Of a stretch of DNA of 64,000 bases, positions 1 to 64,000 are shown piece after piece. A model generated the notes under the pieces. That model did no database searches. It was given only the letters and a program-made list of their open reading frames with translations, and was not told the origin of the DNA. The stretch's first letter is position 1. Every line of letters starts with the position of its first letter. The stretch is from Dehalococcoidia bacterium (GTDB lineage Bacteria > Chloroflexota > Dehalococcoidia > Dehalococcoidales > Fen-1064), in assembly GCA_011171075.1 (NCBI GenBank), contig DUFD01000019.1, positions 1 through 64,000 on the forward strand. The letters are read 5' to 3'. Both the position numbers and the translations under genes were made by a program.

Positions 1-1057
1 CAACCTCCCAGCTGTCAATCCGCGAGTGGTCGCCGGGTATGCGGCTGGCGAGATGGTAAAGGAGTATCGTCGCCTCGGCGCTGTCTCCGATACCAGTCTC
101 CGGTGACTGAATACGACTCATTATTACCCCGGTAAGATGTAGCGGAGTGCGCAATATCGACGGCACCAACCATCTGCCGGAAGGTTCCAGACTGAGTCGG
201 ACCATTATTTCAAGGAGCGCCTCTCTCAGCGAGTGCGAGGTGATGGGAGGCCGTATACTGAGCGCCTCGGCCTGAATATTGCTGTAATCATGGCTGATGC
301 CCCGGTACCATTGCTTGATGAGGGAATCGACCCGGCTGTCCTCTACGATTGTGAAGATATCAGTGGCCAGCCTGCGGTTGCTGAAGAGGTTTAAGAATCT
401 CACCAGGTCTGTTTCTGCATGGTCAGTCTCTTTCCGGTCGAGAGGGAGGCCGAAATCACGGCAGAGGGTAGAGATGCGGTCGTCAATCTGGAGCTCGTAG
501 CTGCCGAACTCAACGTGTCCTATCTGGTGGGTGGCCATTACCTTGTACCAGGTGAAGTTCTGGGGTTTGTCGGGGTATTTATCGACGAACTCAGGCAGGA
601 AAATTACGTCGCCGTGTGTGAGGGACTCTGCCGAAGGTGACTGGCCGGTCATGAAGTCTTCGGTAGACAGGATGGGTGTTTTCCTGCCGGCCAGGGCCAG
701 GCAGTAGGTTTCGAGTACGTCTCTGGTGACGGCTAGCCCCACACCGGGGGAAAGCTCCTCAATCAGTCGTGCGCTTTTCCCTGTGCCGATGCGGAAGTAC
801 TCTATGCCGCTCTGCTCGCTCTTCCGCAGAAGCTCAAGGCCTTCGCGGAACCATGATTCCAGCCCGGCGGGTTTGACCCTTTCCGTGACGAAGGGGCAGT
901 TTCTCAGGAACTCCACGGCCGCATCACAGGAGAGAGGGACCGTCTCTTCGGTTAGGTCCAGGACGAGTGCATGCATGGAAGGAGGTATCTGCGGCATCAT
1001 GGCCTGCAGCTCGTTGATAATCAGTGGTGGAAATCCCTCAAGTGACCGGTCTATCAA
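1..1057 (-). CDS. NorD/CbbO-like protein (partial, runs off window edge)
   Basis: Manual reverse-strand reading gives an uninterrupted frame from TTG 1057 to base 1 (LIDRSLEGFPPLIINELQAMMPQIPPSMHALVLDL...); absent from the ORF track because it is truncated. It lies directly downstream of a CbbQ/NorQ ATPase, the usual partner of NorD/CbbO proteins. Confidence 0.7.
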   Translation of the reverse strand, partial: MIDRSLEGFPPLIINELQAMMPQIPPSMHALVLDLTEETVPLSCDAAVEFLRNCPFVTERVKPAGLESWFREGLELLRKSEQSGIEYFRIGTGKSARLIEELSPGVGLAVTRDVLETYCLALAGRKTPILSTEDFMTGQSPSAESLTHGDVIFLPEFVDKYPDKPQNFTWYKVMATHQIGHVEFGSYELQIDDRISTLCRDFGLPLDRKETDHAETDLVRFLNLFSNRRLATDIFTIVEDSRVDSLIKQWYRGISHDYSNIQAEALSIRPPITSHSLREALLEIMVRLSLEPSGRWLVPSILRTPLHLTGVIMSRIQSPETGIGDSAEATILLYHLASRIPGDHSRIDSWEV

Positions 1058-1107
1058 GGTACTGTTCCTGTTGTACGTTATCCGTCTGTATTATCCGGTA
1101 GATTGAC

Positions 1108-2031
1108 CTACTCAAAAATGCTGGAGACAACCTCTTCGAGACTCTGCTGCATGGCAGTCTCGTCCGAGATAGCCCAGACCACCGCCACCTGGCAGGCACG
1201 CCTTGGCGCAATGCCCTCTTTGATAAGCTGTCCGGCGTAGATGAGCAATCGGGTACTCACCCCTTCTTGGAGGTGATATTCCTTGAGGTTCCTCACCTTC
1301 TCGCCGAGTCGGGCCAGGTCCCAGGCCACCGTCTCAGATACACCGCTTTCATGCTTGATGACTTCCGCCTCGCGTTCCAGGGGAAGGTAATCAAACTCAA
1401 TCGCCACGAACCGCTGGCGGGTGCTCTGCTTCAGGTCTTTCAGGGTGCTCTGGTAGCCGGGATTGTACGAGACCACCAGCAGGAAACCGTCGCTGGCTTC
1501 GATAACCTCGCCCTTTTTCTCGACCGGCAGAATCCGGCGGTGGTCAGTAAGGGGATGGACGAGTACGGTGGTGTCCTTCCTTGCCTCGACAATCTCATCG
1601 AGGTAGCAGATGGCCCCGGCCTTTACCGCCCTTGAGAGCGGGCCGTCAATCCACTTCGTGGAGTCGCCCTCCAGGAGGTACCTCCCGACAAGGTCGCTGG
1701 CGGTCAGGTCCTCATGACAGGCAACGGTTATCAGGGGAATCGCCTGCTGCTTGCTTGAGGCGCCGGTCTGCCGGGAACGGGGTTTGACCACGGTGAGCGG
1801 CCGGCCCAGGCGGTAGGCCATGTACTCCAGGAACCTGGTCTTACCGCATCCCGTCGGTCCCTTGAGGAGCACCGGTATTTTCTGGGAATAGGCAACCTCG
1901 AACAGCTTTACCTCATCCCTGATGGGCACATAAAATGGTTCCTCTTCAATTATGTACTCCTCGACCAGGTGTTCCCGGTACGAGGTCTGTTGCACCTGAG
2001 CTGACATCTTGGTTTTCTCCTCGAAGTACAC
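1108..2031 (-). CDS. MoxR-family AAA ATPase, CbbQ/NirQ/NorQ type
   Basis: Walker [14 protein letters not shown], Walker B ICYLDEI, CbbQ-like C-terminus; start probably at MSAQVQQ. Confidence 0.85.
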
Positions 2032-2159
2032 CCGCTGTATTATTCGAATTCACACGGCTCCCAGGATTTGATTGTAGCATCCTGACGTACTGCTGCGCAA
2101 TCTAAGCCTGAGCCGTAGTCCACTCAGTCCTACCATCCCTTTATCAGGTGGTAAACGAT

Positions 2160-2450
2160 GCAAGGGGACACCCCTTTGAACCCCCTTCCAAAGGGGTTCC
2201 ACCCCTCTGGACACCCCAAAACGGTGTGAGGGTTCGATTTTAGGCAGGCGCTTTCGCACCTAGAAGTAAGCCAGAAACGAGGACACAATATTACCTGTTC
2301 ATCAGGGGAAATAACCACCTAAAAACCCAGGGTTGCCTTCAAATGATAAAAAGGGCGTTAAAGAGGGGCACAGCCCCTCTTACTATTTACCTTCCCCTTC
2401 CCTTCTGGGGAAGGGGATTAAGGGGATGGGGCCTCCAATACCAAACAGGC
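2160..2450. repeat. Cluster of short GC-rich hairpins (REP/MITE-like intergenic element)
   Basis: AAGGGG-ACA-CCCCTT (2162-2176), AAGAGGGGC-ACA-GCCCCTCTT (2361-2381), CCCCTTCCC-TTCTG-GGGAAGGGG (2394-2416) in a non-coding gap. Confidence 0.5.
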
Positions 2451-2539
2451 GTGAAGCCCTATTAGATATACTAATGTATAAACGGGCACAGAGCATATCC
2501 TGCGCCACCGTGCTAAAATAGGTATTAGAGGCATTAATA

Positions 2540-3241
2540 ATGAGTGAATCCGATTTGAATGACAGGATTGAGACCCTGGTGCAGTGGATTTCGCAAGCGC
2601 AACACCTGGTTGTCTTCACTGGCGCCGGCATCAGTACTGAGTCGGGTCTGCCGGATTTCAGGGGGCCCGATGGTCTCTGGACACGCAGGGACAAAGGACT
2701 GCCCCCGCCGCAGTTCGACTGGTCATCAGCCAAACCAAATCAATCACACATAGCGATAGCACAGCTCCAGGATATGGGAAAACTTGCCTTTCTCATCTCC
2801 CAGAATATCGATAACCTTCATCTGGAATCGGGGATAAACCCCGATTCGCTGGCCGAGCTGCACGGTAACCTGACAAAGCTGCGCTGCCGTAAGTGCGGCT
2901 ACAAGTGTGATAGCTTTCCGGATTTGAAGACGTGTCCCCTCTGTAAAGGTGAACTTCGTACCAGCGTGGTGAATTTCGGCGACCCCATGCCTGCCGATGA
3001 GGTAGAAAAAGCGGAATGGCACTCGCGCCGCAGCGACCTCTTTATCGTGGCTGGCTCTAGCCTGGTGGTCTACCCGGCAGCCGATATGCCTAGAATAGCC
3101 TTCCAGTCCGGCTCAAAGCTGGTAATTATCAATCGGGGGGAAACCCCTCTGGATGGCGTATGTCATCTCCGCTTCCAGGAGGCCGTCGGAGAGGTACTGG
3201 TCCCGGTAGTGGCCCGGCTGCAGGAAATAATGGACTCTTGA
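2540..3241 (+). CDS. NAD-dependent protein deacylase, Sir2 family
   Basis: GAGISTESGLPDFRG, QNIDNLH, LHGNL and Zn-ribbon CRKCGYKC...CPLC. Confidence 0.92.
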   Translation: MSESDLNDRIETLVQWISQAQHLVVFTGAGISTESGLPDFRGPDGLWTRRDKGLPPPQFDWSSAKPNQSHIAIAQLQDMGKLAFLISQNIDNLHLESGINPDSLAELHGNLTKLRCRKCGYKCDSFPDLKTCPLCKGELRTSVVNFGDPMPADEVEKAEWHSRRSDLFIVAGSSLVVYPAADMPRIAFQSGSKLVIINRGETPLDGVCHLRFQEAVGEVLVPVVARLQEIMDS

Positions 3242-3359
3242 AGGTTCTTAAATCCTTGTGTGAGCTTGACATGGCCAGGCCAGTCGCTTAGAGTGTCCTT
3301 TATATAGTTGTTGTAGTGCAGCCATTGTAGAAGAGATGGTAGAAAAGAGGAGTCCAGGA

Positions 3360-4613
3360 ATGCCGGATTCACATAGGGACTATGTTACGGTTACCAAGGA
3401 ACAGTTGGGTGGTGGCGTACACCTGACCAGTCTCCTGTTCCGTCCCGGTGGTAATGTATATGTCCTGACCTATATGAAGAACGGACAGAAGATGCATACC
3501 CTTGTCGACGCCGGTGATTACCGTTACCACGGCGAGATGCTGAGTGTTCTGGCGGAGAATGATATTTCGCCTGCTGATATAGAGAGGATAATCATCACGC
3601 ATCGCCATCCTGACCATACCGGGCTGGCGTATTTGCTGGCCAAGGAGTCGGGTGCGAAGATTACCGCCCATCACACCTTCAGGGGTTTTGTAGAGAGTGG
3701 TGGCAGTAGTATGGAACGGAGATGGCTGGGCGACTTCGACCCGTCCCGGTTAAGGGAGTGCGAAATCGAGTATCTTGCCGAGGCAGATACGGGTAACACG
3801 GTAAGACTCGCCGGAATTGATTTTCCGAGTCTGGCGGAGGCGGTTGATATTGGTGAGGGGGGACGACTCGACATTCTCGGCGGCCCGAGAACCCGAATGA
3901 CCCATAGTCCCGACCAGATAGTTGCGCTTTATTCGCCCCGGAGCGACCCGCATCCCCACGAACATACCAGCGGTGATTTCCGGCCTACGGATGACGTTAT
4001 CTTTTCCGGCGACCTCTGGTTGATGAGAGGACCGATGTTCAATCAGAGTGGTACTGATATTATGTGGCACCTGCGAGTCGGCTTACGCCAGATGAGGAAC
4101 ATGATGTCGGGTGGGGGCATGATGCGGAGAGACCCCCGTGAACAGGACGCAGAGGCGAAGGACGCGTTGAAGAAGGGTTTCTGCCTGATCCGGGTAAAAC
4201 CCGGGCACGGCGACGAGTTTCTGGGGAGCCGGATTATTCCCCGCAGCCTGCTGGCAGAAAACGACATGCTGGTCGAGTTTGGCTACCCGCTGAGTGCCGG
4301 GAAAGCGGTTCTGAAGTCGGTGGAGCTAGCCCCGAAAGTATCTGCCCGGCGCGAACAGGCGTATGTAAACTTTGCCGAAGAACTGGTTCTGTGGACGGAG
4401 CTTGGCTATACACCGGACGAGATTAGCGGGTTGCTCGTGCGTATATACCGCGAGCAGACCGGAGGGGGGCCGCTGGTTGAGAGGGACCGGCATGAGAGAA
4501 GGGAACAGCTTAGGACACAACTTGCCAGACTGAGTGGGGATGAAACGCAGCCTGCCGAGATTCGCCGGATAGCTGAGTCTACCCAGGTGTTACTGACGTC
4601 GGCTCTTTTTTAA
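3360..4613 (+). CDS. MBL-fold metallo-hydrolase
   Basis: THRHPDHTG motif, downstream FSGDLW; ORF opens at 3336 but ATG 3360 has a better-placed AGGA ribosome-binding site. Confidence 0.85.
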   Translation: MPDSHRDYVTVTKEQLGGGVHLTSLLFRPGGNVYVLTYMKNGQKMHTLVDAGDYRYHGEMLSVLAENDISPADIERIIITHRHPDHTGLAYLLAKESGAKITAHHTFRGFVESGGSSMERRWLGDFDPSRLRECEIEYLAEADTGNTVRLAGIDFPSLAEAVDIGEGGRLDILGGPRTRMTHSPDQIVALYSPRSDPHPHEHTSGDFRPTDDVIFSGDLWLMRGPMFNQSGTDIMWHLRVGLRQMRNMMSGGGMMRRDPREQDAEAKDALKKGFCLIRVKPGHGDEFLGSRIIPRSLLAENDMLVEFGYPLSAGKAVLKSVELAPKVSARREQAYVNFAEELVLWTELGYTPDEISGLLVRIYREQTGGGPLVERDRHERREQLRTQLARLSGDETQPAEIRRIAESTQVLLTSALF

Positions 4614-4687
4614 AGCTCCGTACTGGTTCGATTTGAGTGATTACCCTGACCTGATAATTAGAGGATTTATTATAAGGGTAATTTGAT

Positions 4688-6001
4688 ATGACTAAGATTG
4701 TATTCATCGGTGCCGGTAGCGTTGTCTTCGCCAAGAACCTCCTCTTTGACATCCTGTCATTCCCTGCACTCCGTGAAGTGACCATTTCGCTAATGGATGT
4801 CGATTCCCGAAAACTCGGCATGATAGAGAAATTAGCCCGTCGCATGGTTGCCCAGGAGAAAATGGGAGCTGAAATAGAGGCTACACTCAATCGCAGGGAC
4901 GCTCTCAGGGGGGCTGATTTCATTGTTACTATGTTTCAGATAGGCGGTCTGGCTGCATTCGAGCCGGACATCAATATCCCGCTGAAGTATGGTGTGAAAC
5001 AGGCAGTCGGAGATACCCTTGGTCCTGGTGGCGTCTTTCGTTTCTTGCGAACGGCCCCGGTTCTCAAGTCGATTGCAGAAGATATGGCTGAACTATGCCC
5101 TGACGCCCTATGGATAAACTACGTGAATCCAATGGCGATGAACTGCTGGTATATTAACCGGGTTTCTGCTATCAAGAACGTTGGCCTGTGTCACAGTGTA
5201 CAGGGTACTTCTGCTATGCTGGCAGAGAGGATTGGTGCGCCCATGGACGAAATATCTTTCGTCTGTGCCGGCATTAACCACATGGCCTGGTTTCTGGAGT
5301 ACAAGTGGAATGGTGAGGATGCTTATCCTCTGATTCGGGAGAAATGCAAGGACCCTGAGGTTTACACGCTCGATGTTGCCAGAATAGAAATCCTCAAGGC
5401 CTTTGGTTACTATGTTACTGAGTCCAGTCACCATATGTCGGAATATGTCCCGTACTTTCGGAAGTCGGAGGAATGGATCGAGCGAATTCACCGTGACGCT
5501 AACTGGAATGACCAGAAGGTTTATGACGGGATGGTGCTACAGCTGTACCGGGACCAGGAGGGGGAGTTCGAGAGAAGGGTGGAGAGATTGCTGAGTAAGG
5601 AGCATCTGGAACTCACGAGAAGTGACGAATACGGTGCCTTCATTATCCATTCAGTAGTGGCTGGTGACCCCACAGTAATTCACGGAAACGTAGAGAATAA
5701 GGGGCTAATCACAAATCTGCCGGAGGGTTGTTGTGTCGAGGTGCCCTGTCTCGTCGACCAGAATGGTATCAGACCTACACCTGTTGGTTCTCTTCCTGTC
5801 CAGCTTGCCGCACTTAATCTGACTAATATCAATGTTCAGGCACTGGCTGTGGAAGCGGCTATTACTGCAGATAGGGAGTACGTTTATCAGGCAATCATGA
5901 TGGACCCGCTAACATCGGCGGTACTGACACTACCTGAAATCCGCAGCATGGTTAGCGAGATGTTTGAGGCTGAGAACGAATGGTTGCCGCAGTTCAAATA
6001 G
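4688..6001 (+). CDS. Glycoside hydrolase family 4 (alpha-galactosidase/glucosidase-like)
   Basis: MTKIVFIGAGSVVFAKNL NAD-binding start, NYVNPMAMNCW, GLCHSVQGT, GINHMAWF motifs. Confidence 0.9.
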   Translation: MTKIVFIGAGSVVFAKNLLFDILSFPALREVTISLMDVDSRKLGMIEKLARRMVAQEKMGAEIEATLNRRDALRGADFIVTMFQIGGLAAFEPDINIPLKYGVKQAVGDTLGPGGVFRFLRTAPVLKSIAEDMAELCPDALWINYVNPMAMNCWYINRVSAIKNVGLCHSVQGTSAMLAERIGAPMDEISFVCAGINHMAWFLEYKWNGEDAYPLIREKCKDPEVYTLDVARIEILKAFGYYVTESSHHMSEYVPYFRKSEEWIERIHRDANWNDQKVYDGMVLQLYRDQEGEFERRVERLLSKEHLELTRSDEYGAFIIHSVVAGDPTVIHGNVENKGLITNLPEGCCVEVPCLVDQNGIRPTPVGSLPVQLAALNLTNINVQALAVEAAITADREYVYQAIMMDPLTSAVLTLPEIRSMVSEMFEAENEWLPQFK

Positions 6002-6044
6002 AGAAAGCTACCGGTCTGCAGCAAGCTTTTCTGTCTTCCGGTAG

Positions 6045-6839
6045 TCACTCCATGCCTTTTCTGTTGGCAATAAGGACGCTGGCCACGAAGCTGACAACGG
6101 TATAGACTGCCATAACCGCAATGCCCGGACCGAAATCGGGCCCGTAAGTCTCCAGAGTAACACGGCCTCCCGGCCCTACAAACAGACTTCGTTGCCCCAG
6201 GACGCTGATTATCAACTCCCCTGAGTATGTCACGATGAACCATGGTTCTATGTCCTGGCTCGAAAGGACGCCGGATACCACCGGCAGTACCAGCATTAGA
6301 AGAACAAAGCCGAGGATTGTCGATGCAATCGAACGTTTCAGGATGCTGCTGAAGAAGAACACCACGCTTACCACGCTGGTAACATATATCGAGGCTGTCA
6401 AGTAAGACTGTGCTAACTCTGGCGGGATTTCGCTCGCGCCATAGAGATGTATCGTCTGCAGTACCATGATAATGTAGTACAGCGTGACCACGAGGAAGGT
6501 AGTAATCAATGCCGCGATATATTTGCCCACGAATATCGACGTGCGACTCTGCGGTGTCGGGAACAATAGCAACCCCGTTTTGCTCTCGAACTCGCCGGAT
6601 ATGGCATCGCCAGCGAACATCGCCGCCGAAATTATCATCAGTATGGACAGGAATCTCAGGCTGGCAATCGAAAACCGGCCGGCCGTGTCGGGGGTGGTTG
6701 CGTAGAAAATCAGGGGCACCAGGATTGCCAGCGCCGCAATAATGAGCAACCTTCTCCTTCTCAGATGCTTCCGCAGTTCGAACGCGGTGGAAAGGTAGAT
6801 ATCGTAAAGCTCACCTTTCATGACACCCCAGGACGCCAT
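6045..6839 (-). CDS. ABC-2 type transporter permease
   Basis: About six hydrophobic segments; abuts the ATPase gene at 6840. Confidence 0.8.
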   Translation of the reverse strand: MASWGVMKGELYDIYLSTAFELRKHLRRRRLLIIAALAILVPLIFYATTPDTAGRFSIASLRFLSILMIISAAMFAGDAISGEFESKTGLLLFPTPQSRTSIFVGKYIAALITTFLVVTLYYIIMVLQTIHLYGASEIPPELAQSYLTASIYVTSVVSVVFFFSSILKRSIASTILGFVLLMLVLPVVSGVLSSQDIEPWFIVTYSGELIISVLGQRSLFVGPGGRVTLETYGPDFGPGIAVMAVYTVVSFVASVLIANRKGME

Positions 6840-7784
6840 TCAGTCTGCCCCCTTATTTTCGTTCATGATGGAGATATAGTAGTCTTCAAGATCCATACTT
6901 TCCAGGCTGTATGACACTATTTCGTAGTCCAGCGACACCAGCTGTCTCAGTATCCGGGAACTAGTTTCTAACTCTCCGTCGAATTGTATCCGTGCTATGT
7001 TATCCTCGAGCTCAACACCGTTTATCAGTTGAACTGATTTTAATGCTTCCAGCCTTTCGTCTGAAAGTGGCTCCAGGAACCTCACATTGATTACGCTGTA
7101 TTTCATATTGCTCTCGATATTCTTGATGGAATCGGAAGCAATTACCCTCCCCTTGTTCAGGAAAATTACCCTGTTACAGACCTCGGCGACCTCCCCTAAC
7201 AGGTGTGAGCTTAGAAAAATGGTCATACCCCCGCTGTGGAATCGTTTAATCAGTTCTCTGACCTCCACGATTCCCGCCGGGTCCAGACCAAGGACGGGCT
7301 CATCGAGAAGCACTATCTCCGGCTCATGGAAGATTGCTTTAGTTAACACCAGTCTTCTCAGCATTCCTGTGCTGAAAGCACCGATTTTCTTGTGCTCCCA
7401 TGCCGATAACTCAACCAGTTCCAGGGTCTCCTTGATTCTGCGGTCTATCTGGTCGTTGCCCATCCGGTAGACCTTGCCGAAGTAGGTCAGCATCTCGTGG
7501 GGCGTGAGATAGTCGTAAATACCGGGGACTTCGATTAACGCGCCGACTTTGTAGAAGGCTTCTCTCGGTGCTTTATTCACATCGACACCGTCGATGTAGG
7601 CATGTCCTGATGTAGACCTGATGAGTTTGCTGAGTATCTTTATGGTTGTGGTCTTTCCGGCACCGTTCGGGCCGACATATCCAACGACATCGCCTTTACC
7701 CACTTCTATAGAGACATTGTCAAGGGCGGTGAAGTTTTTACCGTATTTCTTCACCAGATTCTCTGTCTTAATCGCGTATTCCAT
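6840..7784 (-). CDS. ABC transporter ATP-binding protein
   Basis: Walker A GPNGAGKTT, signature FSTGMLRR, Walker B IVLLDEPVLGLDP. Confidence 0.93.
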   Translation of the reverse strand: MEYAIKTENLVKKYGKNFTALDNVSIEVGKGDVVGYVGPNGAGKTTTIKILSKLIRSTSGHAYIDGVDVNKAPREAFYKVGALIEVPGIYDYLTPHEMLTYFGKVYRMGNDQIDRRIKETLELVELSAWEHKKIGAFSTGMLRRLVLTKAIFHEPEIVLLDEPVLGLDPAGIVEVRELIKRFHSGGMTIFLSSHLLGEVAEVCNRVIFLNKGRVIASDSIKNIESNMKYSVINVRFLEPLSDERLEALKSVQLINGVELEDNIARIQFDGELETSSRILRQLVSLDYEIVSYSLESMDLEDYYISIMNENKGAD

Positions 7785-7922
7785 TACCCTACCCCGCTGT
7801 TTTCAGGCAGATACTATAGTTACACGACTGAGTGGCATAAATCAAGAGGGTAATCGGGGAGACAGTGGCTTGTCAAGGAGGGGCGTAGCAAGTATTATAG
7901 TTGACATACATGGAGGGATGTG

Positions 7923-8900
7923 ATGGATGTACTGGTCACCGGGGCAGCAGGATATGTCGGCAGCGTTGTTAGTGAGCAGTTGCTGGCTGGAGGCCATCGG
8001 GTTATTGCCCTTGACAATCTGGGCCAGGGTCACCGTGCTGCCTTGGGGCCTGAGGTAGATTTCATTCAGGTCGACTTGTGTGACGCCCCCAGGTTGGATG
8101 ACATTTTTTCTGGGCGTAATATCGATGCCGTGATGCATCTAGCGGCGCTGAGCATAGTCCCCCACTCAGTCAGTAACCCTGAGGAGTACTTTCAGACAAA
8201 CGTCATTGGCGGGCTCAATCTCTTAAATAGCATGCTCAAAAATAATGTAACCCGACTCGTCTTTTCGTCCAGCGCTTCCGTTTACGGCATACCGGAAAGC
8301 ATCCCGGTCACCGAGGATTCGCCACAGATTCCCATACATCCCTACGGTGAGTGTAAGGTCATGTTTGAACGAATCCTGAAATGGTACGGCGAAGCCTACG
8401 GACTGAACTCGATTTCGCTGCGGTACTTCAACGCCGCCGGTGCCACCTCGCTGCACGGCGAGCATCACCAGCCAGAGACACACCTGATTCCCAACGTACT
8501 CAAAGTACCACTGGGGAAGGTAGACCATGTAACCATATTTGCCAATGATTACGAGACTGAGGACGGCACCTGTGTGCGCGACTACGTTCACGTGATCGAT
8601 ATCGCTGATGCCCATCTGAAGGCCTTGAACGCCATCGCTGGTGCCGGGACAAAGGCATATAATCTGGGCAGCGGCACGGGTTACTCAAACCTTCAGGTGG
8701 TGAGGATGGTCGAGCAGGTGAGTGGCGTCAGTGTTCCGGTTGTTTTTGAATCGCGCAGGGCCGGCGACCCGCCGGTACTGGTGGCCAGTTCCGATTTGGC
8801 CGGAAAAGAGCTTGGCTGGGTTCCCCAATATGGGCTGGAAGAAATCGTACAAAGCGCCTGGCAGTGGCAAAGTAAGTTTCTGGATGGATACTCCGACTGA
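7923..8900 (+). CDS. galE: UDP-glucose 4-epimerase
   Basis: MDVLVTGAAGYVGSVVSEQLL, SSSASVYG, YGECK catalytic motif, RYFNAAGA; full-length GalE. Confidence 0.9.
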   Translation: MDVLVTGAAGYVGSVVSEQLLAGGHRVIALDNLGQGHRAALGPEVDFIQVDLCDAPRLDDIFSGRNIDAVMHLAALSIVPHSVSNPEEYFQTNVIGGLNLLNSMLKNNVTRLVFSSSASVYGIPESIPVTEDSPQIPIHPYGECKVMFERILKWYGEAYGLNSISLRYFNAAGATSLHGEHHQPETHLIPNVLKVPLGKVDHVTIFANDYETEDGTCVRDYVHVIDIADAHLKALNAIAGAGTKAYNLGSGTGYSNLQVVRMVEQVSGVSVPVVFESRRAGDPPVLVASSDLAGKELGWVPQYGLEEIVQSAWQWQSKFLDGYSD

Positions 8901-8999
8901 GAGCAGAAGACTATTATGTCTATTTTTTGATAACTGTGTGAAGAGTGAATTAGGTATATACCTTAGCCTTTATTAGGAGCAAGGAGACCGGGCAGGACT

Positions 9000-10940
9000 T
9001 TGGAAGGCATCTTTGGTATTTTCAATTTCAATGGTCGGGTAAATCAACGGCAACTCCAGAATATGGCGCAAGCACTGAATCTGCAGTCGGAAGCTAACTT
9101 CGTCATTGACGAGCAGATAGGATTGGGTGTGCAACGCATGCCTTTAATTACAAAGATTCAAACATCTAGTCCTGCTTGGACCAAAGATGGCTCTCTATGT
9201 GTCATCCTTAATGGAGATATTTTAAACTTTCCTGAACTTCGTAGTGACCTGGAGCGCCGTGGATATGAGTTTGACTCTGATTCGGATGCGGAGCTGGTCG
9301 CCAACCTCTACCTCGACAGAGGTGAGGAGTTTTTGAAGGAACTCAATGGATTGTTTGCTTTAGCTATCTGGGACCGCCGGATGAATGAAATTATCTTGGC
9401 TCAGGATAGATATGGTGGTATCAGGCAGCTTTATTATGCACAACTACCTGATGCATTGGTATTCGCCTCAAGTATTCGGCCTATCTTAGCTAGTGGAGAA
9501 ATAGTACCGGAGGTAGATAAAGATAGTCTTGTAGAATTTTTCTCTATAGGCCGTGTCCTCCCACCATATACTCTGTTTCACAGTATAAGCAAACTAACCC
9601 CCGGATACATAGTCCAATGTCGGCAAGGTTCGGTATCTACCAAGCTCATCCATAGCTTTACGTTTACTCCTGAAAACAGGGTCGATGCAGGCTATCTTCT
9701 TGAGAAATATTATACTGAGGCAGTTGAAAGGAGTCTGGTTGCTGATGGTTCCATTGGTCTACTTCTCAGTGGCGGATTTGATAGTAGCTTAAATGTCGCC
9801 ATGGCTAGCAAGCTATCCCGTGGACCTTTAGATACGTTCTCACTCGGGTTCAAGGACACAGCTCTGGACGAATCGTATTATGCCCGCTTGGTAGCGGATT
9901 ACTTTAAGACAAATCATCATGAATATGTCTTGGATTCGAGTGATGCCCTAGAAGTCCTGCCACAAATTGTCTGGTGCCAGGAGGAGCCTCTGCATGATTT
10001 GTCGGCAGTGCCCTCATATCATGTTGCCCGCTTCGCTAAATCACATGTGGACGCTGTGGTCGCCGGTGATGGCCCCGACCACCTGTGGGGGCGAAATTCT
10101 CTGTTCTTAGCAGCACGTCGTTTGTTTAATACGCTGAACAGAGCTGGTCTTTTCAAGAAGTTGTTATTGAAAGATTCAGGCGGGCGGTTTTCAAAGTACT
10201 ACCCGATAAGGGTCGCGAGGAGACTGGCTTATTGGGCTGATAAGCCAGTAGCCAGATTCTACCTGGATTCAACTTCCAGGTGGCTCGAAAACACGTCAAG
10301 CATAGAAAGAACACCCGTATTCCTCTCAAAGGAATTACAAACCGGGTGGTATGACAGAATCAATCTGGCTCAGTTACTTCCCCTTGATACTGTTGATGAT
10401 TTTCACTGTATGGTGAACTGTGACTTAATGGTGGAAGGGTCTTTTGGGGTCTTCGCCAAATTTGGTAAGGTAGCGGCTGGGCAGTCTCTGCAGGTGCGAG
10501 AACCATACCTAGACAACTCCTTGGTCGATCACATCAACCATTTGCCGGAGACACTGAAGGTAAAAGGTAATACGTGGCAGCAACTCAGGGGTACAGCTCA
10601 ACGGAAGTACTTGTTACGCCATACACTGGGCAAGAAGCTATTACCCCACGAAATCCTTATGAAACCCAAGGCTGGTTTCTCACCGCCGATGAATCAGTGG
10701 TTACGAGAATATCTAAAAGGACTGGATGTTAATGAGATTATGAGCCCCTCGATAAAGAAAGCAGGATTTTTTGACCTCGCCTCTGTTGAAAATATATTCG
10801 AGGAATACCTGAAGAACCCGCAACGTAGTAATTACGGTCCATATATGCTGCTTTCTTTTGCTGTGTGGCACAGGCTATATATTGACAAGTTTAATACAGA
10901 AAATCCAAATGTTTCTTTGACTGAGCTTTTATATGAGTGA
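9000..10940 (+). CDS. Asparagine synthase-related protein lacking the Cys2 nucleophile
   Basis: TTG start then EGIFGIFNFNG in place of MCGIxGI; PP-loop LLSGGFDSSL; AsnB-like C-terminus. Confidence 0.85.
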   Translation: MEGIFGIFNFNGRVNQRQLQNMAQALNLQSEANFVIDEQIGLGVQRMPLITKIQTSSPAWTKDGSLCVILNGDILNFPELRSDLERRGYEFDSDSDAELVANLYLDRGEEFLKELNGLFALAIWDRRMNEIILAQDRYGGIRQLYYAQLPDALVFASSIRPILASGEIVPEVDKDSLVEFFSIGRVLPPYTLFHSISKLTPGYIVQCRQGSVSTKLIHSFTFTPENRVDAGYLLEKYYTEAVERSLVADGSIGLLLSGGFDSSLNVAMASKLSRGPLDTFSLGFKDTALDESYYARLVADYFKTNHHEYVLDSSDALEVLPQIVWCQEEPLHDLSAVPSYHVARFAKSHVDAVVAGDGPDHLWGRNSLFLAARRLFNTLNRAGLFKKLLLKDSGGRFSKYYPIRVARRLAYWADKPVARFYLDSTSRWLENTSSIERTPVFLSKELQTGWYDRINLAQLLPLDTVDDFHCMVNCDLMVEGSFGVFAKFGKVAAGQSLQVREPYLDNSLVDHINHLPETLKVKGNTWQQLRGTAQRKYLLRHTLGKKLLPHEILMKPKAGFSPPMNQWLREYLKGLDVNEIMSPSIKKAGFFDLASVENIFEEYLKNPQRSNYGPYMLLSFAVWHRLYIDKFNTENPNVSLTELLYE

Positions 10941-11234
10941 CCTCAAAATATAAAGACTGATCAGGGTGTGGTATAACTATGAAAAACCTGGACAGAGGAG
11001 GTGTCTTACCATAAAGAGTTGGAGAACCTTCAGTCTGGGATTCAAGGATCTGCGGTTAAAGATTTGCATGGTGGCAGAGTCCGTTGGGCGGATGTTTACC
11101 GTATTTGATGCAAGCTATACTTAATCTTAAGCCTCATATGTAATTGGAAGGGTCGGCACAGTTCGTATGTGTTTGACAATGTTGATTATCTGGGGGATGT
11201 CTGAGGGGCAGGAGGCTGGCTGAATAAGAACTTA

Positions 11235-11322
11235 CTTGATAAGCACGGTTGCGCAATCTGGAAGACATAGTGAAAAGCGCCTGGCAGTGGCAAAGTAAGT
11301 TTCTGGATGGATACTCAGATTA
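11235..11322 (+). pseudogene. Remnant of a second galE C-terminus
   Basis: After a TAA the frame reads ARLRNLEDIVKSAWQWQSKFLDGYSD*, matching the intact GalE end LEEIVQSAWQWQSKFLDGYSD*; 43 consecutive identical nt plus silent differences. Confidence 0.85.
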
Positions 11323-11347
11323 GCTGTCACTATATTTTGGAGGTAAC

Positions 11348-12067
11348 ATGAAGAGCCTGGTATTGAGTAGCGGTTTCGGCACGAGGCTCTATCCATTGAC
11401 ACGTACTGTGGCAAAGGGTTTGCTTGAATATCGGGGCCGCCCGCTGATTGACTACGTGATAGACAAGATTCCCCAGGATGTGGACATCTTGGTAAACGTC
11501 AACAAGAAGTTTGAGGATGATTTCCACCGGTGGCGTGAGGGCAACCGCCGGCAGATTAAAATATGTGTCGAGCCGGTGTATAACGAGGAACAGAGCCTGG
11601 GGGCTATTGGCTCGATTACTTACTGGATAAAGAATGAGAATATCACCGAAGACCTGCTGGTACTCGCCAGCGATAATTACTTTGAGTTTAGTATGACCGA
11701 ATTTATTGGCAGGTTCAACGGCAGAAACGCGCTGGTAGCCGTGCAGGATATCGGAGATATCAGCCTGGCGAGCAAGTACGGCGTCGTCCAGCTTGACGGT
11801 GACAGGATTGTGCGCTTTGAGGAGAAGCCTCCCGAGCCGAAATCGAGCCTTATTGCCACCGCTTGCTGGGTACTGCCGGCGAGGGTGTTTCCCATCATGC
11901 TTGAGTACTCCAGTGCAGGCAAGAGGGATAACCTGGGTAGCTTCATTACCTATTTAGTCGAAGAAATAAAAGAGGACGTCTATGCCTTTCCGTTCACCGA
12001 GCGCTGGCTGGATATCGGCAGTATTGAGGTCTATGAGGCACTTCAACGGGAAGGTGGGTCGGGCTGA
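11348..12067 (+). CDS. Sugar nucleotidyltransferase (NTP_transferase family)
   Basis: LVLSSGFGTRLYPLTRTVAKGLLEYRGRPLIDY; WLDIGSIEVY. Confidence 0.88.
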   Translation: MKSLVLSSGFGTRLYPLTRTVAKGLLEYRGRPLIDYVIDKIPQDVDILVNVNKKFEDDFHRWREGNRRQIKICVEPVYNEEQSLGAIGSITYWIKNENITEDLLVLASDNYFEFSMTEFIGRFNGRNALVAVQDIGDISLASKYGVVQLDGDRIVRFEEKPPEPKSSLIATACWVLPARVFPIMLEYSSAGKRDNLGSFITYLVEEIKEDVYAFPFTERWLDIGSIEVYEALQREGGSG

Positions 12068-12103
12068 CCATCCCCGTTGGTCTGTATCAAAGAGAAAAGA
12101 GTG

Positions 12104-12864
12104 ATGGGAGTCACCGATTATTTCGAGGCACCGCCGGAGTTACTACCATGTCTGCCTGAGCTCCTGGCCGATATCTGGGCACTGGGAAGCTCGCCGGAGA
12201 TTGTTGTTGAATGGCTGCGTTCCCTTCAATTACCACCGGAGGCGACTCAAATTCTTGACCTGGGGTGTGGCAAAGGTGCAGTTTCGGTCAATCTGGCCAA
12301 AGAACTCGGTTTCAAAATTAAGGGGATTGATTTTTTCGAGCCGTTCCTAGTTGAGGCTAGGGAAAAAGCCAGAAAACTGGGGGTCGAGGGATTAAGCTCT
12401 TTTGAATGCGCCGATATGCTTGATATCCTCAAGGAGTCAAGTGATTATGACATCGTCATCTATACAGGTGTCGGTGGGTTGCTTGGATCTTTCGACCAAT
12501 GCGTACTTCGACTCAGGCAAACCGTCAGACCCGGGGGTTACATGGTTATCGACGATGGATTTCGTGTGACATCAGACGAAATAAGTCGTTCCGGTTATGA
12601 CCATTACACCTATTATCAGGAGACCATTCGTCAGCTCACTCCCCACGGCGATATCATACTCCGGGAAAATATCGTCCCGGTTGAAGACATTAAGAGCAGG
12701 CACTAGCGTGAGACAGGATTAATTGCCAGGCGGGTCGAGAGCTTGGCGCAGGAACATCCTGAACTGGCAAATTCCTTTTTCGATTATCTGAGCGTGAAAA
12801 GCAGGAGTGTGAGATACTTGAGCGGGACGTCGCCGAAGCAATGTGGTTGCTTCAGAGAGTCTAG
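12104..12864 (+). pseudogene. SAM-dependent methyltransferase with disrupted C-terminus (continuous N-terminal ORF to 12706)
   Basis: ILDLGCGKGAVSVNLA SAM motif; in-frame TAG at 12704-12706, then RETGLIARRVESLAQEHPELANSFFDYL in the same frame and EKQECEILERDVAEAMWLLQRV* in another frame ending at 12864. Confidence 0.65.
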
Positions 12865-13026
12865 TATCTTGGTGGGAAGGTGATATTTAGCGACAAAATA
12901 ATCCGGTTACGATCTCTCAATCAGTAATGGTAAAAGGCTCAGTACACGTGGGACTATATAGGACTTCAAAGAATATGTTACGGCATCGACTTAACATCAC
13001 TGGTGAGGTTAACCTCGGAGGTTCTG

Positions 13027-13743
13027 ATGCAGAATAGACAATTAAACTTACAGATACCAGTCAATACTGTCGTCAAAGCCATAGTTATCATTCTTGCGCT
13101 GCTCTTGGTTGCGAATATCGTGGTAATTATTGTCGGACATACTACGGGCCATTATTCCTTGTATGGGGTACTCCCCTTGTTTCGCCTTGACCAGGAGCAC
13201 AACGTACCAACATATTTCGCTACGGTTATTCTACTGGTGTCTTCGGTGCTTTTATATACGATATTTCGTATCCATAAACGTGATAATCTGTCTGATAGTA
13301 AGTATTGGCGTTTGTTATCCTTGATATTTTTATTGTTGTCACTAGATGAGGCAGCTGGTCTCCATGAATTGCTAATTCGCCCTTTGAAGGACCTACTTGG
13401 TATAGATGAACCGTCACTATTCTATTTCGCATGGGTGATTCCGGGCATAATTATCTGTGTGGTATTCGCTCTCTATTTCTTCAGGTTTTATTTAAGTCTT
13501 CCTTCACGATATAGACTACTGTTCGGTATATCTGCGTTAGTATTTGTTGGCGGTTTCTTAGGTATGGAAATAGTGGATGGATTTTTTGCTCCAACCATGG
13601 GTGAACGTACTCTTCTTTATGACATTCTTACTACAATAGAGGAATTCATGGAGTTATCCGGGATTGCTCTATTTATCTACTCATTACTGGACTATATAAA
13701 GTCGCGCGGTGATACTATTTCCGTTTCACTTTCCGGACAGTAA
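13027..13743 (+). CDS. Polytopic membrane protein of unknown function
   Basis: Multiple hydrophobic segments; ATG 13027 preceded by GGAGG. Confidence 0.65.
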   Translation: MQNRQLNLQIPVNTVVKAIVIILALLLVANIVVIIVGHTTGHYSLYGVLPLFRLDQEHNVPTYFATVILLVSSVLLYTIFRIHKRDNLSDSKYWRLLSLIFLLLSLDEAAGLHELLIRPLKDLLGIDEPSLFYFAWVIPGIIICVVFALYFFRFYLSLPSRYRLLFGISALVFVGGFLGMEIVDGFFAPTMGERTLLYDILTTIEEFMELSGIALFIYSLLDYIKSRGDTISVSLSGQ

Positions 13744-13782
13744 TTCGTATCTATAGGCGTCAGTCTGAGATAGTGATACTGG

Positions 13783-14595
13783 CTATAGTCTTTCTATCAA
13801 TAGCGGCAGCAGGCTCAGTATACCCAGGACAATACAGAATTTCCAGAAGCGTACCTTGGCTGCCAGCTTAATGAGGGCACCGATGGTCAGTATCCCGAAA
13901 ACGAAGGCGGCCACCAGCCCGCAGATAGCCGCCATATCAAAGCTAACCCCCTCAATTAAACCCAGCCCTATCTCTGCGGCCAGCACTACCGGGATGCTCA
14001 TCAGGAAACTGATTTTAATAGCACGCTGCGGGTCGTATCCCCGAAAGAAGAGGGTGGAGATAGTGAGCCCCGAGCGGCTGAGACCGGGGAAGGCCGCGAA
14101 TGCCTGTACCACCCCGGCAATAACGGCGTCCTTCATGCTGGTCGTCTCTTTCGTACCGGAAAACCTGGGGGCATATCTCTGCACCAGTCCGGTGATTATC
14201 AGGAACCCCCCGATAGCAGCCATGATGATACCGGCGGGTACCTCTTCCTGCTCCAGTCCGATTAGCAACAGTGGAGACCCGATGGCAGCCGTCAGTACCG
14301 TCGAGATGATGAGGAAGGAAATCAGCTTGCTGCGTTCCGTTGTCTGACCGCTTTTCAGTTCTCTTGTGTACTGCGGTAGGTGTCGTATCAGGTCCGAGAT
14401 GTCCCTTCTGAAATAGAGCACGGCCGCAATTAGCGTCCCGGTATGAAGCCATAAAGACATACGGATAGCTTCAGCCAGTGGTTCATCAAAAAAGTGTAAT
14501 TGGATGAGGGTATTGATGCCCTCGCTACTAACGGGTAACCACTCTGTTATTCCCTGGATTATCCCCAGAATTATACCCTGAACGAACGACGCCAT
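13783..14595 (-). CDS. uppP: Undecaprenyl-diphosphate phosphatase (UppP/BacA family)
   Basis: GIIQGITEWLPVSSEG and FPGLSRSGLTI motifs, polytopic membrane protein. Confidence 0.85.
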   Translation of the reverse strand: MASFVQGIILGIIQGITEWLPVSSEGINTLIQLHFFDEPLAEAIRMSLWLHTGTLIAAVLYFRRDISDLIRHLPQYTRELKSGQTTERSKLISFLIISTVLTAAIGSPLLLIGLEQEEVPAGIIMAAIGGFLIITGLVQRYAPRFSGTKETTSMKDAVIAGVVQAFAAFPGLSRSGLTISTLFFRGYDPQRAIKISFLMSIPVVLAAEIGLGLIEGVSFDMAAICGLVAAFVFGILTIGALIKLAAKVRFWKFCIVLGILSLLPLLIERL

Positions 14596-14981
14596 TATTC
14601 CCGGTTACCGCCACGCCTATCGTCGCCCTGCCGTCTTTCTCGCAGCCTTCTGAGCTGGGTGATGAAGACACCGGTGGCAAACAGGATTATCAATACCGCT
14701 GCGGCAACCTCCAGCCACCGGATTACAGGATTCCTCTCAACGAAATAGACCGAGCCATTTACCGCAATGATAATCATGAAGATGAGCCAGGCGATGGCCA
14801 GGGCTATCAATAATAACTGGCTGATGACAACAACTACCGCGAACCTCAGTCGTCGACGCAGCGGCGGCCCGCTGCCCATACCGAGGAAACGTCCCAAATA
14901 GGAGCCCCGAAGCCTCCCCTCATGCTCCGGGGCTTTATTATCCTGTTGCTCGGGTATTGACGGTTTATTGTCAGTACCCAC
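14595..14981 (-). CDS. Small two-TM membrane protein, unknown
   Basis: Overlaps the uppP start by 1 nt; two hydrophobic segments, charged ends. Confidence 0.55.
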   Translation of the reverse strand: MGTDNKPSIPEQQDNKAPEHEGRLRGSYLGRFLGMGSGPPLRRRLRFAVVVVISQLLLIALAIAWLIFMIIIAVNGSVYFVERNPVIRWLEVAAAVLIILFATGVFITQLRRLRERRQGDDRRGGNRE

Positions 14982-15002
14982 AATTTGTCCTCAATAGAGA
15001 TT

Positions 15003-16982
15003 TTATTCCGCGGATTCTGCCCTCAGCATATCACGATTTCGGTGCAGTATCAAAAGTACCGCCAGCAGTGAGATAATCAGTACACCCCCGATTATCTCAC
15101 CTAGGGTTGCCCAGCTGGCCACACCGGCCGCGGTCGCGGGGGTAATTATCAGCCTCACCGGCGGTGAAACCTCAATCACACCCTCACTGGTACGTAGCTC
15201 TGCCTGGAAGGTATAGGTGCCGCTCGTCCAGCTCTCGACAGGAACGTAACTCAGGCTGCCGGTACGCATGTCTGGCTCTGATTGACCTGAGGCAATAAGG
15301 ATAACCTCTTCCAGTGGTTCATCGTCCAGGCCTACCTCCAGTACAAGCTCGATACCGGGCTGCGAGAATAGTGTCGCATAGTAAGATTCGTTTATCCCGT
15401 AGTCTACTCTGGTGGAGGTAATTACGCCCGTATCGCTTTCATAGCTGGGGGTGATACCGAATAGCTCGATTGCCGCCTCAGGCTTATATGCGTTATTAAC
15501 TACGAGTGTACCGGTAGTGCCATTGACATCTATCAGGTACACGCCGACATCCTCCCTGGTTATGGTGAAGGATACCTCTTGGCTTGCCCCGCCAGCCAGG
15601 TCAACGATGCTCTCTATGGCTTCTACTACGTCGTCGATGCTCAGCGTCACGTTGTAGCTCCCGCCGGCTTCACCCGTATTTGTAATAAGGGCGTTGATAG
15701 TCACTTCCTGACCGATATTTACCTCGGAGGGACTGATGGTCAGCCAGCTCACGGTGAAAGCAGCCGGTTCTGTTGGTGTAGTGAAGTTATAATCTGGTGA
15801 TATCACCAGATTGCCTGCCTCATCTTGAGACAGGGTCCGATAGTGATAAACAGTACCAGGTGTCAAGCCGGTCAGATAGACCACGTGTTCCGTGACCAGT
15901 GTTTCGTCCAGGGGTGAGAACTGGCTCGGACTTGCCCAGTATTCTACCTGGCTGGTGCTCGGTTCGGTTGTTGTCCAGCAAATCACGGCGTTGTCCGTGC
16001 CGATATCAGAGGCGGTTACCTCCTGGATAACAGGTGGGCTTTCATCCGGCTCGTCTTGTTCCTCAGGTTCGTCCGATGATTCTTCTGAATCATCACCGAC
16101 GCCTCCGCCTCCGCCTCCGCCAGGATTATCGTCACCGACGTCTCCACCACCGCCACCACCGGGTGGGTTGGGGATGTTAACGGTGATGGTGATGTCTTCA
16201 GAGTCGGTCAACTCGCCGTCAGATACTTCGAAGTGGACATTCTCATAGGTACCCGCCCCGCCGATACCGGGTGTCCATGTGAAGGCTCTCGTCTCCGTGT
16301 CGAAGTTGGCGCCTTCCGGCAGGTTAGAAGCGGAGTATGTCAACGCATCTCCGTCCGGGTCAGTGGCAGAGATGAAAAACATAATCAGTTGGCCCTCGTT
16401 GACAGATTTATCACCAATAGCGCTGATTACCGGGGGTCGATTGTTTGTATCCTGGCCGTCAACAATGACTTGGCTACTAATGAGACTGACTGGCACAGAC
16501 TGGCCATTTGCGTCTCCCACGACAACCCCTGAAAGTGTGAGAGGACAGGTCCCTCCGCCCGGACCGGCAGTCAGGGTAATTGTGGCGAATGTCCCAGCTG
16601 TCGATACTGTCTGGCCCGGGGTGATGATTGCCCCGGCTACTCCACTGATAGTCCCGGCCGTATTGTTTATCGTACCAGCGTTGAAGTAGGTGGCGGCTCC
16701 ACCCTGAGACAGCAGGTTACCTTCGGTGACATTACTGGCTGTAACCAGCGACTGGTCGAAGGACAGGTTGAACTGTGCGCCGGCTATGGCAGTACCGGGC
16801 TCGACCACTATACTTACGGTGAACTGCTCCCCTGCTTCAACCTCGTTCGGTGCGGAAACACTGACAGTAGTGGTCTCATCGGCATACGTCATGCCACTAG
16901 GGAACAGTCCCAGAGTGACTATTATTATGAAAGTCAATACCTTTGCCATATTGAATAATTTCTTGTGTTTCATCACATCCAC
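15003..16982 (-). CDS. Cohesin-domain protein with Ig-like, fibronectin-like and CARDB-like domains and a C-terminal TM anchor
   Basis: Signal peptide; cohesin-like TTTVSVSAPNEVEAGEQFTVSIVVEPGTAIAGAQFNLSFDQSLV...; Gly-rich/acidic linker; C-terminal GGVLIISLLAVLLILHRNR. Confidence 0.8.
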   Translation of the reverse strand: MDVMKHKKLFNMAKVLTFIIIVTLGLFPSGMTYADETTTVSVSAPNEVEAGEQFTVSIVVEPGTAIAGAQFNLSFDQSLVTASNVTEGNLLSQGGAATYFNAGTINNTAGTISGVAGAIITPGQTVSTAGTFATITLTAGPGGGTCPLTLSGVVVGDANGQSVPVSLISSQVIVDGQDTNNRPPVISAIGDKSVNEGQLIMFFISATDPDGDALTYSASNLPEGANFDTETRAFTWTPGIGGAGTYENVHFEVSDGELTDSEDITITVNIPNPPGGGGGGDVGDDNPGGGGGGGVGDDSEESSDEPEEQDEPDESPPVIQEVTASDIGTDNAVICWTTTEPSTSQVEYWASPSQFSPLDETLVTEHVVYLTGLTPGTVYHYRTLSQDEAGNLVISPDYNFTTPTEPAAFTVSWLTISPSEVNIGQEVTINALITNTGEAGGSYNVTLSIDDVVEAIESIVDLAGGASQEVSFTITREDVGVYLIDVNGTTGTLVVNNAYKPEAAIELFGITPSYESDTGVITSTRVDYGINESYYATLFSQPGIELVLEVGLDDEPLEEVILIASGQSEPDMRTGSLSYVPVESWTSGTYTFQAELRTSEGVIEVSPPVRLIITPATAAGVASWATLGEIIGGVLIISLLAVLLILHRNRDMLRAESAE

Positions 16983-16984
16983 CC
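16690..16984 (-). repeat. 5' end of cohesin gene, near-identical copy 1
   Basis: Aligns to 17658-17952 at constant offset 968 with few mismatches. Confidence 0.85.
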
Positions 16985-17950
16985 CTACCCCGTCCAGTTC
17001 TGACCAATGATAATCATATCGAGAACGTTGATGTTTCCATCTTCGTTGGCGTCAGCCTGCGTCCAGCCGGCGAGGCCTGTTTCGCCCCAGTGCTGTCCAA
17101 TTACTATCATGTCGAGAACATTGGTAGCTCCATCGCCATTGACATCCCAGTCATCGTAGAGTTGGACTACCGTGATGTTGATATCCTCGGGGTCAGTGTA
17201 ATGCCCATCGGATACCTCGAAGTGGACTGCATAGTTACCTGCCTGGTTGTAGCGTGGTGTCCAGGAGAAAGTTCTGTTAGAAGGTGTAAATATGGCCCCT
17301 GATGGCAGGTTAGAGGCCGAGTAGGTCAACGTATCTCCGTCTGCATCAGTGGCGGAGATGGTGAATGTCACCAACTGACCTTCGTTAACAGACTTATCAC
17401 CAATAGTATTGAGAACAGGGGGTTGGTTGATCACGACCTGACCATTGATGGCGCTTACTGACACGGACTGGCCATTCGCGTCTCCCACAACGACACCTGA
17501 GAGGGTGAGAGAACAGGTGCCTCCGCCTGTACCGGCAGTCAGGGTTATTGTGGCGAATGTCCCCACCGTTGATATTGTCTGGCCTGGTGTGATGATTGCC
17601 CCGGCTACTCCACTGATAGTTCCGGTTGTGTTGTTTATTGTACCCGGGTTGAAATAGGTTGCAGCCCCGCCCTGCGACAGCAGGTTACCTTCGGCGACAT
17701 TACTGGCTGTAATCATCGATTGGTCGAAGGAAAGGTCAAACTGCACACCGGCGATTTCTGCTCCAGGCCCTACCACTATACTTACGGTGAACTGTTCCCC
17801 TGCTTCAACCTCACTCGGTGCGGAAACGCTGACAGTAGTGGTCTCATCGGCATACGTCATGCCAGAAGGGAATAATCCCAGAGTGACTATTATTATGAAA
17901 GTCAATACCTTTGCCATTTTGAATAATTTCTTGTGTTTCATCACATCCAC
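16985..17950 (-). CDS. Cohesin + Ig-like + dockerin type I protein
   Basis: Same cohesin N-terminus; C-terminal dockerin with two Ca loops DVNGDGATNVLDMIVIGQHWG and DANEDGNINVLDMIIIGQNWT. Confidence 0.85.
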   Translation of the reverse strand: MDVMKHKKLFKMAKVLTFIIIVTLGLFPSGMTYADETTTVSVSAPSEVEAGEQFTVSIVVGPGAEIAGVQFDLSFDQSMITASNVAEGNLLSQGGAATYFNPGTINNTTGTISGVAGAIITPGQTISTVGTFATITLTAGTGGGTCSLTLSGVVVGDANGQSVSVSAINGQVVINQPPVLNTIGDKSVNEGQLVTFTISATDADGDTLTYSASNLPSGAIFTPSNRTFSWTPRYNQAGNYAVHFEVSDGHYTDPEDINITVVQLYDDWDVNGDGATNVLDMIVIGQHWGETGLAGWTQADANEDGNINVLDMIIIGQNWTG

Positions 17951-17952
17951 CC
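17658..17952 (-). repeat. 5' end of cohesin gene, near-identical copy 2
   Basis: Aligns to 16690-16984. Confidence 0.85.
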
Positions 17953-20900
17953 CTATCCGGTCCAGTGTTGACCAATGGTAATCATATCGAGAACGTTGAT
18001 GATTCCGTCTTTATTAACGTCTGCCCGTATCCAGCCTGCGAACCCCGTTTCGCCCCAGTGCTGTCCAACCAGAATGACGTCGAGGATGTTAGTCACTCCG
18101 TCACTATTCACATCCCAGTCCTCATAAGACTCGACTACTGTGATGGTAATGTACTCATAATCGGTCAGTTCGTCGTCAGACACTGTAAAAAGCACACCAG
18201 GATAGCTGCCTGCCTGACTGGCACCAGGAATCCATGAGAAGATTCTGGTCTGGGAGTTAAAGCTAGCCCCTGGTGGTAGATTGGAGGCTGAGTATGTGAG
18301 CGTATCACCATCGACGTCGGTGGCCGATACGATAAACTGCAGTGTCTGCCCCATACTGACGGACTTATTACCGATGGCATTGAGTACCGGCGCGCTATTG
18401 TCAGCACTGAGCACGGTAATGGTAATGTACTCATAGTCGGTCAGAGAGCCGTCAGATACCGTAAAGCGGACGTTATAGTAGGTGCCAACCTGGCTGGAAG
18501 TGGGCGTCCAGGAGAAGGTTCTCGTCGACGGAATGAAGCTTGCTCCTGGTGGCAGGTTAGTAGCCGAGTAGGTTAACGTATCGCCGTTGGGATCGGTAGC
18601 CGATACGGTAAATTGCAATGTCTGCCCCGCGTTGACAGATTTATTGCCGATATAGCTGAGTACAGGAGCATTGTTTGCCCCGGTTGAAAAGATTTCAATT
18701 CCGTTAATTTCTGGCTGTTCTATATAAGTGGTAAAATCGATGTTCAGCTGGCCATCCTGGACAAATATGTTGTTGAACACCTTCTCTAGTGCCGTACTGT
18801 AGCCTACCTCGGAGTATATATCGAAGTCGTTAAGTACCAGTTGCCCTTCTATCGAAACGTCAAAGACCCTTTGGCCGGGGCCGGTACGATACGTTTCAGC
18901 AAAGTGGAGGATAACGTTGTAAGTGCCATTTCCCAGGTCGAATCGGTAACCGCTAAGTCCCCATCGCTCGGTTTGATAGATACGGTCGTCGACGGTTCCA
19001 CTGATAGAATGGCTGGTACCACGGTCTGTATCGTGGTCTGTTCCGTAGAATCCCCAGCTGCCGGAAGTGTAGGCTTGGTCAGCCTGCCAGGTATTCCACT
19101 CGGAATCGGTGTATAACTCACCACCAGCATTCACTCGAAGTGGCAGTGAGGATGGTATAGTTACCGTAATGGTAATGTCCTCGTAATCGGTCAGGAAGCC
19201 GTCGGACACCGTAAAGCGGATATTGGGGTATGTGCCAACCTGGCTGGAAGTGGGCGTCCAGGAGAAGGTTCTAGTAGCCGGAGTAAATGTTGCTCCGGTC
19301 GGCAGGCCGGTAGCCGAGTAAGTGAGTGTATCACCATCAGCGTCGGTGGCTGAGATGGTAAATTGTAATGTCTGCCCCACGCCAACCGACTTATTGCCGA
19401 TGGCATTGAGTACCGGCGCGCTATTGTCACCACTGAGCACGGTAATAGTAATGTTCTCGTAATCGGTCAGGGAGCCGTCGGACACTGTAAAGCGGATATT
19501 GGGGTATGTGCCAACCTGGCTGGAAGTGGGCGTCCAGGAGAAGGTTCTCGTCGACGGAATGAAGCTTGCTCCTGGTGGCAGGTTGGTAGCCGAGTAGGTT
19601 AACGTATCGCCGTTGACGTCGGTAGCCGATACGGTAAACTGAAGCAGATCATCTGCATTAACCGATTTATTGCCGATAGAGCCAAGTACCGGAGGATAGT
19701 TGGTCGGACCCCCGCCAGCATATTCGTAGGCTCCGATGTCAGGGCCATTACCTGAATATGGCCAGGGGGAGTTCTCATCATTGAAACCAACTAATATCTC
19801 GCCTGCGTCTATACAGGGAGACGTGGGTTGCAGGGTAAAATCGCGACTGGCTACGTTGGTAAACTGAGTATCAGCTACTGATATTCCGTGTATCTCTTGT
19901 CCGGTGTTACTTGAAAAATCCTCTAGGTCATAATATCTAACACCACTGGCCCATTTTATAAATAGAACAGAATCTGTGCTGTAGAGATAGTCATAGTCGA
20001 GGTCATGTACACCTCCCCATATCTCAATTACGTAGCGCGCTGTATAAATGATATTATTTCTTGAAACTATGTTGTGTAAAACGCTGTTAGTCTGTCCGTA
20101 GCCATTTGCAGTACCATAGAGGGTGTTGTGGTAGCTGTATATTCGCCCGTATGAGTTATCGCCTAGCTTATACAACCACCCTGTGTTATCCCCTATGTCT
20201 GATATGACATTTCTGAATACGTAGGCTGGCCCTTCGAGCACGGGGCATAAGGCAATCCCGACCAAGCAATCTGCAATGGTGTTGCCCCAAATTCTTACGT
20301 TAACGTCTCCGCCCTCCATCGAAATCGCATCGTCCAGGGCTCCTGTGATAATATTGTTATAGACATCCCAGTTCTCGGTATAGCCCTCATCATCTTCTGG
20401 GCCTCCCCCAACACCGTCTCGGAGGGCGCCGGTTACGCTGGTTATCACATTATTTCTAATTACATGACCCCATCCAGGCTGCCAGTAAGCTACGCCGAAG
20501 GTAAGCCTTTCTGTCCCATAATTAATATTAAATACATTGTTTTGTATCAGGCTATTTTGGGCGCCATAGAGAAGCCTGACACCACCCTGGGTTCCACCGC
20601 TTGAATGATTCGGGTCGTTTATTACACAATCTTCAACAATGGTACCGTTGGCATCATGAGTTACAACGATGGCTGAATAGTTGGTGTCTTGCAGTTCCAG
20701 TCCTTTTATCCTGATGTAATCTGCTCCATCGATTACGAAAATATAATCCAGGCCATTTCCGTCAAGGATTACGTGTTCCCCTAGATAGGGTATAAAGGTG
20801 ATATAGGCATTCGCCGCCCCTGAATTGCTTGAAGAAATGTCAATCCGTTCGTTCCACGTTCCTCCTCGGATGAGAATCGTGTCTCCTGGCGTAGCGACGT

Positions 20901-21408
20901 TTGCCGTGTATTGTATCGTGCGATATGGGTTTGCTTCAGTGCCTGTTCCAGTCTCATCGCTGCCATTTTGCGCAACAACCAAGTAATTTGTGCCAATTGG
21001 AGGGCTGTCATCTCGGGTCGTTACGGTTCCAACGGCTGGACCATTGGTGACGCCATCAGGGTCAATATAAGTTACTCGTACCTCGTATTGCGTGTCTGGT
21101 GTAAGCCAGAATATACTCCCCCTGAACTGATTATTGCTGCGGTCGGCATACATTTCGTGAGCAATTTTCCAGCTGCCTGTACCAATTTGTCTGTACTCCA
21201 GGATTGTGCTGTTGTTCTGGTTGTTATCGCTGGTGAAGTCAGATATAACACCGATACATTCAATGGTTGGGTATAAAGTGATGGTACCAACCATAGTTTC
21301 ATCACCGGGCGCGGCGGAAACATGGCTATCAGATAGACTGACTATTGGCACCAAAGTAAGTGCTAGGGCTATCACCATGATACGTGTTAGTTTGGACATG
21401 CAGTTCAC
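17953..21408 (-). CDS. Secreted right-handed beta-helix protein with DUF1565-like start, Ig-like repeats, malectin domain and C-terminal dockerin
   Basis: Signal peptide; NGSDETGTGTEANPYRTIQYTANVATPGDTILIRGGTW; four putative-Ig repeats; malectin-like LRVNAGGELYTDSEWNTW...EINGIEIF; dockerin DVNSDGVTNILDVILVGQHWG / DVNKDGIINVLDMITIGQHWTG. Confidence 0.85.
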   Translation of the reverse strand: MNCMSKLTRIMVIALALTLVPIVSLSDSHVSAAPGDETMVGTITLYPTIECIGVISDFTSDNNQNNSTILEYRQIGTGSWKIAHEMYADRSNNQFRGSIFWLTPDTQYEVRVTYIDPDGVTNGPAVGTVTTRDDSPPIGTNYLVVAQNGSDETGTGTEANPYRTIQYTANVATPGDTILIRGGTWNERIDISSSNSGAANAYITFIPYLGEHVILDGNGLDYIFVIDGADYIRIKGLELQDTNYSAIVVTHDANGTIVEDCVINDPNHSSGGTQGGVRLLYGAQNSLIQNNVFNINYGTERLTFGVAYWQPGWGHVIRNNVITSVTGALRDGVGGGPEDDEGYTENWDVYNNIITGALDDAISMEGGDVNVRIWGNTIADCLVGIALCPVLEGPAYVFRNVISDIGDNTGWLYKLGDNSYGRIYSYHNTLYGTANGYGQTNSVLHNIVSRNNIIYTARYVIEIWGGVHDLDYDYLYSTDSVLFIKWASGVRYYDLEDFSSNTGQEIHGISVADTQFTNVASRDFTLQPTSPCIDAGEILVGFNDENSPWPYSGNGPDIGAYEYAGGGPTNYPPVLGSIGNKSVNADDLLQFTVSATDVNGDTLTYSATNLPPGASFIPSTRTFSWTPTSSQVGTYPNIRFTVSDGSLTDYENITITVLSGDNSAPVLNAIGNKSVGVGQTLQFTISATDADGDTLTYSATGLPTGATFTPATRTFSWTPTSSQVGTYPNIRFTVSDGFLTDYEDITITVTIPSSLPLRVNAGGELYTDSEWNTWQADQAYTSGSWGFYGTDHDTDRGTSHSISGTVDDRIYQTERWGLSGYRFDLGNGTYNVILHFAETYRTGPGQRVFDVSIEGQLVLNDFDIYSEVGYSTALEKVFNNIFVQDGQLNIDFTTYIEQPEINGIEIFSTGANNAPVLSYIGNKSVNAGQTLQFTVSATDPNGDTLTYSATNLPPGASFIPSTRTFSWTPTSSQVGTYYNVRFTVSDGSLTDYEYITITVLSADNSAPVLNAIGNKSVSMGQTLQFIVSATDVDGDTLTYSASNLPPGASFNSQTRIFSWIPGASQAGSYPGVLFTVSDDELTDYEYITITVVESYEDWDVNSDGVTNILDVILVGQHWGETGFAGWIRADVNKDGIINVLDMITIGQHWTG
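18485..18640 (-). repeat. Ig-like module repeat, copy 1
   Basis: Near-identical to 19511-19666 (offset 1026). Confidence 0.8.
19511..19666 (-). repeat. Ig-like module repeat, copy 2
   Basis: Near-identical to 18485-18640. Confidence 0.8.
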
Positions 21409-21785
21409 CCTTCTGGCCTATTGATAGCTGCGATTACGATACTAATAGTAATGGTTTTTTATCGGTGTGGTCAATAGCCATTTGGTATCGGTCTGTGGTG
21501 TGGCAATTTCGTACTATATGGCTGTTACTGTACCACCACAAGTCACCTGCCGTTAGCAGAAGAGAAGGGTCATGTCGCTTGAACAGAACTTCGTCGCAAA
21601 CTCATAATCTGTTAAACAGAGAAGAGGATTCTCACAAGTAAAATGCATGGGGACTCGGGTGCCGTTCATTTGCCTTCTGGGTTTTGTCGTATCTTGCTCA
21701 GGTTACTTGGGGGAAAGCTGCTGGCCTTACATATACAGGCATAACTCAACTATAACTTACTAAATACGTGGTTCGTAGCATCCGA

Positions 21786-22994
21786 CTATTTTTGCTTTGC
21801 CGCTTCTATCATACCTGCATACAGTTTGAGAAGTTGGGGCATTGTTTTGTTAAAGTCGAAATCTTCTGCTCGTTTCTCGGCTCTCATCGCTAAGCTAGCT
21901 GCCAGTGAGGGATTAATGTAGAGTTGATTGATTTTTTCTGCTAGGTCTTGACTGTCACTTGGTTTGAAAGTCAGCCCGGTGCCTTGCAAAATCCAGGGTG
22001 GCCCACCAGAATCAGCAGCTACAACCGGAAGCCCGAGGGCCATGGCATCCAGTACTGTCCTGCCAAACGGTTCCGGCCAGCGTGCGGGATGCACAAAGAG
22101 TTGTGAGTTCAAATACCAATCAACAAGGCTACTAAAGGGCATCCAGCCGTGAAATTCTATCTTGCCAGAAAGCCCGAGACGCCTGGAATATTGTTCTAGA
22201 TTATTCCTCTGCGGGCCATCCCCAATGATGTGTAGGCTGACTGGGAATTCTATTTCTGAGATGGCGGATATCAGGATATCGACGCCCTTTTCCGCGCGGA
22301 GAAATCCAGCGTAGAGGATGTTATATCGCCCATTCGGTACGGCTTGGGGCGTGTTATGCTTCTGATTACTCAGACTCTCGTAATCCAGAGCTGGGGGGAT
22401 TACATATACTTTGCTCTGGTCAATATTCTGCCATGAATATATCTCCGCTACTGCTGGACTAGCTGCGATGAATGCGTCCAAATAATTCAGTAGCTGACAT
22501 TCTAGGCAACGTTCTAGAGTACGGAACGGTAACAACATTATCTTCCTCAGAGGGTTCTCAGGTCGATGTCGTACCCGAAGGAACAGTCCACATCGCTTGT
22601 AGCATTCGGTATTAATAAGACTCAGATTAGAGCAGAAAGAATAGCTGTTTAAATAGGCAACGACGGGAGTTTTCCCTCCATACTTCCGGTACATTGCTGC
22701 GTCTAGGAGAAATCGCGGGTCCCAGAGATGATAGACATCAACTTCATTTTCATACTTGCGGAGGATTCTACGCGTGGCTAGCCCATATTGTCTGTTAAGT
22801 AGATTCGACAACGGACCTTCATCGATTACGGGGTAAGGTAAATTATCAGGATACGAGTTAAGAAATGGGGATAGAGTAATCAGAGTGACTCGATGGCCGA
22901 GGTGTGTTAACTTTGAGGCTACTAGGTTCAGCGAATGGTTGGAGCCACCACCGGTTATTAAATTCAGTTTAGAGTCAATAAAAGTGATATTCAA
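21786..22994 (-). CDS. Glycosyltransferase, GT4 family
   Basis: GGGSNHSLNLVASKL; LYAGFLRAEKGVDILI; HPARWPEPFGRTVLDAMALGLPVVAADSGG. Confidence 0.88.
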   Translation of the reverse strand: MNITFIDSKLNLITGGGSNHSLNLVASKLTHLGHRVTLITLSPFLNSYPDNLPYPVIDEGPLSNLLNRQYGLATRRILRKYENEVDVYHLWDPRFLLDAAMYRKYGGKTPVVAYLNSYSFCSNLSLINTECYKRCGLFLRVRHRPENPLRKIMLLPFRTLERCLECQLLNYLDAFIAASPAVAEIYSWQNIDQSKVYVIPPALDYESLSNQKHNTPQAVPNGRYNILYAGFLRAEKGVDILISAISEIEFPVSLHIIGDGPQRNNLEQYSRRLGLSGKIEFHGWMPFSSLVDWYLNSQLFVHPARWPEPFGRTVLDAMALGLPVVAADSGGPPWILQGTGLTFKPSDSQDLAEKINQLYINPSLAASLAMRAEKRAEDFDFNKTMPQLLKLYAGMIEAAKQK

Positions 22995-23048
22995 AGATTT
23001 TTCCTGTGGTTATAAACAAGTTTAGTTTGTCTGTATTGATATATATAG

Positions 23049-23993
23049 CTATATCCAGGTAGCGTAGCGTTCCAGCCGTCTTCTACAGGACCCGAGAATG
23101 ACAATCGTACTTCTTCCCAAAAATGACGCCAATAGGTAGATATAGGGTTTAATATACCGGGGATCCACCTTGATGGAGGTTATGAATTGTTTTCTACTTA
23201 GAGTTATCCTGTTATCTAAGGCGAGATACGTGGCGTAGGTGTGGTGAACGCTGGCTAATCTTCGCTTAATAGCCCTTCTATCAGCTGTCGAGAGGGGGTA
23301 TGTATTGATTACCTTGTTCAGTGTAATTGGGAAGTTTAGATAACGGAACTCCCAATCACTGCTTAATCTAGCATCATGTTGTCTCTTTTTTACTAGTGGC
23401 GTGTGTATTGCCTCAAAAGCAAAGTTGCGGGCGATGCGGACAAACAGTTCCCAGTCTTGACCAATATTGAGAGACTCGTCCCAGCCACCAACCTCAGTGA
23501 TAACATCAGTGCGGATGAGAACCGTGCTTGTTACCGCAAAAGCGCTCTCAGATAGCAGAAGATTTAGTGCTCTTTTCGGGTCGACCTGTCGATTCTCCCA
23601 TGCCCGATTCAGTATGGTGCCACTCTGGTCATCGAAACGGTAGAAATCGGAGCAGACAAGGGCAACATCAGGGCTGGAATCCAGCAGACTGACCTGCATT
23701 TCTAGCTTTTCTGGGAGCCAGATGTCATCAGCATCGAGGAACGCGATGTACTTGCCGGTAGAAATAGACAGTCCAACATTGCGGGCAACATTTCCTCCGC
23801 GGTGCTCTTGATAGATGTATTTAATCCGTTGATCCTTGAAGTTGTCCACTGCCTCCCTGGTATTATCTGTGGAACCATCATCGACAATGATAAGCTCGAA
23901 ATCAGTGAAGGTCTGCTCAAGGACGCTCTGGATGGCTTCAGCCAAGAAGCGCCTGTAGTTGTATGTGGTAATGACAACGCTAACTTTGGGCAT
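23049..23993 (-). CDS. Glycosyltransferase, GT2 family
   Basis: VSVVITTYNYRRFLAEAIQSVLEQTF, IVDDGSTDNT, FLDADD. Confidence 0.9.
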   Translation of the reverse strand: MPKVSVVITTYNYRRFLAEAIQSVLEQTFTDFELIIVDDGSTDNTREAVDNFKDQRIKYIYQEHRGGNVARNVGLSISTGKYIAFLDADDIWLPEKLEMQVSLLDSSPDVALVCSDFYRFDDQSGTILNRAWENRQVDPKRALNLLLSESAFAVTSTVLIRTDVITEVGGWDESLNIGQDWELFVRIARNFAFEAIHTPLVKKRQHDARLSSDWEFRYLNFPITLNKVINTYPLSTADRRAIKRRLASVHHTYATYLALDNRITLSRKQFITSIKVDPRYIKPYIYLLASFLGRSTIVILGSCRRRLERYATWI

Positions 23994-24058
23994 ATCTCTT
24001 GTCTCCGTTGAGGAACGAGCCTTAGCACCATTGTAACATGGCTATAATATTAGGTTCT

Positions 24059-25120
24059 TTAGTCTCCTGAACACTCCTTATAGACCGCAGAGGTCTTCTT
24101 CGCAATGTCGCCCCAGTTGTACTTTTTAGCCAGCTGCAGGTTGTGCTTACCCATCTCTTTGAGGTCTGCGCCTGACGCAAGCTGCATGGCCTTAAGTAAC
24201 CCTTCTTTATCTGATGGGTCATACAAAAAGCTGCCTTCAGCATCTAATACATCGGGTATGCATCCCGTTGCCGGAGCAATAACAGGTTTCCCGAAAGAAA
24301 TAGCCAATAATGCAGTACCGGATGTTAAGATATCTTTATAGGGCAGTACTATTACATCTGTCGCGTTCATATATATCTGAATGTCGTCATCAGGGACAAA
24401 GTCGAAAATCATCCCAATCTTGTGATTCGCCTCGTATTTCTGTGCTAATGTTCTAGCCGCCTCACTATTCTGTGGCTGTCCCACAACCAGAAGCTTCTCG
24501 TTTGAGGTGCCCAATCCCCCAAATGCTTCAATAAGTTCGATGATTCCCTTATATGGCCTGATTTGACCAAAGTATAGGAATATTAAATCTTTGTTCTCAA
24601 GTCCTAGTTGTTTTCTGGCCTGCTTCTGCCCAATGGAATTCTTGTAGCAACCGATATAATTCCCGTGAGGAATAACCACAACCTTAGAGTTATTGGTCAG
24701 TTTATATTCATTTATAACGGCTTGTCTGGCAGACGGACCGTGCGTGATAATTCTATTGCAAAGCTTTGCCAGTAATTTACAGAAGAACAGCTCGAAAGAT
24801 CTGAATCTTGTATCATGACTTGTGATATTATGTACTGTCCAAACAACTCTGACTCTAAACACTTTTAATAGCAGCAGGCCGGTAATGAAGAAGACTGCTC
24901 TAAGGATGGTTTTCATCCTGCTGTGGGCTAACAAGAAGGGATGCTGCCAGTGTAGGTGTAATACGTCAGCCTTGCGCCAGCCCCAAAATTCCCTTGGCAT
25001 TTTAAAAGTCCCTACGATATTACCGAAATTGACAGAAACATCGTATTTTGAGAGGGCATCAGTTAAGGCTTTCTGGTAAGGATTGCCCTTGCTATAATCT
25101 GGGATGAATATCACTTTCAT
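24059..25120 (-). CDS. Glycosyltransferase, GT4 family
   Basis: LYFGQIRPYKGIIELIEAF; LPYKDILTSGTALLAISFGKPVIAP. Confidence 0.87.
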   Translation of the reverse strand: MKVIFIPDYSKGNPYQKALTDALSKYDVSVNFGNIVGTFKMPREFWGWRKADVLHLHWQHPFLLAHSRMKTILRAVFFITGLLLLKVFRVRVVWTVHNITSHDTRFRSFELFFCKLLAKLCNRIITHGPSARQAVINEYKLTNNSKVVVIPHGNYIGCYKNSIGQKQARKQLGLENKDLIFLYFGQIRPYKGIIELIEAFGGLGTSNEKLLVVGQPQNSEAARTLAQKYEANHKIGMIFDFVPDDDIQIYMNATDVIVLPYKDILTSGTALLAISFGKPVIAPATGCIPDVLDAEGSFLYDPSDKEGLLKAMQLASGADLKEMGKHNLQLAKKYNWGDIAKKTSAVYKECSGD

Positions 25121-25242
25121 ATTACTTAATTAAAAACCAGACATTTACATCTAGCCGAAGACCGAAGTCAATAGTAAACTCAGTCGATTCTCTCTACGAA
25201 GGGCGGCCGCGGGCCGTGTGTGAGTATACCGCATTGTAGCAC

Positions 25243-26772
25243 TTATCCAGTCTTCTCAATTTTCTCCAATGAGGGAGTTCCTTTCAAAACTCGAAGTTGC
25301 TCTTTAATAAGGGAGACTATGTCGTATCTCATCCATCGGGCAAGAATATACACTACGGCAAAATAGATGGACGCGCCAAAAACGGCTAGGAAAAGGAAGG
25401 CGGGCACTCCGACTGAATCAAATACGTATGTTTTTACGACATATGTTGCCGAAAACACAATAGCCGCGTTGAGTAACGGTAACCCCAATATCGGCGTAAT
25501 AGCCTTTATTTTACTCTGTGTGACTCTTGCCGCTAGATATATTGCCACCGGGTCGACAGCAAGTGCACCGACTACTACTGCCAGTGCAGTCCCTTCGATG
25601 TCCCAGAGCGTGGTAAAGGGATAGATGAGTGAGGCCATCACTATAAGACGGACTAGCTGTAATTTTGAAGCGATGTCAGGCCTTCCCATACCTTGAAACA
25701 GAGGGCCGGTAGTAGCGCTCACAGACCGGCTGAGCCCGAGTATAGCCAGCAACTGTATTGCGGGAACCATCGGCATCCACTTTTCTGTGAGAAACAGACG
25801 TGTGAACTCTGGGGCGAGAACTGCAATGCCAGCGGCCAGTGGGAATGACATGAACGCGGTGAGCTTAAGAACCTTCAGATAGGCCTCCCTTAACTTGGGA
25901 AGGTTGCCTTGGAGTTTGGAATATGCTGGGAATGTCACCTGTGAAATTACCTGTGTTATTTGCGTAGCGGGCAGGTTTGAAATTTTATAGGCCATCTGAT
26001 AGAACCCCAGGGCCGTAACTCCCAGCACCTTACCTAGAAAGAAGTCATCTCCTTCATTGATAAAGAAGAGCAGAAGTGAGGATGCCAGTATCCATTTACC
26101 GAAGCTAAAAAGCTCTCTGGCCTTTGTCAAGTCCCGGCTGAGGCGGGGCCGGTAGGGATGCAGGACATAGGACAGAATGAAGCGCACGATTTCACCGGCC
26201 AGTAAGCCGAATACCAGTGCCCAGACGTTCCGAAGTATCAGGGCCATGAAAATGGCCACTGTCAAATCGGTTACAGCACCCCCCACCTCATAGGCAAACT
26301 TCTTGTTAAACTCCAGCTCTTTATCGAAGTATACGCGCCCGATGTTCGCCCACCCCTGGATGAAGACTGTAAAGGCAACAACCCGTACGATGTTTTCGGC
26401 TGCAGGTTCGTTGAAGAAGCTGGCGACGTACGGGGCTGCGGCAACTAGAAGAAGGCACAGGATTGTACCTCGCAGGCCGTTTATGGTCCAGGCGGCATTA
26501 AGGTGTGCTTTGGCGTCCCCTTCCTTTTGGATAAGGGCAGCATTGAAACCTGTCTGACTGAAGTGCTCCAGGGCGGATATAGTCAGTAAAGCAATGCCCA
26601 GCGTACCGAAATCGTCTGGCGCCAGCAGTCTGGCCAGAAATATGACCCGTACGAGCCTCAAGCATTCCCGGACTATCCGTATGCCGAAAACCCACACCCC
26701 TCCCCGTGTTACCCGTTGGTTGAGAGTTGATCCAGGGTTGAGTAGATTCTTGAACTTCTCTTTTGCGTTCAT
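25243..26772 (-). CDS. Oligosaccharide flippase family protein (Wzx-like)
   Basis: Polytopic MOP/PST-type sequence GGVWVFGIRIVRECLRLVRVIFLARLLAPDDFGTLGIA. Confidence 0.9.
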   Translation of the reverse strand: MNAKEKFKNLLNPGSTLNQRVTRGGVWVFGIRIVRECLRLVRVIFLARLLAPDDFGTLGIALLTISALEHFSQTGFNAALIQKEGDAKAHLNAAWTINGLRGTILCLLLVAAAPYVASFFNEPAAENIVRVVAFTVFIQGWANIGRVYFDKELEFNKKFAYEVGGAVTDLTVAIFMALILRNVWALVFGLLAGEIVRFILSYVLHPYRPRLSRDLTKARELFSFGKWILASSLLLFFINEGDDFFLGKVLGVTALGFYQMAYKISNLPATQITQVISQVTFPAYSKLQGNLPKLREAYLKVLKLTAFMSFPLAAGIAVLAPEFTRLFLTEKWMPMVPAIQLLAILGLSRSVSATTGPLFQGMGRPDIASKLQLVRLIVMASLIYPFTTLWDIEGTALAVVVGALAVDPVAIYLAARVTQSKIKAITPILGLPLLNAAIVFSATYVVKTYVFDSVGVPAFLFLAVFGASIYFAVVYILARWMRYDIVSLIKEQLRVLKGTPSLEKIEKTG

Positions 26773-26889
26773 ATGAGTTCCTGCGCCGCATCCGGAATTT
26801 GGGGTGGGCGCGCAACCTCTTTACATATCACATTATTCTGTTTTTTAGACGAGCCAACGTTGCTTTCAACACCATCCGTTACGAGGTTT

Positions 26890-27861
26890 TCATCGAAGTC
26901 TCAAAGTCACCAGCTTCTTCACGATTACTCCACGGAGACGTGCGGGTAGAAAATCCTTGGCCGTATCCATTAGGAGAGAGAGCCCTCTCATTTCCCATAG
27001 CGCTCCCGGATGAGTCTTTAAAGCCTTTAACAAATACCGTAGCCCTGTGCCTTGGTGTCCTGTACGGACAGAAACCCTGGAGAGAATACAATACTCTTTA
27101 AAATATACCTTTTTTCGCAAATGACTGTAGAGGGGGCCAAGTTCTTCGTCTTCAAACACTGATTCCAGTATGGCCGCATGGGCACTCTGGACAACATCAG
27201 CACCCTTAATGGCTGTCATACTCTGGAAATGAAACCGGACTTTCGCTAGCGGCTCGGCAAGGTGTCCGACGTCAAATTTCTTTGCCAGGCGAATCCATAA
27301 GGCCAAGTCGCCGCTCATACGAAGGGTCGTATCGAAAAGTCCAATCTCCTCAAAACAGGAACTCCGCACTAAGGCTGCGGAGGTATGAGTTTCGTCATGG
27401 TAGTCGGGGAAAATGAAATGTGCGATCTCCTCCTTGCCGTCCCTGACAAAGGTGTCTATAATGCCGCGTGGTCTCCTTAGCCGCAGAGGGCGGCCATCCT
27501 CATCAATGGTGTAGAATTGCCCGAAGCAACAACCTGCCTCGGGGTGCTGGTCCAGAAATGACACACACTTCTCGAGGGCATCCTCTAGCAGAATGTCATC
27601 AGAGTCTAAGAAGATAAGATACTCCCCGCTGGCAAGCTCGGTACCCTTGTTGCGGGCGGCGGATAGCCCCTGGTTCTCCTGCCGGAAGTAAATCACTGCT
27701 GGGAGAAAACTCCTCACTACTTCTGCTGTGTTGTCGGTGGAGCCATCATCGATGACGATTATCTCGAAGTCGCGGTAGGTCTGGGCTAACGCACTCCTCA
27801 CTGCCTCACCGAGGAACTGGGCCTGATTGTATGTGGGGATAATTACACTAACTTTCGGCAC
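26890..27861 (-). CDS. Glycosyltransferase, GT2 family
   Basis: VSVIIPTYNQAQFLGEAVRSALAQTY, IDDGSTDNT, LDSDD. Confidence 0.9.
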   Translation of the reverse strand: MPKVSVIIPTYNQAQFLGEAVRSALAQTYRDFEIIVIDDGSTDNTAEVVRSFLPAVIYFRQENQGLSAARNKGTELASGEYLIFLDSDDILLEDALEKCVSFLDQHPEAGCCFGQFYTIDEDGRPLRLRRPRGIIDTFVRDGKEEIAHFIFPDYHDETHTSAALVRSSCFEEIGLFDTTLRMSGDLALWIRLAKKFDVGHLAEPLAKVRFHFQSMTAIKGADVVQSAHAAILESVFEDEELGPLYSHLRKKVYFKEYCILSRVSVRTGHQGTGLRYLLKALKTHPGALWEMRGLSLLMDTAKDFLPARLRGVIVKKLVTLRLR

Positions 27862-27894
27862 GATTCCAAACTCCTCGTTAGCTGTTTTGAGTTT

Positions 27895-28872
27895 TCATCG
27901 AAGCCCCAAAGACATCAGTGTCTTCACGATTGCGTTACGGAGCCGTCGGGGCAGGAAATCCTTGGCTGCATCGATCAAAAGGGAAAGTCCCCTTACTTCC
28001 ACTAACATAACCGGGCAGGTCTTTAAAGCGCTCAATAAATACAGGATTCCTGTACCTTTATGTCCGGTTCGGGCGGATACTCTAGAACAGAGACAATAAA
28101 GGCTGAAATAGGCTTTATTTTGCAAATGGCTGTAAAGGGGGCCGAGCTCTGCATCCTTGAACACCGATTCCAAAACAGCTGTGTGCGCGTTCTGTAAAAT
28201 ATCCAGACCTGTTATAGCTGTCAAGCTGTTGGTGTGGAACCTGGCTTTCAACAGTGGCTCAGCAAGATGACCAACGGCGTACCTCTTTGCTAGCCGGATG
28301 GACATATCCCAGTCCTCGCTCATGCGGAGCTTGGTATCAAATAGCCCTACACTCTCAAAGCAAGAACGGCGAACTAGGAAAGGGAAGGCGGCATCCTTTT
28401 GGTCCCCTAAAAGAAGGAGAGCTATCTCCTTCTTGCCATCTCGAATAAAGGTGGCTCTGGGACCGCGCGGCCTCGACCGCAGGGGACGGCCGTTTTCGTC
28501 TATGGTGTAGCTCTGTCCGTCACAGAAGCCTGCCTCAGGGTGCTGGTTCATGAATGTTACACACTTCTCGATTGTATTCTCGAACAGGACGTCGTCAGAT
28601 GCAAGAAAGAGCATGTACTCGCCTGTTGCCATCTTAATCGCCGTATTATTGGCAGCGGATACGCCCTGATTCTCCTGGCGGAAGTACTTCACAGCTGGCG
28701 GGAAACCTTTCGCTACTTCCGGGGTGTTGTCTGTGGAGCCGTCATCAATGACGATTACCTCGCAATCTTGGTAGGTCTGGGCTAATGCACTACTCACTGC
28801 CTCCCCGAGGAACTGAGCTTGGTTATAGGCCGGAATAATTATACTAACTCTTGGCACGGCTCTTGACTTCAC
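27895..28872 (-). CDS. Glycosyltransferase, GT2 family (paralog of 26890-27861)
   Basis: High similarity to the adjacent gene over full length. Confidence 0.9.
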   Translation of the reverse strand: MKSRAVPRVSIIIPAYNQAQFLGEAVSSALAQTYQDCEVIVIDDGSTDNTPEVAKGFPPAVKYFRQENQGVSAANNTAIKMATGEYMLFLASDDVLFENTIEKCVTFMNQHPEAGFCDGQSYTIDENGRPLRSRPRGPRATFIRDGKKEIALLLLGDQKDAAFPFLVRRSCFESVGLFDTKLRMSEDWDMSIRLAKRYAVGHLAEPLLKARFHTNSLTAITGLDILQNAHTAVLESVFKDAELGPLYSHLQNKAYFSLYCLCSRVSARTGHKGTGILYLLSALKTCPVMLVEVRGLSLLIDAAKDFLPRRLRNAIVKTLMSLGLR

Positions 28873-30013
28873 CTTCTGACTTTCCCTTGAGGAGCTTTAA
28901 CCAGAGGTCTTGGTACTGCGTTACCATATGTTTCTGACTGAACTGCGAAAGGACCTTAGCCCGGCCATTCTCACCCATTTGACGGGCCTGTTCTGGGTCG
29001 TCAAGAAGAGAAAGCACAGCCTCTGCTAGTGCCTTGGGTTCTCTAGCAGGCACCAGGAAGCCATTCTCCCCCGGAATTACCAGCTCCTTGTTCCCGCCCA
29101 CATCTGTGGCTACCACTGGCTTACCAAGTGCCATGGCTTCCAGTAAGCTGTTGGAGCACCCTTCGTGGTCTACTGAGGAGAGTACCGACACATCAAAGAG
29201 GGACAGGTAATTGCCGACCTGTTGGTGTGCCCCCAAGAAGACCACCTGCTTGGCGAGCTTAAGCTTTTTCGCCATGACCTCTAAGTCGGACCGGAGGGAG
29301 CCATCGCCCAGAATTGCGAAGTGTACTTCTGGCCTGTATTCATGAACTATGCTGGCGCTTTTCAGGAACGTGGCATGGTCTTTCACGGGTGAGATCCAAG
29401 CGCTAATGCCTACCACAGGTTCCCCTGGTTTAAGCCCTGTTTCAGTTCTGATTTCAGCAACTCGGACGGGATCCACCTCCAGACGTCTGAAATCCAGGCC
29501 ATTGTAGATAACCGTTGTTTTCTCTGGCCGGTATCCACGGTCTATTAATAAGCGTTGTCCTGCCACGCTATTAGCCACAGCAATCTGAGCAAAGTGACCC
29601 AGGAAGTCTTCCAAAGTGCAGATTACATAATCGATTCGGCGTGGATTGTTCCTTACCCCACAGCGTTCTGTCACAACCTTTACCGGGGTCCTAACCAGGA
29701 AAGCAGGTAAAAGGCCGAATAGGGTGGCCGAGGAGAGAAACGGCTGGATAACATTAACACGTCTCTGCCGGAGAAGTCTCATGATACGGAGGATAGGCGA
29801 GAGGTCATATCTGTTTACACGCTTGAGGCAGATAAACTCGACTCCCGGTAGTTGCTGTAAATACTCATCGAGAGGTCCCGGGTATAGGGTGATAACTATC
29901 ACGTTGAACAGTTGCTTGTCAATGCCGCTTGCTAGAGCTATGAGCTGCTGCTCGGCACCGCCTCCGCCCGACAAATTTGTCATGAGGAGAACAGTAGGTT
30001 TATGATTTCTCAC
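28844..30013 (-). CDS. Glycosyltransferase, GT4 family
   Basis: NLSGGGGAEQQLIALASGI; EGCSNSLLEAMALGKPVVATDVGGNKELV. Confidence 0.9.
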   Translation of the reverse strand: MRNHKPTVLLMTNLSGGGGAEQQLIALASGIDKQLFNVIVITLYPGPLDEYLQQLPGVEFICLKRVNRYDLSPILRIMRLLRQRRVNVIQPFLSSATLFGLLPAFLVRTPVKVVTERCGVRNNPRRIDYVICTLEDFLGHFAQIAVANSVAGQRLLIDRGYRPEKTTVIYNGLDFRRLEVDPVRVAEIRTETGLKPGEPVVGISAWISPVKDHATFLKSASIVHEYRPEVHFAILGDGSLRSDLEVMAKKLKLAKQVVFLGAHQQVGNYLSLFDVSVLSSVDHEGCSNSLLEAMALGKPVVATDVGGNKELVIPGENGFLVPAREPKALAEAVLSLLDDPEQARQMGENGRAKVLSQFSQKHMVTQYQDLWLKLLKGKSEGEVKSRAKS

Positions 30014-30146
30014 GTGTTACCTCCAAATTTTTCGTCACCGCTCACCATCGCTTCTATTTTTCTCTGTAACCCAATTCCGTATAAGTAAGATTTCTTGTGG
30101 ATGTAGGTCAAGGAGAAATGGTTAAGTAGCCAACATTACGTTCATG

Positions 30147-31586
30147 CTAAGACCTATTGGCTTGTTCATCAGGCTTTGGGACTACGAGTAACTTGACAAC
30201 GGCGATCGAAAAGCCTCCCATGATCCATAATAGCCATACGCTATCCATAACATTATGGGTGAAAGCGTTCACAACATAGGCTACTAAGGCACCGCAGCAA
30301 CCGAGGGCAAGACCCTTTAGGAAGCGGTTCGTCGATTTTCGGTATACGTCTAAGAAATTACGTAGGATACCTACAAATATCGATACGTAAGCCAATAATG
30401 CTAGGGTGCCGTAGGAGAGCCAGGCACGGATGAAGTCATTGTGAACCTCCGTTTGTCCTAGGATACCTCCCGCGCCCTGTGTTTCCATGTATTGGGAACG
30501 GATGTTAGATGAATATTCTAGGGATTCCTCCTGGAAACTGTAGTATCCGATACCTAGGAGAGGATTATCCATGGCGATGCTAATCCCTGCCTGCCAGAGC
30601 ACAGGTCTTGCCGCAGCACTCGAGTCATCGGTGAACCATTGCGAATATCGATTGCTTGTCATGTCGGAGTAGTAAACGAACGCGGCAATCAGAACCAGCG
30701 ACGCCAGCAGCAGTTCCTTTCTAGGCTTGTCCTGCATCCAGAAGATAATGGCAAGAAGCCCTGGAGCTAGGGCATACATACCAGAACGGGTGAAGGTGAA
30801 GTAAAGGGCCGCAATCATGACTATAGTTAACACTGCCAAAATTTTTCTTGCACCGGGGCCTACCCCTTTTAGGAAATATATACTGACCATCGGTATCAGG
30901 ATTACCGGTAGATAAAAAGCTAGATGCAGCGCGCTTTCAGTCAGTCCTTCCGTCCTTGTCCCACCATATCCACTCGTGGTTATACTGAAGGATGGCATTC
31001 CTATATAGCTATAATGCTGCATTACGGCAACTATGGCCGATATGGAGCCCGTTATCAGGACAACTAAGCTCAGAAGCTTGATGTCCCTCCTATTCTCAAC
31101 GACTGCGGGTAGAAGTACGAGGATGGCCATCGCAGTGACCGCCGACCGAGAGTATTTTAGAGTATTTGTCATGTCCGTGTTTACAGCATTGGAAATAGTG
31201 GCGAGGGCGAAGAAAATAATGGCAGGAACAAGAATTCTTCGTGCTCCATTGCCCAGTTCGACACCCCCTCTGTTCTGGAGGATAGGTACCAAGAGTAGGA
31301 CGGCCAGTATTGTCCATAGGAAACGAACGCTAATCTCTAACTCGGGTGTGAGATATATTACGTACTGGCTTGAAGTAAGCTGTCCGACCATTAAGGATGC
31401 CATCGCCCACACCGGGCGTTTGAATAGTAGAACAAATAGGGCAAGTTGTGCAGCCAGTACAAGGGCCAATGGCCATGGTATTCCAAATTGAATTATCCCT
31501 AGCCAAACTAAACCAATTAGGGCGATAATTCCGAGAAGCGCCCTCCGATTTACTAGGCTTGAGTGAGGATGAGAAATGTCTCTCAT
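30147..31586 (-). CDS. O-antigen ligase/polymerase family membrane protein (Wzy-like)
   Basis: Polytopic; C-terminal ...NPLLGIGYYSFQEE...EVHNDFIRAWLSYGTLALLAYVSIF. Confidence 0.85.
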   Translation of the reverse strand: MRDISHPHSSLVNRRALLGIIALIGLVWLGIIQFGIPWPLALVLAAQLALFVLLFKRPVWAMASLMVGQLTSSQYVIYLTPELEISVRFLWTILAVLLLVPILQNRGGVELGNGARRILVPAIIFFALATISNAVNTDMTNTLKYSRSAVTAMAILVLLPAVVENRRDIKLLSLVVLITGSISAIVAVMQHYSYIGMPSFSITTSGYGGTRTEGLTESALHLAFYLPVILIPMVSIYFLKGVGPGARKILAVLTIVMIAALYFTFTRSGMYALAPGLLAIIFWMQDKPRKELLLASLVLIAAFVYYSDMTSNRYSQWFTDDSSAAARPVLWQAGISIAMDNPLLGIGYYSFQEESLEYSSNIRSQYMETQGAGGILGQTEVHNDFIRAWLSYGTLALLAYVSIFVGILRNFLDVYRKSTNRFLKGLALGCCGALVAYVVNAFTHNVMDSVWLLWIMGGFSIAVVKLLVVPKPDEQANRS

Positions 31587-31601
31587 TGTTTACACTTACC
31601 T

Positions 31602-32384
31602 TTACGTCTCAGTGCTATTTCGTGGCTTACAGTAGACACCTATAATTTGACTCCTGAATGGTTCTGTCCATGGTAAAAACTGCATTAACCGGCTAGTCAG
31701 CAGACCAATGGCATAAAAACTTCGACTAAAGGTAAGATAGTCATAAATCTGCTCGATGCCTTTCAGAATTACTCTTTGAAACCCGGTTCGCTTTAAGGCA
31801 TGGTCAAGTTTTTTCTGTGTGTTGCACCTGTAGTAGGTGGGGAAAATGTCCGATTCTTGAGTCCCCTGCATTGCCTTCTTGATGATTCTTTGCCATTGAT
31901 GAGGGACGTAGCGCGATAGGACAAACATGGGGGAAGCAGCACATGGCGTCTTAAACATAATCTTTCCACCCTCGGTCAGAACACGCTGGAATTCGGCGAA
32001 CACCTTTTTAGGGTTTTTGAGATGCTCAATAACAAAATAGCAAATAATGATGTCGAAAGTGCTGTCTTTGATTGGCAGCCTTTCGAGGTCACCCACGATA
32101 AACTTGTCTATGTTTCTCTGGTAGAGCACCTCTGAATCTATACCTACAAGTAAGCCGATGCTCTGCCGATAGCCCCGCAGCACCCAGGACCCTTTACCGC
32201 AGCCCGCATCCAGCACCCTGGCTCCCGGATACATGCTCTGCTCAAGTGCGCCGAATACCGGACTGAAGGTAACCTGGTCTGCTGCTGGGTACAGCCTATC
32301 TTTTAATTTTACTTTAGTCTCAGTGTCGAGCACTGTCCACATCCTTAAACAGTGTTTTCTAGCCTTCTTGTAGTTTGGCTTCAT
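31602..32384 (-). CDS. Class I SAM-dependent methyltransferase
   Basis: VLDAGCGKGSWVLRGY; DIIICYFVIEHLKNPKKVFAEFQRVLTEGG. Confidence 0.87.
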   Translation of the reverse strand: MKPNYKKARKHCLRMWTVLDTETKVKLKDRLYPAADQVTFSPVFGALEQSMYPGARVLDAGCGKGSWVLRGYRQSIGLLVGIDSEVLYQRNIDKFIVGDLERLPIKDSTFDIIICYFVIEHLKNPKKVFAEFQRVLTEGGKIMFKTPCAASPMFVLSRYVPHQWQRIIKKAMQGTQESDIFPTYYRCNTQKKLDHALKRTGFQRVILKGIEQIYDYLTFSRSFYAIGLLTSRLMQFLPWTEPFRSQIIGVYCKPRNSTET

Positions 32385-33765
32385 TGTGCACTATGCTTCT
32401 GCCGTGTCTCACGAAAAGGATTTTATACACCATATATAGTATCGCCTTCCGCTTCTCAAACGCGTATCTCAGCAAATCAAAGATACGCAAATTTTTGATA
32501 TAGAAGGTCAGGTACGCCCGAACTTGTAATAGTTCCATACTTCTTCTATTAAGATTTTCCAGTTCCAGCGCATTTCCCAGGTGTTTGTCGAAGTCTGACC
32601 AATCTCCAGATATGACCTTGTAGCCGCCCTGCCTATTAATTGCCATCTGATATATCTCTGTGCCTGGATATGGGACCATAAGCCCGAAGACGACCTCGGT
32701 AGTATTTAGCTTGGTCGCGAAGGCGATCGTCTTTAGGATATCATCGCGTGTCTCATTGGGATGGCCGATGATGTAGTAGGCACTTGTCATCAGGCCGGCC
32801 TTTTTTGCAGCAAATACAGCTTTCTTAGCCTGCTCTACAGTCACTCCTTTCCCGATCCTTTGTAGTATAGTGTCGTTGCCGGACTCAATTCCTAGTCCCA
32901 CCAGGTCACAACCTGCTTCTCTCAATCTCCGGAATATGTTGTAGTCAGCCAAATCTACTCTTGTCTGTATATCCCATTTCATTTGCTTGTGCAGGCCTTG
33001 CTCAATAATGGAATCAGCCACGTTATGGGCTCTCCTCAAGTTCATCGTAAACGTTTCATCTTGAGCCACAAATCTGCTCGGGTGGAAGTTCTCAGAAAGC
33101 CACTGTATCTCATTAACTATATTTTGAGTAGACCGGTAACGCACTTTCGTCCCTAGAACCCGCATGCAGAAAGCGCATTTGAAAGGACATCCTCGAGCGG
33201 TGAATATGGGATAAGCCTTCGCCTGTGGATACAGATGCCAAGCGGGAAAGGGTAGGCTATCGAGGTCTTCTATCCAGCCCCTTTCTTCGTTGACCACGAT
33301 TCTCCCATTCTTCCTGAAGGCAAGCCCTTTAACACCGTCTAGTTCACCACTTTGCTTCAGTGCACTGATAAGCTCAACTATAGTAGCCTCGCCTTCGCCT
33401 ATAACTAGGTAGTCGAAGGCAGGAAAGTCCTCCATGGTTTTTATCGGTAGCGCTGTGGCGTGAGGTCCCCCGATCACAATAGTGGCATCTGGCATAGCCT
33501 CCTTTATTGCTGCTGCAACCTCGTGAGCACGCCTTACTTCATGGGTCATGGCTGTAATACCGAAGATAGTGGCACCAGTTTCTCGAGCACGATCAACGGT
33601 TTGAGCCAGCGTAAGTCTTTCAAACTGCGCATCAATGATTGTTACTTCTACTCCGTTCCTTTCAAGGACGGCTGCCAGATACCCTAGACTAAGTAGAGGC
33701 ATGTGATACCACTGGCCTTGTAGTATTCTCTCCGGAGCAGTTTTAATCAAGACAACTTCGCTCAT
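32359..33765 (-). CDS. B12-binding domain radical SAM protein
   Basis: Cobalamin-binding N-terminus; TARGCPFKCAFC CxxxCxxC. Confidence 0.9.
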   Translation of the reverse strand: MSEVVLIKTAPERILQGQWYHMPLLSLGYLAAVLERNGVEVTIIDAQFERLTLAQTVDRARETGATIFGITAMTHEVRRAHEVAAAIKEAMPDATIVIGGPHATALPIKTMEDFPAFDYLVIGEGEATIVELISALKQSGELDGVKGLAFRKNGRIVVNEERGWIEDLDSLPFPAWHLYPQAKAYPIFTARGCPFKCAFCMRVLGTKVRYRSTQNIVNEIQWLSENFHPSRFVAQDETFTMNLRRAHNVADSIIEQGLHKQMKWDIQTRVDLADYNIFRRLREAGCDLVGLGIESGNDTILQRIGKGVTVEQAKKAVFAAKKAGLMTSAYYIIGHPNETRDDILKTIAFATKLNTTEVVFGLMVPYPGTEIYQMAINRQGGYKVISGDWSDFDKHLGNALELENLNRRSMELLQVRAYLTFYIKNLRIFDLLRYAFEKRKAILYMVYKILFVRHGRSIVHNEAKLQEG

Positions 33766-33822
33766 TTTTTCTTCTTAAGTATCAACCTTTGTCGACAGCA
33801 GCTGCATCATTAGATTAGTTGA

Positions 33823-34977
33823 CTAATCTGGCTGGCATAATTCGTCAAATACCTTAAGATACTGGTACTTCGTGTTTGACCACCGGTATTTATCATAGAT
33901 TGCTGAACCACCTGCAGCCAGGTTCGCCATTGTGTCGGGATTTCTATAGAGTTCCAGGATGGACTGAGCTAAGTCCTGCTCATTATCGGGTTGATAGAAT
34001 TTCACCGAGTAATCGTCAAAGAATGCTTGCACGGAGGAGTTCGCGGCAACCACAACGGGCTTGTCCAGAGCGAGGTACTCGAATAGTTTATTGGGCAGCA
34101 GTGGTATGAGGGCAGATACTACCCCGATGTCAGCCTCGGCGATTAGTGAAGGCACTCTCTCGAACGGTACTAGGCCAGTGAAGACCACATGGCTGTCGAC
34201 ACCCAGGGATTGAGCCATCTCCTCCAGTTGGGAACGGTATTCACCATCTCCTACTATCATTACCTTTAGATTCGGGATGTCGTCTTTCAATAGAGGTACC
34301 GCCTTAATCAGTGTCTGCACACCATAGTGTTGGGTGAGACTGCCATGAGTTATGAGACAGAAGTGATTCTGCTTCTTATGGGAAGTAGGCGTATGTTGAA
34401 AAACATTCTCATCGGGGACGTTAAGCACCACAGATACTTTTGAAGTGGGAATACCTCTGCTCATTGCCATCTCTTTGCTGGCTTGTTCGGCTGTGATGAT
34501 ATGGTCAGCTAAACTAAGGCACAATCTTGATACACCGCGCATCAGCTGAATTGCTATATGATTGGAGCTAGTCTTATAAATCCTGGCGTAAGTCTCCGGC
34601 GTGTGGTCGAAGACGTTCATTATGATCTTTGCACCAAGGAGCTTGGGGAGAAGGGCTGCGAAAACCAGTATCTCGGGCATGCTAACTACTTCCACCACCC
34701 TATACCTTCTCTTTAAGGACAGCCAGCCGAGTGTCCAGGAAGCCATAATGAGGACTGTTGAATACTCATATATGTATCTAAGGATTCCTCGGCGGTGATG
34801 CTCCACTGGCAGACGATATACATGTACACCACGGACTGATTCACGTCTTTTTTGCCCCTTTTTTCTGAGGCAAACGACATCTACGTCATAGCCGTGCTCT
34901 GCTAATGCCTCAGCGTCCCTTCGGACATGAGCCTCATCCGGGTAGTAGTTGTGTCGAACTATGCATATTCGATTCAC
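33823..34977 (-). CDS. Glycosyltransferase, GT4 family
   Basis: MNRICIVRHNYYPDEAHVRRDAEALAEHGYDVDVVCLR; GT4 C-terminal motifs. Confidence 0.88.
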   Translation of the reverse strand: MNRICIVRHNYYPDEAHVRRDAEALAEHGYDVDVVCLRKKGQKRRESVRGVHVYRLPVEHHRRGILRYIYEYSTVLIMASWTLGWLSLKRRYRVVEVVSMPEILVFAALLPKLLGAKIIMNVFDHTPETYARIYKTSSNHIAIQLMRGVSRLCLSLADHIITAEQASKEMAMSRGIPTSKVSVVLNVPDENVFQHTPTSHKKQNHFCLITHGSLTQHYGVQTLIKAVPLLKDDIPNLKVMIVGDGEYRSQLEEMAQSLGVDSHVVFTGLVPFERVPSLIAEADIGVVSALIPLLPNKLFEYLALDKPVVVAANSSVQAFFDDYSVKFYQPDNEQDLAQSILELYRNPDTMANLAAGGSAIYDKYRWSNTKYQYLKVFDELCQPD

Positions 34978-35004
34978 TCGGTTTTTCCCCTCGCAGTCAA
35001 GCCA

Positions 35005-35964
35005 TCAGCAATGTCTACGCCGCCCGTTTTTCTCTTGGAGTAATTCCTCGTATACTGCGACGATTCGCTTTGCGATATTGCTTTGCTCCATATGACTAAT
35101 CATCTCCCGTCCGTTGGTGCGACCGGGGTGGTTTATTGCCAGAATGAGTTTTTCGGCCACATCATTAGGGTCCTGGCTGCATAAGTAGCAGCCATCAGTA
35201 CCGCCAATTACATCAGCCACATCCCCCACCGGTACGGAAACTACGGGTGTATTGCAAGCCATGGCTTCCTTAATAACCATTGGTGAGCCCTCTCCGTCAG
35301 AGACGAGAAAGAGTGCATCGCAGGCGTTCATGTATACCGGTATTAAATCGTGGGGTTTATCCCAGACCAATACCAGCTCTATTGACGGGTCCTTCTCCCG
35401 GGCTATTTCGACTGCAGCCTGCACTATATCAAACCTTTTTTCTGGTCGGGAGAATTCGCCTACCCACAGAACGAGCTTTTTTTCAGGTGGCAGATTGACC
35501 TTTGCTCGTGCCTCTGCCTGTGGCATCGGGCGAAACACATCAAAGTCGATACCACAGGGGATGACTACTGCCTTCTCATACCCCAGTTTCTGCTTTTGCT
35601 CCTCCGATACCAGGATGACCTTGTCTACTAGGGGGGTTATCATACGCGAGGGGAAACGTTCCCAGGTGGCAAACACCTCGTGGCCGTGATGAGTGAGTAC
35701 CACCGGGTGAAGAAACTGGGTGCGGGCAATGATACCGGAAAACACATAATGGGCGTGGATGATGTCGTAGCGGTGTGTGAGGAGCCATACGCAGAGTCGG
35801 AATATACCCCAAACGTAGTTGAGCTTGTTCTTTCTCCCGTTGACAAAAAATACATCGATGTCAATTCCTTCTTTCCGCAAAGCCTCTACCTGGTCTCGGA
35901 CAAAACTTCCTAGAATCGGCATGTCCGGGGTGGGGTACATATTGGTTAGCACAAGCACTTTCAT
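35005..35964 (-). CDS. Glycosyltransferase, GT4 family
   Basis: MKVLVLTNMYPTPDMPILGSFVRDQVEAL; GEGSPMVIKEAMACNTPVVSVPVGDV. Confidence 0.88.
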   Translation of the reverse strand: MKVLVLTNMYPTPDMPILGSFVRDQVEALRKEGIDIDVFFVNGRKNKLNYVWGIFRLCVWLLTHRYDIIHAHYVFSGIIARTQFLHPVVLTHHGHEVFATWERFPSRMITPLVDKVILVSEEQKQKLGYEKAVVIPCGIDFDVFRPMPQAEARAKVNLPPEKKLVLWVGEFSRPEKRFDIVQAAVEIAREKDPSIELVLVWDKPHDLIPVYMNACDALFLVSDGEGSPMVIKEAMACNTPVVSVPVGDVADVIGGTDGCYLCSQDPNDVAEKLILAINHPGRTNGREMISHMEQSNIAKRIVAVYEELLQEKNGRRRHC

Positions 35965-35968
35965 TTGT

Positions 35969-37744
35969 CTATATTCCCGCTCGGCTCCGTTTATTTAACT
36001 GACTTGGGTTGGAAAGAAATATTCCATTCAGGGATGTCTCGAAGTTCTCGTAGTAAGGGACCATGACCTCATGGACGATTTCATCGGCGGTGGTACTGAA
36101 CTCTCTATCCGTTCTCTTTGGCTGCAAATTGTAGCGGTCTGCAAGTGCCATATAAACTCTCCGCTGTCGACGCAGATAATCGGGGTCCGTATCCTCGTCC
36201 TTACGCTGGGCACACACATCCTCCGGCAGGTCTAAAAGATAGGCCACGTTCGGCTTTGGCACGAGTGTTAACATCAGTTTGATAGCAAGTCGGCTAAGTC
36301 TGTCTTTAGCATCAAGGGATGATTCCATCTCGGCGGCGGCATCGAAGGCGTACCGGTCACAAATAACTATCTTCCCACATAGTAATGGTAGCTTGACCTT
36401 GAAAAAGTAGGCCAATACCATGTCGGTGGCTACAAGATAGGACCAGAGGAAGCGTAGGAGGGAATTCTGTAGTCGTTCTCTTCGATCCGGAGCACCCGGC
36501 TTCGCCCATTGTACTCTGTTTCTAAGCAGGACTTTCCCCCAGTGACTGAATAATTTAGTGAGTCCAAAGGTGCCACACCGGTTCCAGTAGTACTTTATTC
36601 TGAGGTCGCTGATATTTAGAGCCCTGATTAGCGCCTGCGCGTGTTCTGTCTTCCCCGAGCCGTCGGGGCCACTGAACGAGACCAGGAAGGCGGGCTGGGG
36701 GCGGATTCCTGACTTTAATTTGATACCACCGGCCAGGGTTTGAACGGCTTCGGATAGTTTTTCTCTCAAGCTGTGCTGCGGGTCTCGCAGGATTTTCCCG
36801 TAATAGAGGAATTTGCTAAAAATAAAAGAAAATGCAAAGGGTAGCGAGACCGGAGTAAGTCGGGTGATTCTGCGATAGTAGCGGTGAATCATCGGGTGAC
36901 GCTTGAGTGAGGTCTCCCATCTATTCAGGTTACGAACGGGAATGCTGGTTTCTCCCCAGAGCGATTTCTCGATGTGGGCGCATATCAGGAGGCATAAGTG
37001 GAGTCCGTCAAGCCATCCACGCTGAGAGGCCGCGTTTTCCATGTATGCCCAATCGATTTCACCTTCTCGCCAGCATTCACATATCTTGACTATATCTCCC
37101 AGGCGGAACTGTTTGTTCTCATAAAAACCGTGGGCTATTGTAATTAATATCACGTCTTCGGGCGAAGGAACACGGACAGCTTCGTCGTCGTAAGAGATGA
37201 GTGAGTTTTGCCAGATAGGCGCGTCATCCAGGAAGCAAGCGTCCCAGCCTACCCAAGTATGAAGGTGAATAGCGGATACACATCGTCCACTGTGGAATTT
37301 CCGAAAGAGGAATTTGTGTGACTCCTCGATATTTTTCAGTTCTATATAGCCGAGTTCTACTAAAATGGCCTTGGCTACCTGCTCGTGTTCCTCCTTCACG
37401 AGCACGTCGAGGTTGTCGCTGGTGTATGGGAAGGACGGGAACCTGCCGGCAGACTTGATGAGAATACAGGAGATACCTTTCTGGGCCCACCGGTCCCGGA
37501 CTTTAATATATTCTGCCCTGGCAGAAGAGAGAAGCTCCTCTTGCTGATGTCTGGCAGTTTGAAACTCGGGCAAATTCTGGAGTTGTTGCAGGCCGTTGCT
37601 ATGATTTAAGGCCAGCAGAGGATACTTGTTCTCTTCCCAGTATGCCAGTAGAGCTGGAATATCGAGGCTTTCAGGAGTCTCTGGTAAAAAGCCATCGACT
37701 ATTTGAGCAGATACAGAAGTTAGTCTCATCATGGATGTTTCCAT
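35969..37744 (-). CDS. Fusion: nucleotidyltransferase-family (NTP_transf_5-like) domain + thymidylate-kinase-like P-loop domain
   Basis: N-terminal nucleotidyltransferase-like region; C-terminal SGPDGSGKTEHAQAL Walker A, CDRYAFDAAAEM, RKDEDTDPDYLRRQR. Confidence 0.75.
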   Translation of the reverse strand: METSMMRLTSVSAQIVDGFLPETPESLDIPALLAYWEENKYPLLALNHSNGLQQLQNLPEFQTARHQQEELLSSARAEYIKVRDRWAQKGISCILIKSAGRFPSFPYTSDNLDVLVKEEHEQVAKAILVELGYIELKNIEESHKFLFRKFHSGRCVSAIHLHTWVGWDACFLDDAPIWQNSLISYDDEAVRVPSPEDVILITIAHGFYENKQFRLGDIVKICECWREGEIDWAYMENAASQRGWLDGLHLCLLICAHIEKSLWGETSIPVRNLNRWETSLKRHPMIHRYYRRITRLTPVSLPFAFSFIFSKFLYYGKILRDPQHSLREKLSEAVQTLAGGIKLKSGIRPQPAFLVSFSGPDGSGKTEHAQALIRALNISDLRIKYYWNRCGTFGLTKLFSHWGKVLLRNRVQWAKPGAPDRRERLQNSLLRFLWSYLVATDMVLAYFFKVKLPLLCGKIVICDRYAFDAAAEMESSLDAKDRLSRLAIKLMLTLVPKPNVAYLLDLPEDVCAQRKDEDTDPDYLRRQRRVYMALADRYNLQPKRTDREFSTTADEIVHEVMVPYYENFETSLNGIFLSNPSQLNKRSRAGI

Positions 37745-37759
37745 TGACGTCTCCCCTTA

Positions 37760-38806
37760 TCAGCCCAGCTCGCTCTGGCCCAAAAGAAGTCTGGCTACAT
37801 TCCGCCATGAGTAAGGGGTAACCATTTCGCGGGTATTGCAGCCGTTTGTATGCATGGTCTGGGCCACTATCTCTGGCAGCTCCGAAGGTTCGTCGGCATA
37901 AAATAGACCCTCGCCATCATCGAACGCTGTTGGCAGGTCACCGTAACGCAGCGTTACCACGGGAAGGTTGCAAGCCATAGCCTCCAGTATAGAGAGCGGA
38001 GCCCCGATACATGCCTGTTCGGAGACCACAGGGAACACGTAGCAGTCAGCAAGCTGGTACAACTGCTCGATATTTGGCAGGTACTGGTCAAATACAGTAA
38101 TCCCCTGCTTCCGCAGTTCGTTTAGCAGGTGCTTATCTTGTCCGGGGAATGAGCTGCCAACAAGGATGACCTGAGCATCAAGTGTTCGATGAATGTGGAC
38201 CAGTGAATGAACATTCCTTTCTCTCTTTATGTGGCCCACGTGCAGTACCGTGTACTTTTCAGGCTCAAGTCCGTATTGGGTCCTCAGTTCGGCTTTTCTC
38301 TCCGGAGATACCGGCGTGAATTTGTCAAGGTCTACGCCACTTGGAATTAATTGGACATGACACCCTATGGAGATGAATTGCTTTGCCGTTTCATTGCGCT
38401 GGACGAAAACCACATCAGGTGTAAGGAAGCGGATAAGGCGCCGTGAGAGCCATCCGTAGTTACGGGGCTGAAGGGAAATCATGACCACCCTGGCTCGGGG
38501 CTGGTATAGCTTGAGCAACCAGCTGCGTATGAAGCTGAAGAGGGTTGCCGATGCTGAAGGCACATAGCAGATGAGTTCTGGATTTAAAGCACGGAGTTCT
38601 TCCCATAATCTGTAACTCAAGAATAGTCTATTCGCTCTGAAGTAGGCTATTTTAGAATTATTGATTCTGCGCCCGGGAAGCACGGAAATGCCGCGCACTG
38701 GGATCTCCGAAGGCCAGGCCTGGAGTAGTGAGTACGCAAAATTTTTGATCCCCTCATCCAGTGGCGGAGACATGTCCTCGGTGATAATGCAGACAGGTTG
38801 CTTCAT
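37760..38806 (-). CDS. Glycosyltransferase, GT4 family
   Basis: VLHVGHIKRERNVHSLV; SEQACIGAPLSILEAMACNLPVVTLRYGDLP. Confidence 0.87.
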   Translation of the reverse strand: MKQPVCIITEDMSPPLDEGIKNFAYSLLQAWPSEIPVRGISVLPGRRINNSKIAYFRANRLFLSYRLWEELRALNPELICYVPSASATLFSFIRSWLLKLYQPRARVVMISLQPRNYGWLSRRLIRFLTPDVVFVQRNETAKQFISIGCHVQLIPSGVDLDKFTPVSPERKAELRTQYGLEPEKYTVLHVGHIKRERNVHSLVHIHRTLDAQVILVGSSFPGQDKHLLNELRKQGITVFDQYLPNIEQLYQLADCYVFPVVSEQACIGAPLSILEAMACNLPVVTLRYGDLPTAFDDGEGLFYADEPSELPEIVAQTMHTNGCNTREMVTPYSWRNVARLLLGQSELG

Positions 38807-38825
38807 TGTTTTTATCCTATATTGT

Positions 38826-39803
38826 TCAGTAGATGTAACTCTCGCTAGGTTGCGAATTACGGTACCATTCGATGAAAAGAGGGATGCCCTGCTCTATTGC
38901 TATCTTGGGTTGGTAACCGAGGATAGTCTGGGCTTTGGATATGTCTGCAAACGTAACAGGCACGTCGCCGGGTTGCACAGGGAGATGCTTGATCTTCGCC
39001 TTTTTACCCAGTGACTCCTCGATGAGTTGGACCAGGTAGTCTAGTGATATCGGTCGTGAGTTACCCAGATTAAATATATCGAATTGGCATCCTTCATAGG
39101 TCAGGGCTGTCAGCAGACCATCCAGAAAGTCATTGATATGGGTATGGTCCCTGGTTGCCGAGCCATCACCGAAGAGCTGAATCTCCTCTCCAGAGTTTAA
39201 TTTTCTGGTAAATAGGGGAATGGCCATTCCCGGTCTCTGCCGTGGTCCGTATATGTTGAATGGGCGTATTATCACCATAGGTAGCTCATATAGATGGTGG
39301 TAGGTGTAGCAATATAGCTCGGCAGTCGCTTTCGAGGCAGCATAAGGAGACATCGGGGTGGCAATTTGCTGGTCCTCTTTGAATGGCACCCGTGTGCTAT
39401 TGCCGTACACCGATGAGGAAGAGGTAAATATGAACCTCTCTACCGACGTCAGGCGGCTTTCTTCGAGGAGGTTGATAGTACCTTGCACGTTGACCTCTTC
39501 GTAGAGCTGAGGCTGGATAATCGAAGGCCTTACCCCGGCCTTCGCTGCCAGATGAATGACATTATCGAAGGTGTATTTAGTGAAGAGGCCGTGTAACAGG
39601 GTACGGTCCCTGATGTCGCCCTCAATAAGAGTATAGTGCTCGTTGGAAGTGAGGTGCTGGATGTTGTCCCGTTTAATTTGTGGTTCATAGGAGTCGTCGA
39701 AGTTATCTAGTCCCACGACCTGATAGCCGAGGTCGAGCAAGCGTTCCCCGACGTGTGAACCTATGAAGCCAGCAGCCCCGGTGACCAGCACGGTTTGGCT
39801 CAT
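38826..39803 (-). CDS. NAD-dependent epimerase (UDP-glucuronate 4-epimerase-like)
   Basis: VLVTGAAGFIGSHVGERL, SSSSVYGN, PYAASK, RPFNIYGPRQRP. Confidence 0.9.
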   Translation of the reverse strand: MSQTVLVTGAAGFIGSHVGERLLDLGYQVVGLDNFDDSYEPQIKRDNIQHLTSNEHYTLIEGDIRDRTLLHGLFTKYTFDNVIHLAAKAGVRPSIIQPQLYEEVNVQGTINLLEESRLTSVERFIFTSSSSVYGNSTRVPFKEDQQIATPMSPYAASKATAELYCYTYHHLYELPMVIIRPFNIYGPRQRPGMAIPLFTRKLNSGEEIQLFGDGSATRDHTHINDFLDGLLTALTYEGCQFDIFNLGNSRPISLDYLVQLIEESLGKKAKIKHLPVQPGDVPVTFADISKAQTILGYQPKIAIEQGIPLFIEWYRNSQPSESYIY

Positions 39804-41074
39804 GCCGTCTCCTCTTCTTCCCCTTCCTCGCGTTTGGCAACATTAGAGGAAGGCATTCCTTTGGCCAGCCACTTGAAGTTCAGGGTAACCCAGGCAACAC
39901 CTACACCAAGTATGCTGCCAAGCAAGATAGCGTCTCTTCCCCGAATTCTATCTATCGACGGAACGGGTGAGGACGGTTTGCCGACAACGATATATTCTAA
40001 TGCAGTTGGTTCGTCACCGTTTCCAGTCAGGAGTGAAGTTATCCTATCGGTTAGCTCGGCGAGTTCACTAATAAGGTTATCGACCCTAGCTTCGGCGATC
40101 TGATAATCCAGGTTTTGGCCTGTATAATCGATATCACTCTGTGCTCTCAGGATGGCTAGCTCACTCTTAGCTTCAGCGAGGGCCTCACTGGTTCTCTCGA
40201 CTGATTTGACGGCGTCCACGTAATTCTCACTGCTGTCACCTGTCGCAATCAGCGTGGCCAGATTTTCTGCCTGGCGGCTGAGTTGTGTTTCTAAGGCCGT
40301 TACCTTAGCAGCCAAAGCAATGTATGTCGGGTCATTGTCTATACTGCTGGTGGCACTTTCTAGTGAGAGGTCTGCCAGCTCTTGTTCGGCTTCCAGGAGG
40401 ATTTGCATAACGTTATCTATGTCCTCTACAAGAAATTCGTACTCCTCGAGTCGCAATTTATCTTCTTCAGCAGCTAGGAAGCCTTTAAAGACGCTCGGAA
40501 CAAAACCAGTTAAATAAAGGGTTTCCTCCATGGTGGCGCCGATTGTCGTTATCTCTACTAATGGCACCTCGCTATTTGAGTTGTATCGTACCGATACCAT
40601 CTGGTCCAGTTCTTCAGCGGTGTGGGAATATTCGGGAGCGCTCTCCTCAAGCTCTTCGGCCAGAAAGTCTAAAAATGTGAAGGTATTTGCCTTGGCAGCA
40701 TAATACTCCGCTGTTCTCCGCAGGTCTGTCAGAGATGCGTAGGAAGAGCCGGGATTGACGATCTGGATTTGGACTGTACTCTCGAATGGCCCTTTATAAT
40801 CTCCCCACATCATGGGCGTAGTATCTTCCAACACTGTAGGTTCTGCAGAGTTGAGGGAAGGACTTATGAGATAGTAAACTAGTCCCCCAATGATTCCGAT
40901 AGCAAGCCCGATACATAGTACTATAACAGAGCGCCGACTAAAGAGCGGTACCATTCTTGGTGCAGATTCGCGACCCTTGTTCGCACTACCTATAGTTACC
41001 TCAGCTTTCTTGGGCCCACGTCCCGAGATTCCTCCTTGCCCATCCTTTTCAACCACCATTTCAATCACCCCCAC
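39800..41074 (-). CDS. Wzz/chain-length-determinant-like membrane protein
   Basis: Two TM segments flanking a long coiled coil; C-terminal basic/acidic tail. Confidence 0.7.
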   Translation of the reverse strand: MGVIEMVVEKDGQGGISGRGPKKAEVTIGSANKGRESAPRMVPLFSRRSVIVLCIGLAIGIIGGLVYYLISPSLNSAEPTVLEDTTPMMWGDYKGPFESTVQIQIVNPGSSYASLTDLRRTAEYYAAKANTFTFLDFLAEELEESAPEYSHTAEELDQMVSVRYNSNSEVPLVEITTIGATMEETLYLTGFVPSVFKGFLAAEEDKLRLEEYEFLVEDIDNVMQILLEAEQELADLSLESATSSIDNDPTYIALAAKVTALETQLSRQAENLATLIATGDSSENYVDAVKSVERTSEALAEAKSELAILRAQSDIDYTGQNLDYQIAEARVDNLISELAELTDRITSLLTGNGDEPTALEYIVVGKPSSPVPSIDRIRGRDAILLGSILGVGVAWVTLNFKWLAKGMPSSNVAKREEGEEEETA

Positions 41075-41108
41075 ACTTTATTACTTTCATTTGCTTTTTT
41101 AAGAAGAC

Positions 41109-42233
41109 TTAATCATCCACTGCCAGCTGTACTTTTGCCCCGGTGAATTCTTTGACACTATCACATATATAGTCCACTTCCTCGGTACTCAGTTCGGGAT
41201 ACATCGGAAGGGAGAGTATCTCACCGACCACTCTTTCCGTGACCGGTAGAGAATAATTCGCTCCACCGTAGTTATGCCAGGCTTCCTGCAGATGGATTGG
41301 GATAGGGTAGTGCATACCTGTGCCTATACCTTTGGTCTCCAGCCAGGCTCGCAGTTCGTTCCGGTAAGGTGTCCTAATCACGTAAAGATGGTAAACATGT
41401 TTAGCCCACGCCTTCTCCTGGGGTTTCGCTATCGATTCAGGCAGACCAGCATTGTAAGCCTGGGCTATGTTACGTCTGTTTTCTATCCACCCGTCAAGAT
41501 GGGGTAGTTTTACTTTCAGTATTGCAGCCTGAATCTCATCCAGGCGGTCGTTGACACCGAATGTGGAGTGATAGTACTTGGGTTCTTGACCGTGGTCTCG
41601 CAGTAAGCGACATTGCCTGGTAATCTCGGGGTCGGATGTCGTAATCATACCGGCCTCACCGTAGGCTCCTAGGTTCTTTGTGAAGTAGAAACTGAAGCAG
41701 CCGACATCACCGAGAGAGCCGGTTCGGCGTCCTTTGTACTCGGCACCGTGTGCTTGACAGGCGTCTTCGATAACCTTAATCTTGTACGCCCGGGCCAGTT
41801 CCAGAATCGGATCCATGTCTGCCGGCTGCCCGTAAAGGTGCACCGGGATAATGGCCCTGGTTCTGCTGGTGAACGCCTCCTCTAGCTGCGAAGGGTCCAT
41901 GTTATAGGTGTCCGGGTCTATATCGATAAAGATGGGTCGGGCACCTACAAGAGCTATAGCCTCTACTGTAGCAAAGAAGGTGTTGGAGACTGTGATGACC
42001 TCGTCGCCTGGTCCAATTCCGCAGGCGAGAAGCGCCAGATGCAGGGCGTCGGTTCCTGAGCCGACACCGATAGCGGACTCGGTGCCGCAGTACTTAGCAA
42101 ATCCCGACTCAAAAGCCTGGACATTCTTACCGAGGAACAACTGCATTCCCTCGAGAGCTTCGCCTATCTCGGCCAGTATCTCATCCTTGAGACCCTGATA
42201 CTGTTTCTTGAGGTCAACTAGTGGTATACGCAT
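41109..42233 (-). CDS. DegT/DnrJ/EryC1/StrS aminotransferase
   Basis: MRIPLVDLKKQYQGLKDEI; GVGSGTDALHLAL; EDACQAHGAEYKG; FSFYFTKNLGAYGEAGM. Confidence 0.93.
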   Translation of the reverse strand: MRIPLVDLKKQYQGLKDEILAEIGEALEGMQLFLGKNVQAFESGFAKYCGTESAIGVGSGTDALHLALLACGIGPGDEVITVSNTFFATVEAIALVGARPIFIDIDPDTYNMDPSQLEEAFTSRTRAIIPVHLYGQPADMDPILELARAYKIKVIEDACQAHGAEYKGRRTGSLGDVGCFSFYFTKNLGAYGEAGMITTSDPEITRQCRLLRDHGQEPKYYHSTFGVNDRLDEIQAAILKVKLPHLDGWIENRRNIAQAYNAGLPESIAKPQEKAWAKHVYHLYVIRTPYRNELRAWLETKGIGTGMHYPIPIHLQEAWHNYGGANYSLPVTERVVGEILSLPMYPELSTEEVDYICDSVKEFTGAKVQLAVDD

Positions 42234-42948
42234 CTTCTACTCCGTCTATAATATGTCTGTATGGTTTATCAATGAGACCGGTGGTACAGACAATGTCTCC
42301 TATACTGCACACGACTTGAGCCGGATTACCGTAGGCAACGGCCCCTGGTGGGATGTCCTTGGTAACCACACTTCCAGCCCCAATTACCGCATTTTCACCA
42401 ATGACTACGCGGGGGAGTACGGAGGTGTTAACGCCAATCTGGGCTCCCTTCTTAATACGTGGGCCCTCCATGCACTCTACTGCGTTAGGACAGCCGGGAT
42501 GTATGTCATTGGCCAGGGTAACACCGGGCGCGAGGAAGACATCGTCTTCGATGAGGGTAAACTGGGCCACATAGACCTTGTTGTGGATTTTAACGTTGTT
42601 CCCTATGCAGCACCCGTAGTCAATAACCGAGTTTCCCCATATACGAACACCATCTCCAATAATGTTCTGCTCCCTAATAATGACGTAGTGACCGGTCTCT
42701 AGGTTCCGTCCGATGGAGCTACCACTATAGATAATAGTGCCGCTGCGAATGCGGGCTTCCGGGCCGATGGTTAGGAGGTGGTCACCACCGCGGGCCGCTG
42801 GATAACCAAGGGTTACGCCATCGTCGATAATCGCCTTTTCTCCCAGGCGTACTGTGTTGCTGGTTTCTTCCTGTAGCATAGGTAGAAGGTTTTTGTCTCT
42901 CATTAACACCTCATTTTCAGCTAAGGTCAGCCGTGCTAGCCTTGGCAA
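42214..42948 (-). CDS. Left-handed beta-helix acyltransferase (WbpD-like)
   Basis: Hexapeptide repeats (IGAGSVVTKDIPPGAVAYGNPAQVV). Confidence 0.88.
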   Translation of the reverse strand: MPRLARLTLAENEVLMRDKNLLPMLQEETSNTVRLGEKAIIDDGVTLGYPAARGGDHLLTIGPEARIRSGTIIYSGSSIGRNLETGHYVIIREQNIIGDGVRIWGNSVIDYGCCIGNNVKIHNKVYVAQFTLIEDDVFLAPGVTLANDIHPGCPNAVECMEGPRIKKGAQIGVNTSVLPRVVIGENAVIGAGSVVTKDIPPGAVAYGNPAQVVCSIGDIVCTTGLIDKPYRHIIDGVEDAYTTS

Positions 42949-43969
42949 TTGTTGCGGTCCGGCTAAGCTTTATTCGCCCGCCCCCGTTTAATAGGGAGTT
43001 GTTGGCCGCTTCCAAGATGTTGGTGACCCTAAGTCCGGACCAACCATCGCTCCTTGGCGCCGTTCCATTTGCTATACACTGAATGAAGTGGCTGCATTCA
43101 AGTTTTAGTGGTTCGGCATTGGAGATAAAGGGGATAATGACGTCGCCATAGCGATAATTGGGTGGCCAGGCAGCGAAGCCATTATTGTTGCTGGCAGCAA
43201 GAGCAAGGCCTTTATCGTAGATGTGTATCTTCTCCGATTCAGACATGTCGTCATAGACGGCCATCTTTTTACTGCCGACAATCGTGAGTTCACGTATCTT
43301 CCGGGGATGGAGCCAGCTTACATGCACATTGCACATGGTTCCACTAGGGAACAATAACTCAATGTAGGCCATATCGCAGAGTTTGGAATTAACATGGTGT
43401 GTACCCCGGGCACTTACTTCAATAGGCTCTTCTCGCAGCAAAGCGAGGACGATACATATATCGTGTGGAGCTAAATCCCAGAGAACATTCGCATCGGGTC
43501 GGTATTGGCCTAAGTTAAGTCTGGCGGCATCAATGTTGTAGACTTCCCCCAGTTCTCCGTCCTGTACCAGTTGTCTCAGGAAGTCCACGGCGGGGTGATA
43601 CTCGTAGGTATGCCCTACCATCATTACTAGATTTCTTTTCTCGGCCAGTTCAATAAGCTCTAGGACTTCGCTGCTGCTGGTGCTGACTGGCTTCTCTATC
43701 AGGACGTGCTTGTCATGGAGTAATGCCTGCCTGGCTAGCTGATAGTGCGTGTCTACTGGTGTCGCTATCACCACCGCATCCATGCTGTCTTTGAGAAAGT
43801 CTTCGAAGTCGGCGACTGTCTTCACGTAGGGATACTGAGTCTGCACACGACGGAGCCTTTCTCCATCAAGGTCACACACTGTGGCTAACGTGGCATCTTC
43901 CAACTCGTGGAAATTTCTGATGTGCTTCGGACCCCAATAGCCACAGCCAACTACACCAATGCTTACCAT
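42917..43969 (-). CDS. Gfo/Idh/MocA family oxidoreductase
   Basis: VGVVGCGYWGPKHIRNF-type Rossmann start; EKPVSTSSSEVLELIELAEKRNLVMMVGHTYEYHPAV. Confidence 0.92.
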   Translation of the reverse strand: MVSIGVVGCGYWGPKHIRNFHELEDATLATVCDLDGERLRRVQTQYPYVKTVADFEDFLKDSMDAVVIATPVDTHYQLARQALLHDKHVLIEKPVSTSSSEVLELIELAEKRNLVMMVGHTYEYHPAVDFLRQLVQDGELGEVYNIDAARLNLGQYRPDANVLWDLAPHDICIVLALLREEPIEVSARGTHHVNSKLCDMAYIELLFPSGTMCNVHVSWLHPRKIRELTIVGSKKMAVYDDMSESEKIHIYDKGLALAASNNNGFAAWPPNYRYGDVIIPFISNAEPLKLECSHFIQCIANGTAPRSDGWSGLRVTNILEAANNSLLNGGGRIKLSRTATIAKASTADLS

Positions 43970-43988
43970 TTTAACCTCCCGTTCACTG

Positions 43989-44741
43989 CTAGCTACCGTC
44001 CCCCTTGAGGATGGTACGAACAGTTAGCAACATAATCTTGATATCGAGTAGGAGTGATTGCTTCTTGATATATTCCAGGTCGAGGTGAACCATTTCCTCG
44101 AATGTGACCTTCTTACGTTCAGTTACCTGCCATAATCCGGTTAAGCCGGGTGTTGCCTGAAACCTTTTCCAATGGCGGTCTTGGTACATCGATACTGCAA
44201 AAGGGATGTCAGGACGAGGACCCACTAAAGACATGTCCCCTTTAAGGATATTAATGAACTGGGGAAGCTCATCGAGGTTGGTTTTCCGTAGGAGACCACC
44301 AAATCTTGTGACACGCGGGTCTTTGATAAGCTCATAGATGTCCTCACCGTTTTCACTTAATTGGCCGGAGGCATTCCGTTGTATATAGTCCTGCAAGTAT
44401 AATTTATATTTAGTATCGTCATGATTGATGTACATACTGCGGAATTTGTAAAGGACAAATTTGCGTCCGTCTTTGCCTATTCGCTCCTGACGGAGTAAAG
44501 GGCTCCCTGGCGAATCAAGCCTGATGCCAAACGCGATGAGTACCATGACAGGGGATAAGACCATCAGTACCAGAAATGCCAGCAGGCGGTCGATGCCCCC
44601 TTTCCATAACTGGTATGTGGTCAGACGACTAATTCGCTTTCTATTTTGCGAGGATTTCAGGTGCATAAGGTCCTTCTCGTTTGGGGCAGTAGCTGTGGTA
44701 TATGCCCTGTGTTCTTGTTGTATTTCGCTCTGTTTTTGCAT
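43989..44741 (-). CDS. Initiating sugar transferase (undecaprenyl-phosphate sugar phosphotransferase family)
   Basis: PLLRQERIGKDGRKFVLYKFRSM; LRKTNLDELPQFINILKGDMSLVGPRPD; PGLTGLWQV. Confidence 0.93.
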   Translation of the reverse strand: MQKQSEIQQEHRAYTTATAPNEKDLMHLKSSQNRKRISRLTTYQLWKGGIDRLLAFLVLMVLSPVMVLIAFGIRLDSPGSPLLRQERIGKDGRKFVLYKFRSMYINHDDTKYKLYLQDYIQRNASGQLSENGEDIYELIKDPRVTRFGGLLRKTNLDELPQFINILKGDMSLVGPRPDIPFAVSMYQDRHWKRFQATPGLTGLWQVTERKKVTFEEMVHLDLEYIKKQSLLLDIKIMLLTVRTILKGDGS

Positions 44742-44773
44742 TACCCTTACTCAGCTTCTACCGCCACTTCTCA

Positions 44774-44832
44774 ATCCTAGCCTCTACTGGTTAGGAACAG
44801 GTGTAACGCAGGTTAGTACTAGGTTAGAATCC
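44774..44832 (-). promoter_or_regulatory. Candidate PhoB/OmpR-type promoter, array 1: four 11-bp direct repeats + -10
   Basis: + strand GGTTAGGAACA (44789) GGTGTAACGCA (44800) GGTTAGTACTA (44811) GGTTAGAATCC (44822); on - strand 9 nt downstream TAGGAT (44779-44774); gene starts at 44741. Confidence 0.7.
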
Positions 44833-44878
44833 TCTTTCATTCTAAAACTCATCAAAATTACTCTTAGCCTACAGCAGG

Positions 44879-46228
44879 TTACATCGCCTGAGTGCCATCG
44901 AGTGCAATACCCTCCAGTTGTTTAGCCTTTGTAGCACGATGCCCCATGCCATCGTAGATGAATCCGGCCTGAGCCATCTCCTCCGGGTCGTATAAATTTC
45001 GCCCATCGATAATGATAGGCTTGTTCATCAGAGAAGCTATCTTTTTCATGTCAAGCTCTTTGAACTCATCCCACTCTGTGACCAGTATCAGGGCGTCACT
45101 TCCCGCGGCCACTTCATACGCGTCGGCGCAATAGGTCACGTTAGGAAAAACCTCAGCTGTTGTTCGCATGGCGAGTGGGTCGTAGGCCTTGACTTGGCAA
45201 CCGTGCTTTTTAAGCAGGTCGATGACCAGCAGTGAACGCGCCTCACGCATATCGTCTGAATTCGGTTTGAAAGACAGCCCGAGAATACCGATGGTCATGC
45301 CTTCTAGTGAGCCGAGTAGTTGATGAAGCTTCTGCATCACCACGTATGGCTGGCTCTCATTTGTCTGCTGGGCAGCTCGAATCAGTGGCATAGGAACTCC
45401 ACGGCTTTTACCCATGTGTATAAGCCCCTTCACGTCCTTGGGCAGGCAGCTGCCGCCCCAACCCAGACCGGCATTAAGGTAACTGCTGCCGAACCGGGGG
45501 TCCATCCCCATTATTCTGGAAACTTGGACGACATCAACATCGTATTCATCGCATAGCAGGGCAATCTCATTTATGAAACTTATCCTGGTGGCGAGAAAGG
45601 CATTCGAGGCGTACTTTGACATCTCGGCGGTTCTGTTGTCGCACTTTATTATCGGAGCGTCCAGCGGTTCATATAACGCCGCTACCGCATCGGCAGCGTT
45701 CTGGTCAGACGCACCCACAACAACACGGTCGGGATGCATAAAATCGAAAATGGCCATGCCTTCTCGCAGGAATTCGGGATTGGATACTACCGGGAAGCGG
45801 TGGCCGTTGTGACCGCTGCGAGCAAGTATCCCCGCCACGATATCGGCAGTGCCCACCGGTACCGTACTCTTAAGAACGATAACCATCGGCCGGTTAGCAG
45901 CTTCAGCGATACTCTTCGTTGCTGAGCGTACCCATTTCAGGTCGGGTTTACCGTTGCCAGTAGCCGGTGTCCATACAGTGATAAAAATGAATTCGCTATC
46001 CGCCAGTCCTTGAGCATAATCGCTGGTAACACTCAATCTGCCGGCTTCCCAGTTACGCTGCCAGAGCTCTGGCAGGTCTTTCTCAGAAAGGGGAATGATG
46101 CCTTGCTTCAGGCAATTGACTTTCTCCGGATTCATCTCTATCAGATTCACTCTGTGGCTGAGCTCGGCGAAGCATACGGCTGTCACCAAGCCGACGTATC
46201 CCGCTCCAATAATGCTGATGTTACTCAT
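44879..46228 (-). CDS. UDP-glucose/GDP-mannose dehydrogenase family
   Basis: SIIGAGYVGLVTAVCFAEL; LGWGGSCLPKDVKGL; LGLSFKPNSDDMREA. Confidence 0.93.
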   Translation of the reverse strand: MSNISIIGAGYVGLVTAVCFAELSHRVNLIEMNPEKVNCLKQGIIPLSEKDLPELWQRNWEAGRLSVTSDYAQGLADSEFIFITVWTPATGNGKPDLKWVRSATKSIAEAANRPMVIVLKSTVPVGTADIVAGILARSGHNGHRFPVVSNPEFLREGMAIFDFMHPDRVVVGASDQNAADAVAALYEPLDAPIIKCDNRTAEMSKYASNAFLATRISFINEIALLCDEYDVDVVQVSRIMGMDPRFGSSYLNAGLGWGGSCLPKDVKGLIHMGKSRGVPMPLIRAAQQTNESQPYVVMQKLHQLLGSLEGMTIGILGLSFKPNSDDMREARSLLVIDLLKKHGCQVKAYDPLAMRTTAEVFPNVTYCADAYEVAAGSDALILVTEWDEFKELDMKKIASLMNKPIIIDGRNLYDPEEMAQAGFIYDGMGHRATKAKQLEGIALDGTQAM

Positions 46229-46243
46229 GATGTCGTCTCCTCT

Positions 46244-48814
46244 TTATCTAGTCCAGGTCGGGACGACCTGGAATTCATTCTTTTTCCATACACGCAGAAA
46301 AGCGTTTACTACATCAGGGTCAAAGCATCGTCCAGACTCGGCGACGAGCTTCTGTGCAGCAACCTCGGGCGCTGTTGCTTCTTGGGATGCCCGACCCGCT
46401 GTCATTACGTCAAAACTATCCGCGACCGCTAGGATTCTAGCTCCCAGCGGGATGCTAGTGCCTTTTACTCCGAAGGGGTGACCGGTACCGTCGAATTTCT
46501 CACACTTGTGCCAGACCACATCAAGGGCCGTTGACAGGAAGTTGAGTCGTGATAATACCTTCCACATAATATTGAAACGCTTGCTCAGGTCGACGGCTTC
46601 CTCAAGAGTAGGCGCTATGGCCTGTTCCAACACGTCTTCGGGGCATGACACGAATCCCAGGTCTTTAAGCAGGGCAGCACAGTGTAATGTCTGCCGTTCA
46701 CTTCGTGACAGCTTGAATTCGTTGGCGATAAGCGAGGCGTTCTTGGCTACACGTCGGGCACTCTCTAGGTCGAAGAGATGACCAGCCTGTGCTGATGACG
46801 CAATCTCCCGGCAGATGATTTGCATAGCTTCCAGTATGGCCAACTGTTCAACCTCATGCTGCAATAGCCGGTCCTGCTCGCTTTCTAATCGACTGCTGAG
46901 TTCGTCGGCGAGGAAAAGCGAGCGATTACAGAGCACCACGAGTTCCTGTACCTTATAACTGAGCTTTTCGAGATTTTCTTTGGCAGCTGGTGGTATTTTC
47001 GCCTCGGCTTCCGTCAGAAGATTTTGCAGTCCTTCCAGCTGGGCTCGTGCCTCCTTACGGCTCGTTTCCGCAGCTGAAAGCAGGGCATCTACCCTTTCTA
47101 TCGAACTCTGCCAACGGCGGGGTATGGCAATCGTAAATGTCGTGCCTTCTGTTTCGTCGCTCTTAATGCTAAACTTTCCGCCAATACCCTGTAGCAATAC
47201 CTTTGCGAGATAGAGGTCGTTGTCCAGTCCATTCTGGAGCATGCCGTGAAGCTGACCCTGGAAGAGCATGGCCAATTCCTTGTGGGGGATGTGATGATTC
47301 CGGTTGGCGAGCTCTATCGTGATAAATGGGTCATTTATATCGGTTGTATTTAGCTGCAATCGGTCACCGGATGCACTGGAGTTTATCTCACCTCTGATTA
47401 GGTAGTACAGGCCTTTAGCTAGGCTCGCAGTGTCAACTATCAGAGAGCCGATACTATCAACCCCTTCGATATCAATCTCAATTCTCCGTTGTGCCGCCAG
47501 ACCCTTGACCTGACTCATAATCCAGTCCAGGGTGTTCCTCAGGTCTACCTCCTCCATGAATGTCTCTGCGGTAATCCAGTCCCCACTTGTCAAGTAGGAG
47601 AATTCCCGCAATACTTCGTTAAGACGCTCAGTGTGCTCCCGGATGGTATTCAGCTTGTGCCGTTGCCGGTGTCCTACATCGTCCATCGGCGCCGATTCCA
47701 GTGTTTCCAGGCTTTCCTGTATCGCTGAAATAGGTGTTTCCAACTCTTCGGTATGGAAGGCGACCCAGTTAAGTATACGCCGTAACATTCTCAGTTCTTC
47801 ACGGTAGGTATGCGGTATACCCCTGTTATACAGATTGAGTTCTGCTTCGGCGCCGTCTTCGCGGCGGTCCAGATAATGGTTACTGCCGGGCATGCGTTTC
47901 AGGTAATCGAGCAGTTCTGTAGCGGTCTCACTGACCTGTAGAGGGTGGTGGAACGTTCGTCTCTCGTTGGTAATGGCGGCGGCGGATATGGTCATAATCG
48001 GGTGTTGCTCTATCTCTCCCAATCGGCCTTCATACTCAATATAGCCCCTCTCCAGGTCTCTCTGCGTGTACAGTGTCCTGATGCGACTATCGAAATCGGC
48101 AATAATCCTCTGGCATAGGACCCTAGCCTTCGGGACGGAGGTAACGATGACGAAATTGTCGCTGCCGAGATGGGCTGTTAGGTCGCCGGGGTTACCAAAC
48201 AGTCCCACGGCCTCGCATAGTATTTCCGCCACAATCCCGATAGCGTGATCACCGTGATCAAAGCTATATGCCCTGTTAAACGTCTTGAGATTATCTATGT
48301 CTATATAAATAGCAGCGAAGGTCTTATTCTGCTCGATGAGAGAGGTGATTTCGCTGTGCGCCTGGATGTGGTTCGGCAGTCCTGTTAGCAGGTCTGTGTT
48401 TGCATCCCTTTCCATCTTTCGGAAATAGGCCTCGACCATTATCACAATCTCGTTGGGGTCAAAGGGTTTGGTGATATACTGGTCAGCCCCGTTTACGACG
48501 TCGGTCTTCCCACCGTCACCCTCTCCATCGGAGCCGATGATTATCACTGGGATGTGGCTGGTCTGCTGTGATTCCTTCAGCTGGCGGCAGACTTCCAAAC
48601 TTTCGTTATCGGGAAGGACGGCGTCAAGGAGGATAATATCGGGGTTCTCGCTGACAGCCTTGGTCAATGCCTGGGCCCCGCTTCGGGCAGAGATGACCTC
48701 GAGGTTAGCGTGGGCCAGGTTTACTTCCAGAATTCGGACTACTTCAAGGTCATGGTCAACTACCATGACCTTGCGGCGTTTCTGTCGTGACATCCGATTC
48801 GCGCTTATAGCCAC
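46244..48814 (-). CDS. Multidomain signalling protein: REC, degenerate GGDEF, degenerate histidine-kinase-like region, degenerate HD-GYP-like domain
   Basis: REC start KVMVVDHDLEVVRILEVNLA...TKPFDPNE; DLLTGLPNH...HLGSDNF; TEELETPI; LLKDLGF...FDGTGHP...IPLGARILAVADSFDVMTAGR. Confidence 0.8.
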   Translation of the reverse strand: MAISANRMSRQKRRKVMVVDHDLEVVRILEVNLAHANLEVISARSGAQALTKAVSENPDIILLDAVLPDNESLEVCRQLKESQQTSHIPVIIIGSDGEGDGGKTDVVNGADQYITKPFDPNEIVIMVEAYFRKMERDANTDLLTGLPNHIQAHSEITSLIEQNKTFAAIYIDIDNLKTFNRAYSFDHGDHAIGIVAEILCEAVGLFGNPGDLTAHLGSDNFVIVTSVPKARVLCQRIIADFDSRIRTLYTQRDLERGYIEYEGRLGEIEQHPIMTISAAAITNERRTFHHPLQVSETATELLDYLKRMPGSNHYLDRREDGAEAELNLYNRGIPHTYREELRMLRRILNWVAFHTEELETPISAIQESLETLESAPMDDVGHRQRHKLNTIREHTERLNEVLREFSYLTSGDWITAETFMEEVDLRNTLDWIMSQVKGLAAQRRIEIDIEGVDSIGSLIVDTASLAKGLYYLIRGEINSSASGDRLQLNTTDINDPFITIELANRNHHIPHKELAMLFQGQLHGMLQNGLDNDLYLAKVLLQGIGGKFSIKSDETEGTTFTIAIPRRWQSSIERVDALLSAAETSRKEARAQLEGLQNLLTEAEAKIPPAAKENLEKLSYKVQELVVLCNRSLFLADELSSRLESEQDRLLQHEVEQLAILEAMQIICREIASSAQAGHLFDLESARRVAKNASLIANEFKLSRSERQTLHCAALLKDLGFVSCPEDVLEQAIAPTLEEAVDLSKRFNIMWKVLSRLNFLSTALDVVWHKCEKFDGTGHPFGVKGTSIPLGARILAVADSFDVMTAGRASQEATAPEVAAQKLVAESGRCFDPDVVNAFLRVWKKNEFQVVPTWTR

Positions 48815-48853
48815 TTTTGCTCAATAAGTCTGGGACTAGTTACCTACAAGAGC

Positions 48854-48912
48854 ATCATAATAGAGCCCTGTTAGAACAGTGTCAGAGGCAAGTTAGAAAA
48901 AGGTTAGAATCC
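48854..48912 (-). promoter_or_regulatory. Candidate PhoB/OmpR-type promoter, array 2: four 11-bp direct repeats + -10
   Basis: + strand TGTTAGAACAG (48869) TGTCAGAGGCA (48880) AGTTAGAAAAA (48891) GGTTAGAATCC (48902); on - strand 9 nt downstream TATGAT (48859-48854); gene starts at 48814. Confidence 0.75.
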
Positions 48913-49327
48913 GGATTATCTCTGATATTTACAACCATTTACATTATCATGGGTAAGGGTCGGGCCGGTCGTTAGTGATGACGATATGCGAAGAAAAGAA
49001 TAAGATATGTGAACTTGACATTTAAGGCTATACATTGTATTCTGTGATGTGAATTTTCCTATCTCCTCTATTCTTATCCTGTCTAAAGTTGAGTTATAGG
49101 TAGAGCACCGCAATCGGGCAGTCCACCTTTTGAATATTCAGGGTGTACTTGTCTCAAATGTGGTATTGGGTTTAACTAAATAGCGTACTCAGCCTGGAGC
49201 ATCAGGTGAATCTGTTAATCGGTGTCCTTGAAGACGAGTCCATCTGATGAGCGTAGGTGGAGAATAACGGGGGGAAGGAAGCGGGGGATAGTTCTGGCTG
49301 ACTTTACCGTGGTGTAGGGCGGGCAGT

Positions 49328-50077
49328 GTGAGAGAGAAGATACTACTGGTTGACGATGATTCCGAATTCTTAGGCCTGGCCCAGACTTGGCTGCAAAATG
49401 CCGGTTATAGGGTGATGACGGCCGAGAATGGTAAAGTCGGGCTACGCCGCGTTTTTAGCGGACGTCCCCATCTGGTCGTCCTGGATGGTAATATGCCCAG
49501 GATGAACGGATGGGAGGTCTGTCATCGTATCAGGGATATGAGTGATATCCCTGTTATCATGGTTACTGTCAACGGCGAAACATCAGACCGACTGAGGGGA
49601 TTTGACCTTGGTGCTGATGACTACATGACCAAGCCGATTGATTTCCCTGAACTCGTGGCACGGATTGGGGCTATCCTGCGGCGGTGTTCAATCGAAATCC
49701 ATGAAGAAGAGCCTGAGAGCTTTCGTGATGGTGAGGTAGAGATTGACTGGAGGGGTCATCAGGTCTATGTAAGAGGGGAACTGGTAAAGCTATCACCAAC
49801 GGAGTTTAAGTTGCTGGCTTGCTTGGTAAAAAACCGGGGGTGGATAGTTACCCACGAACAACTCCTGCAGAAGGTCTGGGGTTCGAACTATGTCGGCGAC
49901 AAGTCGTTTGTCAAGCTGTATGTCAGGTACCTGCGCCAGAAAATAGAAGAAGACCCGCAGAATCCGCGTTTAATCCTGACCGAGCGGGGTGTAGGCTACC
50001 GTTTTGTGTCGCGCGACAGGCAAGACGTCGCCAATGAGAGCGAGGACATTGATGAGCCAAGGGCCATCTCCTGGTGA
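49328..50077 (+). CDS. Response regulator, OmpR/PhoB family with winged-helix output domain
   Basis: ILLVDDDSEF, VVLDGNMP, MTKPIDF; C-terminal LSPTEFKLLACLVKN...VGDKSFVKLYVRYLRQKIE...GVGYRF. Confidence 0.95.
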   Translation: MREKILLVDDDSEFLGLAQTWLQNAGYRVMTAENGKVGLRRVFSGRPHLVVLDGNMPRMNGWEVCHRIRDMSDIPVIMVTVNGETSDRLRGFDLGADDYMTKPIDFPELVARIGAILRRCSIEIHEEEPESFRDGEVEIDWRGHQVYVRGELVKLSPTEFKLLACLVKNRGWIVTHEQLLQKVWGSNYVGDKSFVKLYVRYLRQKIEEDPQNPRLILTERGVGYRFVSRDRQDVANESEDIDEPRAISW

Positions 50078-50957
50078 AGAGCGAGATGAAGGGGTACCCT
50101 ATCCTTTCACCATCATCGGGAAAGATGCTGAGAGCAGCACAACCCGGATGAAGCGGGATGAACATGGTATCCCTGTTATTTATGATGCTGCTATGCAGGA
50201 TGCATCTCCTGTACAGAAGCCGATAGAGCACACTGAGCCAGACGCCATTTCTGTACTCTCCCATGAATTGCTTTCGCCACTTACTCTAATCAAGGGGTAT
50301 GCCGCCACTCTCCTCCAGCTTTCTGACTCCATTACCGAGGAGCAAAGCAGGCAGTACCTCCAGGGAATTCAGGCGGCTACCGACCGCGTAATTCGACTGC
50401 TGGAGAACTTGCGGGATATCTCGCGATTTGAAATAGCCGCTCCAAATCTCGTCTTGCAGCCAACGTCACTATCGGACATGCTGCGGAAGACGGCGTTCGA
50501 AATACAGAGCCAGACAACGGAGCATGTAATCAGGCTACGTTTGTCTAACCAATTGCCTAAGGTGAACGTCGACCGGCTGAAAATGGAGCAGGTGCTGACG
50601 AATCTACTGGCAAATGCGGTCAAGTACTCACCGAAGGGTGGCGACATCGAGGTGAACTTGCGGCAGGCAACCAGTGAGCATGATGTGCTAGGGTCACTAG
50701 GTGAAGTACCCCCTTTGCGCTATCCATGCCAGATTGTGTCCGTGGTTGATTCGGGCATTGGAATTCCAGAGGCGGAGTTGGAGCGTATATTCGAGCGGTT
50801 TTATCGAGTAGACAACCGGCTGACCCGCGCTACCTCGGGTGCCGGTCTCGGCCTGCACATCTGCAAGATAATCGTGGAAGCTCACGGCGGTCGTATCTGG
50901 GCCAGTAATAGGAATCCGGAAGGCTGTATCTTCAGCTTCTCAATACCGGTGAGCTAG
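50052..50957 (+). CDS. Soluble sensor histidine kinase (HisKA + HATPase)
   Basis: LSHELLSPLTLIKGY H-box; NLLANAVKYSPKGG N-box; DSGIGIP; GAGLGLHI; no TM segment; overlaps RR by 26 nt. Confidence 0.93.
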   Translation: MSQGPSPGEERDEGVPYPFTIIGKDAESSTTRMKRDEHGIPVIYDAAMQDASPVQKPIEHTEPDAISVLSHELLSPLTLIKGYAATLLQLSDSITEEQSRQYLQGIQAATDRVIRLLENLRDISRFEIAAPNLVLQPTSLSDMLRKTAFEIQSQTTEHVIRLRLSNQLPKVNVDRLKMEQVLTNLLANAVKYSPKGGDIEVNLRQATSEHDVLGSLGEVPPLRYPCQIVSVVDSGIGIPEAELERIFERFYRVDNRLTRATSGAGLGLHICKIIVEAHGGRIWASNRNPEGCIFSFSIPVS

Positions 50958-52489
50958 TTTCCGCTCTTCATGGTGAGGGCACGCTTTCTAGCCGTTACAC
51001 GGTATCTGATACCTTCGATTACTCTCCTGGTGAATATGCTCTGGTAGAAAAACTTTTCGACGTAACGGTTGATAATAAGATAGCTGACCAGTTTGCCTAC
51101 TACCCGATTCTTTAAAAGTATTCCCAGCACTTTGTTCCGGCGCAGTATGCGCAGAATGAACTCCCTGTGCACCTGTCGTCTTACCTTGGTGAGGTACTTA
51201 AACAGCTCAAGTCGCGCTTTACCAGGTAGCTCCGGGGTCTCAAAAACAGGCGTCAGTGCCTCGGGTTGCCAGCTCGTTGGCCAGAAGGAAGCGTGGTTCA
51301 GGTATTCCTCGGGTTCCTCCAGAAACAGATTGTTTTCTTTTACCCAGTTGAAAAGCTCTGTTCCGGGAGTGGGGATGGTGTTGTAAAAATGCACCTCCTG
51401 GATGGGGTACTTCCGGGAAAGCCTGACTTTATCCTCGACGTCATCCCTGGTCTCGTAAGGCGTCCCTACCACGAACAGTAACTTAACATCGTAGCCAAGG
51501 TCACAGGCATCGCTGACGGCCTGCTCTATCTGCTCGATGGTCTCGCCCTTCTTGACAATCTCAAGCATCCGGTTGTTACCGGCGTCAACGCCGAAGGCGA
51601 TATAGCGGAACCCCACCTCACGCATCCTTTCCATCATCTCCCGGTCCACCCGGTCGGCCCGGATGCCATTGGAGCAACGCAAGAACAGGTCTTTGAGGCC
51701 ACGCCGCTCGATTTCGTCGCATATCTCGAAGACACGCTCCCTTATCAGGTTAAAATTGTCGTCATCGAAGTTAAACTGCCGGTGGCCTTTTCGGTACCAG
51801 TGTTCCACCTCGTCCACCACGTGTTTTGGACTTCGGGGTCGGTAGTACGGCGAAATGATTCTGTTGGGGCAGAAAATGCATTGGTGGGGACAGCCCCGGC
51901 TGGAGTATATTGTTATTTCGCCCATGTACTTGTCGAGTTCAAACTTTTCGTACCTCGGCCAGGGGATTGTATCCAGGTCCTTCACGAATTCTCTGTCTCC
52001 GGCATAGGTGATGTCCCCGTTTTGCCTGGAGATTAGGCCTTTGATATCTGCTTCGGCAAGCTCACCCTGGCAGAGTTCGGTTAGAGTCCCTTCTCCCTCG
52101 TAGACCACGCCGTAGTCGATGGCGGCACATTCCTTCAATACCTGCTCCCTCATAATTGTTACATGAGGCCCGCCGACGATTATTCTTATGTCCGGGTATT
52201 GGTCCTTAATCGCCGACAGTATCTCGTAGAACCTCTTGTATTCAAAGGAGATTAAACTCATACCTATGATGTCAGGACGGAAAACTTCTATCTTGTGGAT
52301 TATGTCCTTCAGGTCATAGCCCAGGTTCATATCCAGGATATCGTATTCAATCCCGTTCTCGAGCAGCGTCTGGGCCAAATACGCCTGCCCGATGTGTGGT
52401 GTCAGTCCGCGCCACTCGGCACGAGGGCTGGGCGTAACCAGAAGTACTCTTTCAAACCTCATTTGCTGTTTTTCCTTCTCCTGAGCCAT
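50954..52489 (-). CDS. B12-binding domain radical SAM protein
   Basis: Cobalamin-binding-like N-terminus; YSSRGCPHQCIFC. Confidence 0.92.
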   Translation of the reverse strand: MAQEKEKQQMRFERVLLVTPSPRAEWRGLTPHIGQAYLAQTLLENGIEYDILDMNLGYDLKDIIHKIEVFRPDIIGMSLISFEYKRFYEILSAIKDQYPDIRIIVGGPHVTIMREQVLKECAAIDYGVVYEGEGTLTELCQGELAEADIKGLISRQNGDITYAGDREFVKDLDTIPWPRYEKFELDKYMGEITIYSSRGCPHQCIFCPNRIISPYYRPRSPKHVVDEVEHWYRKGHRQFNFDDDNFNLIRERVFEICDEIERRGLKDLFLRCSNGIRADRVDREMMERMREVGFRYIAFGVDAGNNRMLEIVKKGETIEQIEQAVSDACDLGYDVKLLFVVGTPYETRDDVEDKVRLSRKYPIQEVHFYNTIPTPGTELFNWVKENNLFLEEPEEYLNHASFWPTSWQPEALTPVFETPELPGKARLELFKYLTKVRRQVHREFILRILRRNKVLGILLKNRVVGKLVSYLIINRYVEKFFYQSIFTRRVIEGIRYRVTARKRALTMKSGN

Positions 52490-53268
52490 CTTCTCGCCTT
52501 CAGGTAGTGTGTTAGTCCCGGTGAGAGGTAGTTTTTACTGGGGCAATCGTTCTTGTGGTATGCTCCCGATGCCATCTCCTCAAACTGCGTGAGGCACTTA
52601 ATCAGTAAGTCGCCTCCGACCTTATGCTGTTTGTATGTTATTGTTTTTAGGGTATCAGTGGGGTGATAATCCACCTGTTGTTGAATCAGTATGGCACCGG
52701 TGTCAACACCCTCGTCGAGGTAATGTATGGTTGCCCCGACCAGTTCCGGTTCGTGGTTATATATCGGCCAGAACGAACCGTATCTTCCCCTGTATTGCGG
52801 CGCAAACCCTGGGTGCAGGTTGATGATTTGCCCCTCAAACGCTCTGACAAGTCGCTTCTTCAGGAGCGGTGTCCCACTCACCACTATCAGTTGGGGCGAT
52901 TTTGACAATACGAAATTTCTCACCTCTTTGGTGTTTATATCGTTTACCTCAAGCGTGTCTATGTCTTTATTTTCGATGTACTGGTGGGGTTTATCGGCAA
53001 AGATAGTTTTTATAGCTTGCTTGTTCCTTCGCCTTTCAAAGATGAGTACGTAGAGAAACAATAATGCCTGGTTTATCATGCCAATAAAACCGGCCTGTTG
53101 GGTCCTCTTCTTGAGCACCTGGAATATGCCAAATTCACCGTACCGGGACTTCACCGGAAGCACGATGCCCTCAATCTGGCTGACTTCAGCAAGCTTATTC
53201 ACGAGCCAGATGTCCTCCGGTAGTTTACTGGTCAGGATGACTATACTCAGTGGTTTATTCATTTCCAC
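52459..53268 (-). CDS. Formyltransferase family protein
   Basis: INLHPGFAPQYRGRYGSFWPIYN and HYLDEGVDTGAIL. Confidence 0.88.
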   Translation of the reverse strand: MEMNKPLSIVILTSKLPEDIWLVNKLAEVSQIEGIVLPVKSRYGEFGIFQVLKKRTQQAGFIGMINQALLFLYVLIFERRRNKQAIKTIFADKPHQYIENKDIDTLEVNDINTKEVRNFVLSKSPQLIVVSGTPLLKKRLVRAFEGQIINLHPGFAPQYRGRYGSFWPIYNHEPELVGATIHYLDEGVDTGAILIQQQVDYHPTDTLKTITYKQHKVGGDLLIKCLTQFEEMASGAYHKNDCPSKNYLSPGLTHYLKARRWLRRRKNSK

Positions 53269-53301
53269 TCTTCAGTTCCGATTCTATTCGTCTCTATTAT
53301 T

Positions 53302-54435
53302 TTAAGCAGCCTGCTTGCGTATTCTCAAACGGATAGCGTTAAAAATTCGAGATATGATTGATAGATATGCCTCCGGGCTTTTTTCACTCGCAGCCTCGAA
53401 CTCTTCACGCGACATATCAACGATTTCCAGAAAATAGTCAAGAGAGGCGGGGGGGATGCTATAGTCCTCCTCGCTTAACTTCTCCAGGGCTTCTTCTCGA
53501 CTCATCCTCCCTGTACGGATAAGAAGGCTGTATTTGACAGCTCTGGTGCTGGTACCACCACACTTCCGGGCATATAAGTAATCTTTTAAGTCGTCTACTA
53601 GGCAGTCGGAATGCTCATGCCCGAAATGGATGCCGTATTTTTCTTCAAACATCCGGGCAATTTGTTTCTCATCCCAATCCAGGTAATCCGGTAAAAGGAT
53701 CATTCGCCGGTGGCCCAGTAGGCGTGTTAGTCCTTCCTTGATAATGTAATTTGCGTAGAAGGAGCAGTTCAATCGTTCTTTGAAGCTCTCACCTTTCAAT
53801 ACGTTTCTGAAATACCACGGGTCCCATGGATTGAGCTTTTTCGGCGGAGCACCATCAGTACGGCTCGAACTGCCCATGACTATTAACGGTATATCATACT
53901 CGCGAGCAAGCATCGCATGAATGTTGAATGAAAATAATTCGCACGGGGCACAGAAATTTCCTGTTTTACGCATGAATATTCCTGCCAGTTCCTGGCTGAA
54001 TGGGTCTGCGTAGTACAGATGCGGTACATCGAATATTTGTATAAGCTTGTTGACGCGTTCCTTTCCTTCTTCGGACATGAAGCCGTTGTCACGGGTGCAG
54101 GTAAGTACATTGAGACCATATACTTCTTTGCAAATATAGAGGCAGTATGAGCTGTCTTTACCACCACTTATGCCAAGTAGTGCATCATAGCGCTTGCCTT
54201 TGCGTTTTGCATTCTCGAAAATGCGTTCAAGCTTTGCCTTGGACTTAGCCTGCTCCTCGGTGTTATCGCTCCATGACCTCCATCGCCCTTCAAAGTATCG
54301 ACAGAAGTTACAGACCCCTTCAGGGTTCAGAGTGATCCCGGGGTAGTTTTCTGGCATGACACAGCGGACACAGCGCTTTACATCACTACTTTTTTCCTTG
54401 TTAATCATCTGGGCATCTCTTTTCATGTGTACCAT
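53302..54435 (-). CDS. N-acetyl sugar amidotransferase (WbpG/PseA-like)
   Basis: CVRCVMPENYPGITLNPEGVCNFC; PP-loop LLGISGGKDSSY. Confidence 0.85.
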   Translation of the reverse strand: MVHMKRDAQMINKEKSSDVKRCVRCVMPENYPGITLNPEGVCNFCRYFEGRWRSWSDNTEEQAKSKAKLERIFENAKRKGKRYDALLGISGGKDSSYCLYICKEVYGLNVLTCTRDNGFMSEEGKERVNKLIQIFDVPHLYYADPFSQELAGIFMRKTGNFCAPCELFSFNIHAMLAREYDIPLIVMGSSSRTDGAPPKKLNPWDPWYFRNVLKGESFKERLNCSFYANYIIKEGLTRLLGHRRMILLPDYLDWDEKQIARMFEEKYGIHFGHEHSDCLVDDLKDYLYARKCGGTSTRAVKYSLLIRTGRMSREEALEKLSEEDYSIPPASLDYFLEIVDMSREEFEAASEKSPEAYLSIISRIFNAIRLRIRKQAA

Positions 54436-54454
54436 ACACCTTATTACGGTTCTG

Positions 54455-55261
54455 TTATAAATCGTATCTGGCTACAATGGAAATCCCTGCCTTTACCTCG
54501 TCACCCGGCTTTACCTCTATGCTGAGATTTTCCAGTTCGGGAATGGCGACGTCAACCTGAGAGCCGAATACAATAGCCCCGATTCTCTGTCCTATCTGAA
54601 GGTCGTCACCTTCGTTGATATAGGAGACAATCCTTCTGACGAGGCGTGATGCAATCTGGACAACGCCCACGCTGAACATACCGTTACTGATAACCGTGGT
54701 GACTCTTTCGTTCAGCGTCTCTGATTCCTGTTGGCGTAAAGACACGAATCTCCCGGCAATACGCTTTCGGAGTAGTGTCTTTCCAGCAATTGGGGCACGA
54801 TTAACGTGGACATTGAGTATGTTCATATCGATACCTACTAGGCAGACCGTATTCGGGAGCAGATCAGTATCCGTTATCTCATTCAGTTTGAACTTTCTCT
54901 CACCTTTTGTCGCGACTACGTCCTCTCCCCTTTCAACTTTATTGACGTAAACAACCGTCCCGTCGGCTGGGGAAAGGATTACATTCTCGGTAACGGTAGG
55001 CGATCTTTCCGGGTCGCGGTAGAATCTGGCGAGTATGATTAGCGCCGTTATCAGTACAATCACCGGTAGTTCGAGGACAATCAGTAAAGCAGTATTTAGT
55101 TCAGTAGCATAGCCAATCTGGCTGATAATCAGTCCGGTCAGCGCCCCAATAATAATCCCACCAGCAACTGCTATCTTAATCTTGATACGCCACCTCCAGG
55201 CAAGGAGAGGCAGGAAGACCAGGGCGAACGCCAGGCTTGTGGCAAGGATTTCTACCCTCAT
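54455..55261 (-). CDS. Phosphatidylserine decarboxylase family protein
   Basis: SPADGTVVYV; NVHVNRAPIAG; C-terminal VFGSQVDVAIP with the GS cleavage pair. Confidence 0.85.
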   Translation of the reverse strand: MRVEILATSLAFALVFLPLLAWRWRIKIKIAVAGGIIIGALTGLIISQIGYATELNTALLIVLELPVIVLITALIILARFYRDPERSPTVTENVILSPADGTVVYVNKVERGEDVVATKGERKFKLNEITDTDLLPNTVCLVGIDMNILNVHVNRAPIAGKTLLRKRIAGRFVSLRQQESETLNERVTTVISNGMFSVGVVQIASRLVRRIVSYINEGDDLQIGQRIGAIVFGSQVDVAIPELENLSIEVKPGDEVKAGISIVARYDL

Positions 55262-56496
55262 TACCAGAACCCTCTCTTCTTCCAGGTATAGGGTAGCGCT
55301 ATCAATTCCGCAATAAAGGGCAGTGGGTCACTCATCGAAAGTACGGCAAACTCTTTCTTACCCTTCAGCGAACTGAGGTAGTCCGTGATCTTCATTCGAC
55401 CGTTTAGTACCTCTATGAGAACGGTGGGTATGTCTGTCGTCAGGCGGATCCACTTGACTCCCTTTTCGAAGTTGTCTTGTGAAACCTTCTCTCCCAGTGC
55501 ATCGAGGTAAGAGAGGTATGGTAAGTCAACACCCGCCTTGATTGCGAGAGTGTGCCAACCCCAGAGCCTAGCGTTGATTTCAAGCAACTTGTGCCTGCCG
55601 TCCCTCGGGTCTCGCATGAATTCAACCTCTGACAGGCCATAATAACCCATTGCTCCCAGGATTTTTAGCGCGCTGTCTTCCAATTCGGGTATGTCTACGG
55701 TTTCGGCATAGGTGCTGGCATGGCCGAAATCCATGGGATGTTGCCTGGGTCGCTTGGCTACTACCTTGGCTAACAGTTTCCCGTCTCTGGATACCGAACC
55801 AACCGAGAACAGGCTGCTGGATCCTCCCGGTATCAGCTCCTGTATTACGAACTGCATGCCTTCGACTACCCTGGTTGCTTTTTCGTATTCCTTTACCAGT
55901 TCCTCCCTGTTATTTGCCCTAACTGCTTTCTTCTTCGTTCTGCTGTAGAAAGGCTCTTTTATTGGGGGTTTGATAATGGCCGGGAAGTTAATCTCCAGCT
56001 GTTCTATTTCTTTGACGGTTCTCGGATAAAACGTCTTCGGGATTTCGATACCACACTTTATAGCCAGTTCATAGGTGAGACTCTTGTCGTAGGTATATTT
56101 GGTTATGTCCCATGATGGCGTGGTAACCCGATAGTATTTTTCAAGCTGCTCTTTATGTTGGGCCAGGAAACGCACCGTCTCATCATCGTTGGGATATATC
56201 AGCCACCCCTCAAGGCGTTCTTTTTTAGCCAGTTCTATCAGGAATTCGAAGAACACATTTTCTTGTTCTATATCAGGGCACTTTGCGAACCGCTTTGTGT
56301 ATCTTGAAAACCTACCAATACACAGTCCTCGATTAAGCAGATATATTGGAACACCATGCCTAGCCAGATTTCTCACGGCACCAAGACCCTGAAAACGACC
56401 ACCAATGATAACTGCTCCTACCTGCTCAGTTCGGTCTGCAATAGCAGTTCTTTTATTCTGTTGAGTAATGCTGGCCGTATCAGTCTTTTTTTTCAC
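55261..56496 (-). CDS. ATP-grasp domain protein (carboxylate-amine ligase-like)
   Basis: PAIIKPP, VIQELIPGG, EVEFMRDPRDGRHKLLEINARLWGW. Confidence 0.85.
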   Translation of the reverse strand: MKKKTDTASITQQNKRTAIADRTEQVGAVIIGGRFQGLGAVRNLARHGVPIYLLNRGLCIGRFSRYTKRFAKCPDIEQENVFFEFLIELAKKERLEGWLIYPNDDETVRFLAQHKEQLEKYYRVTTPSWDITKYTYDKSLTYELAIKCGIEIPKTFYPRTVKEIEQLEINFPAIIKPPIKEPFYSRTKKKAVRANNREELVKEYEKATRVVEGMQFVIQELIPGGSSSLFSVGSVSRDGKLLAKVVAKRPRQHPMDFGHASTYAETVDIPELEDSALKILGAMGYYGLSEVEFMRDPRDGRHKLLEINARLWGWHTLAIKAGVDLPYLSYLDALGEKVSQDNFEKGVKWIRLTTDIPTVLIEVLNGRMKITDYLSSLKGKKEFAVLSMSDPLPFIAELIALPYTWKKRGFW

Positions 56497-56567
56497 CTAA
56501 TCCGCTTTCGTGTTCGTCTCATCTATCTGGTCGTATCAGTATAGTACTCCCGGACTTGTTTTCCCCG

Positions 56568-57626
56568 CTACGCGAGATGTTTGTATAATAGTGAACCGGC
56601 TGCCCTGAATATAAACTCAGGCATCGAGTATGAGAACAGCTGCATTGCCCGGTATTTTCTGCTGTTCTCCGGGACTGTAGAAAAACCTCCTACCTCGGGG
56701 TAATAGTAATATGGCAAGTCTATCTCATTTGCCCCCCATCTGGCTTTGAAAGTTCGAAGCCCCTCCTCTTCCGGTGAGCAGCGACCGAAATCAAAGTGGT
56801 TGTAGTCGCTGGCACATGCATACCGAATTGCTTCCCAGATAACCAGATTATTTGGACGTTTTTGCAGGTATTTCTCGTCAGAAGCATTGGACTTATAGTG
56901 AATGTTGTCCTTGTAGGTGATGAAGAGGGCTCCGGCGATGACCTTTGTCTCCCATTCAGCCATCGCCAGGAAACCTGAGCCCTGGGAGATTATGTGGTGG
57001 AAGATAGCCTCGAAGAAAGCGCGGGGTTGCGGCAATACGCCAAGCTTTTTGCGAGTGGCCACATTCAAGTCATAGAAGCGCTCCATGTCCTCTTTACTCT
57101 GGGATATTCGTGCTGTTACACCTCTTTTCTCAGCCTGGCGGATACCCCTTCTGATGCTATCGTGAAATCTCTTGAGTAGTGTATCCGTATCTGGAGATAA
57201 GTCCAGAATATATGAGGTATGAAAATGATGGGCTACCAGACTCAGCTGTGCCGGCGGTATCCCGTTTGGCCACCCTCTGACCTCAATATATGAAGCCGTC
57301 CGCGCATCAATTTCCTTTTTGGCTGAGTCCAAAAGTAGCGTAATAAGGGTCTCATCCTCTCCCAGAGGATGACAGAAGTCGCAGAATGGTAGGCAAACCA
57401 GTCTCTTACCGGTCAACATGCTCCGGATGAGATATAATGGTATCGCAGCCATGATTTGGCCTGCTTCATTTTCGAGGACATAATAACGCGGCTTGTAGTC
57501 ATAGGCTTCTTTAATCACCTTTGCCCAGGCAGAGGTGTGATATATCGTGCCATGCTCTTGCCCGGTAACGAACTCGTCCCACCGACTGTCATTTGTAGGG
57601 TCGATAATATTAATCTTCTCTGTCAT
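56568..57626 (-). CDS. FemAB/GNAT-fold peptidyl or aminoacyl transferase-like
   Basis: YHTSAWAKVIKEAYDYKPRYYVLEN...YIEVRGWP...FDFGRCSPEEEGLRTFKARWGA. Confidence 0.82.
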   Translation of the reverse strand: MTEKINIIDPTNDSRWDEFVTGQEHGTIYHTSAWAKVIKEAYDYKPRYYVLENEAGQIMAAIPLYLIRSMLTGKRLVCLPFCDFCHPLGEDETLITLLLDSAKKEIDARTASYIEVRGWPNGIPPAQLSLVAHHFHTSYILDLSPDTDTLLKRFHDSIRRGIRQAEKRGVTARISQSKEDMERFYDLNVATRKKLGVLPQPRAFFEAIFHHIISQGSGFLAMAEWETKVIAGALFITYKDNIHYKSNASDEKYLQKRPNNLVIWEAIRYACASDYNHFDFGRCSPEEEGLRTFKARWGANEIDLPYYYYPEVGGFSTVPENSRKYRAMQLFSYSMPEFIFRAAGSLLYKHLA

Positions 57627-57781
57627 TATCCCTGACGAACGATAGTAGTGTGTTCAGCGGTTACTCTCATGTTAGGCTTACTTTTCATGTCGCTGAATTT
57701 ATATAACATATAAATAAGAAACCTTACTTACACTAGTGCCTTCTGACCACAATGCTGGAGTATATCTTGAAGGTTGGATCC

Positions 57782-59110
57782 TCAGCTCTGCCTCCTCCCA
57801 TTCTGCAGCCAGTTTTCAAAAACCCTCAGCACGAAATCGATTAGTGTTATCGAATCGATATCACCGGTTACAGACAGGGCACTCCTGGCCTTTTCCGGCC
57901 ACCGCCAGTATCTGAGCAGAGGGGCATCTGTCTGCTCGATTCTCTCGGAAAGCGGCTTTTCGTCAGCTTCTTCAAACCGTGCCAGGTCGCTGAGATAGAT
58001 TGGATAGTTGTCGGGCTGCTCGCTTCGCTCGACGATGAACCCCTCACTCTTTAGAAAACTCACTGCGTCTGGTGAAGTATCCAAACTCACCCCGATTACA
58101 GGGCACCTCGGGCTTTCCAGTATGAAATCCCTGGCACTGATACTCTGATAACCATTAGCCCATTCAGCAACCGGTGTATTCACTTTGCAGTTTTTGAGTA
58201 AAATTGTTGCATTTTCGGAGCAGTTTGCCTTCACGCTGTATCTGTCATTGGTCTCGTGACTAATCTCAAAGGTAAAGGTATCTCTCTGTCTCCACCATTC
58301 AGCGATTTCTCTCAGAGTTGCAGTCCATACAGCAGGGCTGAGTTGCTTTGCCCGTCGTAAGGTGTCTGTTAAGGCATTCTCACAGATTGGGATACGCTCG
58401 GGGTGGAGAGAAATATTGAATAGCTCCCCTCTATCGTATGTCTTCTTGAGGATAGACCTCCAGATCTCACTTATAACTTCTCCATTCGAGATACCCAGTC
58501 TGTCTACCATTCCCTCATCATCCGGGAAGGAAACTGGGATTTCGACAAGGCCGTCCACGAACTTCGGCAGTGAAAGGTACTTCTGGGACTCTTTTGGTGT
58601 ATTGAAATCGAGTAGGCTGTTATAAGCACTCCATCCCTGACTTGTTAATTCGATTTTGTCCAGTACGTCCCAGTTTATCGCACAACTGCTATCGTAGGCG
58701 AAAGACAGGTTACCGAGTGCCTCGACTGTCTCATTATTGATACGCAGAAAAGGGGCGCGAAAGCCGGTAAAGGGAACATGACAGCTCTCGAAAGAGTGGA
58801 TTGCTTTCTTGAAATGCCTGACCTGCTCTTGCAGTGGGAGTACACCGTAGTCGATATGGATATAGCCATGAACAGCAAACTCAACGCCCTGACTGCTCAG
58901 CTCTCTTATTATTCCGGGGTGCCTTTCTAAAATCTTGGCTGTTATCGGCAGGGTAGGTACGCAGCCAAGTTCACTGGTTACAGCGTTATATCTGTTTAGA
59001 GTTCGCTCAAATCGATTTGCAGTCATGCCAAACCGACAAAGCACTGTTCCAATCCTTCGGAGCAGATTTCTCGTTCCTCTGGACTTCGACAGCATATACG
59101 TGGGATTCAT
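57782..59110 (-). CDS. Polysaccharide deacetylase (NodB-like) family protein
   Basis: FAVHGYIHIDYGVLPLQEQVRHFKKAIHSFE; GFRAPFLRINNETVEAL. ORF opens at 59122; ATG 59110 (MNPTYM) preferred from the promoter position. Confidence 0.8.
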   Translation of the reverse strand: MNPTYMLSKSRGTRNLLRRIGTVLCRFGMTANRFERTLNRYNAVTSELGCVPTLPITAKILERHPGIIRELSSQGVEFAVHGYIHIDYGVLPLQEQVRHFKKAIHSFESCHVPFTGFRAPFLRINNETVEALGNLSFAYDSSCAINWDVLDKIELTSQGWSAYNSLLDFNTPKESQKYLSLPKFVDGLVEIPVSFPDDEGMVDRLGISNGEVISEIWRSILKKTYDRGELFNISLHPERIPICENALTDTLRRAKQLSPAVWTATLREIAEWWRQRDTFTFEISHETNDRYSVKANCSENATILLKNCKVNTPVAEWANGYQSISARDFILESPRCPVIGVSLDTSPDAVSFLKSEGFIVERSEQPDNYPIYLSDLARFEEADEKPLSERIEQTDAPLLRYWRWPEKARSALSVTGDIDSITLIDFVLRVFENWLQNGRRQS

Positions 59111-59117
59111 GGTTAGC

Positions 59118-59176
59118 ATCATAACACCGTGAGGTTGGAATATGGTTAGAATAATGTTATCTGGTGGTTAGAATCA
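59118..59176 (-). promoter_or_regulatory. Candidate PhoB/OmpR-type promoter, array 3: four 11-bp direct repeats + -10
   Basis: + strand GGTTGGAATAT (59133) GGTTAGAATAA (59144) TGTTATCTGGT (59155) GGTTAGAATCA (59166); on - strand 9 nt downstream TATGAT (59123-59118). Confidence 0.7.
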
Positions 59177-59441
59177 GCATGCAGTGCCAATCTTATCGAC
59201 GAATGATACGGAATTTTGGATTCTATTGGCTTGCTCTAACATGAGGTCTGGGAGTCAGCATGAAACGTCCTTCAGCAAAGCTAACATGGCCGTTACGTGC
59301 TTCGGTAAGAAAATCACTGGGGCGTGCAGGTGAACAACTGGGGAAGAGTGGACTTCACTAGGAAGCCAGCATGTGTTATATTACAATTGTTGTTATATCT
59401 CATACAAAGACATTAACATAATGGTATAAAATGCCCTTGTT

Positions 59442-60491
59442 ATGGTAAATATCGCAGAACTGGTAAGGAACGTATATTTTTGGGTGGTTGCTATTCTTCT
59501 TTTAATTGTTGTTGCCGCCCACTATACAACTGTTAATTCGGGGACGACGCATATAGTTGTCATTGTACTTGGGATTATCCCAACAGGCTTCTGCGCAGTC
59601 CATTTTGGCTATCGTCCAGGATTCGTAGTGGGGCTCTTGTTAGGCCTGCTACTACTCGCTGATATGGCTATGTTCTCGGTTCACACCGTAAATATCGAGA
59701 TGTCAGTAGAATTGGTAACAGTAGCAGGTTTGGTTGGGTTGGGGGTAGTGGCGGGTAACTGGGCTGACCGATCGAGGGAAAACGGGCCTCATCTGGAGCC
59801 AGGGCAGTATTTTTGGGACTTCGCTGCCAAGACCGCTGTGGGGCAATACATAACCGAAAGAGAAGATGAATTCCTGCGTCGTTGTCTTGTTGACTTTCCT
59901 AATAAACCCAAGGTTATCGTGGACGCTGGGGCTGGTTCAGGAAGATTCGAGACTCTACTTGCGAGTTTCGCCTCCTGGGTAATCACCACCGAAATAGACC
60001 AGTCACTAGTTCACAGGCTATCGCAAGCCGGGAACAACGTCCTGCCCTTGCTGGTTAGTGATACTGCCAAGTGCTTGCCACTGGCTGATGATTCCGTCGA
60101 TTGTGTGGTATGTATGGAGGTACCGGCTCTAGCAGAACAAAACTGGTTCTACGCTGAATGTTTACGCGTTCTAAGACCTGGGGGGGCAATCATCGTCTCT
60201 GTGACTAACCGGCTTTCGTGGAAGGGTGCTCTCGCTGTGCTCCGACCGAAACGCTATGTGCGTAAACACGCGAGGTACTATCAACGTACAATCCGAGATG
60301 TCAGGCTAACTTTGAAGAGAGACGGGTTTGCTATCCGCAGGGTAGCAGGTCTGAATTGGATACCATTTCCCCATGCCTCTGATAGTCCCTTAGTCCGCCC
60401 CGTAGTAGTCTTAGAAAAGACTATAGGGCTGCATAGGTTAAACTGCTTGAGTCCGTGGGTACTAGTTGAGGCAAGGAAACCATTGCTCTAG
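59442..60491 (+). CDS. Methyltransferase-domain protein with N-terminal TM helices
   Basis: Hydrophobic N-terminus; IVDAGAGSGRFETLLA; CVVCMEVPALAEQNWFYAECLRVLRPGGAIIVSV. Confidence 0.82.
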   Translation: MVNIAELVRNVYFWVVAILLLIVVAAHYTTVNSGTTHIVVIVLGIIPTGFCAVHFGYRPGFVVGLLLGLLLLADMAMFSVHTVNIEMSVELVTVAGLVGLGVVAGNWADRSRENGPHLEPGQYFWDFAAKTAVGQYITEREDEFLRRCLVDFPNKPKVIVDAGAGSGRFETLLASFASWVITTEIDQSLVHRLSQAGNNVLPLLVSDTAKCLPLADDSVDCVVCMEVPALAEQNWFYAECLRVLRPGGAIIVSVTNRLSWKGALAVLRPKRYVRKHARYYQRTIRDVRLTLKRDGFAIRRVAGLNWIPFPHASDSPLVRPVVVLEKTIGLHRLNCLSPWVLVEARKPLL

Positions 60492-60540
60492 ATCTGTCAC
60501 CTTTACGTTCTTATGGCCACTGGCCCTTTAGCCTAAAAAG

Positions 60541-60615
60541 TGGAGCCAGCGGACAGATTCGAACTGTCGACCGGCGGTTTACGAAACCGCTGCTCTACCA
60601 CTGAGCTACGCTGGC
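60541..60615 (-). tRNA. tRNA-Thr (anticodon CGT), CCA encoded
   Basis: Reverse strand folds as GCCAGCG...GCGGT TTCGTAA ACCGC...GGTTCGAATC-like T arm...CGCTGGC T CCA. Confidence 0.95.
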
Positions 60616-60931
60616 TTGAATACGATTTTAATCTGTTTTCCCCTGAAAGTCCATTACTAGCGCCATTTTAATTCGCTTGTTTTTTATCTCCTTTCGGCAC
60701 CTTCTTCCTGCAGAGCATGGAGGGATTGAAGTTAAACCGAACCAGGTTCGCACTGAGGAATAGGAGTTTATCCAGGAATACACTCATACATTTTTATCAG
60801 GAACAGAATTAAAAAAGAGTAAACAGATACAGACATAAAAGCGCACTTGCTTTGTTATTGAGAATGGGGTAAATTCAGACAACTATTCTAAAGAGAGTGT
60901 TTGGCAGTTAGTCCTAGCAGGAGGATATACC

Positions 60932-61888
60932 ATGAGACAGAGCATTACTATTATTATCTTCAGTATTGTCGGTGTGGCGGTATTAGTATACTTACTTTCT
61001 TATTTTCTGATATATGAACCCGGAAAAGAGAGCCTGCAAGACCAGGTAACGGCACTTGGACTAGATGTTGATAACCTTGAGAGCACTATTTTAGACCAGG
61101 AAAATCAAATCTCAGCCCTGGAATCAGAGAGCGCACTCTACGCTCAGCAAATAACCGACTTGGAATCAGAAGTCATCACTCTGCAAACAGATTTGAATGC
61201 AGCTGGGCAACAAGTATTATATTACCAGAACCAACTTGCCTTAATACAATCACAATTATCAGACTCGCAAGAACTCTTGAATAGTGTATTGGCAATAAGC
61301 GTAATCCAGAATTATACGTGGTTTTATCAATATAAATCATGGAACTGTGACCTGCCCGTATTACTTTCAACCTATGTTGACTACTCGGAAAGACCAAGGC
61401 CAACTTCAATCTCATCGTATGTCGATATGGCAATAGATCCTGATGATGATGTTTTTATTGCCTCTGTAATACAAGAGATTGACGGGATAGCCTTGGAGTA
61501 TCATCTTAACGAAGAACAGAGACTGAACTTGGTGATTGCTCTTGTTCAGAGTATGCCGTACACCGATGATGGTGCAACAACGACTTCTGATGAATACCCT
61601 CGTTATCCGATAGAGACTGTATTCGAAAGGGGAGGGGACTGCGAGGATACATCGATACTAGTTGCGGCCCTTCTTGACGCAATGGGCTATGATGTTGCCC
61701 TGCTTCATCTGCCCGATGCCCAGCACATGGCGGTTGGCGTTGCGCTACCCGGAGCTTCTGGTCAGTACTACGAGTACGGAGGGAAGCAGTATTTCTATTT
61801 GGAGACAACGAATGAGGGTTGGCCAATTGGGCAAATCCCGCTGGAGCTAATCAGCACATATACATATATATACCCGCTGAGAGATTAG
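60932..61888 (+). CDS. TM-anchored coiled-coil protein with transglutaminase-like C-terminal domain
   Basis: N-terminal TM, long coiled coil, then ERGGDCEDTSILVAALLDAMGYDVALLHLPDAQHMAVGV. Confidence 0.75.
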   Translation: MRQSITIIIFSIVGVAVLVYLLSYFLIYEPGKESLQDQVTALGLDVDNLESTILDQENQISALESESALYAQQITDLESEVITLQTDLNAAGQQVLYYQNQLALIQSQLSDSQELLNSVLAISVIQNYTWFYQYKSWNCDLPVLLSTYVDYSERPRPTSISSYVDMAIDPDDDVFIASVIQEIDGIALEYHLNEEQRLNLVIALVQSMPYTDDGATTTSDEYPRYPIETVFERGGDCEDTSILVAALLDAMGYDVALLHLPDAQHMAVGVALPGASGQYYEYGGKQYFYLETTNEGWPIGQIPLELISTYTYIYPLRD

Positions 61889-62494
61889 CGGAAAAGAGTG
61901 CGATATAGCAGAAGATATTCTTAACAAGAAACAAAGAAATATTCGACAATCTAACTAAACTGAATTTCACTGCATTTACGTTCATTGTGTAGTGAAAACT
62001 AATCCTCGGTAGGCCGCCAGTAAGTAAAGTGCAAAGCATTTTTTGACTGGCAGGGTGCTTGCCATTGGCAGCCTGACACATCTGTTATACAAGTACAGCA
62101 CCTGACAAGGAATTGGGTCTTCGGTATCAGTCTTCCGTTATTGTCGTCCTGTACTCCATCAGGCGGTTGAATTTCGTTTTACTAAGGTATTTTATAAGTA
62201 TGGCTGTAGAGTACCGCTTACTTATTGACAAGTGACTTTGGTGAGAGTATATTCTATTTGACTATGTGAGTGTGAGCTCATACTTAGCAGGTACGGGTGT
62301 TTTGGTGATTCATACTACTCACCATTATTATCAGGCTAAGCTGTTCGGTCGCCTGACCGGAATTCAAAACAGTCTTAAGTAAAAAGGAGGTGTCTGCCTG
62401 TAAAGAGAATAGATTCCAAGAGCGGGTGATGTAGCGTGGCAGGTCTTGACTGGGTATAGTATTACTCAGACCAGGATTATCCATTAAGGAGGTC

Positions 62495-63814
62495 ATGATG
62501 TTAAGAAAAGTGATTCCTGTATTGGTCGTATGTTCCCTGCTGGTCCTGCTAATTGTTCCCGGTTGTGGCGGGGAAGAAGGCAATGTCATCAAGATTGGTG
62601 TTATCGGTCCGATGCAGTATGTCCAGGGAGAACACCACTGGTATGGTGCTACTATGGCAGCAGAGGAGATAAATGACGCCGGTGGCATTGATGTGGACGG
62701 CGAGATGTACACGATCGAACTTATCAAGGCAGACTCGAATGAAATGACAAGTCCGACCGATGCCGCGGCTGCTATGGAGAAGTTGATAACGGTGGATGGG
62801 GCCCAGTTTGTTGTTGGTGGCTTCAGGACGGAGTCAGTGTTCCCTATGATTGAAGTTGCCATGGACGAAGAGACAATATTCCTAGGTTGTGGAGCCGCCA
62901 CTGAATCTCTCTGTCAGCTTGCGGTTGATGATTATGACCGCTACAAATACTGGTTCCGGGTGACCCCATTCAACAGTACCAAGCTAGTAAGCAACTCGCT
63001 GATGACCCTGGGTATGGCCGGAGCCATCATGCAGCAGGGACTGGGTCTTGAGGGACCGATGACAGTAGCCATATTGGCTGAGCAGGCGGAATGGGCTGAC
63101 GGAATGGTAGCTGCTTATCAGGCATATGTCCCGGCAATGCTCGGGATGGAGGTAGTTGGTACCTGGAGGCCTTCGGCAACAGCTACCGACCTGAACGCTG
63201 AGCTGACGGCTATTGAAGATTCTGGAGCTCACCTGATTTTAACCATCCTTTCAGGCCCGGTAGGTATTCCCTATGCCAGGCAGCTCGGTGAACTCGAGAT
63301 ACCATGTGCCTCCGTAGGCATCAACGTCGAAGCTCAGAAAGATGGCTTCTGGGATGCGACCGAAGGTCATGGTAATTATGAGACCACTCTAAATACCTAT
63401 GCTGAGGGCGTCGCCCTGACCAGTAAAACAGTGGCTTTTATCGAAGAGTTCCAGGACAGGTACGATCAGACCCCCACCTATAATGCTGGTACCTATGATG
63501 CTATCTACTTGCTTAAAGAGGTTATCGAGAGCACTGGTACAATGGACACCGATACACTCATTACCGCACTCGAGGAGATAGACTACGTGGGTGCCGGTGC
63601 CAGGATAGTCTTCATGGGGACTGACACCACGACCCCACATGATGTAACTTATGGTCCTGGCTATTCGACCGGTCTGGCTACCCAGTGGCAGGACGGAGAA
63701 ATGAAGGCAGTCTGGCCGAATCTGGGTGTCGGTGAATGGGAAGGCGTTACCTATGAGGGTGTTGTCATGTGGCAGATACCTGACCGGGTAATCGCATATT
63801 ATACTCAAGACTAA
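62495..63814 (+). CDS. Branched-chain amino acid-type ABC transporter substrate-binding lipoprotein
   Basis: Lipobox VPGCGG; IKIGVIGPMQYVQGEHHWYGATMAAEEINDAGGI; periplasmic-binding fold type 1. Confidence 0.92.
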   Translation: MMLRKVIPVLVVCSLLVLLIVPGCGGEEGNVIKIGVIGPMQYVQGEHHWYGATMAAEEINDAGGIDVDGEMYTIELIKADSNEMTSPTDAAAAMEKLITVDGAQFVVGGFRTESVFPMIEVAMDEETIFLGCGAATESLCQLAVDDYDRYKYWFRVTPFNSTKLVSNSLMTLGMAGAIMQQGLGLEGPMTVAILAEQAEWADGMVAAYQAYVPAMLGMEVVGTWRPSATATDLNAELTAIEDSGAHLILTILSGPVGIPYARQLGELEIPCASVGINVEAQKDGFWDATEGHGNYETTLNTYAEGVALTSKTVAFIEEFQDRYDQTPTYNAGTYDAIYLLKEVIESTGTMDTDTLITALEEIDYVGAGARIVFMGTDTTTPHDVTYGPGYSTGLATQWQDGEMKAVWPNLGVGEWEGVTYEGVVMWQIPDRVIAYYTQD

Positions 63815-63854
63815 TAGGTTCTCTACTATAGGCAGACTTTATTGAACTGTTCTT

Positions 63855-63895
63855 GCCGGGGGCCCAAGGAGGCAGTTGTTGCCCGGGTCCCCGGC
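63855..63895 (+). terminator. Intercistronic hairpin between substrate-binding protein and permease genes
   Basis: GCCGGGGGCCC (63855-63865) pairs with GGGTCCCCGGC (63885-63895), 11 bp with one G-U; no U-tract. Confidence 0.55.
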
Positions 63896-63939
63896 GGGAA
63901 GCAAGGTAATTATTACTAAGAAGGTAGCCGCTATAAGTT

Positions 63940-64000
63940 ATGGTTGAAGGTATTATCATTCAGGGGCTGATAAAAGGCGGGACGTATGCGCTGCTCGCCG
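63940..64000 (+). CDS. Branched-chain amino acid ABC transporter permease (LivH-like), truncated by window end
   Basis: MVEGIIIQGLIKGGTYALLA start in frame. Confidence 0.8.
   Translation, partial: MVEGIIIQGLIKGGTYALLA

Follow-up and report, generated by a model that had tools for sequence, protein, structure and literature searches.

A conserved four-box direct-repeat promoter array and its probable OmpR/PhoB-family regulator in a Dehalococcoidia bacterium

Introduction

Pho boxes are built of 11-nt direct repeat units, on which the regulator binds head to tail and contacts sigma70 (PMC4415409). In E. coli the repeats are 8 bp long with 3-bp linkers and lie 10 bp upstream of the -10 element, and the SphR Pho boxes of cyanobacteria, CTTAACCT, occur as at least three tandem repeats (PMC1906773). 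Gene regulation in uncultured Dehalococcoidia is little known. In the open-access literature we found nothing relevant on the motif string described below or on response-regulator direct repeats in Chloroflexi, and no paper joining Dehalococcoidia, two-component systems and exopolysaccharide.

Here we analyse a window of 64,000 nucleotides from a Dehalococcoidia bacterium, which forms the start of an 83-kb contig. The initial annotation had proposed that it contains a novel response-regulator box, through which an adjoining regulator and kinase control a polysaccharide regulon. It had noted that PhoB/PhoP/OmpR-family proteins bind direct repeats of 11-bp period next to the -10; the published Pho boxes have this layout (PMC4415409, PMC1906773).

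Results

The window contains three arrays on the - strand, at 48854-48912, 44774-44832 and 59118-59176, each with the layout (nnnTTCTAACC)x4, 9 nt, TAnGAT. Direct reading of all three sites confirmed the layout and coordinates first given for them, including the recurrence of 4 x 11 bp, 9 nt and TAnGAT at 44774-44832 (TAGGAT) and 59118-59176 (TATGAT). The arrays and the genes that they precede are:

48854..48912, - strand: array 1, the hybrid signalling gene promoter: four boxes of 11 bp, a 9-nt gap and TATGAT as -10
48913..48923, - strand: weak fifth box AGAGATAATCC (tentative), upstream of array 1
44774..44832, - strand: array 2, the sugar transferase gene promoter: four boxes, a 9-nt gap and TAGGAT as -10
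59118..59176, - strand: array 3, the polysaccharide deacetylase gene promoter: four boxes, a 9-nt gap and TATGAT as -10
46244..48814, - strand: hybrid signalling protein (Pfam), target of array 1
43989..44741, - strand: bacterial sugar transferase of the EPS initiating-transferase type (Pfam PF02397), target of array 2
57782..59110, - strand: polysaccharide deacetylase-like protein, probably leaderless (Pfam PF01522), target of array 3

At 48854-48912 the + strand reads TGTTAGAACAG TGTCAGAGGCA AGTTAGAAAAA GGTTAGAATCC, and the - strand GGATTCTAACC TTTTTCTAACT TGCCTCTGACA CTGTTCTAACA, then GGGCTCTAT, then TATGAT. The repeat unit is thus TTCTAACC plus 3 variable bases, repeated in register with an 11-bp period, four times per array. 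Direct-repeat promoters have two or more repeats of this period, the last of them about 10 bp before a sigma70 -10, and no functional -35. All three arrays have four units, the gap to the -10 is 9 nt in the genus, and no usable -35 was found with spacers of 15-19 nt upstream of the three -10s (0-3/6 matches to TTGACA). The only known RNA family recognised within 40000-64000 was one tRNA.

When TTCTAAC x4 at 11-bp period was scanned over both strands of the window (maximum 28 matches), the array at 48854 scored 26/28 and the other two 24 and 22, while the best other place, register-shifted copies of the arrays excluded, reached 18/28 and the maxima in ten shuffles were 17-19/28. A pattern search of the whole genome (2.14 Mb, 53 contigs, at most 3 mismatches of 24) returned the arrays at 48854 and 59118, one shifted copy and nothing else, and the reversed control pattern gave no match in the same 2.14 Mb at the same threshold. 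A chance origin was rejected on the basis of these shuffles and reversed-pattern controls.

The initial annotation had made its proposal depend on conservation of the arrays in relatives, and they are indeed kept. G013, a genome of the same genus in one contig, has all three arrays in register before orthologous genes. Box identity is 41/44, 36/44 and 40/44 for arrays 1, 2 and 3, and the -10 is identical (6/6) at each, whereas the 9-nt spacers agree at only 5/9, 3/9 and 4/9 positions and the 60 bases just upstream at 23, 24 and 14 of 60. Boxes and -10 are therefore kept and the spacer is not, which is the pattern expected of protein-binding sites. The weak fifth box of array 1 is not kept in G013, which has AGCCGCAAACG at the equivalent place.

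Wider scans also answered the concern that the pattern might occur at chance frequency in coding DNA, since they place the arrays in intergenic DNA. A sequence-only profile made from nine arrays and run against 14 genomes of the family gave 8, 10 and 14 matches at E <= 5 in the three genus genomes, the best far below that value, and outside the genus none below E = 0.1. Nearly all the further arrays that it detected in this genome and its two congeners are intergenic. The matches left out of profile building are intergenic and in register, and in most of them a TAnnnT-like hexamer follows after 9 nt; of the 18 profile matches examined, one overlaps an ORF, of 73 aa. The position matrix suggested at the outset was also built, from the 12 units of the window only and ignoring the -10, and applied at >=17 bits to loci of four other genomes. 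As many as 33/34 of its matches fall outside ORFs >=80 aa, compared with 82% of positions inside such ORFs, and behind these matches similarity to TATAAT peaks at offset 9; the loci scanned had been chosen via matches of the fuller profile, which includes the -10.

That the arrays play no part in regulation, being a chance pattern or a repeat element that has spread, could be argued from the shortness of the core and from two G013 arrays (14980 and 1821350) that are near copies of one another. However, the flanks of different arrays are otherwise unrelated, and the shuffles, the reversed-pattern controls, the footprint with its unconserved spacer and the intergenic bias leave this reading hardly any credibility. 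As judged from these comparisons, the predicted four-box promoter switch of the three window genes is real and evolutionarily conserved.

Divergent from the hybrid gene lies a two-component gene pair:

49015..49043, + strand: sigma70-like promoter TTGACA-17-TATTCT, facing the regulator-kinase genes, without boxes
49328..50077, + strand: OmpR/PhoB-family response regulator (Pfam receiver + Trans_reg_C), proposed activator
50004..50957, + strand: histidine kinase with HisKA + HATPase_c and without a predicted sensor region (Pfam), proposed partner

The pair had been described as a PhoB-type regulator with a soluble kinase; Pfam gives receiver plus Trans_reg_C in one protein, HisKA plus HATPase_c and no predicted sensor region in the other. 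Both regulator domains match above cut-off (PF00072, 5.1e-28; PF00486, 3e-26) and the phospho-acceptor Asp53 is invariant in its clade, which places the protein in the OmpR/PhoB family. Its closest solved relatives over the full-length receiver and winged helix are 2gwr (MtrA), 4kny/4kfc (KdpE) and 2oqr (RegX3), at about 157-160 bits. The kinase lacks some 240 N-terminal residues found in the G012 and G013 orthologues (545 aa), a region that is GAF-like in G012; the orthologue in W425 is also short (320 aa), and no sensor domain was recognised in the window kinase. Autoregulation of the regulator was considered and rejected, since no array faces it and an ordinary TTGACA-17-TATTCT promoter does. 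Both hexamers of that promoter are kept in G013, and the pair appears, from its upstream sequence, to be made from an ordinary sigma70 promoter.

Orthologues of the regulator were searched for in 156 genomes of the order, counting as close those with 66% identity or more. Close orthologues occur in only 5/156 (this genome, G000, and G012, G013, G105 and G107), one further genome having a match of 50% identity, and the hybrid gene is present in the same 5/156. Array counts at E <= 0.05 are 5 in G000, 7 in G012, 11 in G013, 9 in G105 and 5 in G107, and 4 in the next best genome, so that the five regulator-bearing genomes are the top five; they fall into two clades, and the co-occurrence thus represents at least two events rather than five. 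Regulator and hybrid gene remain adjacent in the five genomes, which belong to two families. The regulator clade has 100/99 support, and its recognition helix, GDKSFVKLY[VI]RYLR[QR]KIE, is common to all seven members and to no other regulator sampled. An orphan paralogue, 78-80% identical to the regulator and with the same recognition helix, was seen in G000 (C50:11752-12435, L070) and G012 (C5:55834-56514, L058); no array lies near it in either genome, and no close copy was found in G013, G105 or G107.

The hybrid protein is composed of a receiver, a degenerate GGDEF, a degenerate kinase-like region and a degenerate HD domain. In four orthologues the GGDEF signature reads GSDNF, GGDNF, GGDNF and NGNKF, and the HD pair is KD or DD. 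Since both signatures are degenerate, the hybrid is probably not an active cyclic-di-GMP enzyme. The G013 gene has one in-frame TGA.

Array targets were annotated in this genome, G012, G013, G105 and W425. The hybrid signalling gene is a target in five genomes. The sugar transferase, whose EPS_sugtrans match is below cut-off, is a target in this genome, G013 and G105, and the polysaccharide deacetylase in this genome, G013 and W425. In these last three genomes the deacetylase geometry is the same: the -10 follows the boxes and stands exactly 7 nt before an ATG or GTG. For the window gene, listed from 59122, a start at 59110 is the more likely, at this distance of 7 nt from the -10. With so tight a start the mRNA would be leaderless, and the assigned -10 gains support. 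A TreT-like glycosyltransferase is a target in G012, G013 and W425, and W425 adds a GT4 glycosyltransferase, an epimerase, an ATP-grasp protein and, behind a weak array, UDP-glucose dehydrogenase. The remaining targets include a FemAB-like protein and a DUF11 repeat protein (G013), a large repeat protein with an apparent signal peptide (G000:C32), a T2SS-type ATPase (G012) and a GFO/IDH/MocA dehydrogenase (G105). In G013 the FemAB-like gene is placed separately, in divergent orientation to the deacetylase gene and behind a five-unit array of its own; no array was seen by eye before the FemAB-like gene of the window (gap 57626-57782).

For other targets the relation is less obvious: an HMGL-like enzyme, a glyoxalase-fold protein, MFS and radical-SAM proteins, a methyltransferase, a GNAT protein, and two small proteins that are conserved as a pair. 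This pair stands behind arrays in all three genus genomes (L044 4345-4787, L050 4590-4984, L052 6387-6781). One member is acidic (...AxQKAFEQGLEQGYWVGR...) and gave no Pfam match in two of the three; the other is zinc-ribbon-like, with four cysteines (CPxCG...CxxCG). Within the polysaccharide region of the window, 50954-52489 encodes a B12-binding radical SAM protein nearest HpnJ, at 167.6 bits far below that family's cut-off of 577.6.

The proposal that the adjacent pair governs a polysaccharide regulon is supported as to the regulator and fits many targets. It proved too narrow in that the predicted regulon also takes in surface proteins that are secreted, an ATPase of secretion type and genes of unassigned role, and the lack of an evident polysaccharide link for some targets counts against it. 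"Envelope and polysaccharide regulon" is a fair but incomplete label.

Related arrays are found beyond the genus. W425 (G014, with the same matches as G107; family f27) has a hybrid orthologue at 39% identity in the same divergent regulator-kinase neighbourhood, and its hybrid promoter reads AGATTCTAACC ATTTTCTAACT TCACTCTGACA TCAATCTAACG, 10 nt, TATCAT, with the start codon about 42 nt further on. In G105, also of family f27, the hybrid gene is preceded by an array whose gap is 10 nt, and the divergent regulator/hybrid arrangement is the same; in G012, too, an equivalent of array 1 precedes the orthologous hybrid gene. In several G105 and W425 arrays the boxes are weak or a clear -10 is missing. 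G123 (L254) and G151 (L255, L256) lack a close orthologue of the 49328-50077 regulator but have very good arrays of four boxes, with TATCAT or TATGAT. TTTTAAC-type four-box arrays, followed by 9 nt and a -10, were observed in G034 (L263) and G049 (L264) and resemble Pho boxes. The TTCTAACG arrays of G122 and G147 have regulators nearby that belong to a neighbouring clade and whose recognition helix is similar, a further sign that arrays and adjacent regulators belong together.

Discussion

The arrays could be the Pho boxes of this organism, with a PhoB/PhoP orthologue as binder and phosphate limitation as inducer. Their layout is identical to that of Pho boxes, the core resembles the cyanobacterial SphR box CTTAACCT, and the TTTAAC-type tandem arrays of G034 and G049 share the layout. 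Nevertheless, in the pst region of G105 the core is another one (TTTAACA, TTAAAAC, TTTAAAC) at the same spacing, followed by 9 nt and TATGAT, in an array about 640 nt before the first ORF >=150 aa, and no sampled regulator of the genus falls within the clade of the regulator beside those pst genes. Against the PhoB equivalog the window regulator scores 173.3 bits, where the cut-off is 296.2, so that it does not qualify as a PhoB/PhoP orthologue. No PstB above the family cut-off was found in this genus, nor boxes upstream of pst or other phosphate genes, and the annotated targets are envelope genes instead. Tested on pst loci, identity with the phosphate box was rejected for the genus, given the other core in G105 and the lack of PstB, and we regard a phosphate-regulon role as very improbable.

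It is less improbable, though still unlikely, that the arrays are real and mainly bound by another OmpR-family regulator, either the orphan at G000:C50:11752-12435 or a member of another clade. The orphan has the same recognition helix, and the neighbouring clade (G122, G147; G000 C40:39486), with a similar one, lies beside the TTCTAACG arrays of G122 and G147. However, array-bearing G013, G105 and G107 have no close copy of the orphan that we could find, members of the other clade occur in G001 and G003, where no array was found at E <= 0.05, and the regulator kept beside the hybrid promoter is of the 49328-50077 type.

We therefore favour, with considerable confidence, the reading that the arrays are activator sites of the OmpR/PhoB-family regulator encoded at 49328-50077; the regulator encoded next door very probably binds them. 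This attribution is supported by adjacency in five genomes of two families, by the co-occurrence of the clade, the hybrid gene and most arrays in the same 5/156 genomes, by a recognition helix private to the clade, by the related arrays that adjoin related regulators in G122 and G147, and by the evidence counting against the phosphate box, its main alternative. The orphan with the same helix in G000 and G012 and the good arrays in G123 and G151 count against it, as do the weaker arrays of G105 and W425.

We propose that the kinase (50004-50957) would phosphorylate the regulator, and that regulator monomers would then bind one per box, head to tail on one helix face, giving two dimers per array. 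The arrays would stand in place of a -35, as the copy on the last box would sit at about the -35 position and recruit sigma70 RNA polymerase. The response would turn on envelope genes (sugar transferase, deacetylase, glycosyltransferases, secreted surface proteins) and also the large, probably non-catalytic signalling protein, which may feed back on the system. As an array target in all five genomes, we conjecture that the hybrid may serve as a feedback or output adaptor. It is tempting, if rather speculative, to regard regulator, kinase and non-catalytic hybrid as a module with a DNA word of its own, which Dehalococcoidia families share or exchange as a whole and which controls whichever surface-polysaccharide genes gain a four-box promoter, the hybrid being a pseudo-enzyme feedback adaptor and not a cyclic-di-GMP enzyme.

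The arrays point to surface-matrix genes that probably respond together, and the regulator, the DNA word, the promoter geometry and the target list can all be tested in vitro without growing the organism. Moreover, TTCTAACC, TTCTAACG and TTTAAAC, each near a sequenced regulator, form a natural specificity series on one scaffold that is useful for studying how OmpR-family proteins read DNA.

Compared with known systems, the regulator resembles MtrA, KdpE and RegX3 in its full-length receiver and winged-helix match. It differs from MtrA and KdpE in falling below the NCBIfam equivalog cut-offs (203.7 against 300 bits for MtrA, 171 against 325 for KdpE), and the targets here are not kdp or mtr genes. 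The arrays share with SphR boxes the tandem 8-bp boxes, the 3-bp linkers and a similar AACC core (PMC1906773), but the core word is another one, and SphR acts on phosphate genes, none of which was seen among the annotated array targets. With PhoB Pho-box promoters of the E. coli pstS type they have in common 11-bp direct repeats, AT-rich linkers and a position about 10 bp before a TAN3T -10; in contrast, the core is TTCTAACC rather than the CTGTCAT of PhoB, there are four boxes per array, and the targets are envelope rather than phosphate genes. Since the layout matches that of published Pho boxes, the mechanism is, by analogy, of the known PhoB/OmpR type, and to that extent the box is not novel as first proposed; the novelty holds for the motif and the regulon, as the core word, the regulator clade and the target list appear new within our limited open-access search.
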